A DNA stretch of 64,000 nt, taken from Lysobacter sp. K5869 (GTDB lineage: Bacteria; Pseudomonadota; Gammaproteobacteria; Xanthomonadales; Xanthomonadaceae). Made by a program: the position numbers and the translations under genes. Location: NCBI RefSeq assembly GCF_018847975.1, contig NZ_CP072597.1, forward strand, positions 2,147,001 through 2,211,000, given 5' to 3'. The notes below the pieces were generated by a model that worked only from the letters and a program-made list of their open reading frames with translations, searched no databases and was not told the origin of the DNA. Shown one piece after another: positions 1 through 64,000 of the stretch (positions within the stretch are counted from its first letter, which is position 1; every line of letters begins with the position of its first letter).

Positions 1-12
1 GGCGACCGCGGC

Positions 13-924
13 TCAGCCGCCGCCCGACGTCGCCAACAACTCGTCCAACACCTGCGCGAACCGCTCCGCGCTGCCCGGCGCATGGGCGAAGAACAACGAC
101 GGCTCGCACAGCTCCAGTTCCAGCAGCTGCGGCTGCCCTTGCGCGTCGCGGATCAGATCGACCCGCGCGTACGCCAGCGGCTCTTCCAGATCCAGCCGCG
201 CCCCGGTCGCGTTGAGCGCGTGCAGCGCCACGGTGCGTTCGTCCTCGGTCGCCTCGCGCGCAGCGATGCGTTCGACCGCGCGCAGGTTCAGCGCGTCCTC
301 GCGTTGCAGCATCGCGCCCTTGCGGATGGCGTGGCTGAAGGCGCCGTTGAAGTGGATCAGCGCGGTCTCGCCGTCGCGGTCCACCGCGGCCAGATACGGT
401 TGCAGCATCGCGCTGCGGCCTTCGTCGAGCAGCCGCGCCAGATGGTTGGCGGCGGCGAACTCCTGCGCGCGCGCATAGCGCTGGGTGTCGCGCGAGCCGG
501 CGCTGACCGTGGGTTTGACCACGAACTCCTCGGCGTCGGCGTGCGCGGCCAGGAACTCCTGCAGCGCCGGCAGCGGGTCGGTGTCGGGTTCGACGAAGGC
601 GGTCGGCACCACCGGTACGCCGCGTGCGGCGAGATCGGCGAGGTAGCGCTTGTCGCTGTTCCAGCGCAGCACCGGCCACGGGTTGATCAGCCGGCTGGCG
701 GCGTCGGCGCGTTCGCACCAGTCGAGGAATTCGGGGTAACGCTCGGTGTAATCCCAGGGCGAGCGCAGCAATACGGCGTCGTATCGAGCCCAGGCCACGC
801 TCGGGTCGTCCCAGGCGCGGATTTCGGCGCGCAGGCCGCGGGCGAGGCAGGCGTCGAGCAGCGGCGACAGGTCGTCGTCCTGCCCGGCGCTGGCGATGGC
901 GGTGACCAGGGCGAGTCGGCTCAT
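13..924 (-). CDS. ATP-grasp domain protein (RimK/glutathione synthetase-like)
   Basis: This 303-residue protein resembles the ATP-grasp superfamily, which joins a carboxylate to an amine or thiol through an acyl-phosphate. Supporting features are an N-terminal segment like the pre-ATP-grasp fold (LALVTAIAS), a central FVVKPTVSAGSRDT segment that matches an ATP-grasp lysine and glycine-rich loop, and a C-terminal acidic LLELELCEPSLFF segment like the metal-binding Glu/Asn region. The start at 924 begins MSRLALV and leaves about 130 bases to the divergent CoA-transferase gene. It has no operon partner here. The substrate cannot be told from sequence; glutathione-like or peptide ligase activity is only a family-level guess. 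Confidence 0.8.
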   Translation of the reverse strand: MSRLALVTAIASAGQDDDLSPLLDACLARGLRAEIRAWDDPSVAWARYDAVLLRSPWDYTERYPEFLDWCERADAASRLINPWPVLRWNSDKRYLADLAARGVPVVPTAFVEPDTDPLPALQEFLAAHADAEEFVVKPTVSAGSRDTQRYARAQEFAAANHLARLLDEGRSAMLQPYLAAVDRDGETALIHFNGAFSHAIRKGAMLQREDALNLRAVERIAAREATEDERTVALHALNATGARLDLEEPLAYARVDLIRDAQGQPQLLELELCEPSLFFAHAPGSAERFAQVLDELLATSGGG

Positions 925-1052
925 GCCGCAAGTCTAGCGTCGGTGCGCCATCAAGGCACCGCCACGGCACTGTGCCGGTATTGCCCGAAAGTCCGCTGCT
1001 GCCGCGCGGGGGCGCGCGGTAAACTGGGCGCATCCCTCACAGGAGCTGTCCC

Positions 1053-1772
1053 ATGGCCGACGCGGTCGCCGCCAAGAGCAAGTTGTATCCCAACGCCCAC
1101 GACGCGCTGAACGGCGTCGTCGCCGACGGCCAGACCCTGGCGGTGGGCGGTTTCGGTTTGTGCGGCATTCCCGAGGCGCTGATCGGCGCCTTGCGCGACA
1201 GCGGCGCCAAGGGGCTCACCGCGATCTCCAACAACGCCGGCGTCGACGGGTTCGGCCTCGGCCTGCTGCTGGAAACGCGCCAGATCAAGAAAATGATTTC
1301 GTCCTACGTCGGCGAGAACAAAGAATTCGAGCGCCAGTTCCTGTCCGGCGAGCTCGAACTCGAATTCAACCCGCAAGGCACCCTGGCCGAGCGCCTGCGC
1401 GCCGGCGGCGCCGGCATCCCGGCGTTCTACACCCGCACCGGCTACGGCACGGTGGTGGCCGAAGGCAAGGAAACCCGCGAGTTCGACGGCCACCACTACG
1501 TGATGGAAACCGCGCTCAAGGCCGACGTGTCGCTGGTCAAGGCGTGGAAGGCCGACAGGGCCGGCAACCTGGTGTTCCGCAAGACCGCGCGCAACTTCAA
1601 TCCGGCCTGCGCGATGGCCGGCAAGGTTTGCATCGCCGAGGTCGAGGAACTGGTCGAGATCGGCCAGCTCGATCCGGATCAGGTGCATCTGCCGGGCATC
1701 TACGTCGACCGCATCGTGGTCAACGCCACGCCGGAGAAGCGCATCGAGCAGCGCACGGTGCGGGCGGGCTGA
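1053..1772 (+). CDS. scoA: 3-oxoacid CoA-transferase subunit A
   Basis: Alpha subunit (239 residues) of a two-subunit succinyl-CoA:3-ketoacid (or acetoacetate) CoA-transferase, which moves CoA from succinyl-CoA to acetoacetate in ketone-body or short-chain acid use. The glycine-rich GGFGLCGIPEALIGAL segment near residue 32 and the NNAGVDGFGLGLLL segment are typical of family I CoA-transferase alpha chains. A clear ribosome site (AGGAG, about 1040) precedes the ATG. The beta subunit follows but is separated by a palindromic spacer instead of being tightly coupled. The exact acid substrate is inferred from the family. Confidence 0.92.
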   Translation: MADAVAAKSKLYPNAHDALNGVVADGQTLAVGGFGLCGIPEALIGALRDSGAKGLTAISNNAGVDGFGLGLLLETRQIKKMISSYVGENKEFERQFLSGELELEFNPQGTLAERLRAGGAGIPAFYTRTGYGTVVAEGKETREFDGHHYVMETALKADVSLVKAWKADRAGNLVFRKTARNFNPACAMAGKVCIAEVEELVEIGQLDPDQVHLPGIYVDRIVVNATPEKRIEQRTVRAG

Positions 1773-1785
1773 GCGCTTGCCGATG

Positions 1786-1868
1786 CGAGCAACGAGTAAA
1801 CGGCAACGAGAAACGCGTCGAACCCCGAGGCTCCCACTCGTTCCTGTTTCCTCCTCACTCGTTCCTAG
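1786..1868. repeat. Palindromic spacer built from ACGAG words
   Basis: The gap between the two CoA-transferase genes holds repeats of AACGAG-type words on the left (about 1788-1815) and their reverse complement, ACTCGTTCCT-type words, on the right (about 1838-1866). Together they form an imperfect hairpin inside the presumed operon. It has the same layout as other purine-rich spacers in this window, with a different repeated word. Confidence 0.6.
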
Positions 1869-1930
1869 AATCCCGTTGAACGCCTCGCTGGCACCGCCGC
1901 GGGCGCAACACCCATAAAGAGACGAATCCC

Positions 1931-2563
<633 letters not shown>

Positions 2564-2607
2564 TCTGTCGGGTTTCGTGCGCCGCGTCCACCGACGCGGC
2601 GCCTCGG

Positions 2608-2634
2608 AAAAGCCGCCGCGAGGCGGCTTTTTCG
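2608..2634 (+). terminator. Rho-independent terminator after scoB
   Basis: A GC stem (AGCCGCC / GGCGGCT) with a short loop is followed by a T run, 45 bases after the scoB stop. Confidence 0.8.
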
Positions 2635-2651
2635 TTTCCGGCGTTCGCTGC

Positions 2652-2684
2652 AAAAGCGAAGGCCCCGCGAGCGCGGGGCCTTCG
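2652..2684 (-). terminator. Terminator for the ETF-QO gene
   Basis: Read on the minus strand, a GGCCCCGCG / CGCGGGGCC hairpin is followed by TTCGCTTTT, just beyond the stop of the ETF-QO gene. It lies back to back with the scoB terminator. Confidence 0.65.
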
Positions 2685-2713
2685 ATGCGTCGGGCCGGGC
2701 CGGAACCCGCGCG

Positions 2714-4369
2714 TCACATGTTCTGGTAATTCGGCCCCGACCCGCCCTCAGGCGTCACCCAGGTGATGATCTCGTAGGGATCCTTGATGTCGCAGGTCTT
2801 GCAATGCACGCAGTTGGCGGCGTTGATCTGCAAGCGCTTGGCGCCTTCTTCCTCGACGATCTCGTACACGCCGGCCGGGCAGAAGCGCGTGCACGGGTTG
2901 CCGTACTCGGTCGCGCACTGGGTCACGCAGACGTTGGTGTCGGCGACCTTGAGGTGCACCGGCTGGTCTTCGTCGTGCTCGGTCGCGGCGAAGTACACCG
3001 CGGCCAGACGGTCGCGCGGGGCGAGCGTGCGTTCGAGGTAATCGCGCTTGGGCTGTTCGGACTGGCCGAGCTTCTGCAGCGAGGACCAATCGGCCTTGTT
3101 CTTCAGCGTCCACGGCGAGGCGCCGCCGGTGACGGTTTCCCAGGCCGCGTTCAACATGCCGAACCAGAAGCCCTTCTTGAAGCCGGGCTTGATGTTGCGC
3201 ACCTTCTTGAGCTCGGCCATCGCCTCGGACGCGCGCAGCTTGGCGTCGAAGCCGGCGCTGTCGAGCGCGGGCTGCGCGGCCAGATGCTCGGCGGCGAGCA
3301 TGCCCGAGCGGATCGCCTGATGCGTGCCCTTGATCTTGGGCACGTTGAGCAGGCCGGCGGTGTCGCCGATCAGCAGCGCGCCGGGCATCTCCAGCTTGGG
3401 CAGCGATTGCCAGCCGCCGGTGACGATGGCGCGCGCGCCGGACGAGACGATGCTGCCGCCTTCCAGCAGCGGCTTGATCAGCGGGTGGTTCTTCCACTGC
3501 TGGAACGCTTCCCACGGCTTGTAGTCCGGGTCGCGGTAATCCAGGCCGCTGACGTAGCCGAGCGCGATGCGGCCCTTGTCCAGGTGATACAGGAAGCTGC
3601 CGCCGTAGGTGTGGCTGTCGGCCGGCCAGCCGACGCTGTGCACGATCTTGCCCGGGGTGACGCGGTCCTCGGGCACCTGCCACAGCTCCTTGATGCCGAT
3701 GGAGTAACCCTGCGGATCGCTGTCTTTGTCCAGCTCGAAGCGCTTGATCAGGCGCTTGGTCAGATGGCCGCGCGCGCCCTCGGCGAATACGGTGACCTTG
3801 GCGCGGATGTCGATGCCGGCGGTGAAGCCGGACTTGTGGGTGCCGTCCTTGGCCACGCCCATGTCGCCGATGCGCACGCCGGCGACGCGGCCGTCGGCGT
3901 CGTGCAGAGTTTCCGAGGCGGCGAAGCCGGCGTAGATCTCCACGCCCAGCGCCTCGGCCTGCGGCGCCATCCACGCGCACATCGCGCCGAGGCTGACGAT
4001 GAAGTTGCCGTGGTTGTTCATGTCCGGCGGCACGATCGGCGACTTGTAGCCGCCGGTCTTGGTCATCAGCCAGAACTCGTCCTCGCCGGCCGGCACGCAC
4101 ACCGGCGGCGGGTTGTCGCGCCAGCCCGGCAGCAGCGCGTCGAGCGGGCCGGGCTCGATCACCGCGCCGGACAGGATGTGCGCGCCGATGGTGCTGGACT
4201 TCTCGATCACGCAGACCGAGAGCTCCGGATTGAGTTGCTTGAGCCGGATCGCGAACGCCAGGCCGGACGGGCCGGCGCCGACGGTGACGACGTCGTATTC
4301 CATGACGTCGCGTTCGATCTCGATGGCTGGCGTGTCGGACGCGACCGTGTCGTGCGGCTGTTCGCTCAT
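2714..4369 (-). CDS. Electron-transfer flavoprotein-ubiquinone oxidoreductase
   Basis: Membrane-associated FAD and 4Fe-4S enzyme that passes electrons from reduced electron-transfer flavoprotein (fatty-acid and amino-acid oxidation) to ubiquinone. The FAD-binding GAGPSGLAFAIRLK motif lies near the N-terminus. The C-terminal domain holds the cluster cysteines (CATEYGNPCTRFCPAGVYE, then CVHCKTC). A start at 4369 (MSEQPHD) gives 551 residues, the usual length. A longer in-frame start at 4564 adds a non-conserved arginine- and proline-rich leader and is unlikely. No ETF alpha/beta genes are in view. Confidence 0.95.
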   Translation of the reverse strand: MSEQPHDTVASDTPAIEIERDVMEYDVVTVGAGPSGLAFAIRLKQLNPELSVCVIEKSSTIGAHILSGAVIEPGPLDALLPGWRDNPPPVCVPAGEDEFWLMTKTGGYKSPIVPPDMNNHGNFIVSLGAMCAWMAPQAEALGVEIYAGFAASETLHDADGRVAGVRIGDMGVAKDGTHKSGFTAGIDIRAKVTVFAEGARGHLTKRLIKRFELDKDSDPQGYSIGIKELWQVPEDRVTPGKIVHSVGWPADSHTYGGSFLYHLDKGRIALGYVSGLDYRDPDYKPWEAFQQWKNHPLIKPLLEGGSIVSSGARAIVTGGWQSLPKLEMPGALLIGDTAGLLNVPKIKGTHQAIRSGMLAAEHLAAQPALDSAGFDAKLRASEAMAELKKVRNIKPGFKKGFWFGMLNAAWETVTGGASPWTLKNKADWSSLQKLGQSEQPKRDYLERTLAPRDRLAAVYFAATEHDEDQPVHLKVADTNVCVTQCATEYGNPCTRFCPAGVYEIVEEEGAKRLQINAANCVHCKTCDIKDPYEIITWVTPEGGSGPNYQNM

Positions 4370-4610
4370 GCTGGCGTTACTCGTGCGTGCAATCCCGCCA
4401 TTGTCGCGGGTTTGCCCGACAGGCGCCATTTCCGCCGGCGGCAAACGCGGCCCGGGCCTCGTCTCAGGGCGGAAAGCGCGCACGTTCGCGGCGTGTTTGA
4501 AACGCTTTCCAGCCGGATCGGTGCGGTCGGGTATGGATCGCGGGACGCAGGCCGCGGGGCGCACGATCCGGATCGCGGCCGGCGCGCGGCCCGTGCTAGC
4601 GTGCCCGCCG

Positions 4611-5201
4611 ATGCCGCCGACCCGCCTGCCGCTGCAAGACGCCGAACTGGCCTACGACCCGAACTGGCTCGACGCCGACGCGGCCGACGCCTTGTTCGAC
4701 GCGTTGCGGACGCAGACCGCGTGGGAGGTGCACCGCATCCGCTTGTTCGGGCGCGAACACGATTCGCCGCGGCTGAGCAGTTGGATCGGCGACGACGATG
4801 CGCGTTATCGCTACTCAGGAACCTCGTTCCAGCCGCATCCGTGGCCGCCGGCGTTGCAGCCGGTGCGCGAGCGGCTCGCGCGCGAACTCGGCGCGGCGTT
4901 CAACAGCGTGCTCGCCAACCGTTATCGCGACGGCCGCGATGCGATGGGCTGGCACAGCGACGACGAACCCGAACTCGGGCCGGCGCCGTTGATCGCATCC
5001 TTGAGCCTGGGCGCGCGCCGGCGTTTCGCGCTCAAGCATCGGCGCGATCCGTCGTTGAAGGCCGCGCTCGAACTCGGGCACGGCAGTTTGCTGGTGATGT
5101 CGGGGCCGACTCAGGCCAATTACCGCCACGCCTTGCCGCGCACCGCCAAGCCGGTCGGCGAGCGGATCAATCTCACCTTCCGGGTGATCCGGCCGCGCTG
5201 A
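4611..5201 (+). CDS. alkB: AlkB-type 2-oxoglutarate/Fe(II) dioxygenase
   Basis: A 196-residue alpha-ketoglutarate-dependent dioxygenase of the AlkB family, which repairs alkylated bases (1-methyladenine, 3-methylcytosine) by oxidative demethylation. Iron ligands are visible as H115-x-D117 (GWHSDDE) and H173 (YRHALP). The arginines that bind 2-oxoglutarate and substrate fit the R-x5-R pattern at R185 and R191 (RINLTFR). The start at 4611 is preferred because upstream in-frame sequence is antisense to the ETF-QO gene. It resembles the short AlkB type. It stands alone, without an ada gene nearby. Confidence 0.9.
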   Translation: MPPTRLPLQDAELAYDPNWLDADAADALFDALRTQTAWEVHRIRLFGREHDSPRLSSWIGDDDARYRYSGTSFQPHPWPPALQPVRERLARELGAAFNSVLANRYRDGRDAMGWHSDDEPELGPAPLIASLSLGARRRFALKHRRDPSLKAALELGHGSLLVMSGPTQANYRHALPRTAKPVGERINLTFRVIRPR

Positions 5202-5224
5202 GCGCGCGCGGCGGCTTGCGCGAA

Positions 5225-5365
5225 GCGCCGGGCCTGAAGGCCCTCCCACGAGCGCCGCCCGTTCGCGGGGAGCGAAAGCGCCGGGCCTGAAAGCCCGCCC
5301 ACCAGAGCGGGCGCGGCCCGGTAAGGAGCCCTCGGTGGGAGAGCCTTCAGGCCCGACGCTCCGCG
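5225..5365. repeat. Cluster of GGCCTGAAGGCC-type palindromes
   Basis: Two direct copies of GCGCCGGGCCTGAA (5225 and 5278) and one inverted copy (GCCTTCAGGCCCGACGC, ending near 5360) lie between alkB and the convergent glucanase gene. Each has an internal palindrome. They look like REP-type intergenic elements and may also act as a bidirectional transcription end. Confidence 0.6.
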
Positions 5366-5394
5366 CTCGGGCGCGGAGCGGCTTCAGCGCGCGA

Positions 5395-6585
5395 TCACGG
5401 CCGCTTCCAGGCGCGGATGTAATCGACCGCGGCGACCGCCGACTGCGTCGTCGCCGCCGGCGGAATCTGCGAATAGACGAAGTGATCGACCAGGATCGAG
5501 GTTTCGATCTGGCTGACGTTGCGCGTGGTCCGCACCAGCCGCCCGTCGATGTAGAAACGCGTCGCGTCCGGGGCGATGTCGGCGCCGTAGACGTGCCAGC
5601 CCGCGCTGGGATCGAAGTCGATGTCGAGCGGATACGCATCCAGGTTCTCGGCGCCGTTCTGGATCACGTATTGATTCAAGTACAGCCGGCGCTTGTTGTC
5701 GGAGTAGTACTCGAACACGTCGGTCTCGTTCCACTGCTGCGCGCCGGGCGCCTGGAAGGTCCAGAACGCCGGCCAGAAACCCGATGCGGCCGGCAGCTTC
5801 ATGCGCGCTTCGATGAAGCCGAAGCGGAAGTTGTAGCGCTTGTGCGAGGACAGCAGGCACGAGGTCCAGTTGTAAGTGCGGCCCGAAGGCGAGACGACGC
5901 GTTCGCGCTTGGCCAGCATCTGCAGCGCGCCGCCGCTGATCGAGCAATTCGCCGCTTGGTTCCATTCCAACTGTTGATTGCCCGGATTGCCGTGGCCGTT
6001 GTCGGATTCGGCCGAGGAGTTGTCGGCCCACTTGTTCCAATCCACCGCGCTGCCGTTGAATTCGTCGCCGAAGGTATAGACCCAGTTGGTGCCGGCGCCG
6101 AGCGGACGCGTCGCGGCGGGATCGCCGCCGCTGGGCGCGGCGGCGACGGTGAAGGTCCGCTCCGGTGCGAGGTTGGTCCATTGGCCGCCGGCGTAGTACG
6201 ACAGCCAGTAGCGGTATTGGCCGACGGGAAACTGGCCGCTGCCGGTCAGCGTGCGCTCGCTCGCACCGACGCTGTAGTTGTTCTGATGGCCGAGATCGAA
6301 ATTGCGGCCTTGCGCGTCGCGCACGGCGAACACGATCTGATCGTAGACGACGGTTTGCGGGCTTTGCAGGCGCGCGCCGAACAGCACGCTCTGGCTCGCG
6401 TCGGGCGTCTGCAGGTCGCGGCCGATCGCGCGCAGCGGCGTGGCGCCGACGGTTTCGTAATCGACCACGCCGGCCGGCGTGGCCTGGACCAGGCCGATGC
6501 AGGCCGCCAGCTCGAAACCCAGCGCGAGCGCGAGCAGGGCGCGGCGGCGCGCGGCGCGGCGGCGTTGCGTGTAAGGGGCGATCAT
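5395..6585 (-). CDS. Secreted glycoside hydrolase family 16 beta-glucanase
   Basis: Predicted exported endo-beta-glucanase (396 residues). The N-terminus is basic then hydrophobic (residues about 8-36), fitting a Sec signal. The GH16 catalytic signature E-x-D-x-x-E is present as E287, D289 and E292 (WNETDVFEYYS): nucleophile, helper Asp and acid/base. Residues about 40-150 form an extra N-terminal region ending FTVAAAPSGGD, which looks like a small beta-sandwich plus linker. GH16 members cleave beta-1,3 or beta-1,3-1,4 glucans, laminarin or agar; the substrate is not resolved here. It is a plausible cargo for the type II secretion system encoded at 34.8-47.5 kb. Confidence 0.88.
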   Translation of the reverse strand: MIAPYTQRRRAARRRALLALALGFELAACIGLVQATPAGVVDYETVGATPLRAIGRDLQTPDASQSVLFGARLQSPQTVVYDQIVFAVRDAQGRNFDLGHQNNYSVGASERTLTGSGQFPVGQYRYWLSYYAGGQWTNLAPERTFTVAAAPSGGDPAATRPLGAGTNWVYTFGDEFNGSAVDWNKWADNSSAESDNGHGNPGNQQLEWNQAANCSISGGALQMLAKRERVVSPSGRTYNWTSCLLSSHKRYNFRFGFIEARMKLPAASGFWPAFWTFQAPGAQQWNETDVFEYYSDNKRRLYLNQYVIQNGAENLDAYPLDIDFDPSAGWHVYGADIAPDATRFYIDGRLVRTTRNVSQIETSILVDHFVYSQIPPAATTQSAVAAVDYIRAWKRP

Positions 6586-6717
6586 GACGGACTCCGGGAC
6601 GCGCGAAAGATGGGCGCGCAGTCTAGGAGCGGGGTGCGGTGCGGCTTGTGCCGGCGATCACTTGTTACAACGCTGGCGCGAAGCTGTCGTGTTCCTATCG
6701 CGAAGCTGTCGCCGGGC

Positions 6718-7116
6718 TCAGGGCATGCCGGCGATCAGAGGCGATAGCGACTTCACTATGAATTCGTATAGTGCGTACGCGCCGACTGCCAGGGCCCAGA
6801 TCGAAACGACCCGCGCGCGCCGCAATGCGCCGACACGCAGTCGGGGTGCGCCCAGCATGATGCACAGCGCCGATGCGGCTAGCAGCAGGTGCTGGGAGTG
6901 CTCCCATAAGGCTTGCAGGCTTGCGATTTCATTATTGGGCGACGGCTCGACGAAGAATCCCGCCTTCGAAAAACGAAACGAGTTGCGGCCCAAATAGCCG
7001 ACTGCCGTGAACCACGTCAGCAGGCAAAACACTGCCGCGACGATGCCGGAAAACAACGCGCGCCGCGGCGGCGGCTCCGGCGCGGGAGCGCGCGCAGCGG
7101 CATAGGGATTTTCCAT
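6718..7116 (-). CDS. Small membrane protein of unknown function
   Basis: A 132-residue protein starting MENPYAAARAP, with a proline-rich N-terminus and about three hydrophobic stretches (VAAVFCLLTWFTAVGYL, HLLLAASALCIMLGAP, VVSIWALAVGAYALYEF). I do not recognise a family. It lies 25 bases behind the last gene of the MCE transport operon on the same strand, so it may be co-transcribed. A longer start at 7164 would overlap the preceding lipoprotein gene and is not favoured. Confidence 0.6.
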   Translation of the reverse strand: MENPYAAARAPAPEPPPRRALFSGIVAAVFCLLTWFTAVGYLGRNSFRFSKAGFFVEPSPNNEIASLQALWEHSQHLLLAASALCIMLGAPRLRVGALRRARVVSIWALAVGAYALYEFIVKSLSPLIAGMP

Positions 7117-7141
7117 GCCGTTGCGTCCCGACTCCGCGAAC

Positions 7142-7885
7142 TCAGCGCTTGTGGCTCTTCTCATGCGCCTCGCCCGACGTCAGCGTCCACCCGGCGATCT
7201 CGCCGGTGCTAGCCGCCATCGAGCGCTCGAACGCGGCGACCACGTCGCGCACCTCGGTGGTCGCGGCCGGCGTGGCATGCAGGAAGGTGCGCGAAGCGAC
7301 GACCTTCTGGTCGGCGTTGTGGAACAGCTTGGCGTTGATCTCGATCACCGCCGAGGGCACGGCGTTGCCGGCGTAGTCGGATTCGAACCGACGCAGGTCC
7401 AGCACCAGCTTGTAGTCGGCGCCGATGCCGCTGCCCTGGCGCGCGATCGCGGCGATCTTGCCGGAGTCCTCCAGCGTGCGCAGCAGCGAGTCCTCGATCA
7501 TGCTGCTGGGCAGCTTGGCCCAGGCCGCGCCCTTGTAGACCTGGATCTCGTCGCCGCTCGGGCGCACCGCGATGCGCAGGCTGTCGATCATGCGCGCCGC
7601 GTTCGGCGCGCTCAGCGAGAGCTGCCAGTTCGCCTGCGGCCACGACGGATCGGCCGGCACGCGCGGGTCGGGCGCGTACTGCGTGGTCGGGGTCTTGGGC
7701 TTTTCGTCGAGGATCGAACAACCGCTCAGCGCCAGCGCGGCGGCGAGGCCGGCGGCGCACAGGCGCAGCGCGGCGGCGGGGCGGAGGGCGCGGGTCGTCG
7801 TCATGGTCGGGGTGCTCGCGTGGCGGCGGTTCGTGGTGCGGCCGTTCGTGGCGCTGTCGTTCGTGATGCGCTCGTCGCTGCTCAT
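7142..7885 (-). CDS. ABC-type transport auxiliary lipoprotein (PqiC/LinN-like)
   Basis: Outer-membrane-type lipoprotein component of an MCE transport system. The lipobox is LSGC after a leucine/alanine-rich signal peptide, and the mature part resembles the ABC-type auxiliary lipoprotein domain (YKGAAWAKLPSSMIEDSLLRTLEDSGKI, shown here only as its position about residues 125-155). Two starts compete. ATG at 7885 overlaps the MCE gene stop by ATGA and has a good GGAGAAGG ribosome site. ATG at 7804 gives a normal-length signal peptide (Cys at residue 29) but lacks a visible ribosome site. I annotate the upstream start; its extra 27 residues are low-complexity. Confidence 0.85.
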   Translation of the reverse strand: MSSDERITNDSATNGRTTNRRHASTPTMTTTRALRPAAALRLCAAGLAAALALSGCSILDEKPKTPTTQYAPDPRVPADPSWPQANWQLSLSAPNAARMIDSLRIAVRPSGDEIQVYKGAAWAKLPSSMIEDSLLRTLEDSGKIAAIARQGSGIGADYKLVLDLRRFESDYAGNAVPSAVIEINAKLFHNADQKVVASRTFLHATPAATTEVRDVVAAFERSMAASTGEIAGWTLTSGEAHEKSHKR

Positions 7886-8820
7886 CGCGCTGCCTTCTCC
7901 GGCTCGAATTCCTTGGCGGCGTCGCGGCCGAGCAGGTAACGGGTCGGGTTGCTGTCGAGGCGGTCGGTGATGCGGCGCAGGTCGCGCACCAGCGAGCGCA
8001 GTTCGCCCAAGGTCGGGCCGAGTTGGGCCAGACCGTCGTTGGCGAAGCTGCTGATCGCGGCGCGGTTGTCGTTGAGGATGCCGTTGGCGCCGGTGGCGGC
8101 CGAATCGAGCTTGCCCAGGGTGCTGTCGAGCTTGGCGATGATGCCCGGCAGCTTCTGCACCAGTTCGCGATCGACGCTTTGCACCGCGGTGTTGGTCGTA
8201 GCGAGGGTCTGGTTGAGCTGCTCGCTGGACTTGCGCGCGTTGGCGATCAGCGCGCGCAGGTCGCCGCGCTGGTCGGCGATGGAGCCGGTCAGCGCTTCGA
8301 TGTTCGCCAGGGTGTTGGACACGTGCTTGACGTTGTCGTCGCTGAGCACCTGATCCAAACGCGCGACCAGCCGGTTGGCGGTGTCGGCGATGTTCTGCAG
8401 CGCCGAGGCCTCGGTCTGGATGATCGGCACGTCGCCGTTGCCCGAATCGGCCAGGCGCGGGCTGTTCGGGCTGCCGCCGGTGAGCTGGATGATCGGGGTG
8501 CCGGTGATGCCGGTCAGCGAGAGCTTGGCGCGGGTGTCGGTCTTGACCGGCGCGTCGGCCTGCAGGCGCAGCTTGGCGATGACCCGGCGCGGATCGTCCG
8601 GCGCCAGGCTCAGCTGCTGCACGGTGCCGACGCCGATGCCGTTGTATTGCACGGTGCTGCCTTCCGACAGGCCGGTGACCGGCTCGTTGAAGATCACCGC
8701 GTATTCGCGCCAGCTCTTCTCCGAGGAGTACTTGGCCGCCCACAAGGCGAACAGCAGCAGGAACAGCGTCACCACGATGGTGAACGCACCGATCAGCACG
8801 TAGTTGGCCTTGGTTTCCAT
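7882..8820 (-). CDS. MCE/MlaD-family periplasmic lipid-binding protein
   Basis: A 312-residue protein with one N-terminal transmembrane helix (residues about 7-29), a single MCE domain (YAVIFNEPVTGLSEGSTVQYNG onward; domain about 38-115) and a long helical C-terminal region rich in Leu, Asn and Ser. In MCE systems such as MlaD and LinM this protein forms a ring that carries phospholipid or hydrophobic compounds between membranes. It is translationally coupled to the lipoprotein gene (ATGA overlap) and follows the CPBP gene by 34 bases. Together with the permease and ATPase it makes a complete importer or exporter; direction and substrate are unknown. Confidence 0.92.
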   Translation of the reverse strand: METKANYVLIGAFTIVVTLFLLLFALWAAKYSSEKSWREYAVIFNEPVTGLSEGSTVQYNGIGVGTVQQLSLAPDDPRRVIAKLRLQADAPVKTDTRAKLSLTGITGTPIIQLTGGSPNSPRLADSGNGDVPIIQTEASALQNIADTANRLVARLDQVLSDDNVKHVSNTLANIEALTGSIADQRGDLRALIANARKSSEQLNQTLATTNTAVQSVDRELVQKLPGIIAKLDSTLGKLDSAATGANGILNDNRAAISSFANDGLAQLGPTLGELRSLVRDLRRITDRLDSNPTRYLLGRDAAKEFEPEKAAR

Positions 8821-8854
8821 CAGGCACCTTCGAACGGCGTGAGCCCGGCCGGCA

Positions 8855-9739
8855 TCATGCCAGCTGGGGGTAGGTGAACAGGGTGAAATGCAGGAGGTTC
8901 AAACCGAAGTGCGCCAGCACCGCGGCGGCCAGCCCGCCCTTGCGGTAGGCCCAGCCGTAGGCGAGGCCGGCCAGGGTCGCCAGCGCGACCCAGCGCGCGC
9001 CGCCGCCGGCGTGGACCAGCCCGAACGCCAGCGCCGAGACCGCGATCGCCGCGTGTGCGCCGTAGCGCCGGCGCTCCCAGCGGCGCTGCAGGCTTTCCTG
9101 CAGGTAGCCGCGGAACATCGCTTCCTCGGTCAGCGCCACCAGCAGCAGATTGTTGAGCGCCCACAGCGCGCCGAACCACGGCCACTTCGGCGCCCAGGCG
9201 ACCACGTTCAACGCGAGGCCCAAGCCCAGGCACAACAGCGCCGCGATCGCCGCGCCGGCCAGTCCCGCGCCGAGCGACGTCGCACGCGGACGGTCGCCCG
9301 CGGCGTACAAGCGCAGCAGCGGCCAGCACAGCAGCAGCCAGAACCCGGCCAGCGGCTTGTCGAAATTGAAGTACAGCGACATCGGCGCCGAATCGGCGCT
9401 CAGGCGCAGATCGGCGAGCAATTGAGGGTTGTTGAAGCCGGGCAGCAGGTGCAGGCCAAGCGCGAACGCGGTCAGCACGAACAGCACGTGGCCGCCGATG
9501 CGCGCCGCGCGCGGCCGCGCCGGGCGCACCAGCCACGCGGCCAGCGCCAGCAGCGCGAGCGAGACCAGCGCCGGTGCGCCGAGCACGCCGTGCGCGAACG
9601 CCGCGATCAAGGCCAGCGCCAACAGCGCCACGCTCGCCGTGCGCACCTTCGGCCACCACAGCGTCGCCGCCGCCGCGCACAACAAGCCCCAGAGCGACAC
9701 GCTCCACAGCGCGCCGGGTTCGGACATCACGGCGTTCAT
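8855..9739 (-). CDS. CPBP-family intramembrane metalloprotease
   Basis: Polytopic membrane protein (294 residues, about eight hydrophobic segments) of the CAAX protease/bacteriocin-processing (Abi) family. All three family motifs are present: EExxxR as E205-E206-R210 (TEEAMFRGYLQ), FxxxH as F239-H243, and HxxxN as H277-N281. An active glutamyl intramembrane protease is therefore likely. Its start overlaps the ATPase stop by four bases (ATGA), so it is translationally coupled into the MCE transport operon. That position is unusual. Possible roles are processing of an operon partner or an unrelated passenger function. Confidence 0.9.
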   Translation of the reverse strand: MNAVMSEPGALWSVSLWGLLCAAAATLWWPKVRTASVALLALALIAAFAHGVLGAPALVSLALLALAAWLVRPARPRAARIGGHVLFVLTAFALGLHLLPGFNNPQLLADLRLSADSAPMSLYFNFDKPLAGFWLLLCWPLLRLYAAGDRPRATSLGAGLAGAAIAALLCLGLGLALNVVAWAPKWPWFGALWALNNLLLVALTEEAMFRGYLQESLQRRWERRRYGAHAAIAVSALAFGLVHAGGGARWVALATLAGLAYGWAYRKGGLAAAVLAHFGLNLLHFTLFTYPQLA

Positions 9740-10644
9740 TGCGCCGGCGCATCCGTGCCCGCGTCATGCGCCGCGCCATCGCGCCCGCGCTGATCGCGCC
9801 CGCCCGGGGCTTGCGCGTTCTTATCGCGCGCCACTTGGGCGGCGCGCGCGCGCGGGCCGTGGAAATACTCCTGCACCCACGGATGATCGAGTTTCTCGAC
9901 CTCCTGGATCGGCGCGCAGGCGATGACTTTCTTGTCGGCCAACACCGCGATGCGGTCGCAGATGGCGTAGAGCGTGTCCAGGTCGTGGGTGATCAGGAAC
10001 ACGGTCAAGCCCAGCGCCTGCTGCAGGGTGCGGATCAAGCGGTCGAACGCGGCCGCGCCGATCGGGTCGAGGCCGGCGGTGGGTTCGTCGAGGAACAGCA
10101 GCGGCGGGTCCAGCGCCAGCGCGCGGGCGAGGCCGGCGCGTTTGCGCATGCCGCCGGACAGCTGCGAGGGCAGCTTGTCGAGCGCGTCGGCGGGCAGGCC
10201 GCTCAACTTGACCTTGAGCAGCGCCAGTTCGTAGCGCAGCGAGTCGGGCAGTTCGCTGTGGTATTCCTTCAGCGGCACCTGCACGTTCTCGCCCACGGTC
10301 AGCGAGGAGAACAGCGCGCCGTCCTGGAACAGCACGCCGGTGTTGCGTTCGATCTCGCGGCGCAGCTGCGGATCCGGGCTGCGCGCGTCGATGCCGAGCA
10401 CTTCGATCTGCCCGGCGTTGGGCCGGCGCAGGCCGAGGATCGAGCGCATCATCACCGACTTGCCGGTGCCCGAGCCGCCGACCACGCCGATGATCTCGCC
10501 GCGGCGCACGTCCAGGTCCAGCCCGTCGTGGACGACCTGATCGCCGAAGTGGTTGACCAGACCGCGGATGCGGATGACGACGTCGTCGTTGTCGTTGCCG
10601 CCTTCGGCGGCGGGAACGGGGATCGGGGAATGGGGAATGGTCAT
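9736..10644 (-). CDS. MCE-system ABC transporter ATPase (MlaF/LinL-like)
   Basis: ATP-binding subunit that powers the MCE permease. Walker A is GGSGTGKSV, the signature is LSGGMRKRAGLARAL, and Walker B is LLFLDEPTAGLDP followed by the H-loop THDL. LSGGMRKR is characteristic of the MlaF subfamily. The start at 10644 gives 302 residues. The first residues after Met (TIPHSPIPVP) are encoded by one arm of a purine/pyrimidine-rich palindrome, so the N-terminal tail is probably repeat-derived and not functional. The C-terminal tail after the conserved domain is charged and low-complexity. Confidence 0.93.
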   Translation of the reverse strand: MTIPHSPIPVPAAEGGNDNDDVVIRIRGLVNHFGDQVVHDGLDLDVRRGEIIGVVGGSGTGKSVMMRSILGLRRPNAGQIEVLGIDARSPDPQLRREIERNTGVLFQDGALFSSLTVGENVQVPLKEYHSELPDSLRYELALLKVKLSGLPADALDKLPSQLSGGMRKRAGLARALALDPPLLFLDEPTAGLDPIGAAAFDRLIRTLQQALGLTVFLITHDLDTLYAICDRIAVLADKKVIACAPIQEVEKLDHPWVQEYFHGPRARAAQVARDKNAQAPGGRDQRGRDGAAHDAGTDAPAQ

Positions 10645-10724
10645 CGCGCAGCCTCGCGGACGTGCGCACGGCGACCCGCACCCAGCGCGCTCGCCATTCC
10701 CTGTTCCCGGTTCCCTGTTCCCTG
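10606..10724. repeat. Palindromic GGGAATGG-type element overlapping an ATPase start
   Basis: The left arm (about 10609-10640) is built of GGGAA/GGGGAATGG words and the right arm (about 10692-10724) of the complementary CCATTCCC/GTTCCC words. The ATPase start codon lies in the loop and the left arm is translated as its first codons. It is one of several related elements in the window. Confidence 0.75.
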
Positions 10725-10726
10725 CT

Positions 10727-11848
10727 TCACCAGCCCATCTCCATGAACCAGATCGCAAAGAACGCATCCAACACGATCACCAGCGAAATCGACTGCACCA
10801 CGCTGGAGGTGGTGCGCTCGCCGACCGACTGCGCGGTGCCCTTCACCTGCAGGCCTTCCAGGCAGCCGATCAGGCTGATCAGCAGGGCGAACACCGGCGC
10901 CTTGACCATGCCGACCAGGAAATGGCGCAGCTGCATGGTGTCGTGCATGCGCGCCAGATACTGCTGCGGCGGGATGTCCAGGCCGTAGGCGCCGACGGTG
11001 AGGCCGCCGAGCAGGCCGGCGATCATGGCGATGAAGGTCAGCAGCGGCAGCATCACCAGCAGCGCCAGCACGCGCGGGATCACCAGCAGGTCGACCGGGT
11101 CCATGCCCAGGGTGCGGATCGCGTCGACTTCCTCGCGGCTGACCATCGCGCCGATCTGCGCGGTGAACGCGCTGGCGGTGCGGCCGGCGAGGACGATCGC
11201 GGTCAGCAAGACGCCGAACTCGCGCAGGAAGGCGATGCTGACCAGTTCGACCACGAAGATGGTCGCGCCGAAATCCTTGAGGATGGTCGAGCCCAGGAAC
11301 GCCACCACCGCGCCGACCAGATAGCACAGCAGCGCGATCAGCGGGACCGCGTCGAGGCCGACCTGTTCCATGTGGTGGACGGTGGCGGTGGGGCGGAAGC
11401 GGCCGGGGTTCTTGAACAGCCGCAGCATCTTCACCAGCGTTTCGCCGAAGAAGGCCACCAGCGCCAGCACTTCCTTCCAGTTGTCGGTGACCGCGTAGCC
11501 CAGGCGCGCGAGCGCGGCGTGGACGCCGTATTCGCGCTTCTTCTTCGGGCGTTCGTCGGCCACGTCCTCGATCGCGATCACCAGGGCGCGATGGGACTCG
11601 TGGAAATGGAAGATGCCGTCAAAATCCAACTCGTGCCGGCGCGCGTAGCGCATCAGCTGCAGCACGCCGACCGAATCCAGGCGCTCGACCGCGGTGGCGT
11701 CCACGTCCGACACCCGCGGCGGCGCATGCTTGAGCGCATCGCCGATGGCCAGCGCATGCTCCAGCGTCCAGCAGCCGGAAAGGCGCAGCCGCGAGGGCTC
11801 GCTGCCCTCGGCGGTGAGTTCCGGCGCTTGCGTGGTCGGTACGGTCAT
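10727..11848 (-). CDS. MCE-system ABC permease with N-terminal STAS-like domain (MlaE/LinK-like)
   Basis: Inner-membrane permease of the MCE lipid transporter (373 residues). Residues 1 to about 95 look like a STAS/MlaB-type domain (SRLRLSGCWTLEHALAIGD), here fused to the permease instead of encoded separately. Residues about 110-370 form the MlaE domain, with the conserved FGATIFVVELVSIAFLREF region and TAIVLAGRTASAFTAQIGAM loop. The start at 11848 begins MTVPTTQ; longer in-frame starts are arginine-rich and unlikely. It is the first gene of the operon and reads away from the ThrE-type exporter. Confidence 0.92.
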   Translation of the reverse strand: MTVPTTQAPELTAEGSEPSRLRLSGCWTLEHALAIGDALKHAPPRVSDVDATAVERLDSVGVLQLMRYARRHELDFDGIFHFHESHRALVIAIEDVADERPKKKREYGVHAALARLGYAVTDNWKEVLALVAFFGETLVKMLRLFKNPGRFRPTATVHHMEQVGLDAVPLIALLCYLVGAVVAFLGSTILKDFGATIFVVELVSIAFLREFGVLLTAIVLAGRTASAFTAQIGAMVSREEVDAIRTLGMDPVDLLVIPRVLALLVMLPLLTFIAMIAGLLGGLTVGAYGLDIPPQQYLARMHDTMQLRHFLVGMVKAPVFALLISLIGCLEGLQVKGTAQSVGERTTSSVVQSISLVIVLDAFFAIWFMEMGW

Positions 11849-12159
11849 AGGGCCTCGGGCGGGAGGATACAGGCTAGGCACGGCGAGGTGAGTGTCGCGT
11901 GGATCGCGCAGTTCATGCAGCGGCCGGACGGCGGAGGCGGCGCGGGCGGCGGGCGCAGCGCGCCGCCGCGGCGCGTTCGAGCGGCATCCGCCACGACGGA
12001 CGCGGGAAATCGATGCCCGCCTGCGTTCGAGCGGCCGCCATTCGATAACGGATGGCGCGCGCAAGCGACGGCGGTCGAAACCACGCGGTCGAAATGGAAC
12101 GCTCGAACCCGCGCGGCCCCGCTGCCACGCGGCGCGCGCGCGTGCCATGCTTCCCCGAT
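11849..12159. other. Divergent intergenic region, no gene
   Basis: About 310 GC-rich bases lie between the MCE permease and the ThrE-type exporter start sites. Both promoters should be here, but I cannot pick out convincing -35/-10 pairs. In-frame extensions of both neighbours into this region are arginine-rich and look non-coding. Confidence 0.5.
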
Positions 12160-13410
12160 ATGTCCGCCCCGCATCCGCTCAGCGCCACCAGCTACGCCGC
12201 CCGCATCGCCTTCGTGGTCGAGCTGGCCGAACGCCTGCACAGCTACGGCACCACCGCGCAGCGCCTGGAAGGCGCGGTGACCGCGGTGGCCCAGCGCCTG
12301 CGCCTGGAATGCGAGCCGTGGTCGAACCCGACCGGGCTGATCCTCACCTTCAGCGATCCGCAGCGCCCGCTCGGCGACAGCGACACCACCCGGGTCATCC
12401 GCCTGCCGCCGGGCGAGAACGATCTGTACCGGCTCAGCGAAACCGACCGCATCGCCGAGGAAGTCATGGCCGGGCGCCTGGATCTGGCCGCCGGCCACGC
12501 CGCGCTGGAAGCGCTGGACCGGCCGCGCACGCGGCGTTGGCGGGCGATGCAGGTGTTCGCCTACGGCCTGGCCGCGGGCTCGGTGGCGGCGCTGCTGCGG
12601 CTGCCGTGGCTGGACATCGGCGTGGCCGCGATCAACGGTTTGATGATCGGCTCGCTAGTCGACCTGTCCGGCCTGCGCCCGCGCCTGCGCGAGGCGCTGG
12701 AGGCCATCGCCGGCATGTTCGCCGCCGCGGTGGTGGTGCTGGTGGCCAATTTCGTCGCGCCGCTGAATCAGAACACGGTGATCATCGCGTCGCTGATCGT
12801 GCTGTTGCCGGGTATGGCGCTGACCAACGCGGTCAACGAATTGACCAGCCAGCATCTGGTGTCGGGCACCGCGCGCTTCGCCGGTGCGGTGACCACGGTG
12901 GTGAAACTCGCGGTGGGCACGGTGATCGGGCTGTATCTGGCCGATCTGGTCGGCCTGGAACCGGTGGTGCGGGCGTGGCGGCCGCAGGAATCGTGGGTGG
13001 AGTGGGGCGGGCTGGCGGTGGCGTCGTATGCCTTCGCGGTGCTGTTCCGCGCCCATCGCGCCGATTATCCCAAGGTCATGGCCGCGGCCGCCGGCGGTTA
13101 TCTGATTTCGCGCTTCGTCGGACTGGCCTGGGGCAGTCCGGCGGGAATCTTCCTGGCCGCGCTGGTGATGACCGCGCTGGGCAACGCCTATGCGCGCTGG
13201 GGCAACCGGCCCGGGGCGATCATCCGGGTGCCGGGAATCATCCTGCTGGTGCCCGGCAGCGTGAGCCTGCGCGGGCTGCTCAACATGCTGCAGCAGCAGG
13301 ACGTGCAGGTCGGCCAGGACGCGGTGCTGGCGGTGGTGAATATCCTGCTGGCGCTGATCGCCGGGTTGATATTCGGAAATCTGCTGCTGCCGGCGCGGCG
13401 GAATCTGTAA
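12160..13410 (+). CDS. ThrE-family threonine/serine exporter
   Basis: A 416-residue membrane protein with the ThrE two-part layout: a soluble N-terminal domain (residues about 10-125, AERLHSYGTTAQRLEGAV) and roughly ten transmembrane helices in two blocks (DUF1212-like, then a DUF3815-like block near the C-terminus). The LLPGMALTNAVNELTSQH motif, with its cytoplasmic PGMALTNAV turn, is typical of the family. The start at 12160 (MSAPHPLS) is chosen because upstream codons are arginine-rich. The family exports threonine or serine; substrate here is inferred. Confidence 0.85.
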   Translation: MSAPHPLSATSYAARIAFVVELAERLHSYGTTAQRLEGAVTAVAQRLRLECEPWSNPTGLILTFSDPQRPLGDSDTTRVIRLPPGENDLYRLSETDRIAEEVMAGRLDLAAGHAALEALDRPRTRRWRAMQVFAYGLAAGSVAALLRLPWLDIGVAAINGLMIGSLVDLSGLRPRLREALEAIAGMFAAAVVVLVANFVAPLNQNTVIIASLIVLLPGMALTNAVNELTSQHLVSGTARFAGAVTTVVKLAVGTVIGLYLADLVGLEPVVRAWRPQESWVEWGGLAVASYAFAVLFRAHRADYPKVMAAAAGGYLISRFVGLAWGSPAGIFLAALVMTALGNAYARWGNRPGAIIRVPGIILLVPGSVSLRGLLNMLQQQDVQVGQDAVLAVVNILLALIAGLIFGNLLLPARRNL

Positions 13411-13519
13411 ACGCGGATGGGGGATTCGCCGCGTTGATTCGTCGCGCCGCCGCCGTCGCGGAAACGGCCGCCGGTTTCGCCGCGCGCGGCCGCCCCGGAA
13501 AACGGAAAACAAATGAAAA

Positions 13520-13538
13520 CGCCGGCTCGAGGCCGGCG
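13520..13538. terminator. Bidirectional terminator hairpin
   Basis: A CGCCGGC / GCCGGCG stem is flanked by AAAA on one side and TTTC on the other, between the convergent ThrE-type and H-NS-like genes. The A/T tract is better for the minus-strand H-NS-like transcript. Confidence 0.7.
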
Positions 13539-13566
13539 GTTTCGGGATTTTGCTTTTTCCGCAAGA

Positions 13567-13950
13567 TTACTTGATCAGGAACTCGTCCAGCTTGCGGCCC
13601 GAAGCGGTGTAAGCGGCCAGCCAGCGCGGCTGCTTGCCGCGGCCGGTCCAGGTTTCGCCGGTGTTGGCCGGGTTGCGGTACTTCGGCGCGACCTTGCCCA
13701 GCGGCTTGCGCGCCTTCGCGGCGGGGGCGGCGTTCTTGGCGGCCTTGGCCGGGCGGCCGGCGCGCGCGGCGGGGGCGGCGCCGTCGAACAGTTCTTCCAG
13801 GGAATAGCCCTCGGCCTTGAGCAGGGCGACGACTTTCTTGCGCACGGCGGCGACCGGCTTGCGCTTGTTCAGCGTGGTCTTGCGCTTTTTCGCCTGGCTG
13901 ATGAGGTTTTCGAGTTCTTTCGCGGACAACGCAGAGATATCGATCGTCAT
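13567..13950 (-). CDS. H-NS-like nucleoid-associated protein
   Basis: A 127-residue H-NS family DNA-binding protein. The N-terminal helical oligomerisation part is short (ALSAKELENLISQAKKRK) and is followed by an alanine/lysine-rich linker. The C-terminal domain has the family core YRNPANTGETWTGRGKQPRWL, whose T-W-T-G-R-G-K-Q-P loop inserts in the AT-rich minor groove. The protein would silence AT-rich, often foreign, DNA. The start at 13950 (MTIDISALS) has an upstream GGAGG. A minus-strand promoter candidate sits about 55 bases upstream. Confidence 0.93.
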   Translation of the reverse strand: MTIDISALSAKELENLISQAKKRKTTLNKRKPVAAVRKKVVALLKAEGYSLEELFDGAAPAARAGRPAKAAKNAAPAAKARKPLGKVAPKYRNPANTGETWTGRGKQPRWLAAYTASGRKLDEFLIK

Positions 13951-14003
13951 GGGGCCTCCGGGAGTATGGTCGGAATATCGGCCAGTCCCTGGCACGCGGC
14001 AGC

Positions 14004-14032
14004 ATAGTAAGGGCAGCGCCGGACGCCGTAAA
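14004..14032 (-). promoter_or_regulatory. Sigma-70-like promoter candidate for the H-NS-like gene
   Basis: On the minus strand, TTTACG (14027-14032) and TACTAT (14004-14009) are spaced by 17 bases. Each matches four of six consensus positions. It lies about 55 bases upstream of the start codon in a locally AT-richer stretch. Confidence 0.4.
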
Positions 14033-14040
14033 TGCTCAAG

Positions 14041-14391
14041 CGGATATTCCCTCGCATATTTAACAGGCGGCGGGGGTAATCGGCGGCGGCGGCGCGGGGG
14101 CGGGCGCGGGGTAAATCGGCGGCGCCGGCGCGGCCTGCGCAGGCGTGCATGGGGGCCAAAAAAGCGCGAATAGGGTGCGAATGCGCGGCAGCCGGCTGCT
14201 GCGTTGCGGTATCCGGGGCGGTTATCGCCGCGAATGTTTCGTAGCGCGACGGCGGTTATCTAAATCGGGCACGGAACCTGCTTAACGCGGTCGGCCGGGG
14301 GATGCGCCGGCGATAACCGGACGCGAACCGGCGCCGCCCGCGCGGGGCGGCGCCGCGCGGCGCGCCGGAGCCTCCGGCGCGCCCGGCGGGC
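14041..14391. other. Gene-free GC-rich gap with hairpins
   Basis: This gap holds runs of GGCGG/GGGG on the plus strand (14065-14130) and two strong hairpins, GGCGCCGCCC..GGGCGGCGCC (14330-14354) and GCGCGCCGGAG..CTCCGGCGCGC (14360-14382), immediately past the proS stop. Neither hairpin has a T-tract, so they would be Rho-assisted or weak ends for the proS transcript. No ORF here looks real. Confidence 0.45.
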
Positions 14392-16110
14392 TTAAGCGCC
14401 GCCGCCGATGCGCGCCAGCACCGCGGCGCGATCGAGATTCTCCGCCGCATCGCTGCGGCGGTGGCGGTACTCGAAGCTGCCCGCGGCCAGGCCGCGCTCG
14501 GACACCACCACGCGGTGCGGCACGCCGATCAGTTCCATGTCGGCGAACATCGCGCCCGGGCGCAGGCCGCGGTCGTCGAGGGCGGCGTCGACGCCGGCCT
14601 TGAGCAGATCCTGGTACAGCGCCTGCGCGGCGTCGGCCACGGCGGCGTCGTTCTTGGGATTGATCACGCACACCACCGCCTGCCACGGCGCCATCGCCTC
14701 GGGCCAGACGATGCCGGCGTCGTCGAAGTTCTGCTCGATCGCCGCGGCGACGATGCGCGACACGCCGATGCCGTAGCAGCCCATCGCCGGGGTCGCGGCC
14801 TTGCCGGTGTCGTCGAGCACGCTCAGCTTCATCGCTTCGGCGTACTTGCGGCCGAGCTGGAACACGTGGCCGACCTCGATGCCGCGGGCGATAGCGAGCG
14901 TGCCCTTGCCGTCCGGCGAGGGATCGCCGGCGACCGCGTTGCGGATGTCGGCGACTTCGCCGGGCTCGGGCAGGTCGCGGCCCCAGTTGACGCCGGCGAG
15001 GTGGTAGCCGTTTTCGTTGGCGCCGACGACGAAGTCGGCCAGCGCGGCGACGCTGCGGTCGGCGATGACGCGGATCGCGCGCGCCGGCTTCACCGGGCCG
15101 AGGAAGCCCGGCTGCGCGCCGAGGTGTTCGAGGATCTCGGCTTCGGTGGCGAGGCGGTATTCGGCCAGACCGGGAAGCTTGGACAGCTTGATCTCGTTGA
15201 CCGCGTGATCGCCGCGCACCAGCGCCAGCGCGAACTGCGGCGCGCCGTCGGCGTCGCTGCCCACGATCGCGACCGACTTGACCGTGCGCGCCAGGGCGAG
15301 GCCGAGCAGGGCGGCGACGTCCTCGCAGGTCTTCTGGGTCGGCGTTTCGACCTTGCGCAAGGCCTCGCCCGCGGCCGCGCGCGGGCCCGGCGAAACCGCT
15401 TCGGCCAGCTCGACGTTGGCGGCGTAGTCCGAGCCGTCGCAGAACGCGATCGCGTCCTCGCCCGAATCGGCGAGCACGTGGAACTCGTGCGAGGCACTGC
15501 CGCCGATGGCGCCGGTGTCGGCGAACACGGCGCGGAACTTCAGCCCCAGGCGGGTGAAGATGCGGCCGTAGGTGTCGTACATGTTGCGGTATTCGCGGCC
15601 CAGGTCTTCGTCGCTGACGTGGAAGGAGTAGGCGTCCTTCATCAGGAACTCGCGCGCGCGCATCACCCCGAAGCGCGGGCGGATTTCGTCGCGGAACTTG
15701 GTCTGGATCTGGAAGAAGTTCACCGGCAGCTGCTTGTAGCTGGCCAGTTCGTTGCGGGCGAAGTCGGTGATGACTTCCTCGTGGGTCGGGCCGTAGCAGT
15801 ACCAGGCTTCCTTGCGGTCCTGCATCTTCAGCAGCTGGCCGCCGAATTTTTCCCAGCGGCCGGTTTCCTCCCACAGCTCCTTGGGCTGCGCCGCCGGCAT
15901 CAGCACTTCGATCGCGCCGGCGGCGTTCATCTCCTCGCGCACCGCGCGCTCGACCTTGCGCAACACGCGCAGGCCCAGCGGCGACCAGGTGTAGAGGCCG
16001 GCGGCGAGCTTGCGGATCATGCCGGCCTTGAGCATCAGCTTGTGGCTGACGATCTCGGCTTCGGCGGGCGTTTCCTTGCTGGTATGGAGATGGAACTGCG
16101 ACAGGCGCAT
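14392..16110 (-). CDS. proS: Prolyl-tRNA synthetase
   Basis: Class II aminoacyl-tRNA synthetase that charges tRNA-Pro (572 residues, the length of the bacterial type with a YbaK-like editing insertion). The N-terminus [19 protein letters not shown] is characteristic. Class II motif 2 ([18 protein letters not shown]) and motif 3 ([13 protein letters not shown]) are intact. The editing insertion lies between them (about residues 220-380), and the anticodon-binding domain is C-terminal. It appears to be transcribed alone. Confidence 0.97.
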
Positions 16111-16222
16111 CGGGCGGGATTCGTGGGCGGGAAAGGGCGACAGTTTGCCATGCGCGCGCGCGCGGCTGGCGCGGCGGGGGCGGAAAACGCCGGCGGCCCG
16201 GCGTCGCGCGCCGTCGCGCGGG

Positions 16223-16254
16223 CAAAAAAAGACCGCCGCGGGACGCGGCGGTCT
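16223..16254 (-). terminator. Strong intrinsic terminator after the DUF4124 gene
   Basis: On the minus strand, an AAGACCGCCGCG / CGCGGCGGTCTT stem is followed by a run of seven T, 28 bases beyond the stop of the DUF4124 gene. Confidence 0.9.
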
Positions 16255-16282
16255 TGGGTCGCGTCCGGCGTCGCCGGGCGGA

Positions 16283-16774
16283 TCAGCTGTCGGCTTTCTT
16301 CTCGCCGCCGGCCGGCCGCGGCGCGTCCGGCGCCGAGGGCGTGTTGGACGGGCCGGGCGTGCAATAGGCGCGGATTGAGGCCTCGGCCAACTGCACCTGG
16401 GCGGCGCGCTGCTGGGTGTCGAGCACGTTGTCGGGCTTGCCGTCGCCGTTGCTGTCCACGCCGACCTGGGCCGAGCTCTGCAGCTGCTTGAGGTTGGCGC
16501 GCGCGGACACGCACTGGCTGCTCTCGCCGGTCGCGGCGATCGCCGCGGTCTGGCTGGCGGTGCCGCTCTTGTTGCGGATCACCCGGTTCTTGACCTGACC
16601 GCTGCCGGATTGGCCGGGCGGGGGCGAGTCGGAGTAATGGGTGACGCCCTGAGCGTCCTTCCATTGGTACAGATCGGTGGCGGCGGCCGGGAAGGCCGTC
16701 AGGGCGGCCAGGACGGCGCCCAGGCCCAGCGCCGGCAGGGCGCGACGGGCGGAATTGCGGGACGTGCGGGACAT
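16283..16774 (-). CDS. Exported DUF4124-domain protein
   Basis: A 163-residue predicted periplasmic protein. The signal peptide ([20 protein letters not shown], about residues 13-32) is followed by the DUF4124 core [20 protein letters not shown]. The remainder is helical and Gln/Ala-rich with a [13 protein letters not shown] acidic loop that looks like a calcium-binding stretch. Two cysteines (CVSARA and YCTPGP) could form a disulfide. Function is unknown; DUF4124 proteins are common exported proteins in Xanthomonadaceae. The start at 16774 has a GGAG upstream, and the longer start at 16876 is rejected. Confidence 0.85.
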
Positions 16775-16894
16775 GGAAGGCTCCGGAAGCAGGGCAGGCG
16801 GAACGTCGGATAGGCGGAACGGACCGCGGTACGGCGGGGGAATCGGAATTGCAGCATCCTGCCATGACGACGGCAAGCGCTACACTTCCCAGTT

Positions 16895-17683
16895 ATGGAA
16901 CCCCAACCCACGCCCCGCCCGCGCGGACGCGGCATTTACCTGCTGCCCAATCTGTTCACCACCGGCGGCATGTTCGCCGGCTTCTACGCGATCATCGCCG
17001 CCACCCAGGGCCGTTTCGACGAGGCCTGCATGGCGATCTTCGTCGCCGCCATCCTCGACGGCGTCGACGGCCGGGTCGCCCGGCTGACCAACACCCAGAG
17101 CGAGTTCGGCGTGCAGTACGACTCGCTGGCCGACCTGATCAGCTTCGGTCTGGCGCCGGCGCTGGTGATGTACCACTGGGCGCTGGAGGCGACCAAGCTC
17201 GACGGGGTGATCCCCGGCAAGATCGGCTGGGTCGGCGCCTTCCTCTACGCCGCCTGCGCGGCGCTGCGGCTGGCGCGCTTCAATTCCCAGGTCGGGCAGG
17301 TCGACAAGCGCTGGTTCATCGGTCTGGCCAGCCCGGCCGCGGCCGGCCTGGTCGCCAGCTTCGTGTGGACCTGCCACAGCTTCGATCTGTCCGGCGAGGA
17401 CCTGCGCTACGCCGCGCTGGCGGTGACGGTGGTCGCCGGCCTGCTGATGGTGAGCCGGATGCGCTACGTCAGCTTCAAGGGCAGCGGCCCGCGCAACGAC
17501 CGGGTGCCGTTCCTGGCGATCCTGGTGGTGGTCGCGGTGCTGGTGGCCATCGCCATCGACCCGCCGCGGGTGCTGCTGGCGATCTTCGCGCCGTACGCGC
17601 TGTCCGGCCCGGCGCAGGCGATCTGGCGGCGCATGCGCCGCGCGCCCGAGGCGCCGCCGGCCGGCGGAGCGGGGGCGGCATGA
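16895..17683 (+). CDS. pssA: CDP-diacylglycerol-serine O-phosphatidyltransferase
   Basis: Makes phosphatidylserine from CDP-diacylglycerol and serine, the first step to phosphatidylethanolamine. The CDP-alcohol phosphotransferase signature D-G-x2-A-R-x8-G-x3-D-x3-D is complete from DGRVARLTNTQSEFGVQYDS to the following LAD. It is a polytopic membrane protein of 262 residues, of the subclass II (Bacillus-like) type and not the E. coli phospholipase D-like type. Its stop overlaps the next start by ATGA, so it leads a three-gene coupled operon with the HolD candidate and rimI. Confidence 0.93.
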   Translation: MEPQPTPRPRGRGIYLLPNLFTTGGMFAGFYAIIAATQGRFDEACMAIFVAAILDGVDGRVARLTNTQSEFGVQYDSLADLISFGLAPALVMYHWALEATKLDGVIPGKIGWVGAFLYAACAALRLARFNSQVGQVDKRWFIGLASPAAAGLVASFVWTCHSFDLSGEDLRYAALAVTVVAGLLMVSRMRYVSFKGSGPRNDRVPFLAILVVVAVLVAIAIDPPRVLLAIFAPYALSGPAQAIWRRMRRAPEAPPAGGAGAA

Positions 17684-18042
17684 GCGGGCTGTGGGACGCG
17701 CAGCAACGCGAGTGGCTGCAGGCGATGGGCTACTCGGTGCTGGCCCTGGCCGGCGACGAGCCCGCCGTGCCCGAAGCCGCCGAGGCGCCGGCGCGTTCCC
17801 AACCCGCGCAGCGCACTGAAAACGCACGCGGCGATGCCGGCCGGCGTGCCGCGCCGGCAGCGGAACAGCGCGGCCCCGGCACCGACCCGCCGCTGCTGCG
17901 CGCCGTGCTGCGCGCCGCCCGCCGCCAGGCCGGCGATGCCGAGGTGATGGCGCTGTTCGACCCGGCCGCGCTGCGCGCGCCGGCGGCCAAGCGCGCGCTG
18001 TGGCCGCGCCTGCGCGCGCTGCGCCGGAGCCCGCGCGGATGA
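17680..18042 (+). CDS. holD: Candidate DNA polymerase III psi subunit (HolD-like)
   Basis: A 120-residue protein with no obvious domain at first sight. Compared from memory with E. coli HolD, three blocks line up in order: an N-terminal QREWLQAMGYSVLAL (RRDWQLQQLG-type), a central TDPPLLRAVLRA (TDPLVSDVLRAL-type) and a C-terminal LRAPAAKRALWPRLRAL (LRANPTARAALW-type). HolD is normally encoded directly upstream of rimI, as here, with ATGA overlaps on both sides. The middle is a proline/alanine-rich low-complexity stretch. HolD would link HolC and SSB to the clamp loader. Identity is inferred, not proven. Confidence 0.6.
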   Translation: MSGLWDAQQREWLQAMGYSVLALAGDEPAVPEAAEAPARSQPAQRTENARGDAGRRAAPAAEQRGPGTDPPLLRAVLRAARRQAGDAEVMALFDPAALRAPAAKRALWPRLRALRRSPRG

Positions 18043-18533
18043 GCGCGCTGGCGCCGGACCTGGACGACACCGCCGCCGCGCCGACCGCGCTGCGGCCGAT
18101 GCGCGAGGACGACCTCGACGCGGTCCACGCCATCGAGATCCGCGCCTACGAATTCCCCTGGACCCCGGGCATCTTCCGCGACTGCCTGCGCGCGGACTAT
18201 CCGTCGTGGGTGCTGACCGAGAGCGGCCGGATCCTCGGCTATTTCCTGATGAGCGTGGCCGCCGGCGAAGCGCACGTGCTCAACGTCTGCGTCGCGCCCG
18301 AAGCGCACGGCCACGGCCACGGCCGCCGCCTGCTGCGCGCGCTGCTGCACATCGCCCGCGGCCGCGGCGCCGAGCGCGTGTTCCTGGAAGTGCGCCCGTC
18401 CAATCCCGGCGCGATCGCGCTGTACCACAGCGAAGGCTTCAACGAGATCGGCCGGCGCCCGCGCTACTACCCGGCGCGCGGCGGGCGCGAGGACGCGTTG
18501 GTGATGGCGATCGAGTTGCTGCCGCAGGATTGA
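18039..18533 (+). CDS. rimI: Ribosomal protein S18 alanine N-acetyltransferase
   Basis: GNAT-family acetyltransferase (164 residues) that acetylates the N-terminal alanine of ribosomal protein S18. The acetyl-CoA loop V-A-P-E-x-H-G-x-G-x-G-R-R-L (residues about 86-99, CVAPEAHGHGHGRRLL) and the ALYHSEGFNEIGRRPRYY motif near the C-terminus are characteristic. The start at 18039 overlaps the upstream stop by ATGA; a longer start at 18000 lies inside the upstream gene and is less likely. A bidirectional terminator follows. Confidence 0.94.
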   Translation: MSALAPDLDDTAAAPTALRPMREDDLDAVHAIEIRAYEFPWTPGIFRDCLRADYPSWVLTESGRILGYFLMSVAAGEAHVLNVCVAPEAHGHGHGRRLLRALLHIARGRGAERVFLEVRPSNPGAIALYHSEGFNEIGRRPRYYPARGGREDALVMAIELLPQD

Positions 18534-18603
18534 GCGGCGGCGCCGGGTCGGCGCGGGATCGCGGCGAACCGGGCGCACGCCGCTCTCTTTGCGCGACGCG
18601 AAC

Positions 18604-18637
18604 GAAAAAAGCCGCGACTGGGTCGCGGCTTTTTTCG
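18604..18637. terminator. Bidirectional terminator between rimI and valS
   Basis: A GCCGCGAC / GTCGCGGC stem is flanked by AAAAAA on the left and TTTTTT on the right, so it serves both converging transcripts. Confidence 0.92.
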
Positions 18638-18656
18638 TTCGCCGAAGCGAAGGAAC

Positions 18657-21422
18657 TCAGTCGAGCTTGGCCCGCTGCGCCTTGAGTTCTTCCAACATCG
18701 CGGTCCAATCCACCAGACGCTTGCGCTCCTGCTCGACCACCGCGGCCGGCGCGTTCTGCACGAAGGTGTCGCTAGCCAGCTTGCCCTTGGCCTTGACGAT
18801 CTCGCCTTCGACGTTCTTGATCGCCTTGTCCAGGCGATCGCGTTCGGCGGCGAGCTTGTCCGCCGGCAGCGGCACCAGCAGGGTCAGTTCGCCGACCACG
18901 GCCGGCGCGGCCGGCGGCGCGGAGGCCGCGTCCTCGATGAACTCGATCCGGTCGAGCTTGTTGAGGAAGGTGATCTGCGCGCCGAAGCGCTGCGCGCGTT
19001 CGCGATCGGACGCATCGCCCTTGGCTAGCAACAGCGACACCTGCTCGGACGGCTTGACGTTGAGCTCGCTGCGCACCTTGCGCAGGGCCGACACCATCGC
19101 CTTGAGCCATTCCACGTCGCCTTCGGCCTGGGCGAAATCGCCCTGCACCTCGCCGGCGCGCGGATACGGCCGCAGCATCACCGTGGTTTCGGTCAGGCCC
19201 AGCTTCGGCGCGAGCTGCTGCCACAGTTCGTCGGTCACGAACGGAATCAGCGGGTGCAGCAGCGACAGCAGGCGCTCGAGCACGTACAGCAAGGTGTGGC
19301 GGGTGCTGTCGGCGGCGGCGCGGTCCTCGCCCTGCAACGCCGGCTTGGACAGTTCGACGAACCAGTCGCAGTAAGCGTTCCAGGCGAATTCGTACAGGCA
19401 CTGGGTCAGCAGGTCGAAACGGTAGGCGGCGAAATGCTCGGCCGCCTCGGCCGCGGTCTTGTCCAGGCGCGCGAGGATCCAGCGCTCGGCGTCGGTCTTG
19501 GGCTGCGGCGCGCCGCTGAAGCGGGCGCCCTCGGTGTTCATCAGCACGAAGCGGGTGGCGTTCCACAGCTTGTTGCAGAAGTTCTTGTAGCCCTCGGCGC
19601 GGCCGAGATCGAACTTGATGTCGCGGCCGTGGGTGGCGAGCGCGGCGATGGTGAAGCGCAGCGCGTCGGCGCCGAACGCCGGAATGCCCTCGGGGAATTC
19701 CTTGCGCGTGGATTTTTCGATCTTCTCGGCCATCTTCGGCTGCATCAGGCCCGACGTGCGCTTGGCGACCAGCTCGTCGAGGGTGATGCCGTCGATCAGG
19801 TCGAGCGGATCGAGCACGTTGCCCTTGGACTTGGACATCTTCTGCCCGTCCTTGTCGCGCACCAGACCGTGGATGTAGACGTCCTGGAACGGCACCTTGC
19901 CGGTGAAATGGTCGGTCAGCATGATCATGCGGGCGACCCAGAAGAAGATGATGTCGAAGCCGGTGACGAGCACGCTGGTCGGCAGATAACGCTCGTAACC
20001 GCGCGCGGCCATCGTCGCTTCGTCCGGCCAGCCCATCGTGCTGAACGGCCACAGGCCCGAGGAGAACCAGGTTTCCAGCACGTCGTGGTCCTGGCGCAGC
20101 GCGACGTCCGCGCCGAGCCCGGCGCGCGCGCGCGCGTCGGCTTCGTCGCGGCCGACGTACGCGGTGCCGGCTTCGTCGTACCACGCCGGAATGCGGTGGC
20201 CCCACCACAGCTGGCGGCTGATGCACCAATCCTGGATGTTCTCCATCCAGTGGCGATAGGTGTTGATCCAGTTGCCCGGCACGAAGCGCACGTCGCCCTT
20301 CTCGACGATCTCCAGGCCGCGCGCGGCCAGCCCGTCCATCTTCACGAACCACTGGTCGGTCAGATACGGCTCGATCACCTGATTGGTGCGGTCGCCGCGC
20401 GGCACTTGCAGCTTGTGGTCCTTGGTCTCGACCAACAGACCCAGCGCTTCCAGATCGGCGAGCACGGCCTTGCGCGCTTCGAAGCGGTCCAGGCCGACGT
20501 ACTTGGCCGGGGCGTTGTCGTTGACCTTGGCCTCGGGGGTGAAGATGTTGATCAGCGGCAAGTCGTGGCGCTGGCCCACCGCGTAGTCGTTGAAGTCGTG
20601 CGCGGGAGTGACCTTGACCACGCCGGTGCCGAATTCGCGGTCGACGTAGGCGTCGGCGATGACCGGAATCTCGCGCTCGCTCAGCGGCAGCTTCACGGTC
20701 TTGCCGATCAGGTGCTGATAGCGCTCATCGTCCGGGTGCACCATCACCGCGGTGTCGCCGAGCATGGTTTCCGGACGCGTGGTGGCGACCACCAGGGTGG
20801 CGCTGCCGTCGCTGAGCGGGTAGCGGATCGACCACAGGAAGCCGTTTTCTTCCTCGTTGACCACTTCCAGGTCGGAGATCGCGGTCTTCAGCACCGGGTC
20901 CCAGTTGACCAGACGCTGGCCGCGGTAGATCAGGCCTTGCTCGTGCATGCGCACGAAGGCCTCGACCACGGCGGTGGAGGCGATGGGATCCATCGTGAAC
21001 ACCGAGCGCGACCAATCGCCCGACGCGCCGAGGCGGCGCATCTGCCGTTCGATGGTGCCGCCGGAATGCTGTTTCCATTCCCACACCTTCTCGATGAAGC
21101 CCTCGCGGCCGAGGCCGTCGCGGGTCAGGCCTTCCTGGCCGAGATTGCGCGCCACCACCATCTCGGTGGCGATGCCGGCGTGGTCGGTGCCCATCTGCCA
21201 CAGCGCATCGCAACCGAGCATGCGGTGATAGCGGATCAACGCGTCCTGCAGCGTGTGCTGGAACGCGTGGCCCATGTGCAAGGTGCCGGTGACGTTCGGC
21301 GGCGGCAGCAGGATGCTGTAGGCCGGCCCCTCGCCGCGCGGCTTGAATACGCCGCTGCTTTCCCACTGTTCGTACAGGCGGGCTTCGAACTGTTTGGGAT
21401 CGTAGCTGGAGTCGAGGGACAT
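18657..21422 (-). CDS. valS: Valyl-tRNA synthetase
   Basis: Class I aminoacyl-tRNA synthetase for valine (921 residues). The HIGH motif is present as the G-H-M-G-H variant in [16 protein letters not shown], and KMSKS in the [10 protein letters not shown] segment. A CP1 editing domain lies between them and a coiled-coil arm is at the C-terminus (about the last 65 residues). The start at 21422 ([14 protein letters not shown]) is the conserved one. It is the last gene of the pepA-holC-valS arrangement, and a long palindromic spacer separates it from holC. Confidence 0.97.
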
Positions 21423-21430
21423 AGGTTTAA

Positions 21431-21568
21431 GGCAGGCAATGAAGGGAATAAGGGGAGCGGGGAATGGCGGGTACGACGCGAGCGGGGGATTCAACCAAAG
21501 GTGAGGGCAAAGATCCGAGGGAGCAACCATTCCCCCTTTTCCCTGTTCCCCTTATTCCCCTGCTCCTG
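21431..21568. repeat. GGGAA-type palindrome between valS and holC
   Basis: The left arm (about 21434-21467: GGGAATAAGGGGAGCGGGGA) and right arm (about 21527-21566: CCATTCCCCC..TTCCCC words) are complementary and separated by about 60 bases. It is transcribed in the pepA-holC-valS operon and could fold into a long stem. Confidence 0.75.
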
Positions 21569-21571
21569 CAG

Positions 21572-21997
21572 CTACATATCGTGCTTACTGAGCTGCAACC
21601 CGCGCGCCTGATACTGCTTCCAGCGCTCGCGCAGCGGGCCGCGCGCGCCGTCGTCGGCGGGGACGACTTCCAGCACGCGGTCGAAACCGTCCGCGACCGC
21701 GGCGTCGCGCAGGTTGATCACCAGCGGGCGCAGCGCGGCGTCGCTGTCGGGCGCGGCGATCAGCACGTCGGCTTCGGCCTCGTCTTCGTCCAGGCCCGCG
21801 ATCTGGTGCGGGATGTAGGCGTCCTCGCCCATGTCCCACAGCATGTCGTCGAGTTGTTCGGCCTGCTCGGCGCTGCGCGCCAGGATCAGGGTCGGCAGGT
21901 TGGCGGCATGGGCCTTGCGCGCCAGCTCGCAGACCAAACGCAGCGGTTCGGCTTTGAAGCGCGGCGATTGGATGAGGTAGAAGTCGGCGCGGGCCAT
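21572..21997 (-). CDS. holC: DNA polymerase III chi subunit
   Basis: A 141-residue HolC homologue. Chi pairs with psi and binds the C-terminal tail of SSB, tying the clamp loader to single-stranded DNA. The N-terminus MARADFYLIQSP, the central LILARSAEQAEQLDDMLW and the C-terminal RERWKQYQARGLQL are family features. It lies in the conserved pepA-holC-valS order, about 3.5 kb from the HolD candidate that would be its partner. Confidence 0.94.
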   Translation of the reverse strand: MARADFYLIQSPRFKAEPLRLVCELARKAHAANLPTLILARSAEQAEQLDDMLWDMGEDAYIPHQIAGLDEDEAEADVLIAAPDSDAALRPLVINLRDAAVADGFDRVLEVVPADDGARGPLRERWKQYQARGLQLSKHDM

Positions 21998-22004
21998 AAG
22001 GTTT

Positions 22005-22211
22005 CAGAAGCGGGAAAGAGGGGAACAAAGGGAGCCGGGAATGGGGAGCGCAGCGGCGAAACCGCCATTCCCCGTTCCCTTGTTTCCCTTTGTTCCCTGG
22101 TGCTTCGAAAGCGGGAAAGAGGGGAGCGAGGAGAGCGGGGAGAGCGGGGAATGGGGAGCGGAGCGGCGAAACCGCCATTCCCCGTTCCCCTGTTTCCCTT
22201 TATTCCCTAGC
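22005..22211. repeat. Two tandem GGGAA-type palindromes between holC and pepA
   Basis: Two direct units of about 100 bases (about 22005-22100 and 22104-22211). Each starts AAGCGGGAAAGAGGGGA and carries a GGGGAATGG arm, an AGCGGCGAAACCGC turn and a CCATTCCCC arm followed by TTTCCCTTT words. Each can fold into a long imperfect hairpin. The duplication suggests local copying of a whole element. Confidence 0.8.
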
Positions 22212-22220
22212 GCGGCGCCA

Positions 22221-23687
22221 TCAACCGCGTTCGAGCAGCCACTGCGACAACAGGCCGACCGGCCGGCCCGTGGCCAGACCGCGCTTGCCTTCTTCGTTGG
22301 CGACGCCGGCGATGTCCAGGTGGGCCCAGCGCTGGCCTTCGGCGAAGCGGGCCAGGAAGCAGCCGGCGGTGATCGCGCCGGCCCAGCGGCCGCCGATGTT
22401 GTAGACGTCGGCGAAGGTCGATTCGAGCTGGGTCTGGTACTCGTCCCACAGCGGCAGGCGCCAGGCGCGGTCGAACACTTGTTCGCCGGCGCCGAGCAGT
22501 TCGGCGGCGAGGTCGTCGTCCTTGCTCATCAGGCCGCTGGCGAACTTGCCCAGGGCGACCACGCAGGCGCCGGTCAAGGTGGCCACGTCGAGCAGCGCCT
22601 GCGGTTCGAAACGCTGCGCGTAGGTCAGCGCGTCGCACAGGATCAGGCGGCCCTCGGCGTCGGTGTTGCCGACTTCGATGGTCTTGCCGGACATGCTGGT
22701 GAGCACGTCGGACGGGCGATAGGCGTCGGCGTCGGGCATGTTCTCCACCGCCGGCACGATCACCACCAGATTGATCGGCAGCTGCATGCCCACGGCCGAG
22801 ACGAACGTGCCCAGCACCGAGGCGGCGCCGCACATGTCGAACTTCATCTCCTCGATGCCGCCCTGCACCTTGAGGTTGATGCCGCCGGTGTCGAAGGTGA
22901 TGCCCTTGCCGACCAGCACGTAGGGCTTGGCGTCGCCGCCGTTGTTGTACTTCAGCACGATCAGCTTGGGCGGGTTGGCCGAGCCGCGCGCGACCGCGAG
23001 CAGCGAGCCCATGCCCAGTTCCTGCATCTGCGCGCGGTCGAGCACGTCGCATTCGGTGTTGCCGAAGCGGCCGGCGAATTCGGTCGCCTGCTGGGCCAGA
23101 TAGGCCGGGTTGCAGACGTTCGGCGGCAGGTTGCCGAGCTCGCGGGCGAACTGCACGCCGGCGGCGATGGCCTGGCCCTGGGCCAGGGCGACGGCGTCGG
23201 CGCCGCTGATCGAGAGCTTGCGCAGGCCCGGCTCGTCCTTCTTCTTGCCGAGCGTGGCGGTGTAGCGGTAGCAGGCGTGGTCGGCGGCGATGGCGGCCTG
23301 GCGGATCGCCCAGGCGGCGTCGCGGCCGGTCACGGGTTCTTCGCTGAGGGTCAGCAGGGCGTGCGCGACGGGGCCGGCCTTGAGCGCGCGGGCCGCGTCG
23401 CCCACCGCCTTGAGGTACTGGGCCACGCCGAACTTGCCGGGCTCGCCCAGGCCCACCACCAGCACGCGCGGCGAGGCCACGCCGGGGACGTCGTGGAGCA
23501 GCGCGGTCTTGCCGGTCTTGCCGCTGATGTCGCCGCGCTCGAGCAGCACGGTGAGACGGCCGCCGCTGGCTTCATCCAGCGTTCGCGCGGCGGCGGTCAG
23601 GGTCTTGTCGGCGAAGGCGCCTACCACGACGCAATCGGTTTGGGCGGCGGCCGCAGCGTCGCGGTTCAGGTCGAATTCGAGGGTCAT
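22221..23687 (-). CDS. pepA: Leucyl aminopeptidase (M17)
   Basis: Two-zinc (or manganese) M17 aminopeptidase of 488 residues that removes N-terminal residues from peptides. In E. coli it also binds DNA. The active-site segments are [14 protein letters not shown] (catalytic Lys and Asp) and [17 protein letters not shown], the family signature with Asp, Glu and Arg. The start at 23687 (MTLEFDLN) is chosen over the in-frame 23765 because the latter adds an unrelated basic leader. It reads divergently from lptF across a 295-base gap, the same order as in E. coli. Confidence 0.96.
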
Positions 23688-23982
23688 CCAACAGATTCCC
23701 GAGCAGATAGGAAGGTGAGTACGTACAATCGTCCGGCTGTGCCGAGGCCGTTCCTGAGAACGCATGCCTTGCCCCTGCGGGCAGGGCGCGATGCCGGCGG
23801 ACGGCCGGCGACGCGGGGCGCGGAAGGAATCGCGACCGGGGCCAAGCCCGCCATAGCGTTCCGGGGCCGGGTTCTGACCCGCCTCCGGGCGGCAAGGGCA
23901 GGCCCGCCGTCGAACGAACCCCCGAGTTTAAAGCAAGCCCGCCCGATGCCGAAGCCCATTCCGAAGCGCGCCCCCTCGCCTC

Positions 23983-25065
23983 ATGCAGAAGCTTGACCGT
24001 TACCTGACCGGCGAATTCGCCCAGGCGATCTTCGCCACCCTGGTGGTGCTGCTGATCGTCTGCGTCGGCGGCGCCGTCACCGATGTGCTCAAGGACATCG
24101 CCTCCGGCAAGGTCCCGGCCGGGCTGATCCTGGTCCAGCTGGGCCTGGTCCTGATCAAGTGGCTGCCGCTGATCCTGCCGCTGTCGCTGATGCTGGGCCT
24201 GATGCTGGGCATGGGCCGGCTCTACCGCGATTCGGAAATGCCGGTGATCGCCTCGGTCGGCGTCGGCCCGCGCCGGCTGCTCAAGCCGCTGCTGCTGGTG
24301 GTGGCGCCGATCGTGATCGTGGTCGGCCTGTGCTCGCTGTGGCTGGGCCCCTGGGCCGACCGCACCTCGCGCGCGATGATCAACGAGGCCAACCGCAATC
24401 TGGTCGTGGCCGGCCTGGAGCCGGGCGCCTTCACCGGCTTGCCCAACGGCAACGGGGTGATCTACGTCGGCGGCATGTCCAGCGACGGCAAGGGGCTGGA
24501 GCGGGTGTTCGTCTACCGCAACAAGCCCGACCGGCGCGACGTCACCACCTCCAAGACCGGCCGCCTGACCGTCGACGCCAACGGCGACCGCTACCTGACC
24601 CTGGACGACGGCTTCGAGGTCGAAGGCCCGGCCGACCAAGGCCTCAACTACCGGCTGATGCGCTACAAGCGCAACGACGTGCTGCTGCCGGCGAGCGAGG
24701 ACCGCTACGATCCCAAGTCGCCGGAAATGCTCTCGACCGTGCAGCTGCTCAGCGACCCGCGCCGCGAGGCGGCGGCTCAGCTGCACTACCGCCTGACTCC
24801 GCCGCTGCTGGCGCTGGCCTTCGCTCTGCTGGCGATCCCGCTGGCGCGCACCACGCCGCGTCAGGCCCGCTACGGCAGCATGCTGATCGGCTTCCTCGCG
24901 TATCTGATCGGCTTCAACTTCATGATGATGGGCACCGGCTGGATCGAGGACGGCAAGATTCCGAGCCTGCTCGGCCTGTGGTGGCTGAGCCTGCCGCTGC
25001 TGGCGATCTCGCTGTGGATGTATCTGCGCGACGGCAGCCTCGGCCGGCGGAGGGCGGCGGCATGA
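23983..25065 (+). CDS. lptF: LPS export ABC permease LptF
   Basis: Inner-membrane permease half of LptB2FG, which extracts lipopolysaccharide and passes it to LptC (360 residues). Three N-terminal helices, a periplasmic beta-jellyroll domain (about residues 130-260) and three C-terminal helices are recognisable. The N-terminus LDRYLTGEFAQAIFATLVVLL is typical. The stop overlaps the lptG start by ATGA. The gene is divergent from pepA. Confidence 0.95.
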   Translation: MQKLDRYLTGEFAQAIFATLVVLLIVCVGGAVTDVLKDIASGKVPAGLILVQLGLVLIKWLPLILPLSLMLGLMLGMGRLYRDSEMPVIASVGVGPRRLLKPLLLVVAPIVIVVGLCSLWLGPWADRTSRAMINEANRNLVVAGLEPGAFTGLPNGNGVIYVGGMSSDGKGLERVFVYRNKPDRRDVTTSKTGRLTVDANGDRYLTLDDGFEVEGPADQGLNYRLMRYKRNDVLLPASEDRYDPKSPEMLSTVQLLSDPRREAAAQLHYRLTPPLLALAFALLAIPLARTTPRQARYGSMLIGFLAYLIGFNFMMMGTGWIEDGKIPSLLGLWWLSLPLLAISLWMYLRDGSLGRRRAAA

Positions 25066-26162
25066 AGCCCTTCCCGAAAATCCACGATATCTATGTCGGC
25101 CGCGTGGTGCTGGGCACCGTGCTGCTGACCTGGGCGGTGCTGCTGGGCCTGGATTTCATGCTCGGCCTGGTCAGCGAGTTCGGCGACATCGGCAAGGGCC
25201 GCTACGGGATCATGCAGGCGCTGGCCTACATGGCCCTGACCGTGCCGCGCCGTGCGTATTCGCTGTTTCCCTACGCCGCCGTGGTCGGTTCGCTGATGGC
25301 GCTGGGCCAGTTGGCTTCGACCTCCGAACTGACCGTGCTGCGCGCGGTCGGCCTGTCGCGGCGCCGGCTCAGCCTCGCCGTGGCCGGCGCGCTGACCCTC
25401 CTGACCTTGCTGATGGTGGTCAACGGCGAAGCGGTGATGCCCGAGGCGCAACGCCGCGCCGAGAGCCTCAAGGCCGCGGCCAAGTCCAACAACCAGATGG
25501 TCGCCGAGTACTCCGGCCTGTGGGCGCGCGAGGGCGACGTGATCCTCAGCGCCAGCCAGGGCCAGGAGCGCTCGCAAGGCAAGGACAGCTGGCTGGAACT
25601 GCGCAACGTCAATCTCTACCAGTTCGGCCAGGACGGCCGGCTGATCTCGATCGCGGTGGCCGGCATCGCCGAACACCGCCCCGGCGGCTGGCTGCTGCGC
25701 GACGTCACCCGCATCACCTTCCACGAAAAATCGGCGGAGAAGAAGCACGTCGCCGAGGAGCGCTGGGAGTCCAAACTCGACAGCGCGGCGCTGATGAGCG
25801 GCACCAACCGGCCGCGTTACCTCAGCGCCAAGGCGCTGCACAAGGCCATCGAGGACCGCCAGCGCAACCAGCTCGACGCGGCCGAATTCGAGGCCCACTA
25901 CTGGGGCCGCTGGTTCTACCCGCTCAACGTGCTGGCGCTGTGTCTGGCCGCGGTGCCGTTCGCCTTCGGCAGCCTGCGCAGCGGCGGCATGAGCAAGCGC
26001 TTGTTCATCGGCATCGTGTTCGCGCTGATGTTCTGGCTGCTGCAGAACCAGTTCGTCGAACTGGCCAAGGTGTTCCGCTTCGACTTCCGTCTGGCGTATC
26101 TGGGCCCGACCGTGGTGATGCTGTTGGTCTCGGCGTTCTTGTTCCGAAGAAGGTCGGGCTAA
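25062..26162 (+). CDS. lptG: LPS export ABC permease LptG
   Basis: Partner permease of LptF (366 residues), with the same six-helix plus periplasmic jellyroll architecture. The first helix (VVLGTVLLTWAVLLGLDFML) and the VPRRAYSLFPYAAVVGSLMALGQ-type coupling-helix region are characteristic. The gene starts at 25062 with a four-base overlap with lptF. A REP pair follows immediately. Confidence 0.95.
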   Translation: MKPFPKIHDIYVGRVVLGTVLLTWAVLLGLDFMLGLVSEFGDIGKGRYGIMQALAYMALTVPRRAYSLFPYAAVVGSLMALGQLASTSELTVLRAVGLSRRRLSLAVAGALTLLTLLMVVNGEAVMPEAQRRAESLKAAAKSNNQMVAEYSGLWAREGDVILSASQGQERSQGKDSWLELRNVNLYQFGQDGRLISIAVAGIAEHRPGGWLLRDVTRITFHEKSAEKKHVAEERWESKLDSAALMSGTNRPRYLSAKALHKAIEDRQRNQLDAAEFEAHYWGRWFYPLNVLALCLAAVPFAFGSLRSGGMSKRLFIGIVFALMFWLLQNQFVELAKVFRFDFRLAYLGPTVVMLLVSAFLFRRRSG

Positions 26163-26191
26163 AGCTCGCCGCGTCGCGGCCGCAGCCGCCT

Positions 26192-26320
26192 GTAGGAGCG
26201 ACGCGAGTCGCGACCGCGACATCGCATCTGCCGCGCAAGCCGCGGTTCGCCGTAGTTCCGCCAGAACCGAAGTCGCGCCGGCGTATGAGGTCGCGCGGTC
26301 GCGACTCGCGTCGCTCCTAC
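26192..26320. repeat. GTAG-headed REP pair (inverted)
   Basis: A 27-base perfect inverted repeat: GTAGGAGCGACGCGAGTCGC and following bases at 26192-26218, with its complement at 26294-26320. Each arm has its own small palindrome (GCGAC / GTCGC). The GTAG head and paired, inverted arrangement fit REP elements moved by REP-associated tyrosine transposases. It lies between the convergent lptG and RDD genes. Confidence 0.85.
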
Positions 26321-26333
26321 AGGGGGCGGCCGA

Positions 26334-26801
26334 TCAACGCTTGGGCATCCGCACCATCCGCGTTCCGCTCGCGCGGTCGTGCCAGGTCAGCCGGTCGCGA
26401 TCGAACCACGCCCACCAAAAACCCAGCCCGCCGAGCAGCAGCGACAGCGTGCCGACCGCGTAGCGTCGCCACAGCGCGCCCGTCGTCGGCGCGCCGCCGT
26501 CGGCGCTCGTCACCCGCAGCCGCCACGGCCGCATGCCCAGGGTCTGTCCGCCGCGGCGCCAGCTCAGCGTGGCGTAGGCGCCGGCGACCGCCCAACACAG
26601 CGCCCATTCCACGAACCACCACGCCGTCAGCGGCCGGATGTTCTCGTGGGTGTCGTGCCCGGCGAGGGTGAACAGCACCACCATCGCCGCGCCGATGACC
26701 ATCCACAGCGCCAGCACCGGCAGGAAATCGTAGAGCAGGGAGAACAGCCGCCAGCCGATGAGCGCGGCGGGGCGGGTGGGGGCGGGGGCGGTGTCGGTCA
26801 T
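26334..26801 (-). CDS. RDD-family membrane protein
   Basis: A 155-residue protein with the RDD layout: the first helix bearing R..D (WRLFSLLYDFLPVLALWMVIG), a second helix, the conserved GGQTLGMRPWRLRV motif and a final helix near ALWRRYAVGTLSLLLGGLGF. The family is widespread and mostly uncharacterised; some members are proposed ion or solute transporters. It is transcribed towards lptG and divergent from xerD. Confidence 0.88.
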   Translation of the reverse strand: MTDTAPAPTRPAALIGWRLFSLLYDFLPVLALWMVIGAAMVVLFTLAGHDTHENIRPLTAWWFVEWALCWAVAGAYATLSWRRGGQTLGMRPWRLRVTSADGGAPTTGALWRRYAVGTLSLLLGGLGFWWAWFDRDRLTWHDRASGTRMVRMPKR

Positions 26802-26819
26802 CGCGCCAGGATAAAGGCA

Positions 26820-26910
26820 GGAGTTAGCGGATAGGAGCTAGGAGTTAGCGAAAGCCGCAACACCGGTTTTCCCGCTTTCGCTAACTCCTAACTCCTATCC
26901 GCTAGCTTCT
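26820..26910. repeat. TAGGAGTTAG-type palindrome upstream of xerD
   Basis: The left arm (26820-26855) has GGATAGGAGCTAGGAGTTAG words and the right arm (26874-26910) is their reverse complement, with an 18-base loop. The stem would exceed 30 bases. It shares its plan with the GGGAA and ACGAG palindromes here, but the word differs. Confidence 0.8.
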
Positions 26911-26929
26911 GCTGTTCTAAGCTTCCGCC

Positions 26930-27874
26930 ATGACCTCCACCCCCGCCGACCGCCGCACCCAGGCCATGGCGCTGCCGCCGCTGCAAGCGGCCGATGCCGA
27001 CGCCATCGCGTCCTTCCTCGACGCGATCTGGGCCGAAAGCGGTTTGTCGCCGCAGACCCTGCACAGCTACCGCCGCGATCTGGAAGGGCTGGCGCGCTGG
27101 CGCGACGGCCGCGGGCTGGCCGACGCCGACCGCGCGGCGTTGTTCGATTACCTGTCCTGGCGCACGCGCGAGGGCTATTCGCCGCGCAGCAACGCGCGGC
27201 TCTTGTCGGCGTTGCGCGCGTTCTATGCCTACCGCGTGCGCCGCGGCCAGCGCCGCGACGATCCGACCGCGCTGCTGTCGCCGCCGAAGCTGCCGCGTTC
27301 GCTGCCCAAGGCGCTCGCCGAAAGCCAGATCGATGCGCTGCTGGCCGCGCCCGACATCGACGCGCCGCTGGGCCTGCGCGACCGCGCCATGCTCGAACTG
27401 ATGTACGCCTGCGGCCTGCGCGTGAGCGAACTGGTGCATCTGCCGGCGACCGCGATCAACCTGCGCCAGGGCGTGCTGCGGGTGATGGGCAAGGGCAGCA
27501 AGGAGCGGTTGGTGCCGCTGGGCGAAGAAGCGCAGCACTGGCTGGAGCGCTATCTGGCCCAGTCGCGGCCGAAACTCGCCGGCAAGCGCGCGCTGGCGCC
27601 GTTGTTCATCGAAACCAGCGGCGAGGCGCCGAGCCGGCAGGCCTTCTGGCATCTGGTCAAGCGCTATGCCGGCGCGGCCGGGATCGATCCGGCGCGGATC
27701 AGCCCGCACGGCCTGCGCCACAGTTTCGCCACCCATCTGCTCAACCGCGGCGCCGACCTGCGCGCGCTGCAATTGCTGCTGGGGCACAGCTCGCTGTCGA
27801 CCACGCAGATCTACACCCTGGTCGCGCGCGAGCAGCTCAAGCGCCTGCACGCCAAGCACCACCCGCGCGGGTGA
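26930..27874 (+). CDS. xerD: Tyrosine site-specific recombinase XerD
   Basis: Resolves chromosome dimers at dif together with XerC. The 314-residue protein has the N-terminal SAM-like core-binding domain (about residues 22-110) and the C-terminal catalytic domain with all active-site residues: Arg in CGLRVSELV, Lys in [11 protein letters not shown]-x-x-R in [12 protein letters not shown], His in [11 protein letters not shown] and Tyr in TQIYTLV. The start at 26930 fits known lengths. It is followed by dsbC-type genes, the neighbourhood known from E. coli xerD-dsbC. The XerD versus XerC assignment rests partly on this synteny. Confidence 0.93.
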
Positions 27875-28035
27875 GCGCCGACGCGGCGTGTCCGCCGGCG
27901 CCCGCGCGGCGGCGATGTCGCCTTGAGTGATCCAGTTCGCGGAATGCGAACGACACGCCCCGCCGCGCGTACCGGACGGGGAACCCCGGGGCGTTGCGCC
28001 CGGTCGATTCGTCCACCCGCTCAGGAGCCATCGCC

Positions 28036-28908
28036 ATGAAGCGCATCGCCCTCGCCGTACTCGGCGCCCTCAGCCTGTCCGCCTGCGCCCAGGCGCCGCA
28101 GGCCGCCAAGACCGACGCGGCCGCGCCCGCGGCGCAAGCCGCGTCCCGCGCCGCGCCGGCTTCGCCCCAGGTCGCCGCGGGCAGCGCCGAGGCGCGCGCG
28201 GTCGATGCGATCCGCACCCTCAACGCCGGCGTCGACATCGACAAGGTCGGCGCCGCGCCGATGCCGGGCTTCCGCGAAGCGCTGGTGCAAGGGCAGGTGG
28301 TCTACGTCAGCGACGACGGCGGTTACCTGTTCCTGCCGGGGTCCGGCGGCGCGCTGTTCAACATCAAGGCCAAGCGCAACCTGACCCAGGACGCGATGGC
28401 CGACATGCGCCGCGATCTCGTCGCCGCCGTGCCGGCCGGCGAGCGCATCGTGTTCGCGCCGGCGCATCCCAAGCACACGGTGACGGTGTTCACCGACGCC
28501 GAGTGCGGTTACTGCCGCAAGCTGCACAGCGAAATCGGCGAGTACAACCGCCTCGGCATCGCGGTGGAATATCTGGCGTTCCCGCGCATGGGCCTGGGCA
28601 CCGAGGACTACAAGAAGATGGTGTCGGTGTGGTGTGCCGACGATCGCCGTCAGGCGCTGACCGCGGTCAAGGCCGGGCACGAGGTGTCGTCCAAGCAATG
28701 CGACAGCCCGGTCGACCGCCAGTACCAGATCGGCCTGCGCGCCGGCGCCGGGGTGACCGGCACGCCGATGGTGCTCAACGCCGACGGCGTCCAGTTGGGC
28801 GGTTATCTGCCGCCGGCGCAGATGCTCGAAGCCTTGGACAAGCTGGCGGCGCAGCCCAAGGCGCCGGCCGAAAAGGCCGCCGCGGCGGCGCCGACCGGCG
28901 GCGCCTGA
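28036..28908 (+). CDS. dsbC: DsbC-like thiol:disulfide interchange lipoprotein, copy 1
   Basis: A 290-residue DsbC homologue. The signal peptide ends in a lipobox LSAC (Cys17), so it is predicted to be lipid-anchored. An Ala/Pro-rich linker leads to a DsbC dimerisation domain (about 45-120) and a thioredoxin fold with active-site CGYC at 157-160. The structural disulfide of DsbC is kept (VWC and KQC), and the cis-proline loop reads GVTGTPM. It should isomerise wrong disulfides in the periplasm, recharged by DsbD. AGGAG precedes the ATG. It is 65-75% identical by eye to the next gene. Confidence 0.92.
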   Translation: MKRIALAVLGALSLSACAQAPQAAKTDAAAPAAQAASRAAPASPQVAAGSAEARAVDAIRTLNAGVDIDKVGAAPMPGFREALVQGQVVYVSDDGGYLFLPGSGGALFNIKAKRNLTQDAMADMRRDLVAAVPAGERIVFAPAHPKHTVTVFTDAECGYCRKLHSEIGEYNRLGIAVEYLAFPRMGLGTEDYKKMVSVWCADDRRQALTAVKAGHEVSSKQCDSPVDRQYQIGLRAGAGVTGTPMVLNADGVQLGGYLPPAQMLEALDKLAAQPKAPAEKAAAAAPTGGA

Positions 28909-29229
28909 GGCTCGATCGAAGTCTGCCGGCGGGTCCGCAGGGGAGCCCGTTCGCGCGCCGCCCGCGGGGCTCGCCGGCCACCGGGACGCTGCGTGCCGCC
29001 GGTCGATCCAATTCGAGGCGCGGGCGGAGGCGGCCGGCCGAACCTGCGCGCGGGCGCGGCGCGCGGCGCCCGGGAGCGCCGCCGATCCGCGACGCAGGCC
29101 CGCCGCGACCCGCGTGACCCGGGTCGCGGAACACGAACTGCAAACCCCCGCCGTGCCACAATCGGCCGAACCTAACGTCTCCCGGGCGGTCCAACCGCCC
29201 ACTCGCTACCCGCCAAGGATTCACAGCAA
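28909..29229. other. Gap between the two dsbC copies
   Basis: About 320 GC-rich bases without a credible ORF and without a clear terminator. The last 100 bases presumably carry the promoter of the second copy, but I cannot identify a good -35/-10 pair. Confidence 0.4.
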
Positions 29230-30108
29230 ATGAAGCGCATCCTCTTCGCCGTGCTCGGCGCCATCAGCTTGTCCGCCTGCGCCCAGGCGCCGCAGGGCGC
29301 CGCCGCGGCGACCAAGACCGACCCGGTCAAGCCGGCGGCTCAGGCGGCCCAGGCCGCCACCGGCAACGCGCCCAAGGTCGCCGCGGGCAGCGCCGATGCG
29401 CGCGCCGTCGAGGCGGTGCGCACCATCAACCCGAGGATCAACATCGACAAGGTCGGCGCCGCGCCGATGCCGGGCTACCGCGAGGCGCTGGTCCAGGGTC
29501 AGGTGGTCTATGTCAGCGACGACGGCCGCTACCTGTTCCTGCCGGGCTCCGGCGGCGCGCTGTTCGACACCCACGCCAAGCGCAACCTGATGGAAGACAC
29601 CCTGGCCGGCATGCGCCGCGACCTGCTCAAGACCATTCCGGCCAGCGAGCGCATCGTGTTCGCCCCGGCCAATCCCAAGCACACGGTGACGGTGTTCACC
29701 GACGTGGAATGCGGCTACTGCCGCAAGCTGCACAGCGAGATCGCCGAGTACAACCGCCAGGGCATCGCGGTGGAATACCTGGCCTTCCCGCGCATGGGCA
29801 TCGGCAGTGAGGACTACAAGAAGATGGTCTCGGTGTGGTGCGCGGCCGACCGCCGCAAGGCCCTGACCGAAGCCAAGTCCGACCACAACGTGCAGGCCAA
29901 GGAGTGCAAGAACACGGTCGAGCAGCAGTACGACGTCGGCCAGCGCGCCGGCCTGACCGGCACCCCGATGATCCTCAACGCCGACGGCGTCCAGCTCGGC
30001 GGCTACGTCCCGCCGGCGCAGCTGCGCGAGGCGCTGGACAAGCTGGCGGCCGAGTCCAAGACCGCGGCCAAGCCCGCCGCGGCGGTCGCGACCCCGGTCG
30101 GCGGCTGA
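29230..30108 (+). CDS. dsbC: DsbC-like thiol:disulfide interchange lipoprotein, copy 2
   Basis: A 292-residue tandem paralogue of the preceding protein with the same architecture: lipobox LSAC (Cys17), CGYC at 161-164, second cysteine pair at C204 and C226, and cis-proline loop GLTGTPM. Differences cluster in the linker after the lipid anchor and in the extreme C-terminus. Conservation of all catalytic residues in both copies suggests both are active. A terminator follows. Confidence 0.92.
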
Positions 30109-30130
30109 TCCCAGCCCGCGCGTCACCCCC

Positions 30131-30163
30131 GAAAGGCCCGCCCCGCGGGCCTTTCGGCGTTTT
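30131..30163 (+). terminator. Terminator after the second dsbC copy
   Basis: A GAAAGGCCCG / CGGGCCTTTC stem is followed by GGCGTTTT, 23 bases past the stop. Confidence 0.8.
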
Positions 30164-30189
30164 GGGGGCACGCACCCGCATGAGCCCCC

Positions 30190-30318
30190 GTAGGAGCGGC
30201 GTAAGCCGCGACCACGACCTCGCACCCCCGGCGCAAGCCCCGAAGCCCTGGCGTTCCGCGGGAAGCCGGCCCGCGCCGGCCGGCGGAGCGGCGCGGTCGC
30301 GGCTTACGCCGCTCCTAC
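30190..30318. repeat. GTAG-headed REP pair (inverted)
   Basis: A 24-base perfect inverted repeat: GTAGGAGCGGCGTAAGCCGC plus GACC at 30190-30213, with its complement at 30295-30318. Each arm carries an internal GCGGC / GCCGC palindrome. It belongs to the same family as the pair at 26192-26320, with a different internal stem. Confidence 0.85.
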
Positions 30319-30373
30319 CAAGGGGCGACCGACCCAGCGCTCGGACCGCCCCGAGCCCCGCCGGGCTTTTAGG

Positions 30374-30379
30374 TACAAT
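30374..30379 (+). promoter_or_regulatory. Possible purL -10 box
   Basis: TACAAT matches five of six -10 positions and lies 31 bases upstream of the purL start. No matching -35 is visible at 16-18 bases upstream, so the call is tentative. Confidence 0.3.
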
Positions 30380-30410
30380 GGCGGGCCCTGCGTTGCACGG
30401 TTCTTCGGAC

Positions 30411-33400
30411 ATGATCGTCCTCGAGGGCCCCTCGGCCCTGTCTTCGTTCCGCCGCGAGCGGCTGCAAGCCCGCCTGTCCGCCCTCCATCCCTCCGTCCGT
30501 CTGCTCGATGCCTGGCCCGTGTACTGGGTCGAGCCCGAGCCCGGCCGCGCCCCCGACGACGCGACCCTGCGCCGCATCCTTCAGGCCGAACCCACCGAAG
30601 CGGCGCGCGAAAGCGGCGCCGTTTCGCGCTTTGCGACCCCGCGCCTGGGCACGCTCTCGCCGTGGGCGAGCAAGGCCACCGAGCTGCTGCGCGGCGCCGG
30701 CCAAGCGGTCAAGCGGGTCGAGCGCGGCCTGCGCTACGACCTCGCCGGCTGGCCCGACGACGCGCCGACCCAAGGCGCGCTGGCCAAGGTCCTGCACGAC
30801 CCGATGACCCAGTCGCTGCTCGAGGCCCGCGACGACGCGGCCGCGCTGTTCGCCGAACCCGCGCGCGGCGAGCTCGAGCGCATCGATCTGGACCAGCTCG
30901 AAGCCGCCAACGCGCGCCTCGGCCTGGCCCTGGCCGAGGACGAAATCGCCTACCTGCGCGAACGCTACGCCGCGCTCGGCCGCGCCCCGGCCGACGTCGA
31001 ACTGATGATGTTCGCCCAGGCCAACTCCGAGCACTGCCGGCACAAGATCTTCAACGCGTCTTGGACTCTCGACGGCCGCGACCAGCCGCAGTCGCTGTTC
31101 AAGATGATCAAGTACACCCACGCGCAAACGCCGGAAAACACGCTCTCGGCGTACAGCGACAACGCCGCGGTGGTCGAAGGCTATCCCGCGCGCCGCTTCC
31201 GTCCGCAGCCGGGCACGCAGGCCTACACGGCCGAGGCGCAGGTCGATTCGGCGTTCTGCATCAAGGTCGAAACCCACAATCACCCCACCGCGATCGCGCC
31301 GTTCCCCGGTGCCAGCACCGGCAACGGCGGCGAAATCCGCGACGAAGGCGCGACCGGCCGCGGCGGCCGCCCGAAGGCCGGCCTGTGCGGCTTCAGCGTG
31401 TCGCACTTGCGCATTCCGACCTTGCCGCAGCCGTGGGAAGGCGAGCGCGCGCTCAATCCGCGCATGGCGCCGGCGCTGGAGATCATGCTCGACGGCCCGA
31501 TCGGCGCGGCCGCGTTCAACAACGAATTCGGCCGGCCGAATCTCAACGGCTACTTCCGCAGCTTCGAACTCGAACAAGGCGCGATCACTCGCGCTTACGA
31601 CAAGCCGATCATGCTCGCCGGCGGCCTCGGCGCGATCGACCGCGTGCAGGTCGCCAAGCTCGGCCTCAAGCCCGGCCATGCGGTGATCGTGCTCGGCGGC
31701 CCGGCGATGCTGATCGGCCTGGGCGGCGGCGCGGCCAGCTCGGTCGCGTCCGGCGACAGTGACGAATCGCTGGATTTCGCCAGCGTCCAGCGCGACAACC
31801 CGGAAATGGAGCGGCGCTGCCAGGAAGTGATCGACCGCTGCGTCGCGCTTGGCGCGGCCAATCCGATCGACAGCGCCCACGACGTCGGCGCCGGCGGTTT
31901 GTCCAACGCGATTCCCGAACTGCTGCACGACTCCAGCCTCGGCGGCGTGATCGATCTGGCGCGCGTGCCCAGCGACGATCCCTCGCTGTCGCCGATGCAG
32001 CTGTGGTGCAACGAATCGCAGGAACGCTACGTGCTCGGCCTGCCGGCCGACCGCGTGGCCGACTTCGCCGCGATTTGCGAACGCGAGCGTTGCCCGTTCG
32101 CGGTGGTCGGCTACGCCACCGCCGAGGAACGCCTCGTCGTCGGCTACGGCGCCACCGTGGAAACGGTGTACGGCGACAACGCCAAGCGCGATGCCGATTG
32201 GCCGATCGATCTGCCGATGGATGTGCTGTTCGGCAAGCCGCCGAAGATGCACCGCGACACCCGCCACCCCGCGCAAGCGCCGTGGCCGGAACTGGATTGG
32301 AGCGGCCTGGACCTGCGCGACGCCGGCCTGCGCGTGCTCGCGCACCCGACCGTAGCGGCGAAGAACTTCCTCATCACCATCGGCGACCGCACCGTCGGCG
32401 GTCTGGTCGCGCGCGACCAGATGGTCGGCCCGTGGCAGCTGCCGGTGGCCGATTGCGCGATCACCCTCAGCGGCTTCGACGGTTTCGTCGGCGAGGCGAT
32501 GGCGATCGGCGAGCGCACTCCGCTGGCTCTGCTCGACGCGGCCGCGGCCGCGCGCATGGCCGTGGGCGAGGCGATCACCAACCTGTGCGCGGCGCCGGTG
32601 GAATCGCTCAACCGGATCAAGCTGTCGGCGAACTGGATGGCCGCGGCCTCGCATCCGGGCGAAGACGCGCTGCTGTTCGACGCGGTGAAAGCCGTGGGCA
32701 TGGAACTGTGCCCGGAACTCGAACTGAGCATCCCGGTCGGCAAGGATTCCTTGTCGATGCAGGCGCAGTGGGGCGCGGGCGAGAACGCGAGCAAGTCGGT
32801 GTCGCCGGTGTCGTTGATCGTCAGCGCGTTCGCGCCGGTGGTCGACGTGCGCCAACAACTGACCCCGCTGCTCTCGCGCGAAGCCGATACCGAGCTGTGG
32901 TTGATCGGCTTGGGCGCGGGCAAGCAGCGCCTGGGCGGTTCGGTGCTGGCGCAGGTGCATCCGCACGCCGGCGCCGGCAATGCGTCGGACAGCAGCGGTC
33001 TGCCCGCGTTCGCCGGCGCGCCGGCCGACGGCGCGCGCCACGGCAGCGGCGTGCCCGACCTCGACAGCCCGCAGCGCCTGCGCGATTTCTTCGAACTCAT
33101 CCGCGACGCGCGCGAAGCCGGCCTGCTGCTGGCCTATCACGACCGCAGCGACGGCGGCGCGTTCGCCGCGCTGGCGGAAATGGCGTTCTGTTCGCGCCTG
33201 GGCCTGGACATCAGCCTCGACGGTTGGGGCGAGGACCCGTTCCGCACTCTGTTCAACGAAGAACTCGGCGCGATCGTGCAGATCCACGACGAAGACCGCG
33301 CGGTGTTCGCCGATCTGGTCGCGCGCCACGGCTTGATCGACTGCGCCCAGCGCATCGCCAAGCCGACCACGGCGCCGTCGGTGCGGGTCAAGGACGAGGG

Positions 33401-34367
33401 CAAGGTCATCGTCGAATGGCGTTGGGACGAGCTGTTCGACGCGTGGTGGTCGACCAGCCACGCGCTGCAGAAGCTGCGCGACAACCCCGAGTGCGCCGAC
33501 GAGGAACGCGCCGTCGCGCGCGACTTCGCCGCGCCCGGCCTCAAGCCCAAGCTCAACTTCGATCCGAACGACGACATCGCCGCGCCCTTCGTCAACACCG
33601 GCGCGCGGCCGAAGGTCGCGATCCTGCGCGAGCAGGGCGTCAACGGCCAGATCGAAATGGCCGCCGCGTTCGACCAGGCCGGTTTCGAAGCCTTCGACGT
33701 GCACATGAGCGACCTGATCTCGGGCCGCTTCGACCTCGCCGAGTTCAAGGGCTTCGCCGCCTGCGGCGGTTTCAGCTACGGCGACGTGCTCGGCGCGGGC
33801 CGCGGCTGGGCCACCAGCATCCTTGAACGCAGCGCGCTGCGCGAAGCCTTCGCCGCGTTCTTCGCGCGCGAAGACAGCTTCTCGCTGGGCGTGTGCAACG
33901 GCTGCCAGATGCTGGCCCAGCTCAAGCCGATCATCCCCGGCGCCGAGCATTGGCCGGTGTTCCTGCGCAACCGCAGCGAACAGTTCGAAGCGCGCCTGGG
34001 CCTGCTGGAAGTGGTCGAATCGCCGTCGCTGTTCCTGCGCGGCATGGCCGGCTCGCGCATCCCGGTCGCGGTCGCGCACGGCGAAGGCCGCGCCAGCTTC
34101 GCCGACAACCTCGACCAGAGCGCGGCCGATGTCTCGCTGCGCTACATCGACGGCGACGGCCGCGTCGCCGAACGCTACCCGCTCAACCCCAACGGCTCGC
34201 CCGACGGCATCGCCGGCCTGAGCAGCCGCGACGGCCGCGCCACGATCATGATGCCGCACCCCGAACGCACCCTGCGCGCGGCCAACTTCAGTTGGGCGCC
34301 GAAGGATTGGGCGGGGGATTCGCCGTGGCTGCGGATGTTCCGCAATGCGCGGGTGTGGGTGGGCTGA
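30411..34367 (+). CDS. purL: Phosphoribosylformylglycinamidine synthase
   Basis: Large single-chain PurL (1318 residues) for the fourth step of purine synthesis, converting FGAR and glutamine to FGAM. Domains in order are the N-terminal PurS-like part, the linker, two AIRS-type ATP domains ([20 protein letters not shown] is the conserved loop) and a C-terminal class I glutaminase with nucleophile Cys in [10 protein letters not shown] and catalytic His-Glu in MMPHPER. The start at 30411 ([14 protein letters not shown]) is family-like; 190 upstream in-frame codons run through REP sequence and are not coding. A terminator follows. Confidence 0.97.
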
Positions 34368-34397
34368 TCCGGCCGGCATCCACCGCCCGGCCGAATG

Positions 34398-34428
34398 CAG
34401 GGGCGCTCGCGAGAGCGCCCCTGTTTCG
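34398..34428 (+). terminator. Terminator after purL
   Basis: An AGGGGCGCTC / GAGCGCCCCT stem is followed by GTTTCGTT, 30 bases past the purL stop. Confidence 0.8.
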
Positions 34429-34816
34429 TTGTGGCGGGCGCGGCGAACGCGGGCGGCCGGCGGCCGGATCCGCGCGTGGTTCGGGCGCCGCTGAAGATGC
34501 GGTCGAGGCTGCGCCGGGCGTCGGCGCGACCGTTCCCGGCCGACGCCGAAACCCTCAGCCACAACCCCCGATTTCCAGCAAGCCGCGCTTTCGAGCGGCG
34601 GCCAAAAGAAATGTGACCAGGGCTTTAAAACGCTCACCGTAATCCACGTTCTCGCATACTGAAACGCACGCGCATTAAGGTGGGTTTCCAGCCCGGTCGC
34701 ACCCGCGTTCCGCGCTTTTTCGCGCCTTTGTCGGGACTGGCAAAGACCGCTATCGAAACTGCTAAAGTCAGGGACCGCTCGCGGGCTCGCGAGAGTGTGA
34801 TACGCAGGAGCGTGAT
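34429..34816. other. Leader region of the type II secretion operon
   Basis: About 390 bases without a gene. The second half is relatively AT-rich (around 34600-34780), as expected for the promoter of a long operon. A small CTCGCGGGCTCGCGAG palindrome-like stem lies just upstream of the gspE ribosome site (34778-34795). I cannot name a confident -35/-10 pair. Confidence 0.4.
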
Positions 34817-36574
34817 GTGAATGCAGTAGCCCACAGTACCGATGCGACTGCCGCCCCCGACCCGGGCGCGGCCGACGACGGCCAGGCCGTGGTCGATGCC
34901 CGCATCGTCGACGCGCTGCTCGCCAAGGGCCGGCTGAAAGACGCCGACCTCGCCCGCGCCCGCCGCCTGCAGGAGGAGACCGGCGGCAGCCTGCTGGCGC
35001 TGCTGGCCCGCCTGGGGCTGGTGTCGGAACGCGATCACGCCGAGACGGTCTCGACGGTGCTGGGGCTGCCCTTGGTCAGCGTCAAGGACGCGCCCGAGCT
35101 GCCGCCCGAGGGCGTCAGCCTGACCCCGAAATTCATGAAGCAGTTCGCGCTGTGCCCGGTCGCCGAGAGCGAGGGCCACGTCGATGTGCTGATGGCCGAT
35201 CCGCAAGACCGCTACCAGCTCGACGCGCTGCGTCTGGCCAGCGGCGGGCGCGAGATCCGCCCGCTGGTGGCGCTGCGCGCCGAGGTCGGCGATCTGGTCG
35301 AGCGCTGGTTCGGCCAGGGCCGCAGCGCGATGGGCGCGATCGTGGAGACCGCCGAGGGCGACGGCAGCGGCGATCTCGACGACGTCGAGCATCTGCGCGA
35401 TCTGGCCTCGGAAGCGCCGGTGATCCGGCTGGTGAATCTGGTGATCCAGCGCGCGGTCGAACTGCGCGCGTCCGACATCCACATCGAGCCGTTCGAGAAC
35501 CGGCTCAAAGTGCGCTACCGCATCGACGGCGTGTTGGCCGAGGGCGAAAGCCCGCCGGCCAACCTCACCGCGGCGGTGATCAGCCGCATCAAGATCATGG
35601 CCAAGCTCAACATCGCCGAGCGCCGCCTGCCGCAGGATGGCCGCATCATGCTGCGCGTGCAGGGCAAGGAGCTCGACTTGCGCGTGAGCACGGTGCCGAC
35701 CGCGCACGGCGAGTCGGTGGTGATGCGACTGCTCGACCGCGAAACCGTGGTCTTCGATTTCTACAAGCTCGGCTTCACCGACGAGTTCCTGCCGCAGTTC
35801 CAAAAGGTGCTCGACCAGCCGCACGGGATCATGCTGGTGACCGGCCCGACCGGCTCGGGCAAGACCACCACGCTGTACACCGCGCTGAGCAAGCTCAACA
35901 CCAGCGACGTCAAGATCATCACGGTCGAGGACCCGGTCGAATACCAGATCGAGGGCATCAACCAGATCCAGGCCAAGCCGCAGATCGGCCTGGACTTCGC
36001 CCACGCCCTGCGCTCGATCGTGCGCCAGGATCCGGACATCATCATGATCGGCGAAATGCGCGATCTGGAGACCTGCCGGATCGCGATCCAATCGGCGCTG
36101 ACCGGCCACTTGGTGCTGTCCACGCTGCACACCAACAACGCCGCCGGCGGCATCACCCGTTTGCTCGACATGGGCGTGGAGGATTACCTGCTGACCTCCA
36201 CCATCAACGGCATCCTCGCCCAGCGCCTGGTGCGCCGGCTGGAGCCGACCCACGCCGAGAAATACCCGGCCTCGCCGGAGGAAATCGAAAAGTTCTCGCT
36301 GCGCCGCTACCAGCCCGAGGGCGAGATCTGCCTGTACCGCCCGCGCGGTTCGGCGATCGCGCCGAGCGGCTACCACGGCCGCACCACGATCATGGAATTC
36401 CTGGTCATGAACGACGAGCTGCGCCGCGCGGTGATGCGCCACGCCGGCATGGGCGAGATCGAACAGATCGCGCGTCAGGCCGGCATGCGCACCATGTACG
36501 AGGACGGCATCGTCAAGGCGTTGGCGGGGTTGACCACGATCGAGGAAGTGCTGCGGGTGACCGAGGACGCATGA
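34817..36574 (+). CDS. gspE: Type II secretion ATPase GspE (XpsE-like)
   Basis: Cytoplasmic hexameric ATPase that drives pseudopilus assembly (585 residues). It has an N-terminal N1E-type domain, then Walker A GPTGSGKTTTLY (about residue 342), an Asp box (ITVEDPVEY), Walker B region (DIIMIGEMRD) and His box (GHLVLSTLHTNNA). The usual zinc-binding four-cysteine module is degenerate: its place (EPTHAEKY..YRPRGSAIAPSGYHGRT) lacks the CxxC pairs. The GTG start is set by an AGGAG six bases upstream. The stop overlaps the next start by ATGA. Confidence 0.95.
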   Translation: MNAVAHSTDATAAPDPGAADDGQAVVDARIVDALLAKGRLKDADLARARRLQEETGGSLLALLARLGLVSERDHAETVSTVLGLPLVSVKDAPELPPEGVSLTPKFMKQFALCPVAESEGHVDVLMADPQDRYQLDALRLASGGREIRPLVALRAEVGDLVERWFGQGRSAMGAIVETAEGDGSGDLDDVEHLRDLASEAPVIRLVNLVIQRAVELRASDIHIEPFENRLKVRYRIDGVLAEGESPPANLTAAVISRIKIMAKLNIAERRLPQDGRIMLRVQGKELDLRVSTVPTAHGESVVMRLLDRETVVFDFYKLGFTDEFLPQFQKVLDQPHGIMLVTGPTGSGKTTTLYTALSKLNTSDVKIITVEDPVEYQIEGINQIQAKPQIGLDFAHALRSIVRQDPDIIMIGEMRDLETCRIAIQSALTGHLVLSTLHTNNAAGGITRLLDMGVEDYLLTSTINGILAQRLVRRLEPTHAEKYPASPEEIEKFSLRRYQPEGEICLYRPRGSAIAPSGYHGRTTIMEFLVMNDELRRAVMRHAGMGEIEQIARQAGMRTMYEDGIVKALAGLTTIEEVLRVTEDA

Positions 36575-37824
36575 GACGGCTGTTGCACGGCGTCGTGCTG
36601 CTGTGCGGCCTTTCTGCGGCCGATGCCGTGGCCGGATGCGCGAGCGCGGAAGACACGGTCGCGACCTGCCGCATCGAAGGGCAGAACAAGCAGGTGTCGA
36701 TCTGCCTGTACGAGGACGAATCCAAGCCCATGGACGTGGCTTACCGCTTTGGTCCGGCGCAGGGCCAAGAGGAGTTGGTTCTGCGCGCGCCGCTGATGGA
36801 CGTGGGCTACCTGACCGCGAGCGGCGCGGGCGTCACCGTCGATGAGACCGCGATCTTCGCCAGTGGGGACCATTCCTACCGGGTGACCTTCGGCTTCCGC
36901 GACGGCCGCAAGCCGGATCCGTCCGCGCTGCATCCCTTCGGAACGGTGCAGGTGCTGCGCCAGGGCGCCACGGTCGCCGAACTGGCCTGCGCGCCCGAAA
37001 CCATCGTGCGCACGCCCGACCTGCTGCTGGAGCGCATGCGCGAGCGCGGGCGCACGCATGCCTCGGACGGCAGCCAGCTGAGCAACTACGGCATCGACCG
37101 TCCCGGGCCGATCTCCGAAGCGCCGCCGTGCGAGCGCGAGCACGACGTGGACACGTGCTGGGGCATGGGCGTGTCCGCGGCGCGCGCCGGCGACTTGGCG
37201 CTGGCGCTGGGGTATTACGACAAATCCTGCGACGCCGGCTTCGTCACCTACGGCTGTTACGACGCCGGCAAGCTGTACCTGCACAACCGCCGATTGCGCG
37301 ATTACGCCAAGGCCTACGAGCGCCTGGGCCGCTCTTGCAAGGGCAGCGACCCTGGCCAGGCGCCGTACGCGTGCAAGTATCTCGGCTGGATGCACCAGAC
37401 CGGCATCGGCGCGAAAAAGGACAACCGAGAGGCCTGGCGCTTGCTGTCGGCCGCTTGTTTCGTCCGGGCAGAAGGGCCGCTGATCGACGGCGAAGGCTGC
37501 GACCTGCTCGCCAAGACGATCCTGATCGAGCATCCGCTCGGCGATGCGCAGCAGCAGCGCGCACGCGTGGGCAGCGGCTACCTCGCGTATCTCGCGCTGG
37601 CGATGGGCTGCACCGACGCCGCGGACACCGTGTGCGCGAAGGCGAAAACCATGCTGGCCGACGCCAAGGCGGCGCGCGCCGCGTGGGCGGCTTTTTGCGA
37701 CGAAGACAGCGGCGATTGCGCCGGCATGCTGGAGCCGCAGAAAGACTTCGGTGCTACCCTCTCGCAGCGCGAGCGGCTGTTCGCGCACTACCAGGACGCG
37801 CTGACCGCGCTCAGCGAGCCCTGA
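36571..37824 (+). CDS. Cysteine-rich Sel1-like predicted lipoprotein within the T2SS operon
   Basis: A 417-residue protein of unknown function, inserted between gspE and gspF with a four-base overlap with gspE. The signal peptide ends in a lipobox-like VAGC (Cys23). Residues about 25-160 form a beta-rich region. Residues about 190-340 resemble Sel1-like repeats with cysteines, recalling Helicobacter Hcp proteins: SCDAGFVTYGCYDAGKLYL, then ACKYLGWMHQTGIGAKKD with AWRLLSAAC. About twenty cysteines mostly come in pairs, implying several disulfides. The position implies co-expression with the secretion machine, perhaps as a periplasmic or outer-membrane accessory. Confidence 0.85.
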   Translation: MRRLLHGVVLLCGLSAADAVAGCASAEDTVATCRIEGQNKQVSICLYEDESKPMDVAYRFGPAQGQEELVLRAPLMDVGYLTASGAGVTVDETAIFASGDHSYRVTFGFRDGRKPDPSALHPFGTVQVLRQGATVAELACAPETIVRTPDLLLERMRERGRTHASDGSQLSNYGIDRPGPISEAPPCEREHDVDTCWGMGVSAARAGDLALALGYYDKSCDAGFVTYGCYDAGKLYLHNRRLRDYAKAYERLGRSCKGSDPGQAPYACKYLGWMHQTGIGAKKDNREAWRLLSAACFVRAEGPLIDGEGCDLLAKTILIEHPLGDAQQQRARVGSGYLAYLALAMGCTDAADTVCAKAKTMLADAKAARAAWAAFCDEDSGDCAGMLEPQKDFGATLSQRERLFAHYQDALTALSEP

Positions 37825-37840
37825 AGGATTCCCGCCCTCC

Positions 37841-39058
37841 ATGCCCCTCTACCGTTACCAAGCGCTCAATGCCCGCGGCGAAATGCTGGATGGGCAGATG
37901 GAAGCCGCCGGCGTCGCCGAGGTGGTGGCTCGCCTGCAAGAGCAGGGCCATCTGCCGGTGGACACCCGACTGGCCAGCGAAGGCGGCGGCGGTTCGAGCT
38001 GGCGCGGCTTGTTCAAGCCCAAGCCGTTCACCGGCGCGCGGCTGGTGCAGTTCACCCAGCAGCTGTCGACGCTGCTCGGCGCCGGCCAGCCGCTCGACCG
38101 CGCGCTGACCATCCTGCTCGACCTGCCCGAGGACGAAGCCGCCAAGAGCACCGTCGCCGACATCCGCGACGCGGTGCGCGGCGGCACCTCGCTGTCGGTG
38201 GCGCTGGAGCGGCAGCACGGCACGTTCTCGCGCCTCTACATCAACATGGTCCGCGCCGGCGAGGCCGGCGGCAATCTGCACGAAACCCTGGCCCGGCTCG
38301 ACGATTACCTCGAACGCAGCCGCCAGTTGCAGGGGCGGGTGATCAACGCGCTGATCTATCCGGCGATCTTGTTGCTGATGGTCGGCGCCAGCTTGCTGTT
38401 CCTGCTCGGCTATGTGGTGCCGCAGTTCGGCGCGATGTACGAAAGCCTCGACGCGCAATTGCCGATGTTCACCCAGGTCGTGCTGTGGGCCGGCACGTTC
38501 GTGCGCAACTGGTGGATCGTGCTGATCGCGGTGCCGGCGCTGGCGGTGTTGTGGTTCGACCGCAAGCGCCGCGATCCGGCGTTCCGCGAGGCGCTCGACG
38601 ATTGGCTGCTCAAGCGCAAGTTCGTCGGCGCGCTGATCGGCAAGATCGAGACCGCGCGGCTGGCGCGCACGCTCGGCACTCTGGTGCGCAACGGCGTGCC
38701 GCTGATGACCGCGCTCGGCATCGGCCGCAACGTGCTCAACAACCGCGTGCTCGCCGCCGACGTCGACGTCGCCGCCGAAGAAGTGAAGAACGGCGTCGCG
38801 CTGTCGACCGCGCTGGCCAAGGGCAAGCGCTTCCCGCGTCTGGCCGTGCAGATGATCCAGGTCGGCGAGGAATCCGGCGCGCTCGACGCGATGCTGATGA
38901 AGACCGCCGAGACCTTCGAGCAAGACACCGGCATGGCCCTGGACCGCATGCTCGCCGCGCTGGTGCCGGTGGTGACCGTGGTCCTGGCCAGCATCGTCGG
39001 CACGGTGGTGATGGCGGTGCTGCTGCCGCTGTACGACCTCACCAACCAGATCGGCTGA
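37841..39058 (+). CDS. gspF: Type II secretion inner-membrane protein GspF
   Basis: Polytopic platform protein (405 residues) that contacts the ATPase. Two homologous GspF domains are visible (FTQQLSTLLGAGQPLDRAL near residue 72; ARTLGTLVRNGVPLMTALG near residue 275). Three transmembrane helices include LLLMVGASLLFLLGYVVPQF and the C-terminal VPVVTVVLASIVGTVVMAVL. The N-terminus MPLYRYQALNARGEMLDGQ is typical. It starts 16 bases after the cysteine-rich protein. Confidence 0.96.
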   Translation: MPLYRYQALNARGEMLDGQMEAAGVAEVVARLQEQGHLPVDTRLASEGGGGSSWRGLFKPKPFTGARLVQFTQQLSTLLGAGQPLDRALTILLDLPEDEAAKSTVADIRDAVRGGTSLSVALERQHGTFSRLYINMVRAGEAGGNLHETLARLDDYLERSRQLQGRVINALIYPAILLLMVGASLLFLLGYVVPQFGAMYESLDAQLPMFTQVVLWAGTFVRNWWIVLIAVPALAVLWFDRKRRDPAFREALDDWLLKRKFVGALIGKIETARLARTLGTLVRNGVPLMTALGIGRNVLNNRVLAADVDVAAEEVKNGVALSTALAKGKRFPRLAVQMIQVGEESGALDAMLMKTAETFEQDTGMALDRMLAALVPVVTVVLASIVGTVVMAVLLPLYDLTNQIG

Positions 39059-39374
39059 GCGTGGCCGCCCGCGCGCCGTCCGCCGCTTCCGCCCCGTCTC
39101 GCGCGCCGCTGCGCGCGCGAGGATTTGCCGCGGCGCAGCATGCGGCGGCACCGCCCGTTCATGGCCGCGGCGCGGGCGCCGCCGGCTTGAACGCAGCCTG
39201 TACCGACGCCGCGGATCGGCGAACTTTGCAAATCCGCGCGGAACAGAATCCTTGCGACCCCGTCCGCGTCGGCGAGACGTTCGCACCCCACGCTGGACGC
39301 GACGCCCGCCGCGGGCGCGGCGGCCCCTCCCTTCGACTGCAACCCAGGCAGTGCGCCACTGCCATCAACAACGG
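39059..39374. other. Gap inside the T2SS operon, gspF-gspG
   Basis: About 315 GC-rich bases without a convincing ORF. This is the only long gap in the operon, placed just ahead of the major pseudopilin, so it may hold an internal promoter or an RNA-processing site that boosts gspG. I found no clear promoter motif or terminator. Confidence 0.4.
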
Positions 39375-39821
39375 ATGACGACGACGATGCGCAACCTCCG
39401 CTCCATGACCCGCTCCCCGTCCCCGGCCCGCCAGCAGGGCATGAGCCTGATCGAAATCATCATCGTGATCGTGCTGATCGGCGCGGTGCTGGCCTTCGTC
39501 GGCAACCGCGTGCTCGGCGGCAAGGACCGCGGCGACTACAACCTCGCCAAGGGCCAGATCCAGACCCTGTCGGGCAAGATCGATTCCTTCCAGATGGACA
39601 CCGGCCGCTTGCCGGGCACTTTGGACGAACTGGTCAAGCAGCCCGCCGACGCCAGCGGCTGGCTCGGGCCGTACGCCAAGGAAGCCGAGCTCAAGGATCC
39701 GTGGGGCCACGCGATCGAATACCGCCAGCCGGGCGAGAGCGGTCCCTACGACCTGGTGAGCTACGGCAAGGACGGCAAGCCGGGCGGCAGCAGCGTCGAC
39801 GGCGACATCAAGAACAACTGA
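39375..39821 (+). CDS. gspG: Major pseudopilin GspG
   Basis: Main subunit of the type II pseudopilus (148 residues). The prepilin cleavage site is QQG followed by MSLIEIIIVIVLIG, with Glu at +5. The C-terminal part has the GspG signature DPWGHAIEYRQPGESGPYDL and the calcium-loop region SYGKDGKPGG. The start at 39375 is chosen; an in-frame ATG at 39387 gives a leader four residues shorter and is equally possible. A prepilin peptidase gene is not in the window. Confidence 0.95.
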   Translation: MTTTMRNLRSMTRSPSPARQQGMSLIEIIIVIVLIGAVLAFVGNRVLGGKDRGDYNLAKGQIQTLSGKIDSFQMDTGRLPGTLDELVKQPADASGWLGPYAKEAELKDPWGHAIEYRQPGESGPYDLVSYGKDGKPGGSSVDGDIKNN

Positions 39822-39831
39822 GCCGGCACCG

Positions 39832-40434
39832 ATGCGCGTTTGGCGGCACAGTCCCTTCGCCCGCGAAGGGCGAACGGGACGGGCCGCCGCGGCGGCTTCG
39901 CCCGCGTGCGTGCGCGCGTCGCGCGCGCTGAACGTCGCGCCGCCGCGCCGCGCCGCGCTTGCGTCGCCTGCATTCTCGCCGCGCGCGCGTCAGCGCGGCA
40001 TGTCGCTGCTGGAAATGCTGCTGGTCATCGCGCTGATCGGCGCCATCGGCGTACTCACCGTCGCCGCGCTCAACGGCGGCATCGCCGGCATGCAGTTGCG
40101 CACCGCGTCCAAACAAGTCGCCGCGCAACTGCGCTACACCCGCAGCCAAGCCATCGCCACCGGGCGCTCGCAGAAGTTCGTGATCGATCCCGCCGCGCAC
40201 ACCTGGCGCGCGCCCAACGGCCGCAGCGGCGATATTCCCAAGTCGGTCGGCATCGTCTTCACCGGCGCGCGCGAAGTGCAGCCGCGCCGCGGCGAAGGCG
40301 CGATCCTGTTTTTCCCCGACGGCGCCTCCACCGGCGGTCGGGTCAAGCTGCACGCCAAGCAGGCCGCCTGGAACGTCGATGTGGCGTGGCTGACCGGCGA
40401 GGTCAAGCTCAAGCGCGGCGAGGCGCCGCGATGA
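39832..40434 (+). CDS. gspH: Minor pseudopilin GspH
   Basis: Minor pseudopilin (200 residues from the first ATG). The cleavage site is RQRG followed by MSLLEMLLVIALIG with Glu at +5, and the GspH/FimT C-terminal domain follows (QLRYTRSQAIATGRSQKFVID). The leader from 39832 would be about 56 residues of arginine and alanine, far longer than normal. A GTG at 39910 would give a 30-residue leader and may be the true start. The stop overlaps gspI by ATGA. Confidence 0.9.
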   Translation: MRVWRHSPFAREGRTGRAAAAASPACVRASRALNVAPPRRAALASPAFSPRARQRGMSLLEMLLVIALIGAIGVLTVAALNGGIAGMQLRTASKQVAAQLRYTRSQAIATGRSQKFVIDPAAHTWRAPNGRSGDIPKSVGIVFTGAREVQPRRGEGAILFFPDGASTGGRVKLHAKQAAWNVDVAWLTGEVKLKRGEAPR

Positions 40435-40886
40435 GCGCGCGTTTCGTCGGCAAGGCCGCGCCGCGCCGCGCGAATCAGCGCGGCTACACCTTGCTCGAAG
40501 TGATCGTCGCCTTCGCCTTGCTGGCGGCGGCGCTGACGTTGTTGCTCGGCTCGCTGTCCGGCGCGGCCAAGCAAGTGCGCTGGTCGGCCGATGCCGGCCG
40601 CGCCGCGCTCTACGCGCAATCACTGATGGATCAGGTCGGCGTCGGCCAGCCCTTGGCGCCGGGCCAGCGCAGTGGCGATTTCGAGAACGGCCGTTATCGT
40701 TGGACGCTCGGCGTCGCGCCGTGGCGCGACGCGCAATTGCCGCCGTCGAACCAGCCCATCGATCCCAACGCCATGCGCTTGTTCGAGGTGCAGTTGGCGG
40801 TGGAGTGGGGCGAGGGCGGCTCCGGCCGCCGCCTGTTGCTGCGCAGCCTGCGCAGCAGCAACGCCGGCCAGGACGTGCAGCCGTGA
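40431..40886 (+). CDS. gspI: Minor pseudopilin GspI
   Basis: Minor pseudopilin (151 residues) of the pseudopilus tip complex. The cleavage site is NQRG followed by YTLLEVIVAFALLAAALT with Glu at +5, and the GspI domain follows (LYAQSLMDQVGVGQPLAPGQ). The start overlaps the gspH stop (ATGA), and the stop overlaps the gspJ GTG (GTGA). Confidence 0.93.
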   Translation: MSARFVGKAAPRRANQRGYTLLEVIVAFALLAAALTLLLGSLSGAAKQVRWSADAGRAALYAQSLMDQVGVGQPLAPGQRSGDFENGRYRWTLGVAPWRDAQLPPSNQPIDPNAMRLFEVQLAVEWGEGGSGRRLLLRSLRSSNAGQDVQP

Positions 40887-41545
40887 GCCGCCCGCCGCGC
40901 CGCCGCGGTTCGCGCGGCTTCACCCTGATCGAAGTGCTGCTGGCGATGGTGCTGCTGGTCGCCGGCTTGGCGCTGGCGTTCGCCACCTTGTCGGCGGCGA
41001 CCAAGACCGCCTCGCGCGGCGAAGTGCTGGCGCAGCGCAGCGAGCGCGAGCGCGCCGTGGAGAATTTCCTGCGCCGGCGCATCGCCGCGACCCGGCCGAT
41101 ACCGTTCGCGTTCGACCAAAGCACCGCGGTGCCGCAGCGCTTCGTCGGCGAGCCCGACCGCTTGCGCTTCGTCGCCGATCTGCCCGATTACCTCGGCCAG
41201 GGCGGCCCGTATCTGCACGACTTCTCGATCGAGGGCGACGGCGATCAGGTCCGGATCGTGCTGCAACTGGCGATGGTGCTGGCCGGGGAAACGATCAAGG
41301 ACGAGGTGCCGCGGCCGCCGGAAGTGTTGGTGGACGGCCTGAAATCGGCGCGTTTCCGTTATCGCAGCATGGACCCGCAGCGCGGGCAGTTGGGCGAGTG
41401 GCAGGAGCGTTGGCAGCAGCCCGAGCAGTTGCCGATGCTGGTGGAAGTCACTTTGACCGACCGCGACGGGCGGGCGTGGCCGCCGTTGGTGGTGTCGTTG
41501 CCGTTGGCTTCGGCCACCGGCGGCGGGTTCGTGCCGGAGTTGTGA
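40883..41545 (+). CDS. gspJ: Minor pseudopilin GspJ
   Basis: Minor pseudopilin (220 residues). The cleavage site is GSRG followed by FTLIEVLLAMVLLVAGLAL with Glu at +5. The C-terminal domain contains the GspJ-like LVDGLKSARFRYRSMD segment. The GTG start at 40883 overlaps the gspI stop and gives a normal 12-residue leader; ATG starts upstream lie within gspI. Confidence 0.92.
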   Translation: MSRPPRRRGSRGFTLIEVLLAMVLLVAGLALAFATLSAATKTASRGEVLAQRSERERAVENFLRRRIAATRPIPFAFDQSTAVPQRFVGEPDRLRFVADLPDYLGQGGPYLHDFSIEGDGDQVRIVLQLAMVLAGETIKDEVPRPPEVLVDGLKSARFRYRSMDPQRGQLGEWQERWQQPEQLPMLVEVTLTDRDGRAWPPLVVSLPLASATGGGFVPEL

Positions 41546-42630
41546 TGAAGACCGGCAGGGGGGAATGGGGATCGATGGGCGATCGCGGGTCGGGAACGTC
41601 GGCGTTGGGAGGTTGCGTTCGCGGTGCGGACGGGGCTTCTCGTGGGCGCGGGGATCGCGACGGGGTGTCGGTCGGGGTTTCGGGAATTCGTAGCACGGGC
41701 GCGGCTTCCGGCGTGCTTGGGGGGCGCGATGGTGGGGTTGTCGCGCCTCAAGGGGCGCGCGGTGCGGCGCTTCTGTTGGTCATGTGGCTGATCGCCCTGC
41801 TCACCGCCTTGATCGGTGCCTTCGCCCTGAGCGCGCGCACCGAAAACCTGCAAGGCCGGGTGCAGGTGCGCGGGCTGGTCGCGCAGAACGCCGCGCGCGC
41901 CGGGGTCGAGTACGCGCTGACCCGGGTGGCGATGAGCGACCAGAAACTGCAGTGGCTGCCCGACGGGCGCCCGAACCGCTGGCGCTACGGCGAGGCGCAG
42001 ATGGAGATCAAGATCGTCGACGAGAACGGCAAGGTCGACCTCAACCAAGGCGACATGCAATTGCTGACCGGGCTGCTGCAAAGCGCCGGCAAGCTCGAGC
42101 AATCCGAAGCGGCGAGACTGGCCGGCGCGATCATCGATTGGCGCGACGCCGACACGCTGACTCAGCCGGCCGGCGGTGCCGAAGACGCCGATTACTCCGC
42201 GGCGGGGCGCCCTTACGGCGCCAAGGATGCGGAATTCGAAAGCGTCGCCGAGCTCGAGCAGGTGCTCGGCTTCACCCCGGAGCTGTATGCGCGGATCGAG
42301 CCCCTGGTCACGGTTTACAGCGGCCGCACGCGGCCCGAGCAAGCCTTCGCGGCCAAGGAAGTGCTCGATGCTATGGGGTTGAACGGCGCCGACTTGGTAC
42401 GTCAACGAGAAAGAAACCAGCCGGGGTCACAATTGCAAGGTGCCGGAGCCGACGGCGTCGGCGGCGGTCTCGTCGGAGAACGCAGCGGCACCTATAGTAT
42501 CGAGAGCCGCGCACGGCTGACGGACGGCCGTGAATCGGTGTTGCGTGTGGTCGTGCGGGCGGGAGGGGGAGCGATGCCGGGAATGCCTTATACCCCGCTG
42601 CGTTGGGAGGAGGGAGCTTCATCACGATGA
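41545..42630 (+). CDS. gspK: Minor pseudopilin GspK
   Basis: Tip pseudopilin (361 residues) that caps the GspI-J-K complex. The hydrophobic segment AALLLVMWLIALLTALIGAF follows G73. As in other GspK proteins, the Glu at +5 is absent. The saposin-like domain typical of K lies around residues 160-280. The start at 41545 (TGATG with gspJ) gives a 73-residue glycine-rich leader whose DNA resembles an arm of the GGGGAATGG intergenic element. A GTG at 41713 would give a normal 17-residue leader and may be the true start. Confidence 0.88.
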   Translation: MKTGRGEWGSMGDRGSGTSALGGCVRGADGASRGRGDRDGVSVGVSGIRSTGAASGVLGGRDGGVVAPQGARGAALLLVMWLIALLTALIGAFALSARTENLQGRVQVRGLVAQNAARAGVEYALTRVAMSDQKLQWLPDGRPNRWRYGEAQMEIKIVDENGKVDLNQGDMQLLTGLLQSAGKLEQSEAARLAGAIIDWRDADTLTQPAGGAEDADYSAAGRPYGAKDAEFESVAELEQVLGFTPELYARIEPLVTVYSGRTRPEQAFAAKEVLDAMGLNGADLVRQRERNQPGSQLQGAGADGVGGGLVGERSGTYSIESRARLTDGRESVLRVVVRAGGGAMPGMPYTPLRWEEGASSR

Positions 42631-43784
42631 ACTCGCAAGTAGCCGAAGGCCGGTTGGCCGCCAACCGGTTGCGCAGTCTGAGCGCGCGCCTCGCGCCGGG
42701 CGCGGGCGGCTTTTTTTCCTGGTGGGGCCGGACCTTGGCCTCGTGGTTGCCGCTGCGCACGCGGCAGGCGCTGGGCGTGGACCGCGGCCGCCTGCTGTTG
42801 CAGGTCGACGGCGAGCGCATCCATCTGCGCCTGCAGCAAGCCGATCAGGTCCAGGAACTGGCCGCGCTGCCGCTGTTGTCCGATTTCGACGGCGCCGCCG
42901 ACCCGCTGGCGCCGCTGCTGCCGCCGCGCGTGGGCGAATTGCCGCGCTGGCTGCTGCTGACGCCGACCGCGAGCCTGCGCCGCCGCCTGACCCTGCCGGC
43001 CGCCGCCGCCGACCGCCTGCGCGACGTGGTCGGTTTCGAGATCGACCGCCAGACCCCGTTCACCGCCGACGCGGTCGCCTTCGACGCGCGCGTGCTGTCG
43101 CGCCGCGACGGCGACGGCCAGATCGACGCCGAACTGGTCGCGGTGCCGCGCCAGTCGCTGGACCCGCAGCTGCAGGCCATCGGCCCGCTCGCCGCGACCC
43201 TGGCCGGCATCGAAGTGGCCGGCGCCGACGGCGCGCCGCTGGGCGTCAACCTGCTGCCGCCGGCGCAGCGGCGCACCCGCAGCGATCCGTTCCGCTACTG
43301 GAATCTGGCCCTGGCCGCGGTCGCGCTGCTGGCCCTGGCCGCGGCGATGTGGCAGGTGCTCGACAACCGCCGCGCCGCGATCAAAGACCTGCAGCAGACC
43401 ATCGCCCGCAACGCCAACGCCGCGCGTCAGGCCGCGACCCAGCGCCAGGAACTGGTCGACCTGATCGAAGGTCAAGCCTTCCTCGACCGCACCCGCGCCG
43501 CGCGCCCGAGCACCGTGCAGATCATCGACGAACTGAGCCGGCGCATGCCCGACAGCACTTACCTGGAAAAGCTGGCGATCGAGGACGAGAGCCTGCTGAT
43601 GATCGGCCTGAGCCGCGAGGCTTCGTCGCTGATCGGCAAGCTGCAGGGCACGCCGCTGTGGCGCTCGCCGGCGCTGACCGGCGCGGTCCAGCCGGACCCG
43701 GCCACCGGCCGCGACCGCTTCACCCTGACCGCCGAAATCGGCCCGCCCAAGGCGCAGAACGCGGAGGGCGCGCGTGGCCCTTAA
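42627..43784 (+). CDS. gspL: Type II secretion protein GspL (PilM/PilN-like)
   Basis: Bitopic assembly-platform protein (385 residues) linking the ATPase to the periplasmic parts. It has an N-terminal actin-like cytoplasmic part, a VVGFEIDRQTPF motif of the PilM/GspL family, one transmembrane helix (YWNLALAAVALLALAAAMW, about residues 225-243) and a PilN-like periplasmic domain. The ATG at 42627 overlaps the gspK stop. An alternative TTG at 42603 has the better-placed purine run, but is less likely. Confidence 0.92.
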   Translation: MNSQVAEGRLAANRLRSLSARLAPGAGGFFSWWGRTLASWLPLRTRQALGVDRGRLLLQVDGERIHLRLQQADQVQELAALPLLSDFDGAADPLAPLLPPRVGELPRWLLLTPTASLRRRLTLPAAAADRLRDVVGFEIDRQTPFTADAVAFDARVLSRRDGDGQIDAELVAVPRQSLDPQLQAIGPLAATLAGIEVAGADGAPLGVNLLPPAQRRTRSDPFRYWNLALAAVALLALAAAMWQVLDNRRAAIKDLQQTIARNANAARQAATQRQELVDLIEGQAFLDRTRAARPSTVQIIDELSRRMPDSTYLEKLAIEDESLLMIGLSREASSLIGKLQGTPLWRSPALTGAVQPDPATGRDRFTLTAEIGPPKAQNAEGARGP

Positions 43785-44469
43785 CGTGACCGGCAACCGC
43801 CTGCGCCAACTCGGCGCCGACCGCGAACGCTGGCTGGCCCTGGGCCTGCTGCTGGCCGCGCTGGGCATCGCCTACGCGGTGCTGATCCACCCGTGGTGGA
43901 CGGTGCCGATGATGCAGGCCGACGACACCTTGCACGGCCTGCAGGAACGTGAGCTGCGCCAGCGCATGGAACTGCAGCAGGCGCCGCAGGTGCGCAACCT
44001 GCTGCAGCGGGTGCGCAAGCAGCAGTCCAGCCGCCCCGGCTTCCTGCTCGAAAACACCGCCGAGCTCGCCACCGCCGGCTTGGTCCAGCGCCTGGAAACC
44101 GTGGTGCTGCAGGCCAGCCCCGGCAACCGCAGCTGCGGCATCGTCAACCGTTCGCCGCTGGCCGAACCGCGCCGCGGCGACCGCTACGCGCGCGTGGTCG
44201 TGCAGGTGCGCCTGCGCTGCGGCGCGCCGGAGACCGCGGCGGTGCTGCATTCGCTGGAAAGCGGCTCGCCGCGCCTGTTCGTCGGCAACCTCAACCTGCT
44301 GTCCACGCGCGGCTATTTCGTGCCCGGCAGCGCCGGCCCGGCCAACGACGGCGGCCTGGACGTGAGCTTCGATCTGTACGGCTATCTGCGTCCCAATCCG
44401 GCCGCCGCCGCCGCGGCCAACCCGCGCGGCAACAACGCCAACGCCGGCGGAGGTGCCGATGCGCCTTGA
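43774..44469 (+). CDS. gspM: Type II secretion protein GspM
   Basis: Bitopic inner-membrane partner of GspL (231 residues). One helix near the N-terminus (LALGLLLAALGIAYAVLI) is followed by a coiled-coil stretch and a ferredoxin-like periplasmic domain. GTG start at 43774, overlapping gspL by 11 bases. The C-terminus is an alanine/asparagine-rich tail. The assignment relies on size, topology and order within the operon, matching xpsM. Confidence 0.9.
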   Translation: MALNVTGNRLRQLGADRERWLALGLLLAALGIAYAVLIHPWWTVPMMQADDTLHGLQERELRQRMELQQAPQVRNLLQRVRKQQSSRPGFLLENTAELATAGLVQRLETVVLQASPGNRSCGIVNRSPLAEPRRGDRYARVVVQVRLRCGAPETAAVLHSLESGSPRLFVGNLNLLSTRGYFVPGSAGPANDGGLDVSFDLYGYLRPNPAAAAAANPRGNNANAGGGADAP

Positions 44470-45247
44470 CGACGCCAGCCCGCGCACCTGGTTGCTGGCC
44501 ACCGCGGCCGGCTGGGCGCTGCTGACCTGGGTCTTGGCCCTGGCCGGCATGGGCCGCCACATCGACGCCTTGCCGCCGGATCCGACCCTGGTCAAGCCGC
44601 TGCCGCAGGCGCGCAAGAGCCCGCCCGACGCGCTCGGCCCGCTGACCCAATACGGCGAGATCGCCGCGCGGCCGTTGTTCGTCGACGACCGCCGGCCCAA
44701 GCCGTTCTTCATGCAGGGCAAGGGCGAGGGCGAGAACCAGCAGGCCGCGTTCGACTACCTGCTGACCAGCGTGCTGATCACGCCGAAACTGTCGATGGCG
44801 ATCCTGCAGCCGGCCGACGGCAGCGAATCGGTGCCGGTCAAGCTCGGCGAGGTGCCCGAATCGCATCCGTCCTGGCGCCTGACCTCGATCGAACCGCGCC
44901 GCGCGGTGTTCGAGGGGCCGGACGGCCGCCGCGAGCTCGACCTGCGCGTGTTCAACGGTCAGGGTGGACAGCCGCCGACCGCGGTGACCGCGCCGGGCGC
45001 GGTGCCGCCGGCGGGCCGGCCGATTCCGCAGCCGCAGCCCCAGCCGCAATCGCCGATGAGGCAGGTGCCGCCGGCGCAGGCGAACGTACCGCCGCCTCCG
45101 CCGCCGGCGGCGACGGCGCAGAGCACCGACTCGGCCGCGCCGTTGACCGAGCAAGCCCAAATGGAAGCCATCCGTAAGCGCATCGAAGCGCGACGCGCGC
45201 AACTGCGGCAGCAGCAAGCCGCCCAACCCCCGGCCAACTCGCCGTAA
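44459..45247 (+). CDS. GspC-type protein in XpsN position
   Basis: Bitopic protein (262 residues) with one helix (TWLLATAAGWALLTWVLALA), a homology-region domain (QYGEIAARPLFVDDRRPKP) and a long proline/glutamine-rich C-terminal tail. It has no PDZ domain. This is the layout of XpsN, the functional GspC counterpart in xanthomonads, which joins the inner platform to the secretin. The ATG at 44459 has a GGAGG five bases upstream; a GTG at 44453 is two codons longer. Confidence 0.88.
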   Translation: MRLDDASPRTWLLATAAGWALLTWVLALAGMGRHIDALPPDPTLVKPLPQARKSPPDALGPLTQYGEIAARPLFVDDRRPKPFFMQGKGEGENQQAAFDYLLTSVLITPKLSMAILQPADGSESVPVKLGEVPESHPSWRLTSIEPRRAVFEGPDGRRELDLRVFNGQGGQPPTAVTAPGAVPPAGRPIPQPQPQPQSPMRQVPPAQANVPPPPPPAATAQSTDSAAPLTEQAQMEAIRKRIEARRAQLRQQQAAQPPANSP

Positions 45248-45267
45248 GTGGACGCAGAGTGGAACGC

Positions 45268-47523
45268 ATGAAGCAACGAACCAAGCAATTCGCTACCCAC
45301 GCCCTGGCGGCCGCGATCATCGCCACCCAGCTGGCCTCGTGCGCCAGCGTGGTGTCTCCGAAGGTCAAGCGCGACGGCGATCCGCGCGCCATGAAGGGCT
45401 CGGGCGAGGAGCAGGCCGGCGTGCGCATCGTGCGCAACGGGGTCGAGCAAGAGCCGTTGCCGGCCAAGACCGACGAGGAAGGCCCCAAGGCGCAGATCCG
45501 CCGCGGCACCGGTCAGGTCATCAACCGCAGCGCCGCGTCCAAGCCGCCGCCGGGCCTGCCCGGGACCACCGGCACCGCCTCGTTCAACTTCGAGGGCGAA
45601 TCGCTGCACGCGGTGGTCAAGGCCATCCTCGGCGAGATGCTCGGCCAGAACTACGTGATCGCGCCGGGCGTGCAGGGCACGGTGACGCTGGCCACGCCCA
45701 AGCAGGTCAACGCTTCCGAAGCGATGAACCTGCTGGAGATGGTGCTGAGCTGGAACAATGCGCGGCTGATCTACAGCGGCGGCCGCTACAACATCGTGCC
45801 GGCCGATCAGGCGCTGCCGGGCAACGTGTCGGCGCGCACCGGCAGCGCGGAGAACGCGCGCGGCTTCGAGGTGCGCACGGTGCCGCTGAAGTACGTCTCG
45901 GCCACCGAGATGGAGAAGATCCTCAAGCCGTACGCGCGCCCGAACGCGATCGTCAACGTCGACAACGCGCGCAACGTCATCACCGTCGGCGGCACCCGCT
46001 CCGAGCTCGAGAACTACCTGCGCACGATCGAGGTGTTCGACGTCGACTGGCTGTCGGGCATGTCGGTGGGCGTGTTCCCGCTGCAGTCGGGCAAGGCCAG
46101 CAAGGTCGTGGCCGATCTGGAGAAAGTGTTCGGCGAACAGGGCAAGTCGCCGGTGTCGGGCATGTTCCGCTTCATGCCGATCGAGGGCGCCAACGCGGTG
46201 ATGGTGATCACCCCGCAGGCCGAGTACCTGGACGACATCAAGGACTGGCTCGACCGCATCGACAGCGCCGGCGACGGCGTGCAGCTGTACACGCAGGAAC
46301 TCAAGTACATCAAGGCCAAGGATCTGGCCGATCGCTTGGCGGAAGTGTTCGGCGCCGGCCGCAGCGGCGGCGGTGGCGGCGGCGAAGGCTCGCCCTCGCT
46401 GATGCCGGGCCTGGAATCGACCGAGCTGCGCGACAACGGCAGCGGCACCTCCAGCGCCGACATCGGCAAGAGCGGCAGCGACAGCAGCGGCCTGGGCTCG
46501 TCCGGCAGCAGCGGCGGCGGCCTCGGCAACGGCGCCTCGCTCGGCCAGCGCCAGGCCGGCAACGGCGCGGTGACGCTGGAAGTCGACGGCGCCAAGGTCG
46601 GCGTGGCCGCGGTCGAAGAGACCAATTCGATCCTGGTGCGCGCCACGCCGCAGGCGTGGAAGTCGATCCGCAACGTGATCGACAAGCTCGACGTGATGCC
46701 GATGCAGGTGCACATCGAGGCGCAGGTGGCCGAGGTCGAACTCACCGGCGACCTGTCCTACGGCGTGAACTGGTTCCTCGAGCAGGCGGCGACCGACAAC
46801 GGCTTCCCCAACCTCAACCGCCGGACCAATCCGGATGTGCCGCTGAAGTGGAGCACGATCGCCGCCAGCATCGGCGGCAAGTCCGGAGACGGCCTGTCGT
46901 GGAGCCTGGTCAAGAACGGCGCGGCCGCGGTGCTCAGCGCGCTGGACAAGGTCACCGACGTGCATCTGCTGCAGACGCCCTCGGTGTTCGTGCGCAACAA
47001 CGCCGAAGCCTCGCTCAACGTCGGCACGCGCATTCCGATCGAATCGGTGTCGGTCAACACCGGCGTCGGCAACAACAACACCTATAGCCAGGTGCAGTAC
47101 CTCGATACCGGCGTGATCCTCAAGGTGCGGCCGCGGGTCAGCCGCGACGGCATGGTGTTCATGGACATCGTGCAGGAAGTCAGCTCGGTCGGCGCGCCGC
47201 TCAACAACAACAGCACCAACGTCACCATCAACAACCGCAAGCTCAAGACCGAGGCGGCGGTGCAGAGCGGCGAGACCGTGCTGCTGGCCGGCCTGATCAA
47301 CGACGAGACCCGCCGCACCGGCGCCGGCCTGCCGGGCCTGAGCCGGATCCCGGTGTTGGGCGGCTTGTTCGGCAAGCAGGGCTCGGCCACGACCCGGCGC
47401 GAGACCATCATCCTGTTGACCCCGACCTTGGTGCGCAGCCCGCAGGAATCGCGCAACCTCACCGACGAGTACAGCCGCCGCTTCCGCGCGATGGAACCGT
47501 TGAACCCGAAGAAAAAGAAGTAA
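45268..47523 (+). CDS. gspD: Type II secretion secretin GspD (lipoprotein)
   Basis: Outer-membrane channel (751 residues). The signal peptide ends in lipobox LASC, so it is a lipid-anchored secretin like XpsD. N0 domain (FNFEGESLHAVVKAILGEML), N1-N3 repeats and the secretin domain (LDTGVILKVRPRVSRDG, and the VPVLGGLFGKQ loop followed by TTRRETIILLTPTLV) are in order. A glycine/serine-rich insertion of about 65 residues (positions about 363-430) interrupts N3. The ATG at 45268 is chosen; an in-frame GTG lies three codons upstream. A strong terminator follows. Confidence 0.96.
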   Translation: MKQRTKQFATHALAAAIIATQLASCASVVSPKVKRDGDPRAMKGSGEEQAGVRIVRNGVEQEPLPAKTDEEGPKAQIRRGTGQVINRSAASKPPPGLPGTTGTASFNFEGESLHAVVKAILGEMLGQNYVIAPGVQGTVTLATPKQVNASEAMNLLEMVLSWNNARLIYSGGRYNIVPADQALPGNVSARTGSAENARGFEVRTVPLKYVSATEMEKILKPYARPNAIVNVDNARNVITVGGTRSELENYLRTIEVFDVDWLSGMSVGVFPLQSGKASKVVADLEKVFGEQGKSPVSGMFRFMPIEGANAVMVITPQAEYLDDIKDWLDRIDSAGDGVQLYTQELKYIKAKDLADRLAEVFGAGRSGGGGGGEGSPSLMPGLESTELRDNGSGTSSADIGKSGSDSSGLGSSGSSGGGLGNGASLGQRQAGNGAVTLEVDGAKVGVAAVEETNSILVRATPQAWKSIRNVIDKLDVMPMQVHIEAQVAEVELTGDLSYGVNWFLEQAATDNGFPNLNRRTNPDVPLKWSTIAASIGGKSGDGLSWSLVKNGAAAVLSALDKVTDVHLLQTPSVFVRNNAEASLNVGTRIPIESVSVNTGVGNNNTYSQVQYLDTGVILKVRPRVSRDGMVFMDIVQEVSSVGAPLNNNSTNVTINNRKLKTEAAVQSGETVLLAGLINDETRRTGAGLPGLSRIPVLGGLFGKQGSATTRRETIILLTPTLVRSPQESRNLTDEYSRRFRAMEPLNPKKKK

Positions 47524-47556
47524 GCCGCACCGCCGCGCGGCGGCGCACGCGAGCGC

Positions 47557-47587
47557 ACGGGGCCGGCTTGCCGGCCCCGTTGTTTTT
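47557..47587 (+). terminator. Terminator of the T2SS operon
   Basis: An ACGGGGCCGGC / GCCGGCCCCGT stem is followed by TGTTTTT, 35 bases beyond the gspD stop. Confidence 0.9.
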
Positions 47588-47624
47588 GCGCGGCGCCCGG
47601 TCGCGTTCTGCGCGGTTTTTCATA

Positions 47625-47756
47625 GGGTCGGCGCGAGCCGCGACCGCGCAGCTTCAAGCCGCACCGTGGCCTCGATGCCGTCGCGGGCATCGCTATGCCG
47701 TGCGGCTTGCGCCGCGTTGGCATTGGCGCGATCGCGGCGTGCGCCGCTCCTGCGGA
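47625..47756. repeat. Degenerate REP pair
   Basis: A left arm with GGTCGGCGCGAGCCGCGACC (47625 onward) and a right arm with CGCGGCGTGCGCCGCTCCTG (ending near 47754) resemble the GTAG-type REP pairs with several mismatches and a lost GTAG head. An inner AAGCCGCAC / GTGCGGCTT inverted repeat lies between. The rest of the gap to 48056 is GC-rich without a credible gene. Confidence 0.55.
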
Positions 47757-48056
47757 AGCAGACCGACGGCATCGCGATCCGGCGCGAAGGCCAAGCCGGC
47801 GATGCCGCGGACGAGGCGCGCGCGCGCCGCTGACGCCGCCATCACCCGCAAGCGGCCGCGATCCCGCACACTATGGGCCGTCCCGCACCGACGCCCCGAT
47901 GGCCGATCGCCGCACGCCCCCGCCGACGCAACGCCGCGCCGCCGCTTCCGCGGCGCGCGCCGTCCGCGTCGCGGTGCGCCGCGCCGGCGGCCGTGCATGG
48001 CGCGCGAACGCGGTCGCGGCCTGCGCCCGCGGCGGCCCGCGCGCGGAGCCTTCGCG

Positions 48057-48896
48057 ATGACCGACCTGCCGATCGTGGTGGTCCCGGTCGGCGTCGACGA
48101 CGACGCCCTCGACGCCTGCCTCGCCGCGCTCGACGCCTGCACCCCGCCCGGCGCGCGGGTGTGGCTGGCCGACGACGCCCAGACCGGCCCGCGCGGCTAC
48201 GCCATCGTCGAACGCTGGCTGCAAAGCACCCGCCTGCGCGCCGATTACAGCCGGCGCCAGCGCCCGGTCGGCGAGGTCGCGCACCTGGACGAAATCCTCA
48301 AGGCCTGCGGCGACGCCGACGTCGCCGTGCTCGCCGCCGACGCGGTGCCGGCGCCGGGCTGGCTGACCCGCTTGCAGGCCGCCTTCGCCGCCGACGGCGC
48401 GATCGCCTCGGCGACGCCGTGGTGCAACGCCGGCGAAGCCGCGTCGTGGCCGCGCATCGGCGAGATCGACCCGGCCCCCGACGCCGGCGACGCCGAACGG
48501 CTGGCGCGCGCGCTGGCGCAGATGCCGGCCGCGCACCCGGAACTGCCGGCCGCGGTGAGCCACGCCGTGCTGCTGCGCGGCGCCGCGCGCCGCCGCGCCG
48601 GCGGCCTCGACGCCGAGAGTTACGGCTCCTGGTACGCCGCGCTCACCGACCTGTCGTTGCGCCTGTCCGGCCTGGGCTGGCGCAACGTGCTGTGCGATAC
48701 CGCATTCGTCGCCCGCGCCGGGGAAGGCCGGCCGAGCGACGGCGACATGGACGCGCTGGCCGCGCGCTGGCCCGACTGGCATGCGCGCCTGGCCCATTTC
48801 CTCATGCAGGACCCGCTGCGCGACCTGCGCCAACGACTCGCCGACCGCCTGACCCAGGTCGGCCCACCGGACATGCAACGTGATCTCTTCCTCTGA
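48057..48896 (+). CDS. Glycosyltransferase family 2-like protein
   Basis: A 279-residue protein with a GT-A-like N-terminus (IVVVPVGVDDDALDACLAAL, then VWLADDA) and a segment in the place of the DxD region (VAVLAADAVPAPGWLTRL). The C-terminal half is less conserved. It overlaps the next glycosyltransferase gene by 17 bases, so the two are coupled and may act on the same glycan. Donor and acceptor are unknown. The start at 48057 is preferred; longer forms run through REP sequence. Confidence 0.75.
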   Translation: MTDLPIVVVPVGVDDDALDACLAALDACTPPGARVWLADDAQTGPRGYAIVERWLQSTRLRADYSRRQRPVGEVAHLDEILKACGDADVAVLAADAVPAPGWLTRLQAAFAADGAIASATPWCNAGEAASWPRIGEIDPAPDAGDAERLARALAQMPAAHPELPAAVSHAVLLRGAARRRAGGLDAESYGSWYAALTDLSLRLSGLGWRNVLCDTAFVARAGEGRPSDGDMDALAARWPDWHARLAHFLMQDPLRDLRQRLADRLTQVGPPDMQRDLFL

Positions 48897-49761
48897 CCCC
48901 GCCGCGCGCGCCGTCTTCAAGGCCGTGGTGGTCAGCTACCGCAGCGCCGCGACCATCGACGAATGCCTGGAGCGCCTGCGCGCCTGCGACGGCGTCGGCG
49001 CGATCCGCGTGGTCGACAACCAATCCGACGACGGCACCCTCGACATCGTCCAGCGCCAGGCCTCGCTCGACCCGCGCCTGCGCTTCATCGCCAACCCCGA
49101 CAACCCCGGCTTCTCGGTCGGCTGCAACCAAGGCGCGGCCGATCTGGAACCGGCGCCGGACGAGGACGACTGGCTCGCCTTCGTCAATCCCGATTGCATG
49201 GTCGAACCCGACACGCTGCGCCGCCTGCACGCGCTCGGCGCGCCGCTGGGCGATTGCCTGCTCAGCGCCGATCTGGTCAACGAACAAGGCGAGCGCGACG
49301 CCGCGGTGCGCCGGCGCGACCCGGATTTCGGCGCGATGCTCGCCGGCATCCTGCGCCCCTGGGCGGCGCCGAAGATGGCGGTGGCGCCGGACGACAGCCA
49401 GCCTCTGCAGGAAGTGCAGGCCACCTCCGGCGCGCTGATGCTGATGCCGCGCGAACTGTTCGCGCGCATCGGCGGTTTCGACGAAGGCTATCGCCTGCAC
49501 GCCGAAGACCTCGACCTGTGCCGGCGCGTGCGCGAAGCCGGCGGCGTGGTCGCGGTCGCCAACGGCATCCGCGTGGTCCACGTGCGCGGCGTGTCGAGCC
49601 GCTCGCGGCCGTTCTTCGTCGAATGGAACAAGCACCGCGGGCTGTGGCGGTATTTCCGCAAGTTCGAAGCGCCGCGGCGCGGCGCGCTGGTGCGCGCGGG
49701 GGTGTTCGCGGCGATCTGGTTGCGGTTTCCGATCGCGGCCTTGCGCGCGGCGTTGCGCTGA
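48880..49761 (+). CDS. Glycosyltransferase family 2 (rhamnosyltransferase-like)
   Basis: GT2 inverting glycosyltransferase (293 residues). The N-terminal nucleotide-binding motif (AVVVSYRSAATIDECLERL, VVDNQSDDGT), the metal-binding DxD equivalent (AFVNPDCMVEPD) and the acceptor region (GFDEGYRLHAEDLDLCRR) are as in WbbL-type dTDP-rhamnosyl transferases. It starts at GTG 48880. It forms a two-gene unit with the preceding protein. No other polysaccharide genes are adjacent, so its role in O-antigen or another glycan is open. Confidence 0.88.
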   Translation: MISSSDPAARAVFKAVVVSYRSAATIDECLERLRACDGVGAIRVVDNQSDDGTLDIVQRQASLDPRLRFIANPDNPGFSVGCNQGAADLEPAPDEDDWLAFVNPDCMVEPDTLRRLHALGAPLGDCLLSADLVNEQGERDAAVRRRDPDFGAMLAGILRPWAAPKMAVAPDDSQPLQEVQATSGALMLMPRELFARIGGFDEGYRLHAEDLDLCRRVREAGGVVAVANGIRVVHVRGVSSRSRPFFVEWNKHRGLWRYFRKFEAPRRGALVRAGVFAAIWLRFPIAALRAALR

Positions 49762-49824
49762 GCCAGCGGTTTCGCGGCGCCGCGCCGCGGTTCGACGCTC
49801 TCGCGCGCCGCACGCGCGAAGGCC

Positions 49825-50574
49825 TCAGCTCGCGATCATCTTGACCGAGATCGCCAGCGCCACGCAGACCATCACCGCGCGGATCAGGCGGGTACCGCTG
49901 CGCACCACCAGGCGCGCGCCGATCGCGCCGCCGACGATCTGTCCGCACAGCATCGCCAGCCCCACCTCGAACACGATCGCGCCCTTGGCCAGGAAGAACA
50001 GCAGCGCGGCCAGGTTGCTGCAGAAGTTCAGCACCTTGGCCTGGGCGGTGGCGCGGATCATGTTGTAGCCCAGCAGCATCACCGCCGAAATCGCGAAGAA
50101 GGTGCCGGTGCCGGGGCCGAAGAAGCCGTCGTAGAAACCGATCGTCAGCGCCACGAAGACCGCGTAGGCGCCCTGCGAGATCCGGCCCTCGCGGTCCTCG
50201 CTGCCGACGCTGGGCGCGAACACGAAGTACAGGGCGAAACCGATCAGCAGCACCGGGATCAGATAGCTCAGGATCGAACTGTCGATCCGGGTCAGGGCGA
50301 AGCCGCCGAGCAGCGAGCCGGCGAAGGTGGCCGCCATCGCTGGACGGATGTCGGCGAGCCGCACCTGCTTGAGCCGGATGAAATGGACGCTGGCCGAAAA
50401 CGAGCCCGCGACCGCGCCGAGCTTGTTGGTGGCGATCGCCGCGGCCGGCGGCATGCCGAACGCGAGCAGGGCCGGCAAGGTGATCAGCCCGCCGCCGCCG
50501 GCGATCGAATCGATGCAGCCGGCAAGGATGGAGATGAAGAACAAAGCCAACAGGATGTCGTACGAGAACTCCAT
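49825..50574 (-). CDS. TSUP/TauE-SafE family membrane transporter
   Basis: A 249-residue protein with seven to eight hydrophobic helices, of the sulfite exporter TauE/SafE (TSUP) family. Typical motifs are GCIDSIAGGGGLITLPALL near the N-terminus and GFYDGFFGPGTGTFFAI in the second half, which mark the two repeated halves. Members move sulfite, sulfoacetate or related anions. The substrate is not predictable here. It lies alone, convergent with the glycosyltransferase pair. Confidence 0.92.
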   Translation of the reverse strand: MEFSYDILLALFFISILAGCIDSIAGGGGLITLPALLAFGMPPAAAIATNKLGAVAGSFSASVHFIRLKQVRLADIRPAMAATFAGSLLGGFALTRIDSSILSYLIPVLLIGFALYFVFAPSVGSEDREGRISQGAYAVFVALTIGFYDGFFGPGTGTFFAISAVMLLGYNMIRATAQAKVLNFCSNLAALLFFLAKGAIVFEVGLAMLCGQIVGGAIGARLVVRSGTRLIRAVMVCVALAISVKMIAS

Positions 50575-50652
50575 CGCGCGCTCCGATATCGAGCGCGTAT
50601 TCTCGCCGCAACGACGGGGCCGCTCAACGCATCGGGCCTGCGCGGCGCGCGC

Positions 50653-51606
50653 TTACAGCCACATCAGGTCGTGTCCGATCACCAACTCGCCCTTGAAGTG
50701 CGGCGCCACCGCCGCGCGCCACACCGCGTCGGTCAGCGAGGCATCGCCGCCGGGCACGAAGTGATTGAGCACCAATGTCTTCACCCCCGCCGCGGTCGCC
50801 ACGCGCCCGACTTGCTCGGCGGTGGTGTGGCTGTCGAGCAAATGCTGGCGCAAGCGCGCCGCCTGCGGTTCGCTGGCGATCAGCTTCTCCAGCGCCGGCA
50901 GGTACATGACTTCGTGCACCAGCACATCGGCGCCGCGCACCAGTTCGATCAAGGCCTCGCTCGGCCGCGTGTCGCCGGAGAACACCACCGAGCGGTCGGC
51001 GGTGTCGAAGCGATAGGCGAAGGCCGGGCGCAGCGGCGGATGCTCGACCACGGCGGCGCGCACGCGCGCGCGTTCGTCGCGCATCACCTCGCCGCCGGCG
51101 CGCAGCTCGTGAGCGCGGATCAGCGTGGCCGGATCGGGCCGGCCTTCGTCGGCGATGCGGGTGCGGATGTCGACGTCGTTCATGCGCAGGAACTGCCGGG
51201 TCATGCGCTTGAGCGGCGGTGGGCCCCAGGTATCGACCGGCGTGCGCAGGTCCGCGGCCCAAGCGAGCAGCAACACGTTGCCGTAGTCGGCGTTGTGGTC
51301 GGAATGATGATGGGTGACGAATACGCCGCGCAGCGCGCCCGGGCGCAGTCCCGCCAGCGCCAGTTGCCGGGCCACGCCGTTGCCGCAATCCACCAGATAG
51401 ACCGCGTCGCCGACCACCACCGCGCTGGCCGGCGCCGCGCGCAGCGCCTTGGGCGTGGGGCCGCCGGCGGTGCCGAGCAGGACGATGCGGGTGCGTGCGG
51501 ACGCCGCCGCGGCGAGGCCGGGCAGGGCGGCGGCGCCGAGCGCGGCCAGCGAGGCGGCCAGCACCCGGCGGCGGGCGGGAGAAGCGGGAGCGGCGGGCGA
51601 TTCCAT
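50653..51606 (-). CDS. Exported metallo-beta-lactamase-fold hydrolase
   Basis: A 317-residue MBL-fold protein. An RRR-containing N-terminus and a long hydrophobic segment (VLAASLAALGAAALPGLAAA) indicate export, possibly by Tat. The zinc-binding HxHxDH motif is THHHSDHN, with further ligands in VVFSGDTRP and LNHFVPGG. The overall layout resembles the RNase Z/arylsulfatase-like branch, but export argues against a tRNA role. The physiological substrate is unknown. Confidence 0.88.
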   Translation of the reverse strand: MESPAAPASPARRRVLAASLAALGAAALPGLAAAASARTRIVLLGTAGGPTPKALRAAPASAVVVGDAVYLVDCGNGVARQLALAGLRPGALRGVFVTHHHSDHNADYGNVLLLAWAADLRTPVDTWGPPPLKRMTRQFLRMNDVDIRTRIADEGRPDPATLIRAHELRAGGEVMRDERARVRAAVVEHPPLRPAFAYRFDTADRSVVFSGDTRPSEALIELVRGADVLVHEVMYLPALEKLIASEPQAARLRQHLLDSHTTAEQVGRVATAAGVKTLVLNHFVPGGDASLTDAVWRAAVAPHFKGELVIGHDLMWL

Positions 51607-51737
51607 GCGCTTAGCCTAACCGGGCAGCGACCGTGATCGCGCTCGCGGCGTGCGGTACAGCGTGAGGCGGGCCATCACGAGGGCGTTCGTATAGTCGGCC
51701 GGGACGGGCGGGGGGCCCGGCCACGGAGGGATCGGCG

Positions 51738-52625
51738 ATGGCGTTGTCGTTGTTGAACCGATTGTTCGGCCAGCGCGCGGCGGAGCCGGCGCTCGGCGCG
51801 CTGACCCACCCGCTCGACCTGCACGCCTTCACCGAGCGCTACGCGCAAGCCCTGCGCGCGACCTGGCCGCAAGCGCAGCTGCGCATCGGCCACGGCGCGC
51901 AACTGGCCGACACCCGCATCGATTGGTCGCTGCCGGACGGTTTCGCCGACACCCGCTATGTCGGCCACAGCTATCGCCGCTACCTCGACGCGCCCGGCGC
52001 GCTGGAACAAGTGCTGGCCGAACAAGTCGCGGCCGCGCGCGAATCGCAGCGGCGCCACGCGCGCGGCGCCGAGGCCGCGCTCGACGAAGCGATCCTGCCG
52101 GTGCTGAAAACCCGCGGCTGGCACGAGGTGGCGCGGCAGCAAGCGCGCGCCATCGGCGGCGGCGCGCGCGTGGCGTTCGTGATCGAACCCTTGGTCGGCG
52201 ATCTGGTGCTGACCTTCGTGGAGGACCGGCCCGATTCGATGGATTACCTCTCGCCCGCCGAAGCCGAACGCCGCGGACTCGACCGCGAGACCTTGCGCGA
52301 ATGCGCGCTGCGCAACTTGCAGCGGTTCTTGCCGGAGCTGGACGTGCAGGGCGAAAACGGCCTGTACGCCGCGCGCCTGGACCGCAACTACGACGCCAGC
52401 ATGGCGCTGTTGTTCGAGCACTGGCGCGCGCGCGTGCCGGTGCGCGGCGAAGCGGTGTTCGCGCTGGCCGCGCGCGACGAGCTGATCGTGTGCGACAGCC
52501 AGGATCGCCACGGCCTGAGCGCGTTGCGGGCGATGGCGCAGGAGATTTCGCGCGACTCGGCCTACGGCTTGTCGGCGCAGTTGTTCGTGCATCGCGGCGG
52601 CGCGTTGCGGGTGTTCGAGGGCTGA
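51738..52625 (+). CDS. YtpQ/DUF1444-family protein, copy 1
   Basis: A 295-residue cytoplasmic protein. The N-terminus is a short amphipathic leader (MALSLLNRLFGQRAAEP). Blocks corresponding, from memory, to Bacillus YtpQ are ILPVLKTRGW, RECALRNLQRFLPEL, GLYAARLDRNYDASMALL and VFALAARDELIVCDSQD. Function is unknown. It is followed at 85 bases by a clear paralogue in the same direction. Confidence 0.75.
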   Translation: MALSLLNRLFGQRAAEPALGALTHPLDLHAFTERYAQALRATWPQAQLRIGHGAQLADTRIDWSLPDGFADTRYVGHSYRRYLDAPGALEQVLAEQVAAARESQRRHARGAEAALDEAILPVLKTRGWHEVARQQARAIGGGARVAFVIEPLVGDLVLTFVEDRPDSMDYLSPAEAERRGLDRETLRECALRNLQRFLPELDVQGENGLYAARLDRNYDASMALLFEHWRARVPVRGEAVFALAARDELIVCDSQDRHGLSALRAMAQEISRDSAYGLSAQLFVHRGGALRVFEG

Positions 52626-52710
52626 ACGGCCGGGTCGTCGCGGCGCGTTCGTGGTGCGCTGCGATACGGGGGTATAGTCGGGCCGCCCCTATGACCACAA
52701 GGAACCGGTC

Positions 52711-53580
52711 GTGTCTTTCTTCAGCAAGCTGTTCGGCCGCAAACCGGCCGCCCCCGCCGCTTCGTCCTCCGTGCTCGACCTCAAAGCCTTCGCCGAGCGT
52801 TTCGCCGGCGAACTGCGCGACGCGTTTCCCGACGCGCACATCCGCATCGTGCCCGGCGCGCAGAACGACGCGCGCATCGACGTATCGCTGCCCGGCGAAA
52901 TCCAGGCGGGGTTGCAATTGGGCAACGCCTATCAGCGTTACCTGAGCGCGCCGCAAGAGCTCGACGCCGTGCTCGCCGACCAGATGGCCTCGGTGCGCGA
53001 GATGCAGCGACGGCTCGCGTCCGACGACGCCGACGCGGGCGTGGTGTTGCCGGTGATCAAGACCCGCGAATGGCACGAGGTGGCGATGCAGCAACTGCGC
53101 GCCGCGCAACCCGAGGCCGCGCAGGCGCCGTTCCTGATCGAACCGCTGGCGGGCGATTTGATCGTGACCTACGTGGTCGACACGCCCGCCTCGATGAGCT
53201 TCCTCTCGCCGCAAGAAGCCGAGGAGCGCGAGCTGCACGGCGAAGCGCTGCGCGGGCACGCCTTGGACAATCTCGCCAAGCTGCTGCCCGAGCTGGAACT
53301 CAAGGGTGGCGGCGGCCGCTACGCCGCGCGCCTGGATCGCAATTACGACGCTGGCATGGCGTTGCTGTTCGACCGTTGGCGCGAGCGCATCGAGGTGCGC
53401 GGCGAGCCGGTGTTCGCCATCGCCGCGCGCGACGAGCTGATGGTGTGCGGCAGCGAGGACGGTGAGAGTCTGGCCGAACTGCGCGGCATCGCGCAGGAGA
53501 TTTCGCGCTCGTCGCCGTATGGTTTGTCGGCCGGGCTGTTCGTTTGGCGCGACGGCGGCTTGCGTGCGTTCGAGGGTTGA
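52711..53580 (+). CDS. YtpQ/DUF1444-family protein, copy 2
   Basis: A 289-residue paralogue of the preceding protein with the same blocks: VVLPVIKTREWHEVAMQQL, GRYAARLDRNYDAGMALLF, VFAIAARDELMVCGSED and the shared C-terminal end RxFEG. It starts at GTG 52711 with AAGGA eight bases upstream. The pair arose by tandem duplication. No catalytic motif is apparent. Confidence 0.75.
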   Translation: MSFFSKLFGRKPAAPAASSSVLDLKAFAERFAGELRDAFPDAHIRIVPGAQNDARIDVSLPGEIQAGLQLGNAYQRYLSAPQELDAVLADQMASVREMQRRLASDDADAGVVLPVIKTREWHEVAMQQLRAAQPEAAQAPFLIEPLAGDLIVTYVVDTPASMSFLSPQEAEERELHGEALRGHALDNLAKLLPELELKGGGGRYAARLDRNYDAGMALLFDRWRERIEVRGEPVFAIAARDELMVCGSEDGESLAELRGIAQEISRSSPYGLSAGLFVWRDGGLRAFEG

Positions 53581-53688
53581 GGCGGCGGGGCTTCGAGCCC
53601 GGCTCGTTTCGGTGCGGTCGCCGCGGCCGATAACGGATGCGGCGAGCCGCTGAGCGGTCGCCAGACCCAACGACCGCGATACTTCCCT

Positions 53689-53779
53689 CCGTCATGCCCG
53701 CGAAGGCGGGCATCCAGGGCTTCATCGGGGCGGGACATTGAGGTCTCTGGGGCCCCGCCTTCGCGGGGGTGACGATTCG
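53689..53779. repeat. Inverted pair of CCCGCGAAGGCGGG repeats
   Basis: GTCATGCCCGCGAAGGCGGG (about 53691-53710) and an inverted relative (CCCCGCCTTCGCGGGGGTGA, 53753-53772) lie about 40 bases apart. Each unit is itself a palindrome. It sits between convergent genes. Confidence 0.7.
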
Positions 53780-53801
53780 GGGGCGGGCCTCGCGGCGCCG
53801 C

Positions 53802-54050
53802 TCAATGCGCCGCGTCGACCAGCTCGCGTTCCAGGTCCGCCAATTCCTGCGCGGAGAAACGGTCGACGGCTTCCACGCTGGCGCCGTACGCCACGTCGAA
53901 CTTGACGTTGAAGCGGCGGCCGCGCGCGCGGCACAGGAAGACTTCGGCCTCCGGGATCGCGATGCGCTCGACGAGGTCGATCCGGCCGCGTTCGCGCAGC
54001 GCGGCCACCGCGGCCGCGACTCGATCCAGGCCCAGTTCGTCCACGCGCAC
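53802..54050 (-). CDS. Small hypothetical protein downstream of pyrF
   Basis: An 82-residue ORF reading VDELGLDRVAAAVAALRERG and then a segment with RRFNVKFDVAYGASVEAVD. Amino-acid composition is protein-like and not the arginine-rich type seen in shadow frames. It starts at GTG 54050, eight bases after the pyrF stop on the same strand, so it is probably co-transcribed. I do not recognise a family. Confidence 0.55.
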   Translation of the reverse strand: MRVDELGLDRVAAAVAALRERGRIDLVERIAIPEAEVFLCRARGRRFNVKFDVAYGASVEAVDRFSAQELADLERELVDAAH

Positions 54051-54058
54051 GCCGGCGA

Positions 54059-54871
54059 TCAGCGGTAGCGGTTGATCTCGTCGCGCAGCGCGCGCGCGGC
54101 GTGGGCTGCGGCTTCGGCGTAATCCGCGCCGTTGGAGGCGTACAGGATCGCGCGCGAGCTGCTGACCATCAGGCCGGTGCCGTCGGCGCTCTTGGCGTTG
54201 CTCACCACCGCTTGCACGTCGCCGCCTTGCGCGCCGACGCCGGGCACCAGGAACGGTACGTCGCCGACGATGGCGCGCACTTCGCGAAGTTGTTCCGGCC
54301 AGGTCGCGCCGACCACCAGCGCGCAGTTGCCGTGGCCGTTCCACTCGCGCGCGACTTTCTCGGCGACGTGCTGGTACAGCGGGCGGCCGCCGATATCCAG
54401 ATCCTGCAGATCGCCGGCGCCGGGATTGGAGGTGCGGCACAGGATCACCACGCCGCGGTCGGCGCGGTCGAGGAAGGGCTGAGCCGAGTCGCGGCCCATG
54501 TACGGGTTCACCGTCACCGCGTCGGCGCGGTAGCGGTCGAAGGCCTCGCCGACGTAATGCTGCGCGGTGCTGCCGATATCGCCGCGCTTGCTGTCGAGGA
54601 TCACCGGCACGTCGGGGTGGTTCGCGTGGATGTGGGCGATCAGCCGGGTCAGCGCGTCTTCGGCGCGCAGCGCGGCGAAGTGGGCGATCTGCGGCTTGAA
54701 CGCGCAGGCGTACTGCGCGGTGGCGTCGACGATGTCGCGGTTGAAGGCGAACACGGCATCGGCGTCGGCAGCGAATTTCGCCGGGAACTTGGCCGGTTCC
54801 GGGTCGAGACCCACGCAGACCAGGGTGTCGGCCTGTTGCCAGCGGCGGCGTAGTGCCTGCATGAAGCTCAT
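54059..54871 (-). CDS. pyrF: Orotidine 5'-phosphate decarboxylase
   Basis: Last step of UMP synthesis, decarboxylating OMP. The 270-residue protein is of the longer PyrF subfamily, with the catalytic Lys-Asp array in PVILDSKRGDIGSTAQHYV and phosphate-binding residues near the C-terminus (MVSSSRAILYAS). The start at 54871 (MSFMQALRRR) has a GAAGGA ribosome site. An inverted repeat pair separates it from map. Confidence 0.95.
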   Translation of the reverse strand: MSFMQALRRRWQQADTLVCVGLDPEPAKFPAKFAADADAVFAFNRDIVDATAQYACAFKPQIAHFAALRAEDALTRLIAHIHANHPDVPVILDSKRGDIGSTAQHYVGEAFDRYRADAVTVNPYMGRDSAQPFLDRADRGVVILCRTSNPGAGDLQDLDIGGRPLYQHVAEKVAREWNGHGNCALVVGATWPEQLREVRAIVGDVPFLVPGVGAQGGDVQAVVSNAKSADGTGLMVSSSRAILYASNGADYAEAAAHAARALRDEINRYR

Positions 54872-54924
54872 GGGGAATTCCTTCGCGGTGCGGTGATGAG
54901 GTGGGGAGGCGCCGCCCCCGCCCC

Positions 54925-55025
54925 GTCGTTCCGGCGAAAGCCGGAATCCATTTTGATTTTGCTTTGCGTACTTCGATAGCGTTGAAAGCAGGAGCAAAAT
55001 GGGTTCCGGCTTTCGCCGGAACGAC
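54925..55025. repeat. Inverted pair of GTTCCGGCGAAAGCCGGAA repeats
   Basis: GTCGTTCCGGCGAAAGCCGG (54925 onward) and its inverted copy (CCGGCTTTCGCCGGAACGAC, ending 55025) flank a 40-base loop. The whole region could form a hairpin with nested smaller ones. It lies in the gap between pyrF and map. Confidence 0.8.
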
Positions 55026-55109
55026 GGCGGGAGTCGCGTTGCTGCGGTCGGTTTCGGCGGTGTCGCGTTACATCGGGCGGTTGCGGAAGCGTTGGGTTTT
55101 TCCCATCGC

Positions 55110-55850
55110 TCACGTCACCACGATCGGCTCGCCCGACGTCACCACCACCGTGTGCTCGAACTGCGCGGCGAAGCCGCGCCGGCAGCGCATCGCCCAGCCG
55201 TCGTCGCCTTCGTCGGTGTGGGTGCAGTGGGTCGCCAGGAACGGCTCGATGGTGATGACCATGCCTTCGTGCAAACGGCGGGTGTCGCGCGGATCGTAAT
55301 AGCCGGGAATGTTGCCGGGCGCCTCGTGCAGGGCGCGGCCGACGCCGTGGCTGCCGAGGTTGCGGATCACCCGCAGCCCGTGGCGCGCGGCCACCGCCTC
55401 GACGGTGCGGCCGATGCTGTTGAGGAGGTTGCCCGCGCGCAGTTGCGCGATCGCGGCGTCGCGCGCTTCCAAGGTCGCGTCCAACAGCTTGCGCTGGGTC
55501 GCGTTGGGTCGCGCGCCGACCACGAAGCTGCCGCCGGTGTCGGCGAAATAGCCGTCCAGTTCGGCCGACACGTCGATGTTGACCAGATCGCCCTCGCGCA
55601 GCACCGTGCCGTCGGGAATGCCGTGCGCGGCGACTTCGTTGATGCTGATGCAGGTCGCGCCGGGGAAGTCGTAGGTCAGCTGCGGCGCCGAGCGCGCGCC
55701 GGCCTCGCGCAGCATCGCCGCGCCGATCGCGTCGAGGTCGCGCGAGACCGCGCCGGGCACGGCCGCCTCGCGCATCGTCGCCAGAACCGAGGCCACCAAG
55801 GTGCCGGCGCGGCGGAGTCCTTCGAGTTCGAATGCGTGCATCAGCGTCAT
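55110..55850 (-). CDS. map: Methionine aminopeptidase type I
   Basis: Removes the initiator methionine from new proteins (246 residues). The five metal ligands are visible: Asp in NIDVSAELDGY, Asp in FADTGGSF, His in GSHGVGRALHEAP, Glu in MVITIEPFL and Glu in QFEHTVVV. No N-terminal zinc extension is present. This copy is not next to rpsB-tsf, so it may be a second, standalone map gene. Confidence 0.94.
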   Translation of the reverse strand: MTLMHAFELEGLRRAGTLVASVLATMREAAVPGAVSRDLDAIGAAMLREAGARSAPQLTYDFPGATCISINEVAAHGIPDGTVLREGDLVNIDVSAELDGYFADTGGSFVVGARPNATQRKLLDATLEARDAAIAQLRAGNLLNSIGRTVEAVAARHGLRVIRNLGSHGVGRALHEAPGNIPGYYDPRDTRRLHEGMVITIEPFLATHCTHTDEGDDGWAMRCRRGFAAQFEHTVVVTSGEPIVVT

Positions 55851-56234
55851 GGCGGTACCTCAGTGGAGAGCATCGGGAGCGGTGGGAATACGGCAACGAT
55901 CGGTCGCATGCGTGGGAGGGCCGTCGCGCAGCGGCCCGGCGACAGGCTGGCGAAGAAGGCCTGGCCGGACAGGCAGGCCGCGCGGCCTGCGCGGGAGCGT
56001 GCGTCGAGACCGCTCATGAAACCGTCCTGCGTGCGCCTTGCGGGGGAATGCGTTGCCGCAGTCCGATGGTGCGAGGTTACCCGGGATGGCGGCTGCGCGC
56101 GCGGGCGGTCGCGGACGCGCCCGGCTGAACCGGCGCGATTCCGCTTCACGACGGCCTTGCCTGCGCGTCCTGATGGAGGCCACGGCGCCGGCATTCGGTG
56201 CCGTGCCCCTCCCCGTGCGTCCGAGGATCCGATC
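55851..56234. other. Gap between map and the papain-like gene
   Basis: About 380 bases between divergent genes. A 56-codon ORF (55847-56017, minus strand) overlaps the map start by ATGA, but its composition is not convincing. I see no other structure. Confidence 0.35.
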
Positions 56235-56765
56235 ATGACCCGACTCGATGGCTTTCCCACCGCGACCCAGGCCGTATCCAACTCCTGTTGGGCCTGCGCA
56301 GGACGCGAGATCGTCAACTGGTACATCGGCCAGGGCGAGGCCGGTTCTTACCAGGCCAGCCAGTTCGACAGCGACCAGAAGTTCGCGGATCAATACGCCA
56401 CCGCGGCCAAGGACCCGGCCTACAAGGACATCGACGTCCAGCGTTCGGCCGCCGACGCTCTCGCCTATCTGGGCTTCGACAACAATACCGACAGCCGGCC
56501 CATCCCCGAGCCCGACGAGATCCGTGTAGAACTCAGGAGCAAGAAGCCGATGCTGGCCATCATCGGCAGCACGAATCCGGGGAAGAAGCCCAACCTGGAC
56601 GCCAAGGAAGGCCATTGGCTGGTGATCGTCGGCATCAACGACGACGGCAGCCGGATCGAGGTCTTCGATCCCGCCCTGGGCAAAGTCGTCACCGTCGCCT
56701 ACGGCGCCACCTACACATCGGGTTCGTATTGGCAGAACACGTCCTACGTGGATGCCCACGCGTGA
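56235..56765 (+). CDS. Papain-like small cysteine protease (C39/C70-like)
   Basis: A 176-residue protein without a signal peptide. It has a papain-type active site: Q12 and C18 in TATQAVSNSCWACA (the Q-x5-C spacing of papain), H127 in KEGHWLVIVGIN and D145 in IEVFDPALG. The N-terminal CWACAGREIVNWY resembles AvrRpt2-type (C70) and C39-like proteases. The start at 56235 is set by GAGGA eight bases upstream. It is flanked by gaps and has no obvious partner, so the target is unknown. It could be a secreted effector, a peptide-processing enzyme or a bacteriocin-related protease. Confidence 0.7.
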   Translation: MTRLDGFPTATQAVSNSCWACAGREIVNWYIGQGEAGSYQASQFDSDQKFADQYATAAKDPAYKDIDVQRSAADALAYLGFDNNTDSRPIPEPDEIRVELRSKKPMLAIIGSTNPGKKPNLDAKEGHWLVIVGINDDGSRIEVFDPALGKVVTVAYGATYTSGSYWQNTSYVDAHA

Positions 56766-56996
56766 ACTCCGCTTGCAAGGCTGGGTGACGCGCCGGCGGA
56801 GGTCCTCTGCCGGGCGGCAGCGACGTCGATGTCCGTGACTGCGTCGATGCGACCCGCATCCGGGCAGCGTTGAAGCCGGCCGCGCCCGCCGTGCACACAG
56901 CGCAGCCGGCGGACGCGACTTACCGCCATCGATCGCGGATCGCCGCGCCGGATTGTTTCGGCGCGGCTCGCTTCATCGCTTGTTACTTGTTCCCGC

Positions 56997-58658
<1,662 letters not shown>

Positions 58659-59009
58659 GCGGACTCCGAAGCAGAGGCGCGCCTGGCCGGACCCGGAAGG
58701 GCCGCGGGGCGGGGCGGGGGGCGTTGCGAACAGCCGATTATCCCGCAGCCGGGTGACGGGTTCCAGCGCGGGGGCTCGAAAAAAGGTGAATCCGAAGGCC
58801 GCGGGCCGCAGGGCGGGCGGTACCGGCGTCCGCGCGATCCGGCGGGTTTTCCGGCTCGCGAGCCGGCGCGAGTCGGAACGCGCGACCGCAGGGGGCGTGA
58901 AGGGGCGTCGCGATCGAGCCCCGGATGCCCGCCTTCGCGGGCATGACGATGGGCGGGTGTCGCGGCGCTTCTCGGCCGTCGGCGGGACGCGTCCCGCCGG
59001 CCGCGCGCC
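58659..59009. other. Gap ettA-lpxO with one palindromic repeat
   Basis: About 350 GC-rich bases. It holds one CCCGCCTTCGCGGGCATGAC-type unit (58927-58946), which matches the inverted pair at 53689-53779. Nothing else is recognised. Confidence 0.5.
58921..58949. repeat. Single CCCGCCTTCGCGGG palindromic repeat
   Basis: ATGCCCGCCTTCGCGGGCAT is a perfect 20-base palindrome around TTCG/CGAA, matching the units at 53691 and 53753. Confidence 0.75.
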
Positions 59010-59912
59010 TTACAACCAAACGATCAGCGCGACGACCGCCGCCACCGAGGCGTACTTGAAGAAGTAGTACGTGCCCTTGCTGCGTTCCTTCAGCGCCTTG
59101 GACTTGAGCCGCAGGGCGTAGAAGTACTTGAAGATCTTGTTGATCGCGCCGGTCTTGTCGCCCTCGTTGTTGGGCGAGGCGCCGGCGGCGATCAGGCGCT
59201 TGGCGATGAAGCGGTTGAGCCCGCGCGCCCAGCCGAAGCGCATCGGCCGCTCGATGTCGCAGAACAGGATGATGCGGTTGTGCTGCGAGCCGTTCTGCGC
59301 CCAGTGGATGTAGGTCTCGTCGAACATGGTCCATTCGCCGTCGCGCCAGCTGTAGCGCTGGCCGTCCACGTCGATGAAACAGGCGTCGTCGTTCGGCGTC
59401 TCCAGGCCCAGGTGCAGGCGCAGGGAGCCGGCGTAGGGATCGCGGTGCGGGCGCAGTTCGCTGCCCGGCGGCAGTTCGGTGAACATCGCCGCCTTGACGC
59501 TGGGCACCTCGCGCAGCAGCTGGGTGGTGACCGGGCACAGCTCGGCGGCCGAGGGGTGGGCCTCGTCGTACCACTTCAGGTAGAAGCGCTTCCAGCCGCG
59601 GCGGAAGAACGAGTTGAAGCCGACGTCGTTGTACTGGTCGGCGGCCTTGATCTGCTGCATTTCGCGCAGGTGCAGAGCCTCGGCGCGGACTTCCTTCCAG
59701 CGCGCGCGCAGCGGCTCGAGCTCGGGGAAATGCTGCTCCGGGGTCAGGAACGGCGTGGTCGGCACCCGCGAGCAGGCGTACATCAGCACGTTGATGGGGG
59801 CCATGAACGTGGAGTGGTCCAGCAGCTGCCGGCCCAGGCGATGGCGGACCCGGCCGCGGAAATGCACGTAGACCGCGGCGGCCAGGAACAGGAAGACGAA
59901 GACCCATTTCAC
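59010..59912 (-). CDS. lpxO: LpxO-like aspartyl/asparaginyl beta-hydroxylase family protein
   Basis: Fe(II)/2-oxoglutarate dioxygenase of the aspartyl/asparaginyl beta-hydroxylase family (about 300 residues). One N-terminal membrane anchor (KWVFVFLFLAAAVYVHF) is followed by HFRGRVRHRLGRQLLDHSTF, close to Salmonella LpxO. Iron ligands include H-x-D in RPHRDPYAGSL and His in SQHNRIILF. A short C-terminal hydrophobic tail is also present. LpxO hydroxylates the secondary myristate of lipid A. GTG 59912 gives an LpxO-like length; the longer ATG at 59984 adds a proline-rich leader. Confidence 0.82.
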   Translation of the reverse strand: MKWVFVFLFLAAAVYVHFRGRVRHRLGRQLLDHSTFMAPINVLMYACSRVPTTPFLTPEQHFPELEPLRARWKEVRAEALHLREMQQIKAADQYNDVGFNSFFRRGWKRFYLKWYDEAHPSAAELCPVTTQLLREVPSVKAAMFTELPPGSELRPHRDPYAGSLRLHLGLETPNDDACFIDVDGQRYSWRDGEWTMFDETYIHWAQNGSQHNRIILFCDIERPMRFGWARGLNRFIAKRLIAAGASPNNEGDKTGAINKIFKYFYALRLKSKALKERSKGTYYFFKYASVAAVVALIVWL

Positions 59913-60233
59913 GGTCGGGGCATCCAGAACTAATTCGGGCCGGCCGGGCGGCGGCGGGCCGGGGAGGTGGGAGGGCGGGGCCATTGTCCGCCCCGGACGG
60001 GGGCGGCGGGAGCCGCGCTTTGGCGGTTGGCCGCCATACGCCCCTAGGCTAACATTTCAAGTCTTACGTCAAGCCGCCCGGGCCGATTCAGGCACCCGGG
60101 CCGCGCTGCGGAGATGGGCCGCCCGGCCCGAGATTTCAAGCCCGGGCGGGGCCGCCCGCGCGCTGTCCGGGCCCGTGGGCGGTCTGGCGCGAGTCCTCCC
60201 CTCCCGTCCGCTTACTTCTCCCCGAGGCCGCGA
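59913..60233. other. Divergent region upstream of glyA
   Basis: About 320 bases between the divergent lpxO-like gene and glyA. It has a TAGGCTAACATTT AT-richer stretch around 60045-60060 and several GGCCCGGGC palindromes. I see no riboswitch fold I can name and no confident promoter. Confidence 0.35.
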
Positions 60234-61511
<1,278 letters not shown>

Positions 61512-61513
61512 GG

Positions 61514-61992
61514 CAGGGAACCGGGAAATAAGGGAATGAAGGGAATGGCGGCTTCGTGCCGCCGTCATTGTCGCCAAGGAGGGCGAGATGACTTTGGATT
61601 ATCGCGGTTTGAAGGTTTGGCAGGAGGCGATGCGTTTGGCCGAGACGGTGTATCGGCTGTGCGAGGGATATCCTGCCGAAGAGCGCTATGGCTTGGTGGC
61701 GCAGTTGAAGAGGGCCGCGGTTTCGGTGCCCTCTTGCATTGCCGAAGGTAACGCGCGCGGCAGCGTGCGCGACTACCTGAGGTTTTTGTCGATGGCGAAC
61801 GGGTCGCTGGCGGAGGTGCACACCCAATTGCTGCTTTCGATTCGACTGGGATTCCCAGACACCCAGGCCGCATCGCAAGCCCTCGACCATTTGCGCCGCG
61901 TTTCTTTTCTGTTGCAATCGCTCCGAAAGTCGCTGAAGGTCAAACTACAGCGTCCCAACCATTCCCCACTCCCTGTTCCCCATTCCCCGCTC
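61514..61992. mobile_element. IVS-like element: palindrome arms around an S23-family gene
   Basis: A left arm of GGGAA words (61514-61556: GGGAACCGGG, AAGGGAATGAAGGGAATGG) and a right arm of the complementary words (61956-61990: CCATTCCCC, CTCCCTGTTCCCCATTCCCC) enclose a four-helix-bundle gene. The arms match the ORF-less palindromes at 10.6, 21.4 and 22.0-22.2 kb. The arrangement recalls intervening sequences of 23S rRNA genes, where an S23-family ORF sits in a hairpin. No target-site duplication is visible. Confidence 0.5.
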
Positions 61993-61995
61993 TAA
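61588..61995 (+). CDS. Four-helix bundle protein (S23/23S rRNA IVS family)
   Basis: A 135-residue helical protein of the S23 family. The diagnostic features are YRGLKVWQEAMRLAETVYRL, a GLVAQLKRAAVSVPSCIAEG block and a GSLAEVHTQLLLSIRLG block. Relatives are encoded in 23S rRNA intervening sequences, and some (Avd) assist diversity-generating retroelements. A strong AAGGAGG ribosome site lies nine bases upstream. The last 13 residues (PNHSPLPVPHSPL) are encoded by the right palindrome arm, so the native end is probably earlier. No rRNA, reverse transcriptase or other partner is nearby. It splits glyA from nrdR. Confidence 0.9.
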   Translation: MTLDYRGLKVWQEAMRLAETVYRLCEGYPAEERYGLVAQLKRAAVSVPSCIAEGNARGSVRDYLRFLSMANGSLAEVHTQLLLSIRLGFPDTQAASQALDHLRRVSFLLQSLRKSLKVKLQRPNHSPLPVPHSPL

Positions 61996-61998
61996 AAA

Positions 61999-62514
61999 AT
62001 GCATTGCCCCTTCTGCCAGCACCACGACACCCGCGTGATCGACTCGCGCGTGTCCGACGACGGCGCCACGATCCGGCGCCGCCGCGTGTGCGAGGCCTGC
62101 GGCGAGCGTTTCAGCACGCTGGAAACCATCGAGCTGAAGCTGCCGGTCATCATCAAGGGCGACGGGCGCCGCGAGGCGTTCGACGCGCGCAAGCTGCGCG
62201 CCGGGTTCGACCGCGCGCTGCAGAAGCGGCCGGTGTCGGAAGAGCAGATCGAAGCGGCGGTGCGCGCGGTCGTGCACCAGCTGCGCATGACCGCCGAGCG
62301 CGAGCTGGCCTCGCGCCGGGTCGGCGAGTTCGTCATGGCCGAGTTGCGCAAGCTCGACCACGTCGGCTACGTGCGCTTCGCCTCGGTGTACCGTTCGTTC
62401 GAGGACGTGGCCGATTTCCGCGAGGAGCTCGACCGGCTCGAACGCGACGCGCCGGGCGACGGGCAGTTGCCGTTGCTGGGCGAGGATTCGGCGCCGGACC
62501 GCAAGCGCCGCTGA
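61999..62514 (+). CDS. nrdR: Transcriptional repressor NrdR
   Basis: Zinc-ribbon/ATP-cone repressor of ribonucleotide reductase genes (171 residues). The N-terminal zinc ribbon has CPFC and CEAC pairs ([28 protein letters not shown]). The ATP-cone domain covers residues about 50-140 ([17 protein letters not shown]). The C-terminus is a charged tail. It is classically linked to ribD-ribE, as here. Confidence 0.96.
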
Positions 62515-62524
62515 GCTCATCGGC

Positions 62525-63007
62525 ATGGCCGCGCCCGCACGCTATCGCTACCTGCGCCCGCGTTTGCGCAACCACTACTTCTCGCTGTGGATCGCGTTCG
62601 CGGCGGTGTTGCCGGGGATCGCGGCGTACGCGTGGTTCCACTGGGCGCCGGGCCAGGACCCTCTGATCTGGCTGACGCTCGGCTGGGCGGCGTTTTCGTT
62701 GCTGCTCTGGCTAGGCTCGCGCCGCGCCGAAGCCCGGCATTGGCGCTTCTTCGACGGGCTGAGCTATTGGTTCGAGGGCGGTCGTCTGCACAGCGAAGGG
62801 CCGATCAACGGCGCGGTGGATCTGAGCCGGGTGCGCAAGGTGGACGTCTTCGTTTCGCGCGGCGTCGTCGACCGTCTGGCTATATGGTTGGACGAGGATG
62901 CGACGCCGATGCTGATCGTCGGCATCGACCGGCCGGAGGCGTTCGCGTCCGAACTGCGCCGCCACGCGCCCCGCGCGCGCTACGAAACCGTAAAGGACTG
63001 GGCATGA
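62525..63007 (+). CDS. Small membrane protein of unknown function
   Basis: A 160-residue protein with two N-terminal helices (FSLWIAFAAVLPGIAAYAWF, LIWLTLGWAAFSLLLWLG) and a soluble C-terminal domain with alternating hydrophobic strands (VRKVDVFVSRGVVDRLAIWL). It lies ten bases after nrdR and its stop overlaps the ribD start by ATGA, so it is part of the same operon. I do not recognise a family. Confidence 0.75.
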   Translation: MAAPARYRYLRPRLRNHYFSLWIAFAAVLPGIAAYAWFHWAPGQDPLIWLTLGWAAFSLLLWLGSRRAEARHWRFFDGLSYWFEGGRLHSEGPINGAVDLSRVRKVDVFVSRGVVDRLAIWLDEDATPMLIVGIDRPEAFASELRRHAPRARYETVKDWA

Positions 63008-64000
63008 GCGACTTCACCGCCACCGACCACCTGCACATGGCCCGCGCCCTGCGCCTGGCCGAGAAGGGCGCCTACACCACCAAGCCGAACCCGATGGTCG
63101 GTTGCGTGATCGCGCACGGCGACGAGGTCGTCGGCGAAGGCTGGCACGAACGCGCCGGCGAGCCGCACGCGGAAATCCACGCATTGCGCAGCGCCGGCGA
63201 ACGCGCGCGCGGCGCCACCGCCTACGTGACGCTGGAGCCGTGCGCGCACACCGGCCGCACCGGGCCGTGCAGCGATGCGTTGATCGCAGCCGGCGTGGCG
63301 CGCGTGGTCGCGGCGATGCGCGACCCGTTCCCGCAGGTCGACGGCGCCGGTTTCGCCAAGCTGCAGGCCGCGGGCATCGCGGTCAGCAGCGGCTTGATGG
63401 AGGCGCAGGCGCGCGCGCTCAACCGCGGCTTTCTGTCGCGAGTGGAACGCGGACGGCCGTGGCTGCGGGTGAAATTGGCGGCGAGCCTGGACGGGCGCAG
63501 CGCCATGGCCAGCGGCGAGTCGAAGTGGATCAGCGGCGAAGCCTCGCGCCAGGACGTGCAATTGTGGCGCGCGCGCGCCGGCGCCATCGTCACCGGCGCC
63601 GGCACGGTGCTGGCCGACGATCCCTCGCTGACCGTGCGCCTGGGCGACGACACGCCGTTCGTGGCGCCGCTGCGCGTGGTGCTCGACCCGGGTCTGGCGA
63701 CGGTCGCGCGCGGCCGCGTGCGCGAGGGCGACGCGCCCACGCTGTACCTGCACGCGCCCGACGCCAAACCGCCGCGCGGCCTCGACGCGCAGGTCGCGGC
63801 GGTGCCGGTGCGCGAGGGCCGCATCGACCTGGAAGCCGTGCTCAAGCTGCTGGCCGAGCGCGGCGTCAACGAAATCCAACTCGAAGCCGGCGCGACCTTG
63901 GCCGGCGCGTTCCTGACCCAGGGCTTGGTCGACGAAGTGCTGCTGTACGTGGCCCCGGTACTGCTCGGCGAAACCGCGCGGCCGCTGTTCGACGGCCTCG
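63004..64000 (+). CDS. ribD: Riboflavin biosynthesis protein RibD (partial, runs off the window)
   Basis: Bifunctional deaminase/reductase of riboflavin synthesis. About 332 residues are in view, with the C-terminus beyond the edge. The deaminase zinc site is HAEIHAL plus EPCAHTGRTGPCSDAL. The reductase domain begins near residue 155 (WLRVKLAASLDGRSAMASGE). The ATG at 63004 overlaps the upstream stop by ATGA. It converts the GTP cyclohydrolase II product to 5-amino-6-ribitylamino-uracil phosphate. Confidence 0.95.
   Translation, partial: MSDFTATDHLHMARALRLAEKGAYTTKPNPMVGCVIAHGDEVVGEGWHERAGEPHAEIHALRSAGERARGATAYVTLEPCAHTGRTGPCSDALIAAGVARVVAAMRDPFPQVDGAGFAKLQAAGIAVSSGLMEAQARALNRGFLSRVERGRPWLRVKLAASLDGRSAMASGESKWISGEASRQDVQLWRARAGAIVTGAGTVLADDPSLTVRLGDDTPFVAPLRVVLDPGLATVARGRVREGDAPTLYLHAPDAKPPRGLDAQVAAVPVREGRIDLEAVLKLLAERGVNEIQLEAGATLAGAFLTQGLVDEVLLYVAPVLLGETARPLFDGL

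Follow-up and report, generated by a model that had tools for sequence, protein, structure and literature searches.

An S23 gene between complementary arms in the glyA-nrdR spacer

The window, by which we mean the whole stretch of 64,000 nt analyzed here (Lysobacter sp. K5869, NZ_CP072597.1, positions 2,147,001-2,211,000), carries the feature under study at positions 61514-61995, in a 487-nt spacer between two operon genes. The upstream gene, for a serine hydroxymethyltransferase, is one that we take from its sequence to be glyA (60234-61511, plus strand; the start at 60234 was read from the sequence, whereas the listed open reading frame (ORF) begins further upstream, at 60114), and the downstream ORF, recognized by eye, is presumably nrdR (61999-62514, plus strand), as an earlier note on this DNA had proposed for both. 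The spacer contains no rRNA. From 5' to 3', it comprises a G-rich arm, then a small hairpin and a Shine-Dalgarno-like site, then a gene of the S23 family (23S_rRNA_IVP, four helix bundle), and a C-rich arm inside the 3' end of that gene. The G-rich 5' arm (GGGAACCGGGAAATAAGGGAATGAAGGGAATGG, 61516-61548, plus strand) begins 4 nt past the glyA stop and is built of tandem units, mostly at 9-nt spacing. At its inner end lies the small hairpin GGCGGC-TTCGT-GCCGCC (61547-61563, plus strand), present in both the minimum free energy (MFE) and the centroid folds, and the sequence AAGGAGGG (61576-61583, plus strand), 4 nt upstream of the S23 start codon, may act as a ribosome-binding site.

The S23 gene itself (61588-61995, plus strand) encodes 135 amino acids and was identified as an ORF with profile matches to PF05635 (109 bits against a curated cut-off of 33.8) and to TIGR02436, 'four helix bundle protein' (106 bits against 24). 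It is the sole PF05635 match in the Lysobacter sp. K5869 genome, and its only match in the PDB by sequence is 2gsc, X. campestris XCC0516. S23 lies on the same strand as glyA and nrdR, its stop ends 3 nt ahead of the nrdR start, and it is the only gene of the element, which carries no nuclease, recombinase or reverse transcriptase. A comparison with its counterpart in genome G006 gave a dN/dS of 0.12, indicating purifying selection. Rfam gave zero matches across window positions 60000-64000. The ORF, the profile match and the arm coordinates thus confirm the earlier note in its reading of an S23/IVS-family gene between complementary arms. The C-rich 3' arm (CCATTCCCCACTCCCTGTTCCCCATTCCCC, 61959-61988, plus strand, period 7) is indeed translated as the C-terminal codons of S23, as that note had said, but it falls within the last 12 codons (NHSPLPVPHSPL), not 13.

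The arms of the window locus are imperfect, with a spacing of 9 nt on the left and 7 nt on the right. When checked against the intergenic 7-nt repeats of the GGGNATC type, the 3' arm is coding and, on its G-rich strand, repeats every 7 nt, whereas the 5' arm has period 9, and with lags of 9 and 7 the locus fails the strict paired-array test that we applied to its relatives. Its best stem score was reached in 9 of 200 shuffles, and once gaps were penalized more heavily, the arms were not the top local match at the locus. In a fold of the 506-nt RNA, a check that the earlier note had suggested, the arms do pair, with an MFE of -215.3 kcal/mol against -196.7 (sd 6.7) for shuffles (z -2.76; 1 of 100 shuffles reached an MFE as low). 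Taken alone, the window locus is therefore only modestly above chance and not striking; it is the comparison with relatives that makes it more than chance.

ORF-less palindromes elsewhere in the window

The palindromes without an ORF that the earlier note had seen at 10.6, 21.4 and 22.0-22.2 kb are real. They comprise hairpins at 10612-10722 (GGGAAxx units), 21444-21559 (GGGAAxx type) and 22012-22097 (GGGAAxx type, spacing 9), all found in the sequence and by palindrome scan, and a near-copy of the last at 22110-22207, read from the sequence without a separate scan entry. All four are assigned to the minus strand, on which, as at the S23 locus, the G-rich arm comes first. The hairpin at 21444-21559 adjoins a minus-strand ORF (21572-21997) and lies downstream of it in sense. 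We found a fifth hairpin, with a different, GGAGTTA-type unit and an 8-nt loop, at 26817-26912 (sequence and scan, no strand assigned). The window scan also returned long palindromes without a heptad period at 26182-26330, 30190-30318 and 47624-47751; two of them share a GTAGGAGCG...CGCGACC core and the third is similar, and they probably form a separate REP-like family.

Paired heptad arrays flank S23 genes at other loci

S23 loci were collected from 60 relatives (32 with a match), 297 family genomes (127 with a match), 249 phylum genomes (44 with a match), 30 plasmid records (eight loci read) and a scan of species genomes, from which we took as named loci the best 80 of at least 590 confirmed stretches. 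The set is a sample of stronger matches, with up to 30 high-scoring loci per genome search. Of 178 loci collected, 171 were kept after removing seven. Dropped from the locus counts were two duplicates (L050 of L029, L052 of L004), L078, which nearly repeats L077, the truncated L075, L081, whose match was misplaced, and L091, which has no clear arms, in itself no good ground for exclusion; L057, a true carAB locus of G006, is missing from the array and orientation counts by oversight and stands in the site count and the tree. Three further loci were masked or had too little flank, leaving 168 testable for arrays. Because stem scores of at least 20 occurred in 135 of 658 shifted windows (103 of these from the order and family set), we rejected stem length alone as a test and instead asked for arrays of period 7 or 8 on either side of S23 that pair with each other, using windows shifted by 700 or 900 nt as controls.

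Of 168 S23 loci, 103 have paired arrays, as against none of 658 shifted windows from the same loci; the other 65 loci, the window locus included, fail this strict test. Positives came from every set (order and family 42/57, phylum 12/26, plasmids 7/8, named loci 42/77). Judged by a stem criterion instead, 38 of the 80 named loci had a margin of 5 or more over the highest-scoring of 30 shuffles. The array period was 7 in 99 of the 103 paired loci and 8 in the remaining four, while the unit itself varied from locus to locus, with 58 consensus units among the 103. Xanthomonadales relatives carry GGGAATC, GGGATTC or GGGACTC, and a plasmid locus (L098) keeps period 7 in the AT-rich unit TTAGCTG. 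The 5' arm holds more G than C at 98 of the 103 loci, and at 35 of them it has no GGG run. Among 133 loci with a 3' array, S23 runs 14 nt or more into it at 41, most of them from the order to which the window belongs.

The two arms change together. At 87 of the 103 loci, the 5' arm finds a better partner in its own 3' arm than in at least 95% of the 3' arms taken from other loci, and the median fraction of foreign arms that equal the own one is 0.010; outside the first order and family sample, the count is 52 of 61. This count needs arms that pair, a requirement that removed only 5 of 108 loci with arrays on both sides. The arms of relatives are thus tandem heptads whose unit changes freely and in both arms at once, which goes beyond what the earlier note had proposed. 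At the level of sequence, these comparisons establish that a 7-nt-unit architecture is common across the S23 family, in many phyla, and that its arms co-vary. They also largely uphold the suggestion that IVS-like S23 elements live outside rRNA: at 60 related S23 loci, none had rRNA within the stretch read.

In one genome, two S23 elements at different places align from arm to arm only (479 nt, 69%), and one has 7-nt units, the other 8-nt units. Related elements likewise have either 7-nt units (GGCAGTA; L063, L066 and L070) or 8-nt units (GGGCAGTA; L269) throughout the array, as if the unit length itself could switch. An S23 gene with a heptad array on its 5' side was also seen on a contig of a Methanophagales archaeon (L233), a metagenome-assembled genome in which contamination is possible.

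Orientation and sites of S23 elements

Scoring the neighboring ORFs at 171 loci, we found both on the S23 strand at 143, both on the opposite strand at 10 and a mixed arrangement at 16, with one flank unread at 2; the scoring matched the annotation at the seven plasmid loci compared by eye (L092-L096, L098 and L099). Opposite-oriented copies include one between nrdA and nrdB on a Nostoc plasmid and one on a Calothrix plasmid, and sense orientation is therefore a strong tendency, not a law. The 58 loci of the order and family set lie at carA-carB (24), accB-accC (19), glyA-nrdR (2) and other sites (13), of which, for the tree, five were labelled by eye as nrdA-nrdB and two as ABC-transporter/regulator. 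On Pseudanabaena and Anabaena plasmids (L094 and L095), S23 lies between cas6 and cas4 in type I-D CRISPR operons, with heptads that differ between the two. At one carA-carB locus (L004), inspection by eye suggests that the 5' arm is translated as a new C-terminal tail of CarA, and that the S23 stop lies one base before the carB start, as the carA stop does in empty sites.

Elements come and go at shared slots

At accB-accC, 12 of 30 genomes have an S23 element (spacers of 439-479 nt), 4 have an ORF-less hairpin (106-150 nt; Lysobacter sp. K5869 itself is one of them) and 14 have neither, with spacers of 6-11 nt in 12 genomes and of 45 and 90 nt in two. All three states occur among congeners, whose empty spacers measure 8-10 nt. 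Empty sites thus exist. The 3' arm abuts the accC start in several species. The earlier note had named a fixed glyA-S23-nrdR arrangement in every related strain as evidence against its reading, and the arrangement is not fixed: of 25 genomes, 2 have S23 there, 10 an ORF-less heptad hairpin and 13 no heptad hairpin. Eleven of these 13 have some other spacer, longer where measurable; the exceptions are G032, with a palindrome without heptads, and G034, with neither. G006 has an S23 element with arms in this slot, and the units of the ORF-less hairpins at glyA-nrdR differ between species. In G005 (L107), the 424-nt spacer is filled by three near-identical ORF-less hairpins in direct tandem, and therefore whole hairpins can duplicate head to tail.

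Close pairs of genomes reveal exchange within conserved flanks. In G018 and G005, accB and accC are 99.3 and 98.8% identical, while the elements between them are only 70.7% identical; the corresponding values are 98.4, 98.7 and 70.3% for G006 and G007, and 96.7, 99.2 and 72.6% for G017 and G003. G013, which is empty (10 nt), and G012, which is filled (457 nt), have flanks that are 98.2 and 98.7% identical. In the G005/G018 pair, the left exchange boundary falls inside the array. No clean case of target duplication appeared in the filled/empty comparisons of close pairs among the 30 accB-accC genomes, and second copies in 11 genomes gave no case of recent transposition; the only identical pair remained identical across all 3.4 kb compared and is therefore a duplicated region. 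These alignments document turnover of S23 elements and of their ORF-less versions at shared slots in closely related species, and show different S23 elements between nearly identical flanks.

In a tree of S23 copies, loci group by site: 19/19 for accB-accC, 5/5 for nrdA-nrdB, 2/2 for glyA-nrdR and, for carA-carB, one clade of 21 plus 2 outliers, of 23. The tree is built on few columns, 22 of its 57 inner branches are open, and one of the 24 carAB loci in the site count is missing from it, since short rows were excluded. Alignment A1 is without L088, and L062 is shortened in it. Since S23 lineages cluster by site, much of their spread is by descent or allelic exchange. S23 lineages thus stay at their sites and are exchanged or lost there like homing elements, and homologous recombination between conserved flanks could produce the same picture. 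Among 14 S23 pairs, dN/dS was 0.03-0.17 in 12, indicating purifying selection; of the remaining two, one pair is identical and one has a single synonymous difference.

S23 and the genome-wide load of heptads

We counted exact triple heptads of two unit types in the 297 family genomes, with the reversed pattern as a control that gave zero in nearly all genomes and at most 68 (G075). Genomes with S23 (n=127) had a median of 63 triple heptads, and 98 of them had at least 5; genomes without S23 (n=170) had a median of 0, and 29 reached 5 (Fisher p 3.6e-26). The cut-off was set at 5 as a number that the arms of one S23 element should hardly reach, and an element's own arms were not subtracted. When S23 labels were permuted within the 26 mixed genera (265 genomes), p was 5e-5, the floor of 20000 shuffles. 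Some genomes without S23 carry a high load (G008 has 321, two of genus g64 more than 200) and 29 of the 127 with S23 have fewer than 5 triple heptads; given exceptions in both directions, arrays must persist, or arise, without S23. Lysobacter sp. K5869 itself has only 10 triple heptads because its units are degenerate. For another heptad type, counted in the 249 phylum genomes, 10 of the 11 genomes with at least 5 matches have S23, compared with 44 of 249 overall (Fisher 1.1e-7), a weak replication in that 7 of the 10 positives belong to one genus and the 13 listed matches of G560 lie beside its own S23 gene.

The earlier note had named arms that occur independently of S23 genes as evidence against its reading, and this holds in part. 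Arms without S23 do occur, by the hundreds, but they are statistically tied to S23, and genomes with S23 are, by these counts, far richer in heptad arrays. Its suggestion that the ORF-less palindromes are relatives of the S23 element is likewise sustained, as these occupy the same slots in sister species and are far commoner in genomes with S23.

Three further comparisons were set aside. Reverse transcriptase (PF00078) is absent from the Lysobacter sp. K5869 genome and, as a candidate partner of S23, showed no association in the family genomes (30/127 with S23, 36/170 without, p=0.67), although heptad load was weakly higher in genomes that have it (p=0.026). An agreement between the unit of the S23 arms and the main unit of the genome, across 22 hand-labelled genomes, gave p=0.024 uncorrected for kinship, with G020 and G005 as exceptions, and is not relied on. 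Generic hairpin density in six genomes was dominated by GC-rich coding stems and included too few heptad hairpins to compare genomes with and without S23.

A candidate mobile element that inherits a period

Paired arrays, turnover at shared slots and the heptad load of S23-bearing genomes together make S23 look like the cognate protein of bacterial heptamer repeats. We lean, by a little, toward reading the window element as an IVS-like selfish element of operon spacers, composed of an array, S23 and a complementary array, in which S23 promotes the copying of heptads. The element would be transcribed from a host promoter, and its arms would fold in the message into a double-stranded RNA stem, possibly cut by RNase III, the enzyme that excises 23S rRNA IVSs without ligation. 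A pentameric S23 protein would bind heptad hairpins and, with host enzymes, would promote, in cis as well as in trans, the copying, insertion and homogenization of heptads. Arrays that lack an ORF would then be non-autonomous copies of the element and relate to it as REP sequences do to RAYT, or MITEs to a transposase. The S23 frame, which crosses the 3' arm as far as the start codon of the next gene, would maintain translational coupling to that gene. What the counts show is an association; the causal step, with S23 making or spreading the arrays, is our inference. A nearly constant 7-nt period with a freely changing unit may point to a mechanism that measures length, and we speculate that the length is measured by slippage or by wrapping on the S23 ring.

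A wider version, which we hold more tentatively and somewhat doubt, is that S23/IVP drives heptamer repeats in trans, often from one gene per genome, by a length-dependent, 7-nt, sequence-independent mechanism, with the rRNA IVS as one landing site among others. Its scope would be operon spacers across bacteria, perhaps also archaea. If true, it would describe a class of mobile elements that inherits the period of its arms, not a fixed sequence; the link would give S23 and the heptamer repeats a testable role each, and the 23S rRNA IVS could be re-read as a special case.

Causality may run the other way, which we consider unlikely though worth taking seriously: arrays would be products of polymerase slippage and quasi-palindrome correction, serving S23 elements as mere landing pads or handles for recombination, and for that reason S23 would be found where arrays are common. 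Slippage in 7-nt steps is a guess already published on heptamer origin, in the portions of PMC4679880 and PMC4692102 available, and both the exchange boundary inside the G005/G018 array and the presence of 5 or more triple heptads in 29 of 170 S23-free genomes (100-300 in some of them) fit this order of events. However, slippage alone does not account for two arms that are separated by about 400 nt and change their unit together, including a switch from 7-nt to 8-nt units, or for the regular nesting of S23 between arrays, and 141 of the 170 S23-free genomes have fewer than 5 triple heptads, a contrast that persists within genera.

We regard as improbable that the structure is an intercistronic hairpin of benefit to the host, tuning mRNA stability or stoichiometry, with S23 as a domesticated RNA-binding regulator carried along. 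The sense orientation between co-directional genes, the purifying selection on S23, its overlap with 3' arrays (41 of 133 loci) and the 3' arm set against the accC start in several species would suit such a role. However, 12 of 30 relatives manage with element-free accB-accC spacers of 6-11 nt, and the glyA-nrdR hairpins of relatives are ORF-less or absent; an element so freely swapped and lost is unlike a conserved regulator.

Very improbable, in our judgment, is that the arms are ordinary G-quadruplex (G4) repeats (Rehm et al. 2015), with GGGNATC selected for G4 and S23 an incidental neighbor. The units of Xanthomonadales relatives are of this kind, and such oligonucleotides are reported to form G4 in vitro (PMC4692102, accessible text). 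However, 35 of 103 paired 5' arms lack any GGG run, the arms are inverted and complementary, and AT-rich units such as TTAGCTG keep period 7. Chance palindromes beside an unrelated S23 gene, which the 9 of 200 shuffles at the window locus might have suggested, can be dismissed with near certainty by the 103 of 168 loci against 0 of 658 shifted windows and by the armed S23 element of G006 in the same glyA-nrdR slot.

Comparison with known systems

REP sequences with RAYT, and MITEs with a transposase, resemble the S23 element in that a genome has a single protein gene, or a few, and numerous short palindromic, non-autonomous copies. Unlike these, S23 matches no transposase family, and S23-type copies share a period and not a sequence. 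From DNA transposons and insertion sequences, the element differs in lacking a transposase and, in the filled/empty comparisons, a clean target-site duplication. Avd of diversity-generating retroelements is a small pentameric four-helix bundle and a fold relative of S23, but a PF00078 reverse transcriptase is absent from the window's own genome and shows no association with S23 across the 297 genomes. Cyanobacterial STRR repeats are intergenic and have a heptanucleotide period; here, their link to S23 was examined at eight plasmid loci (seven of them cyanobacterial) and at cyanobacterial named loci only.

Bacterial heptamers of the types GGGNATC and GGGGA(C/T)T, with four units preferred, have been described in Xanthomonas and Nostoc, where they favor spacers between aligned ORFs and form 70 and 75 inverted pairs in two genomes (PMC4692102, as far as its accessible text goes). 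The window's relatives share with them the unit type, in part the order, and the position between aligned ORFs. The available parts of that paper treat them as G4-forming simple repeats, generally not associated with mobile elements, and its main text, to the extent accessible, does not use the term S23. In excerpts of two other sources, heptamers are the most abundant intergenic tandem repeats, of function not known (PMC6344855), and TAACTGA heptamers are dealt with (PMC4679880). In full-text searches of open-access papers, we saw no listed paper other than PMC4990558 that links S23 with heptamer repeats.

According to the accessible portion of that source, the Coxiella 23S IVS has an S23 ORF inside terminal inverted repeats, a 28-bp stem and, upstream of the ORF, heptamers in tandem. 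The source also describes the S23 protein of X. campestris as a toroidal homopentamer and 23S IVSs as sporadic in distribution. The window element is like the 23S rRNA IVSs of Coxiella and Leptospira in its sense S23 ORF within terminal inverted repeats and in its sporadic presence among relatives; it is like that of Coxiella in having tandem heptamers by the ORF (PMC4990558, same portion), and the two compare in length at 428 nt for Coxiella and about 475 nt here. The window element lies in a protein-coding operon spacer, not inside an rRNA gene: it works like an IVS and shares its parts, yet it is not an rRNA IVS.
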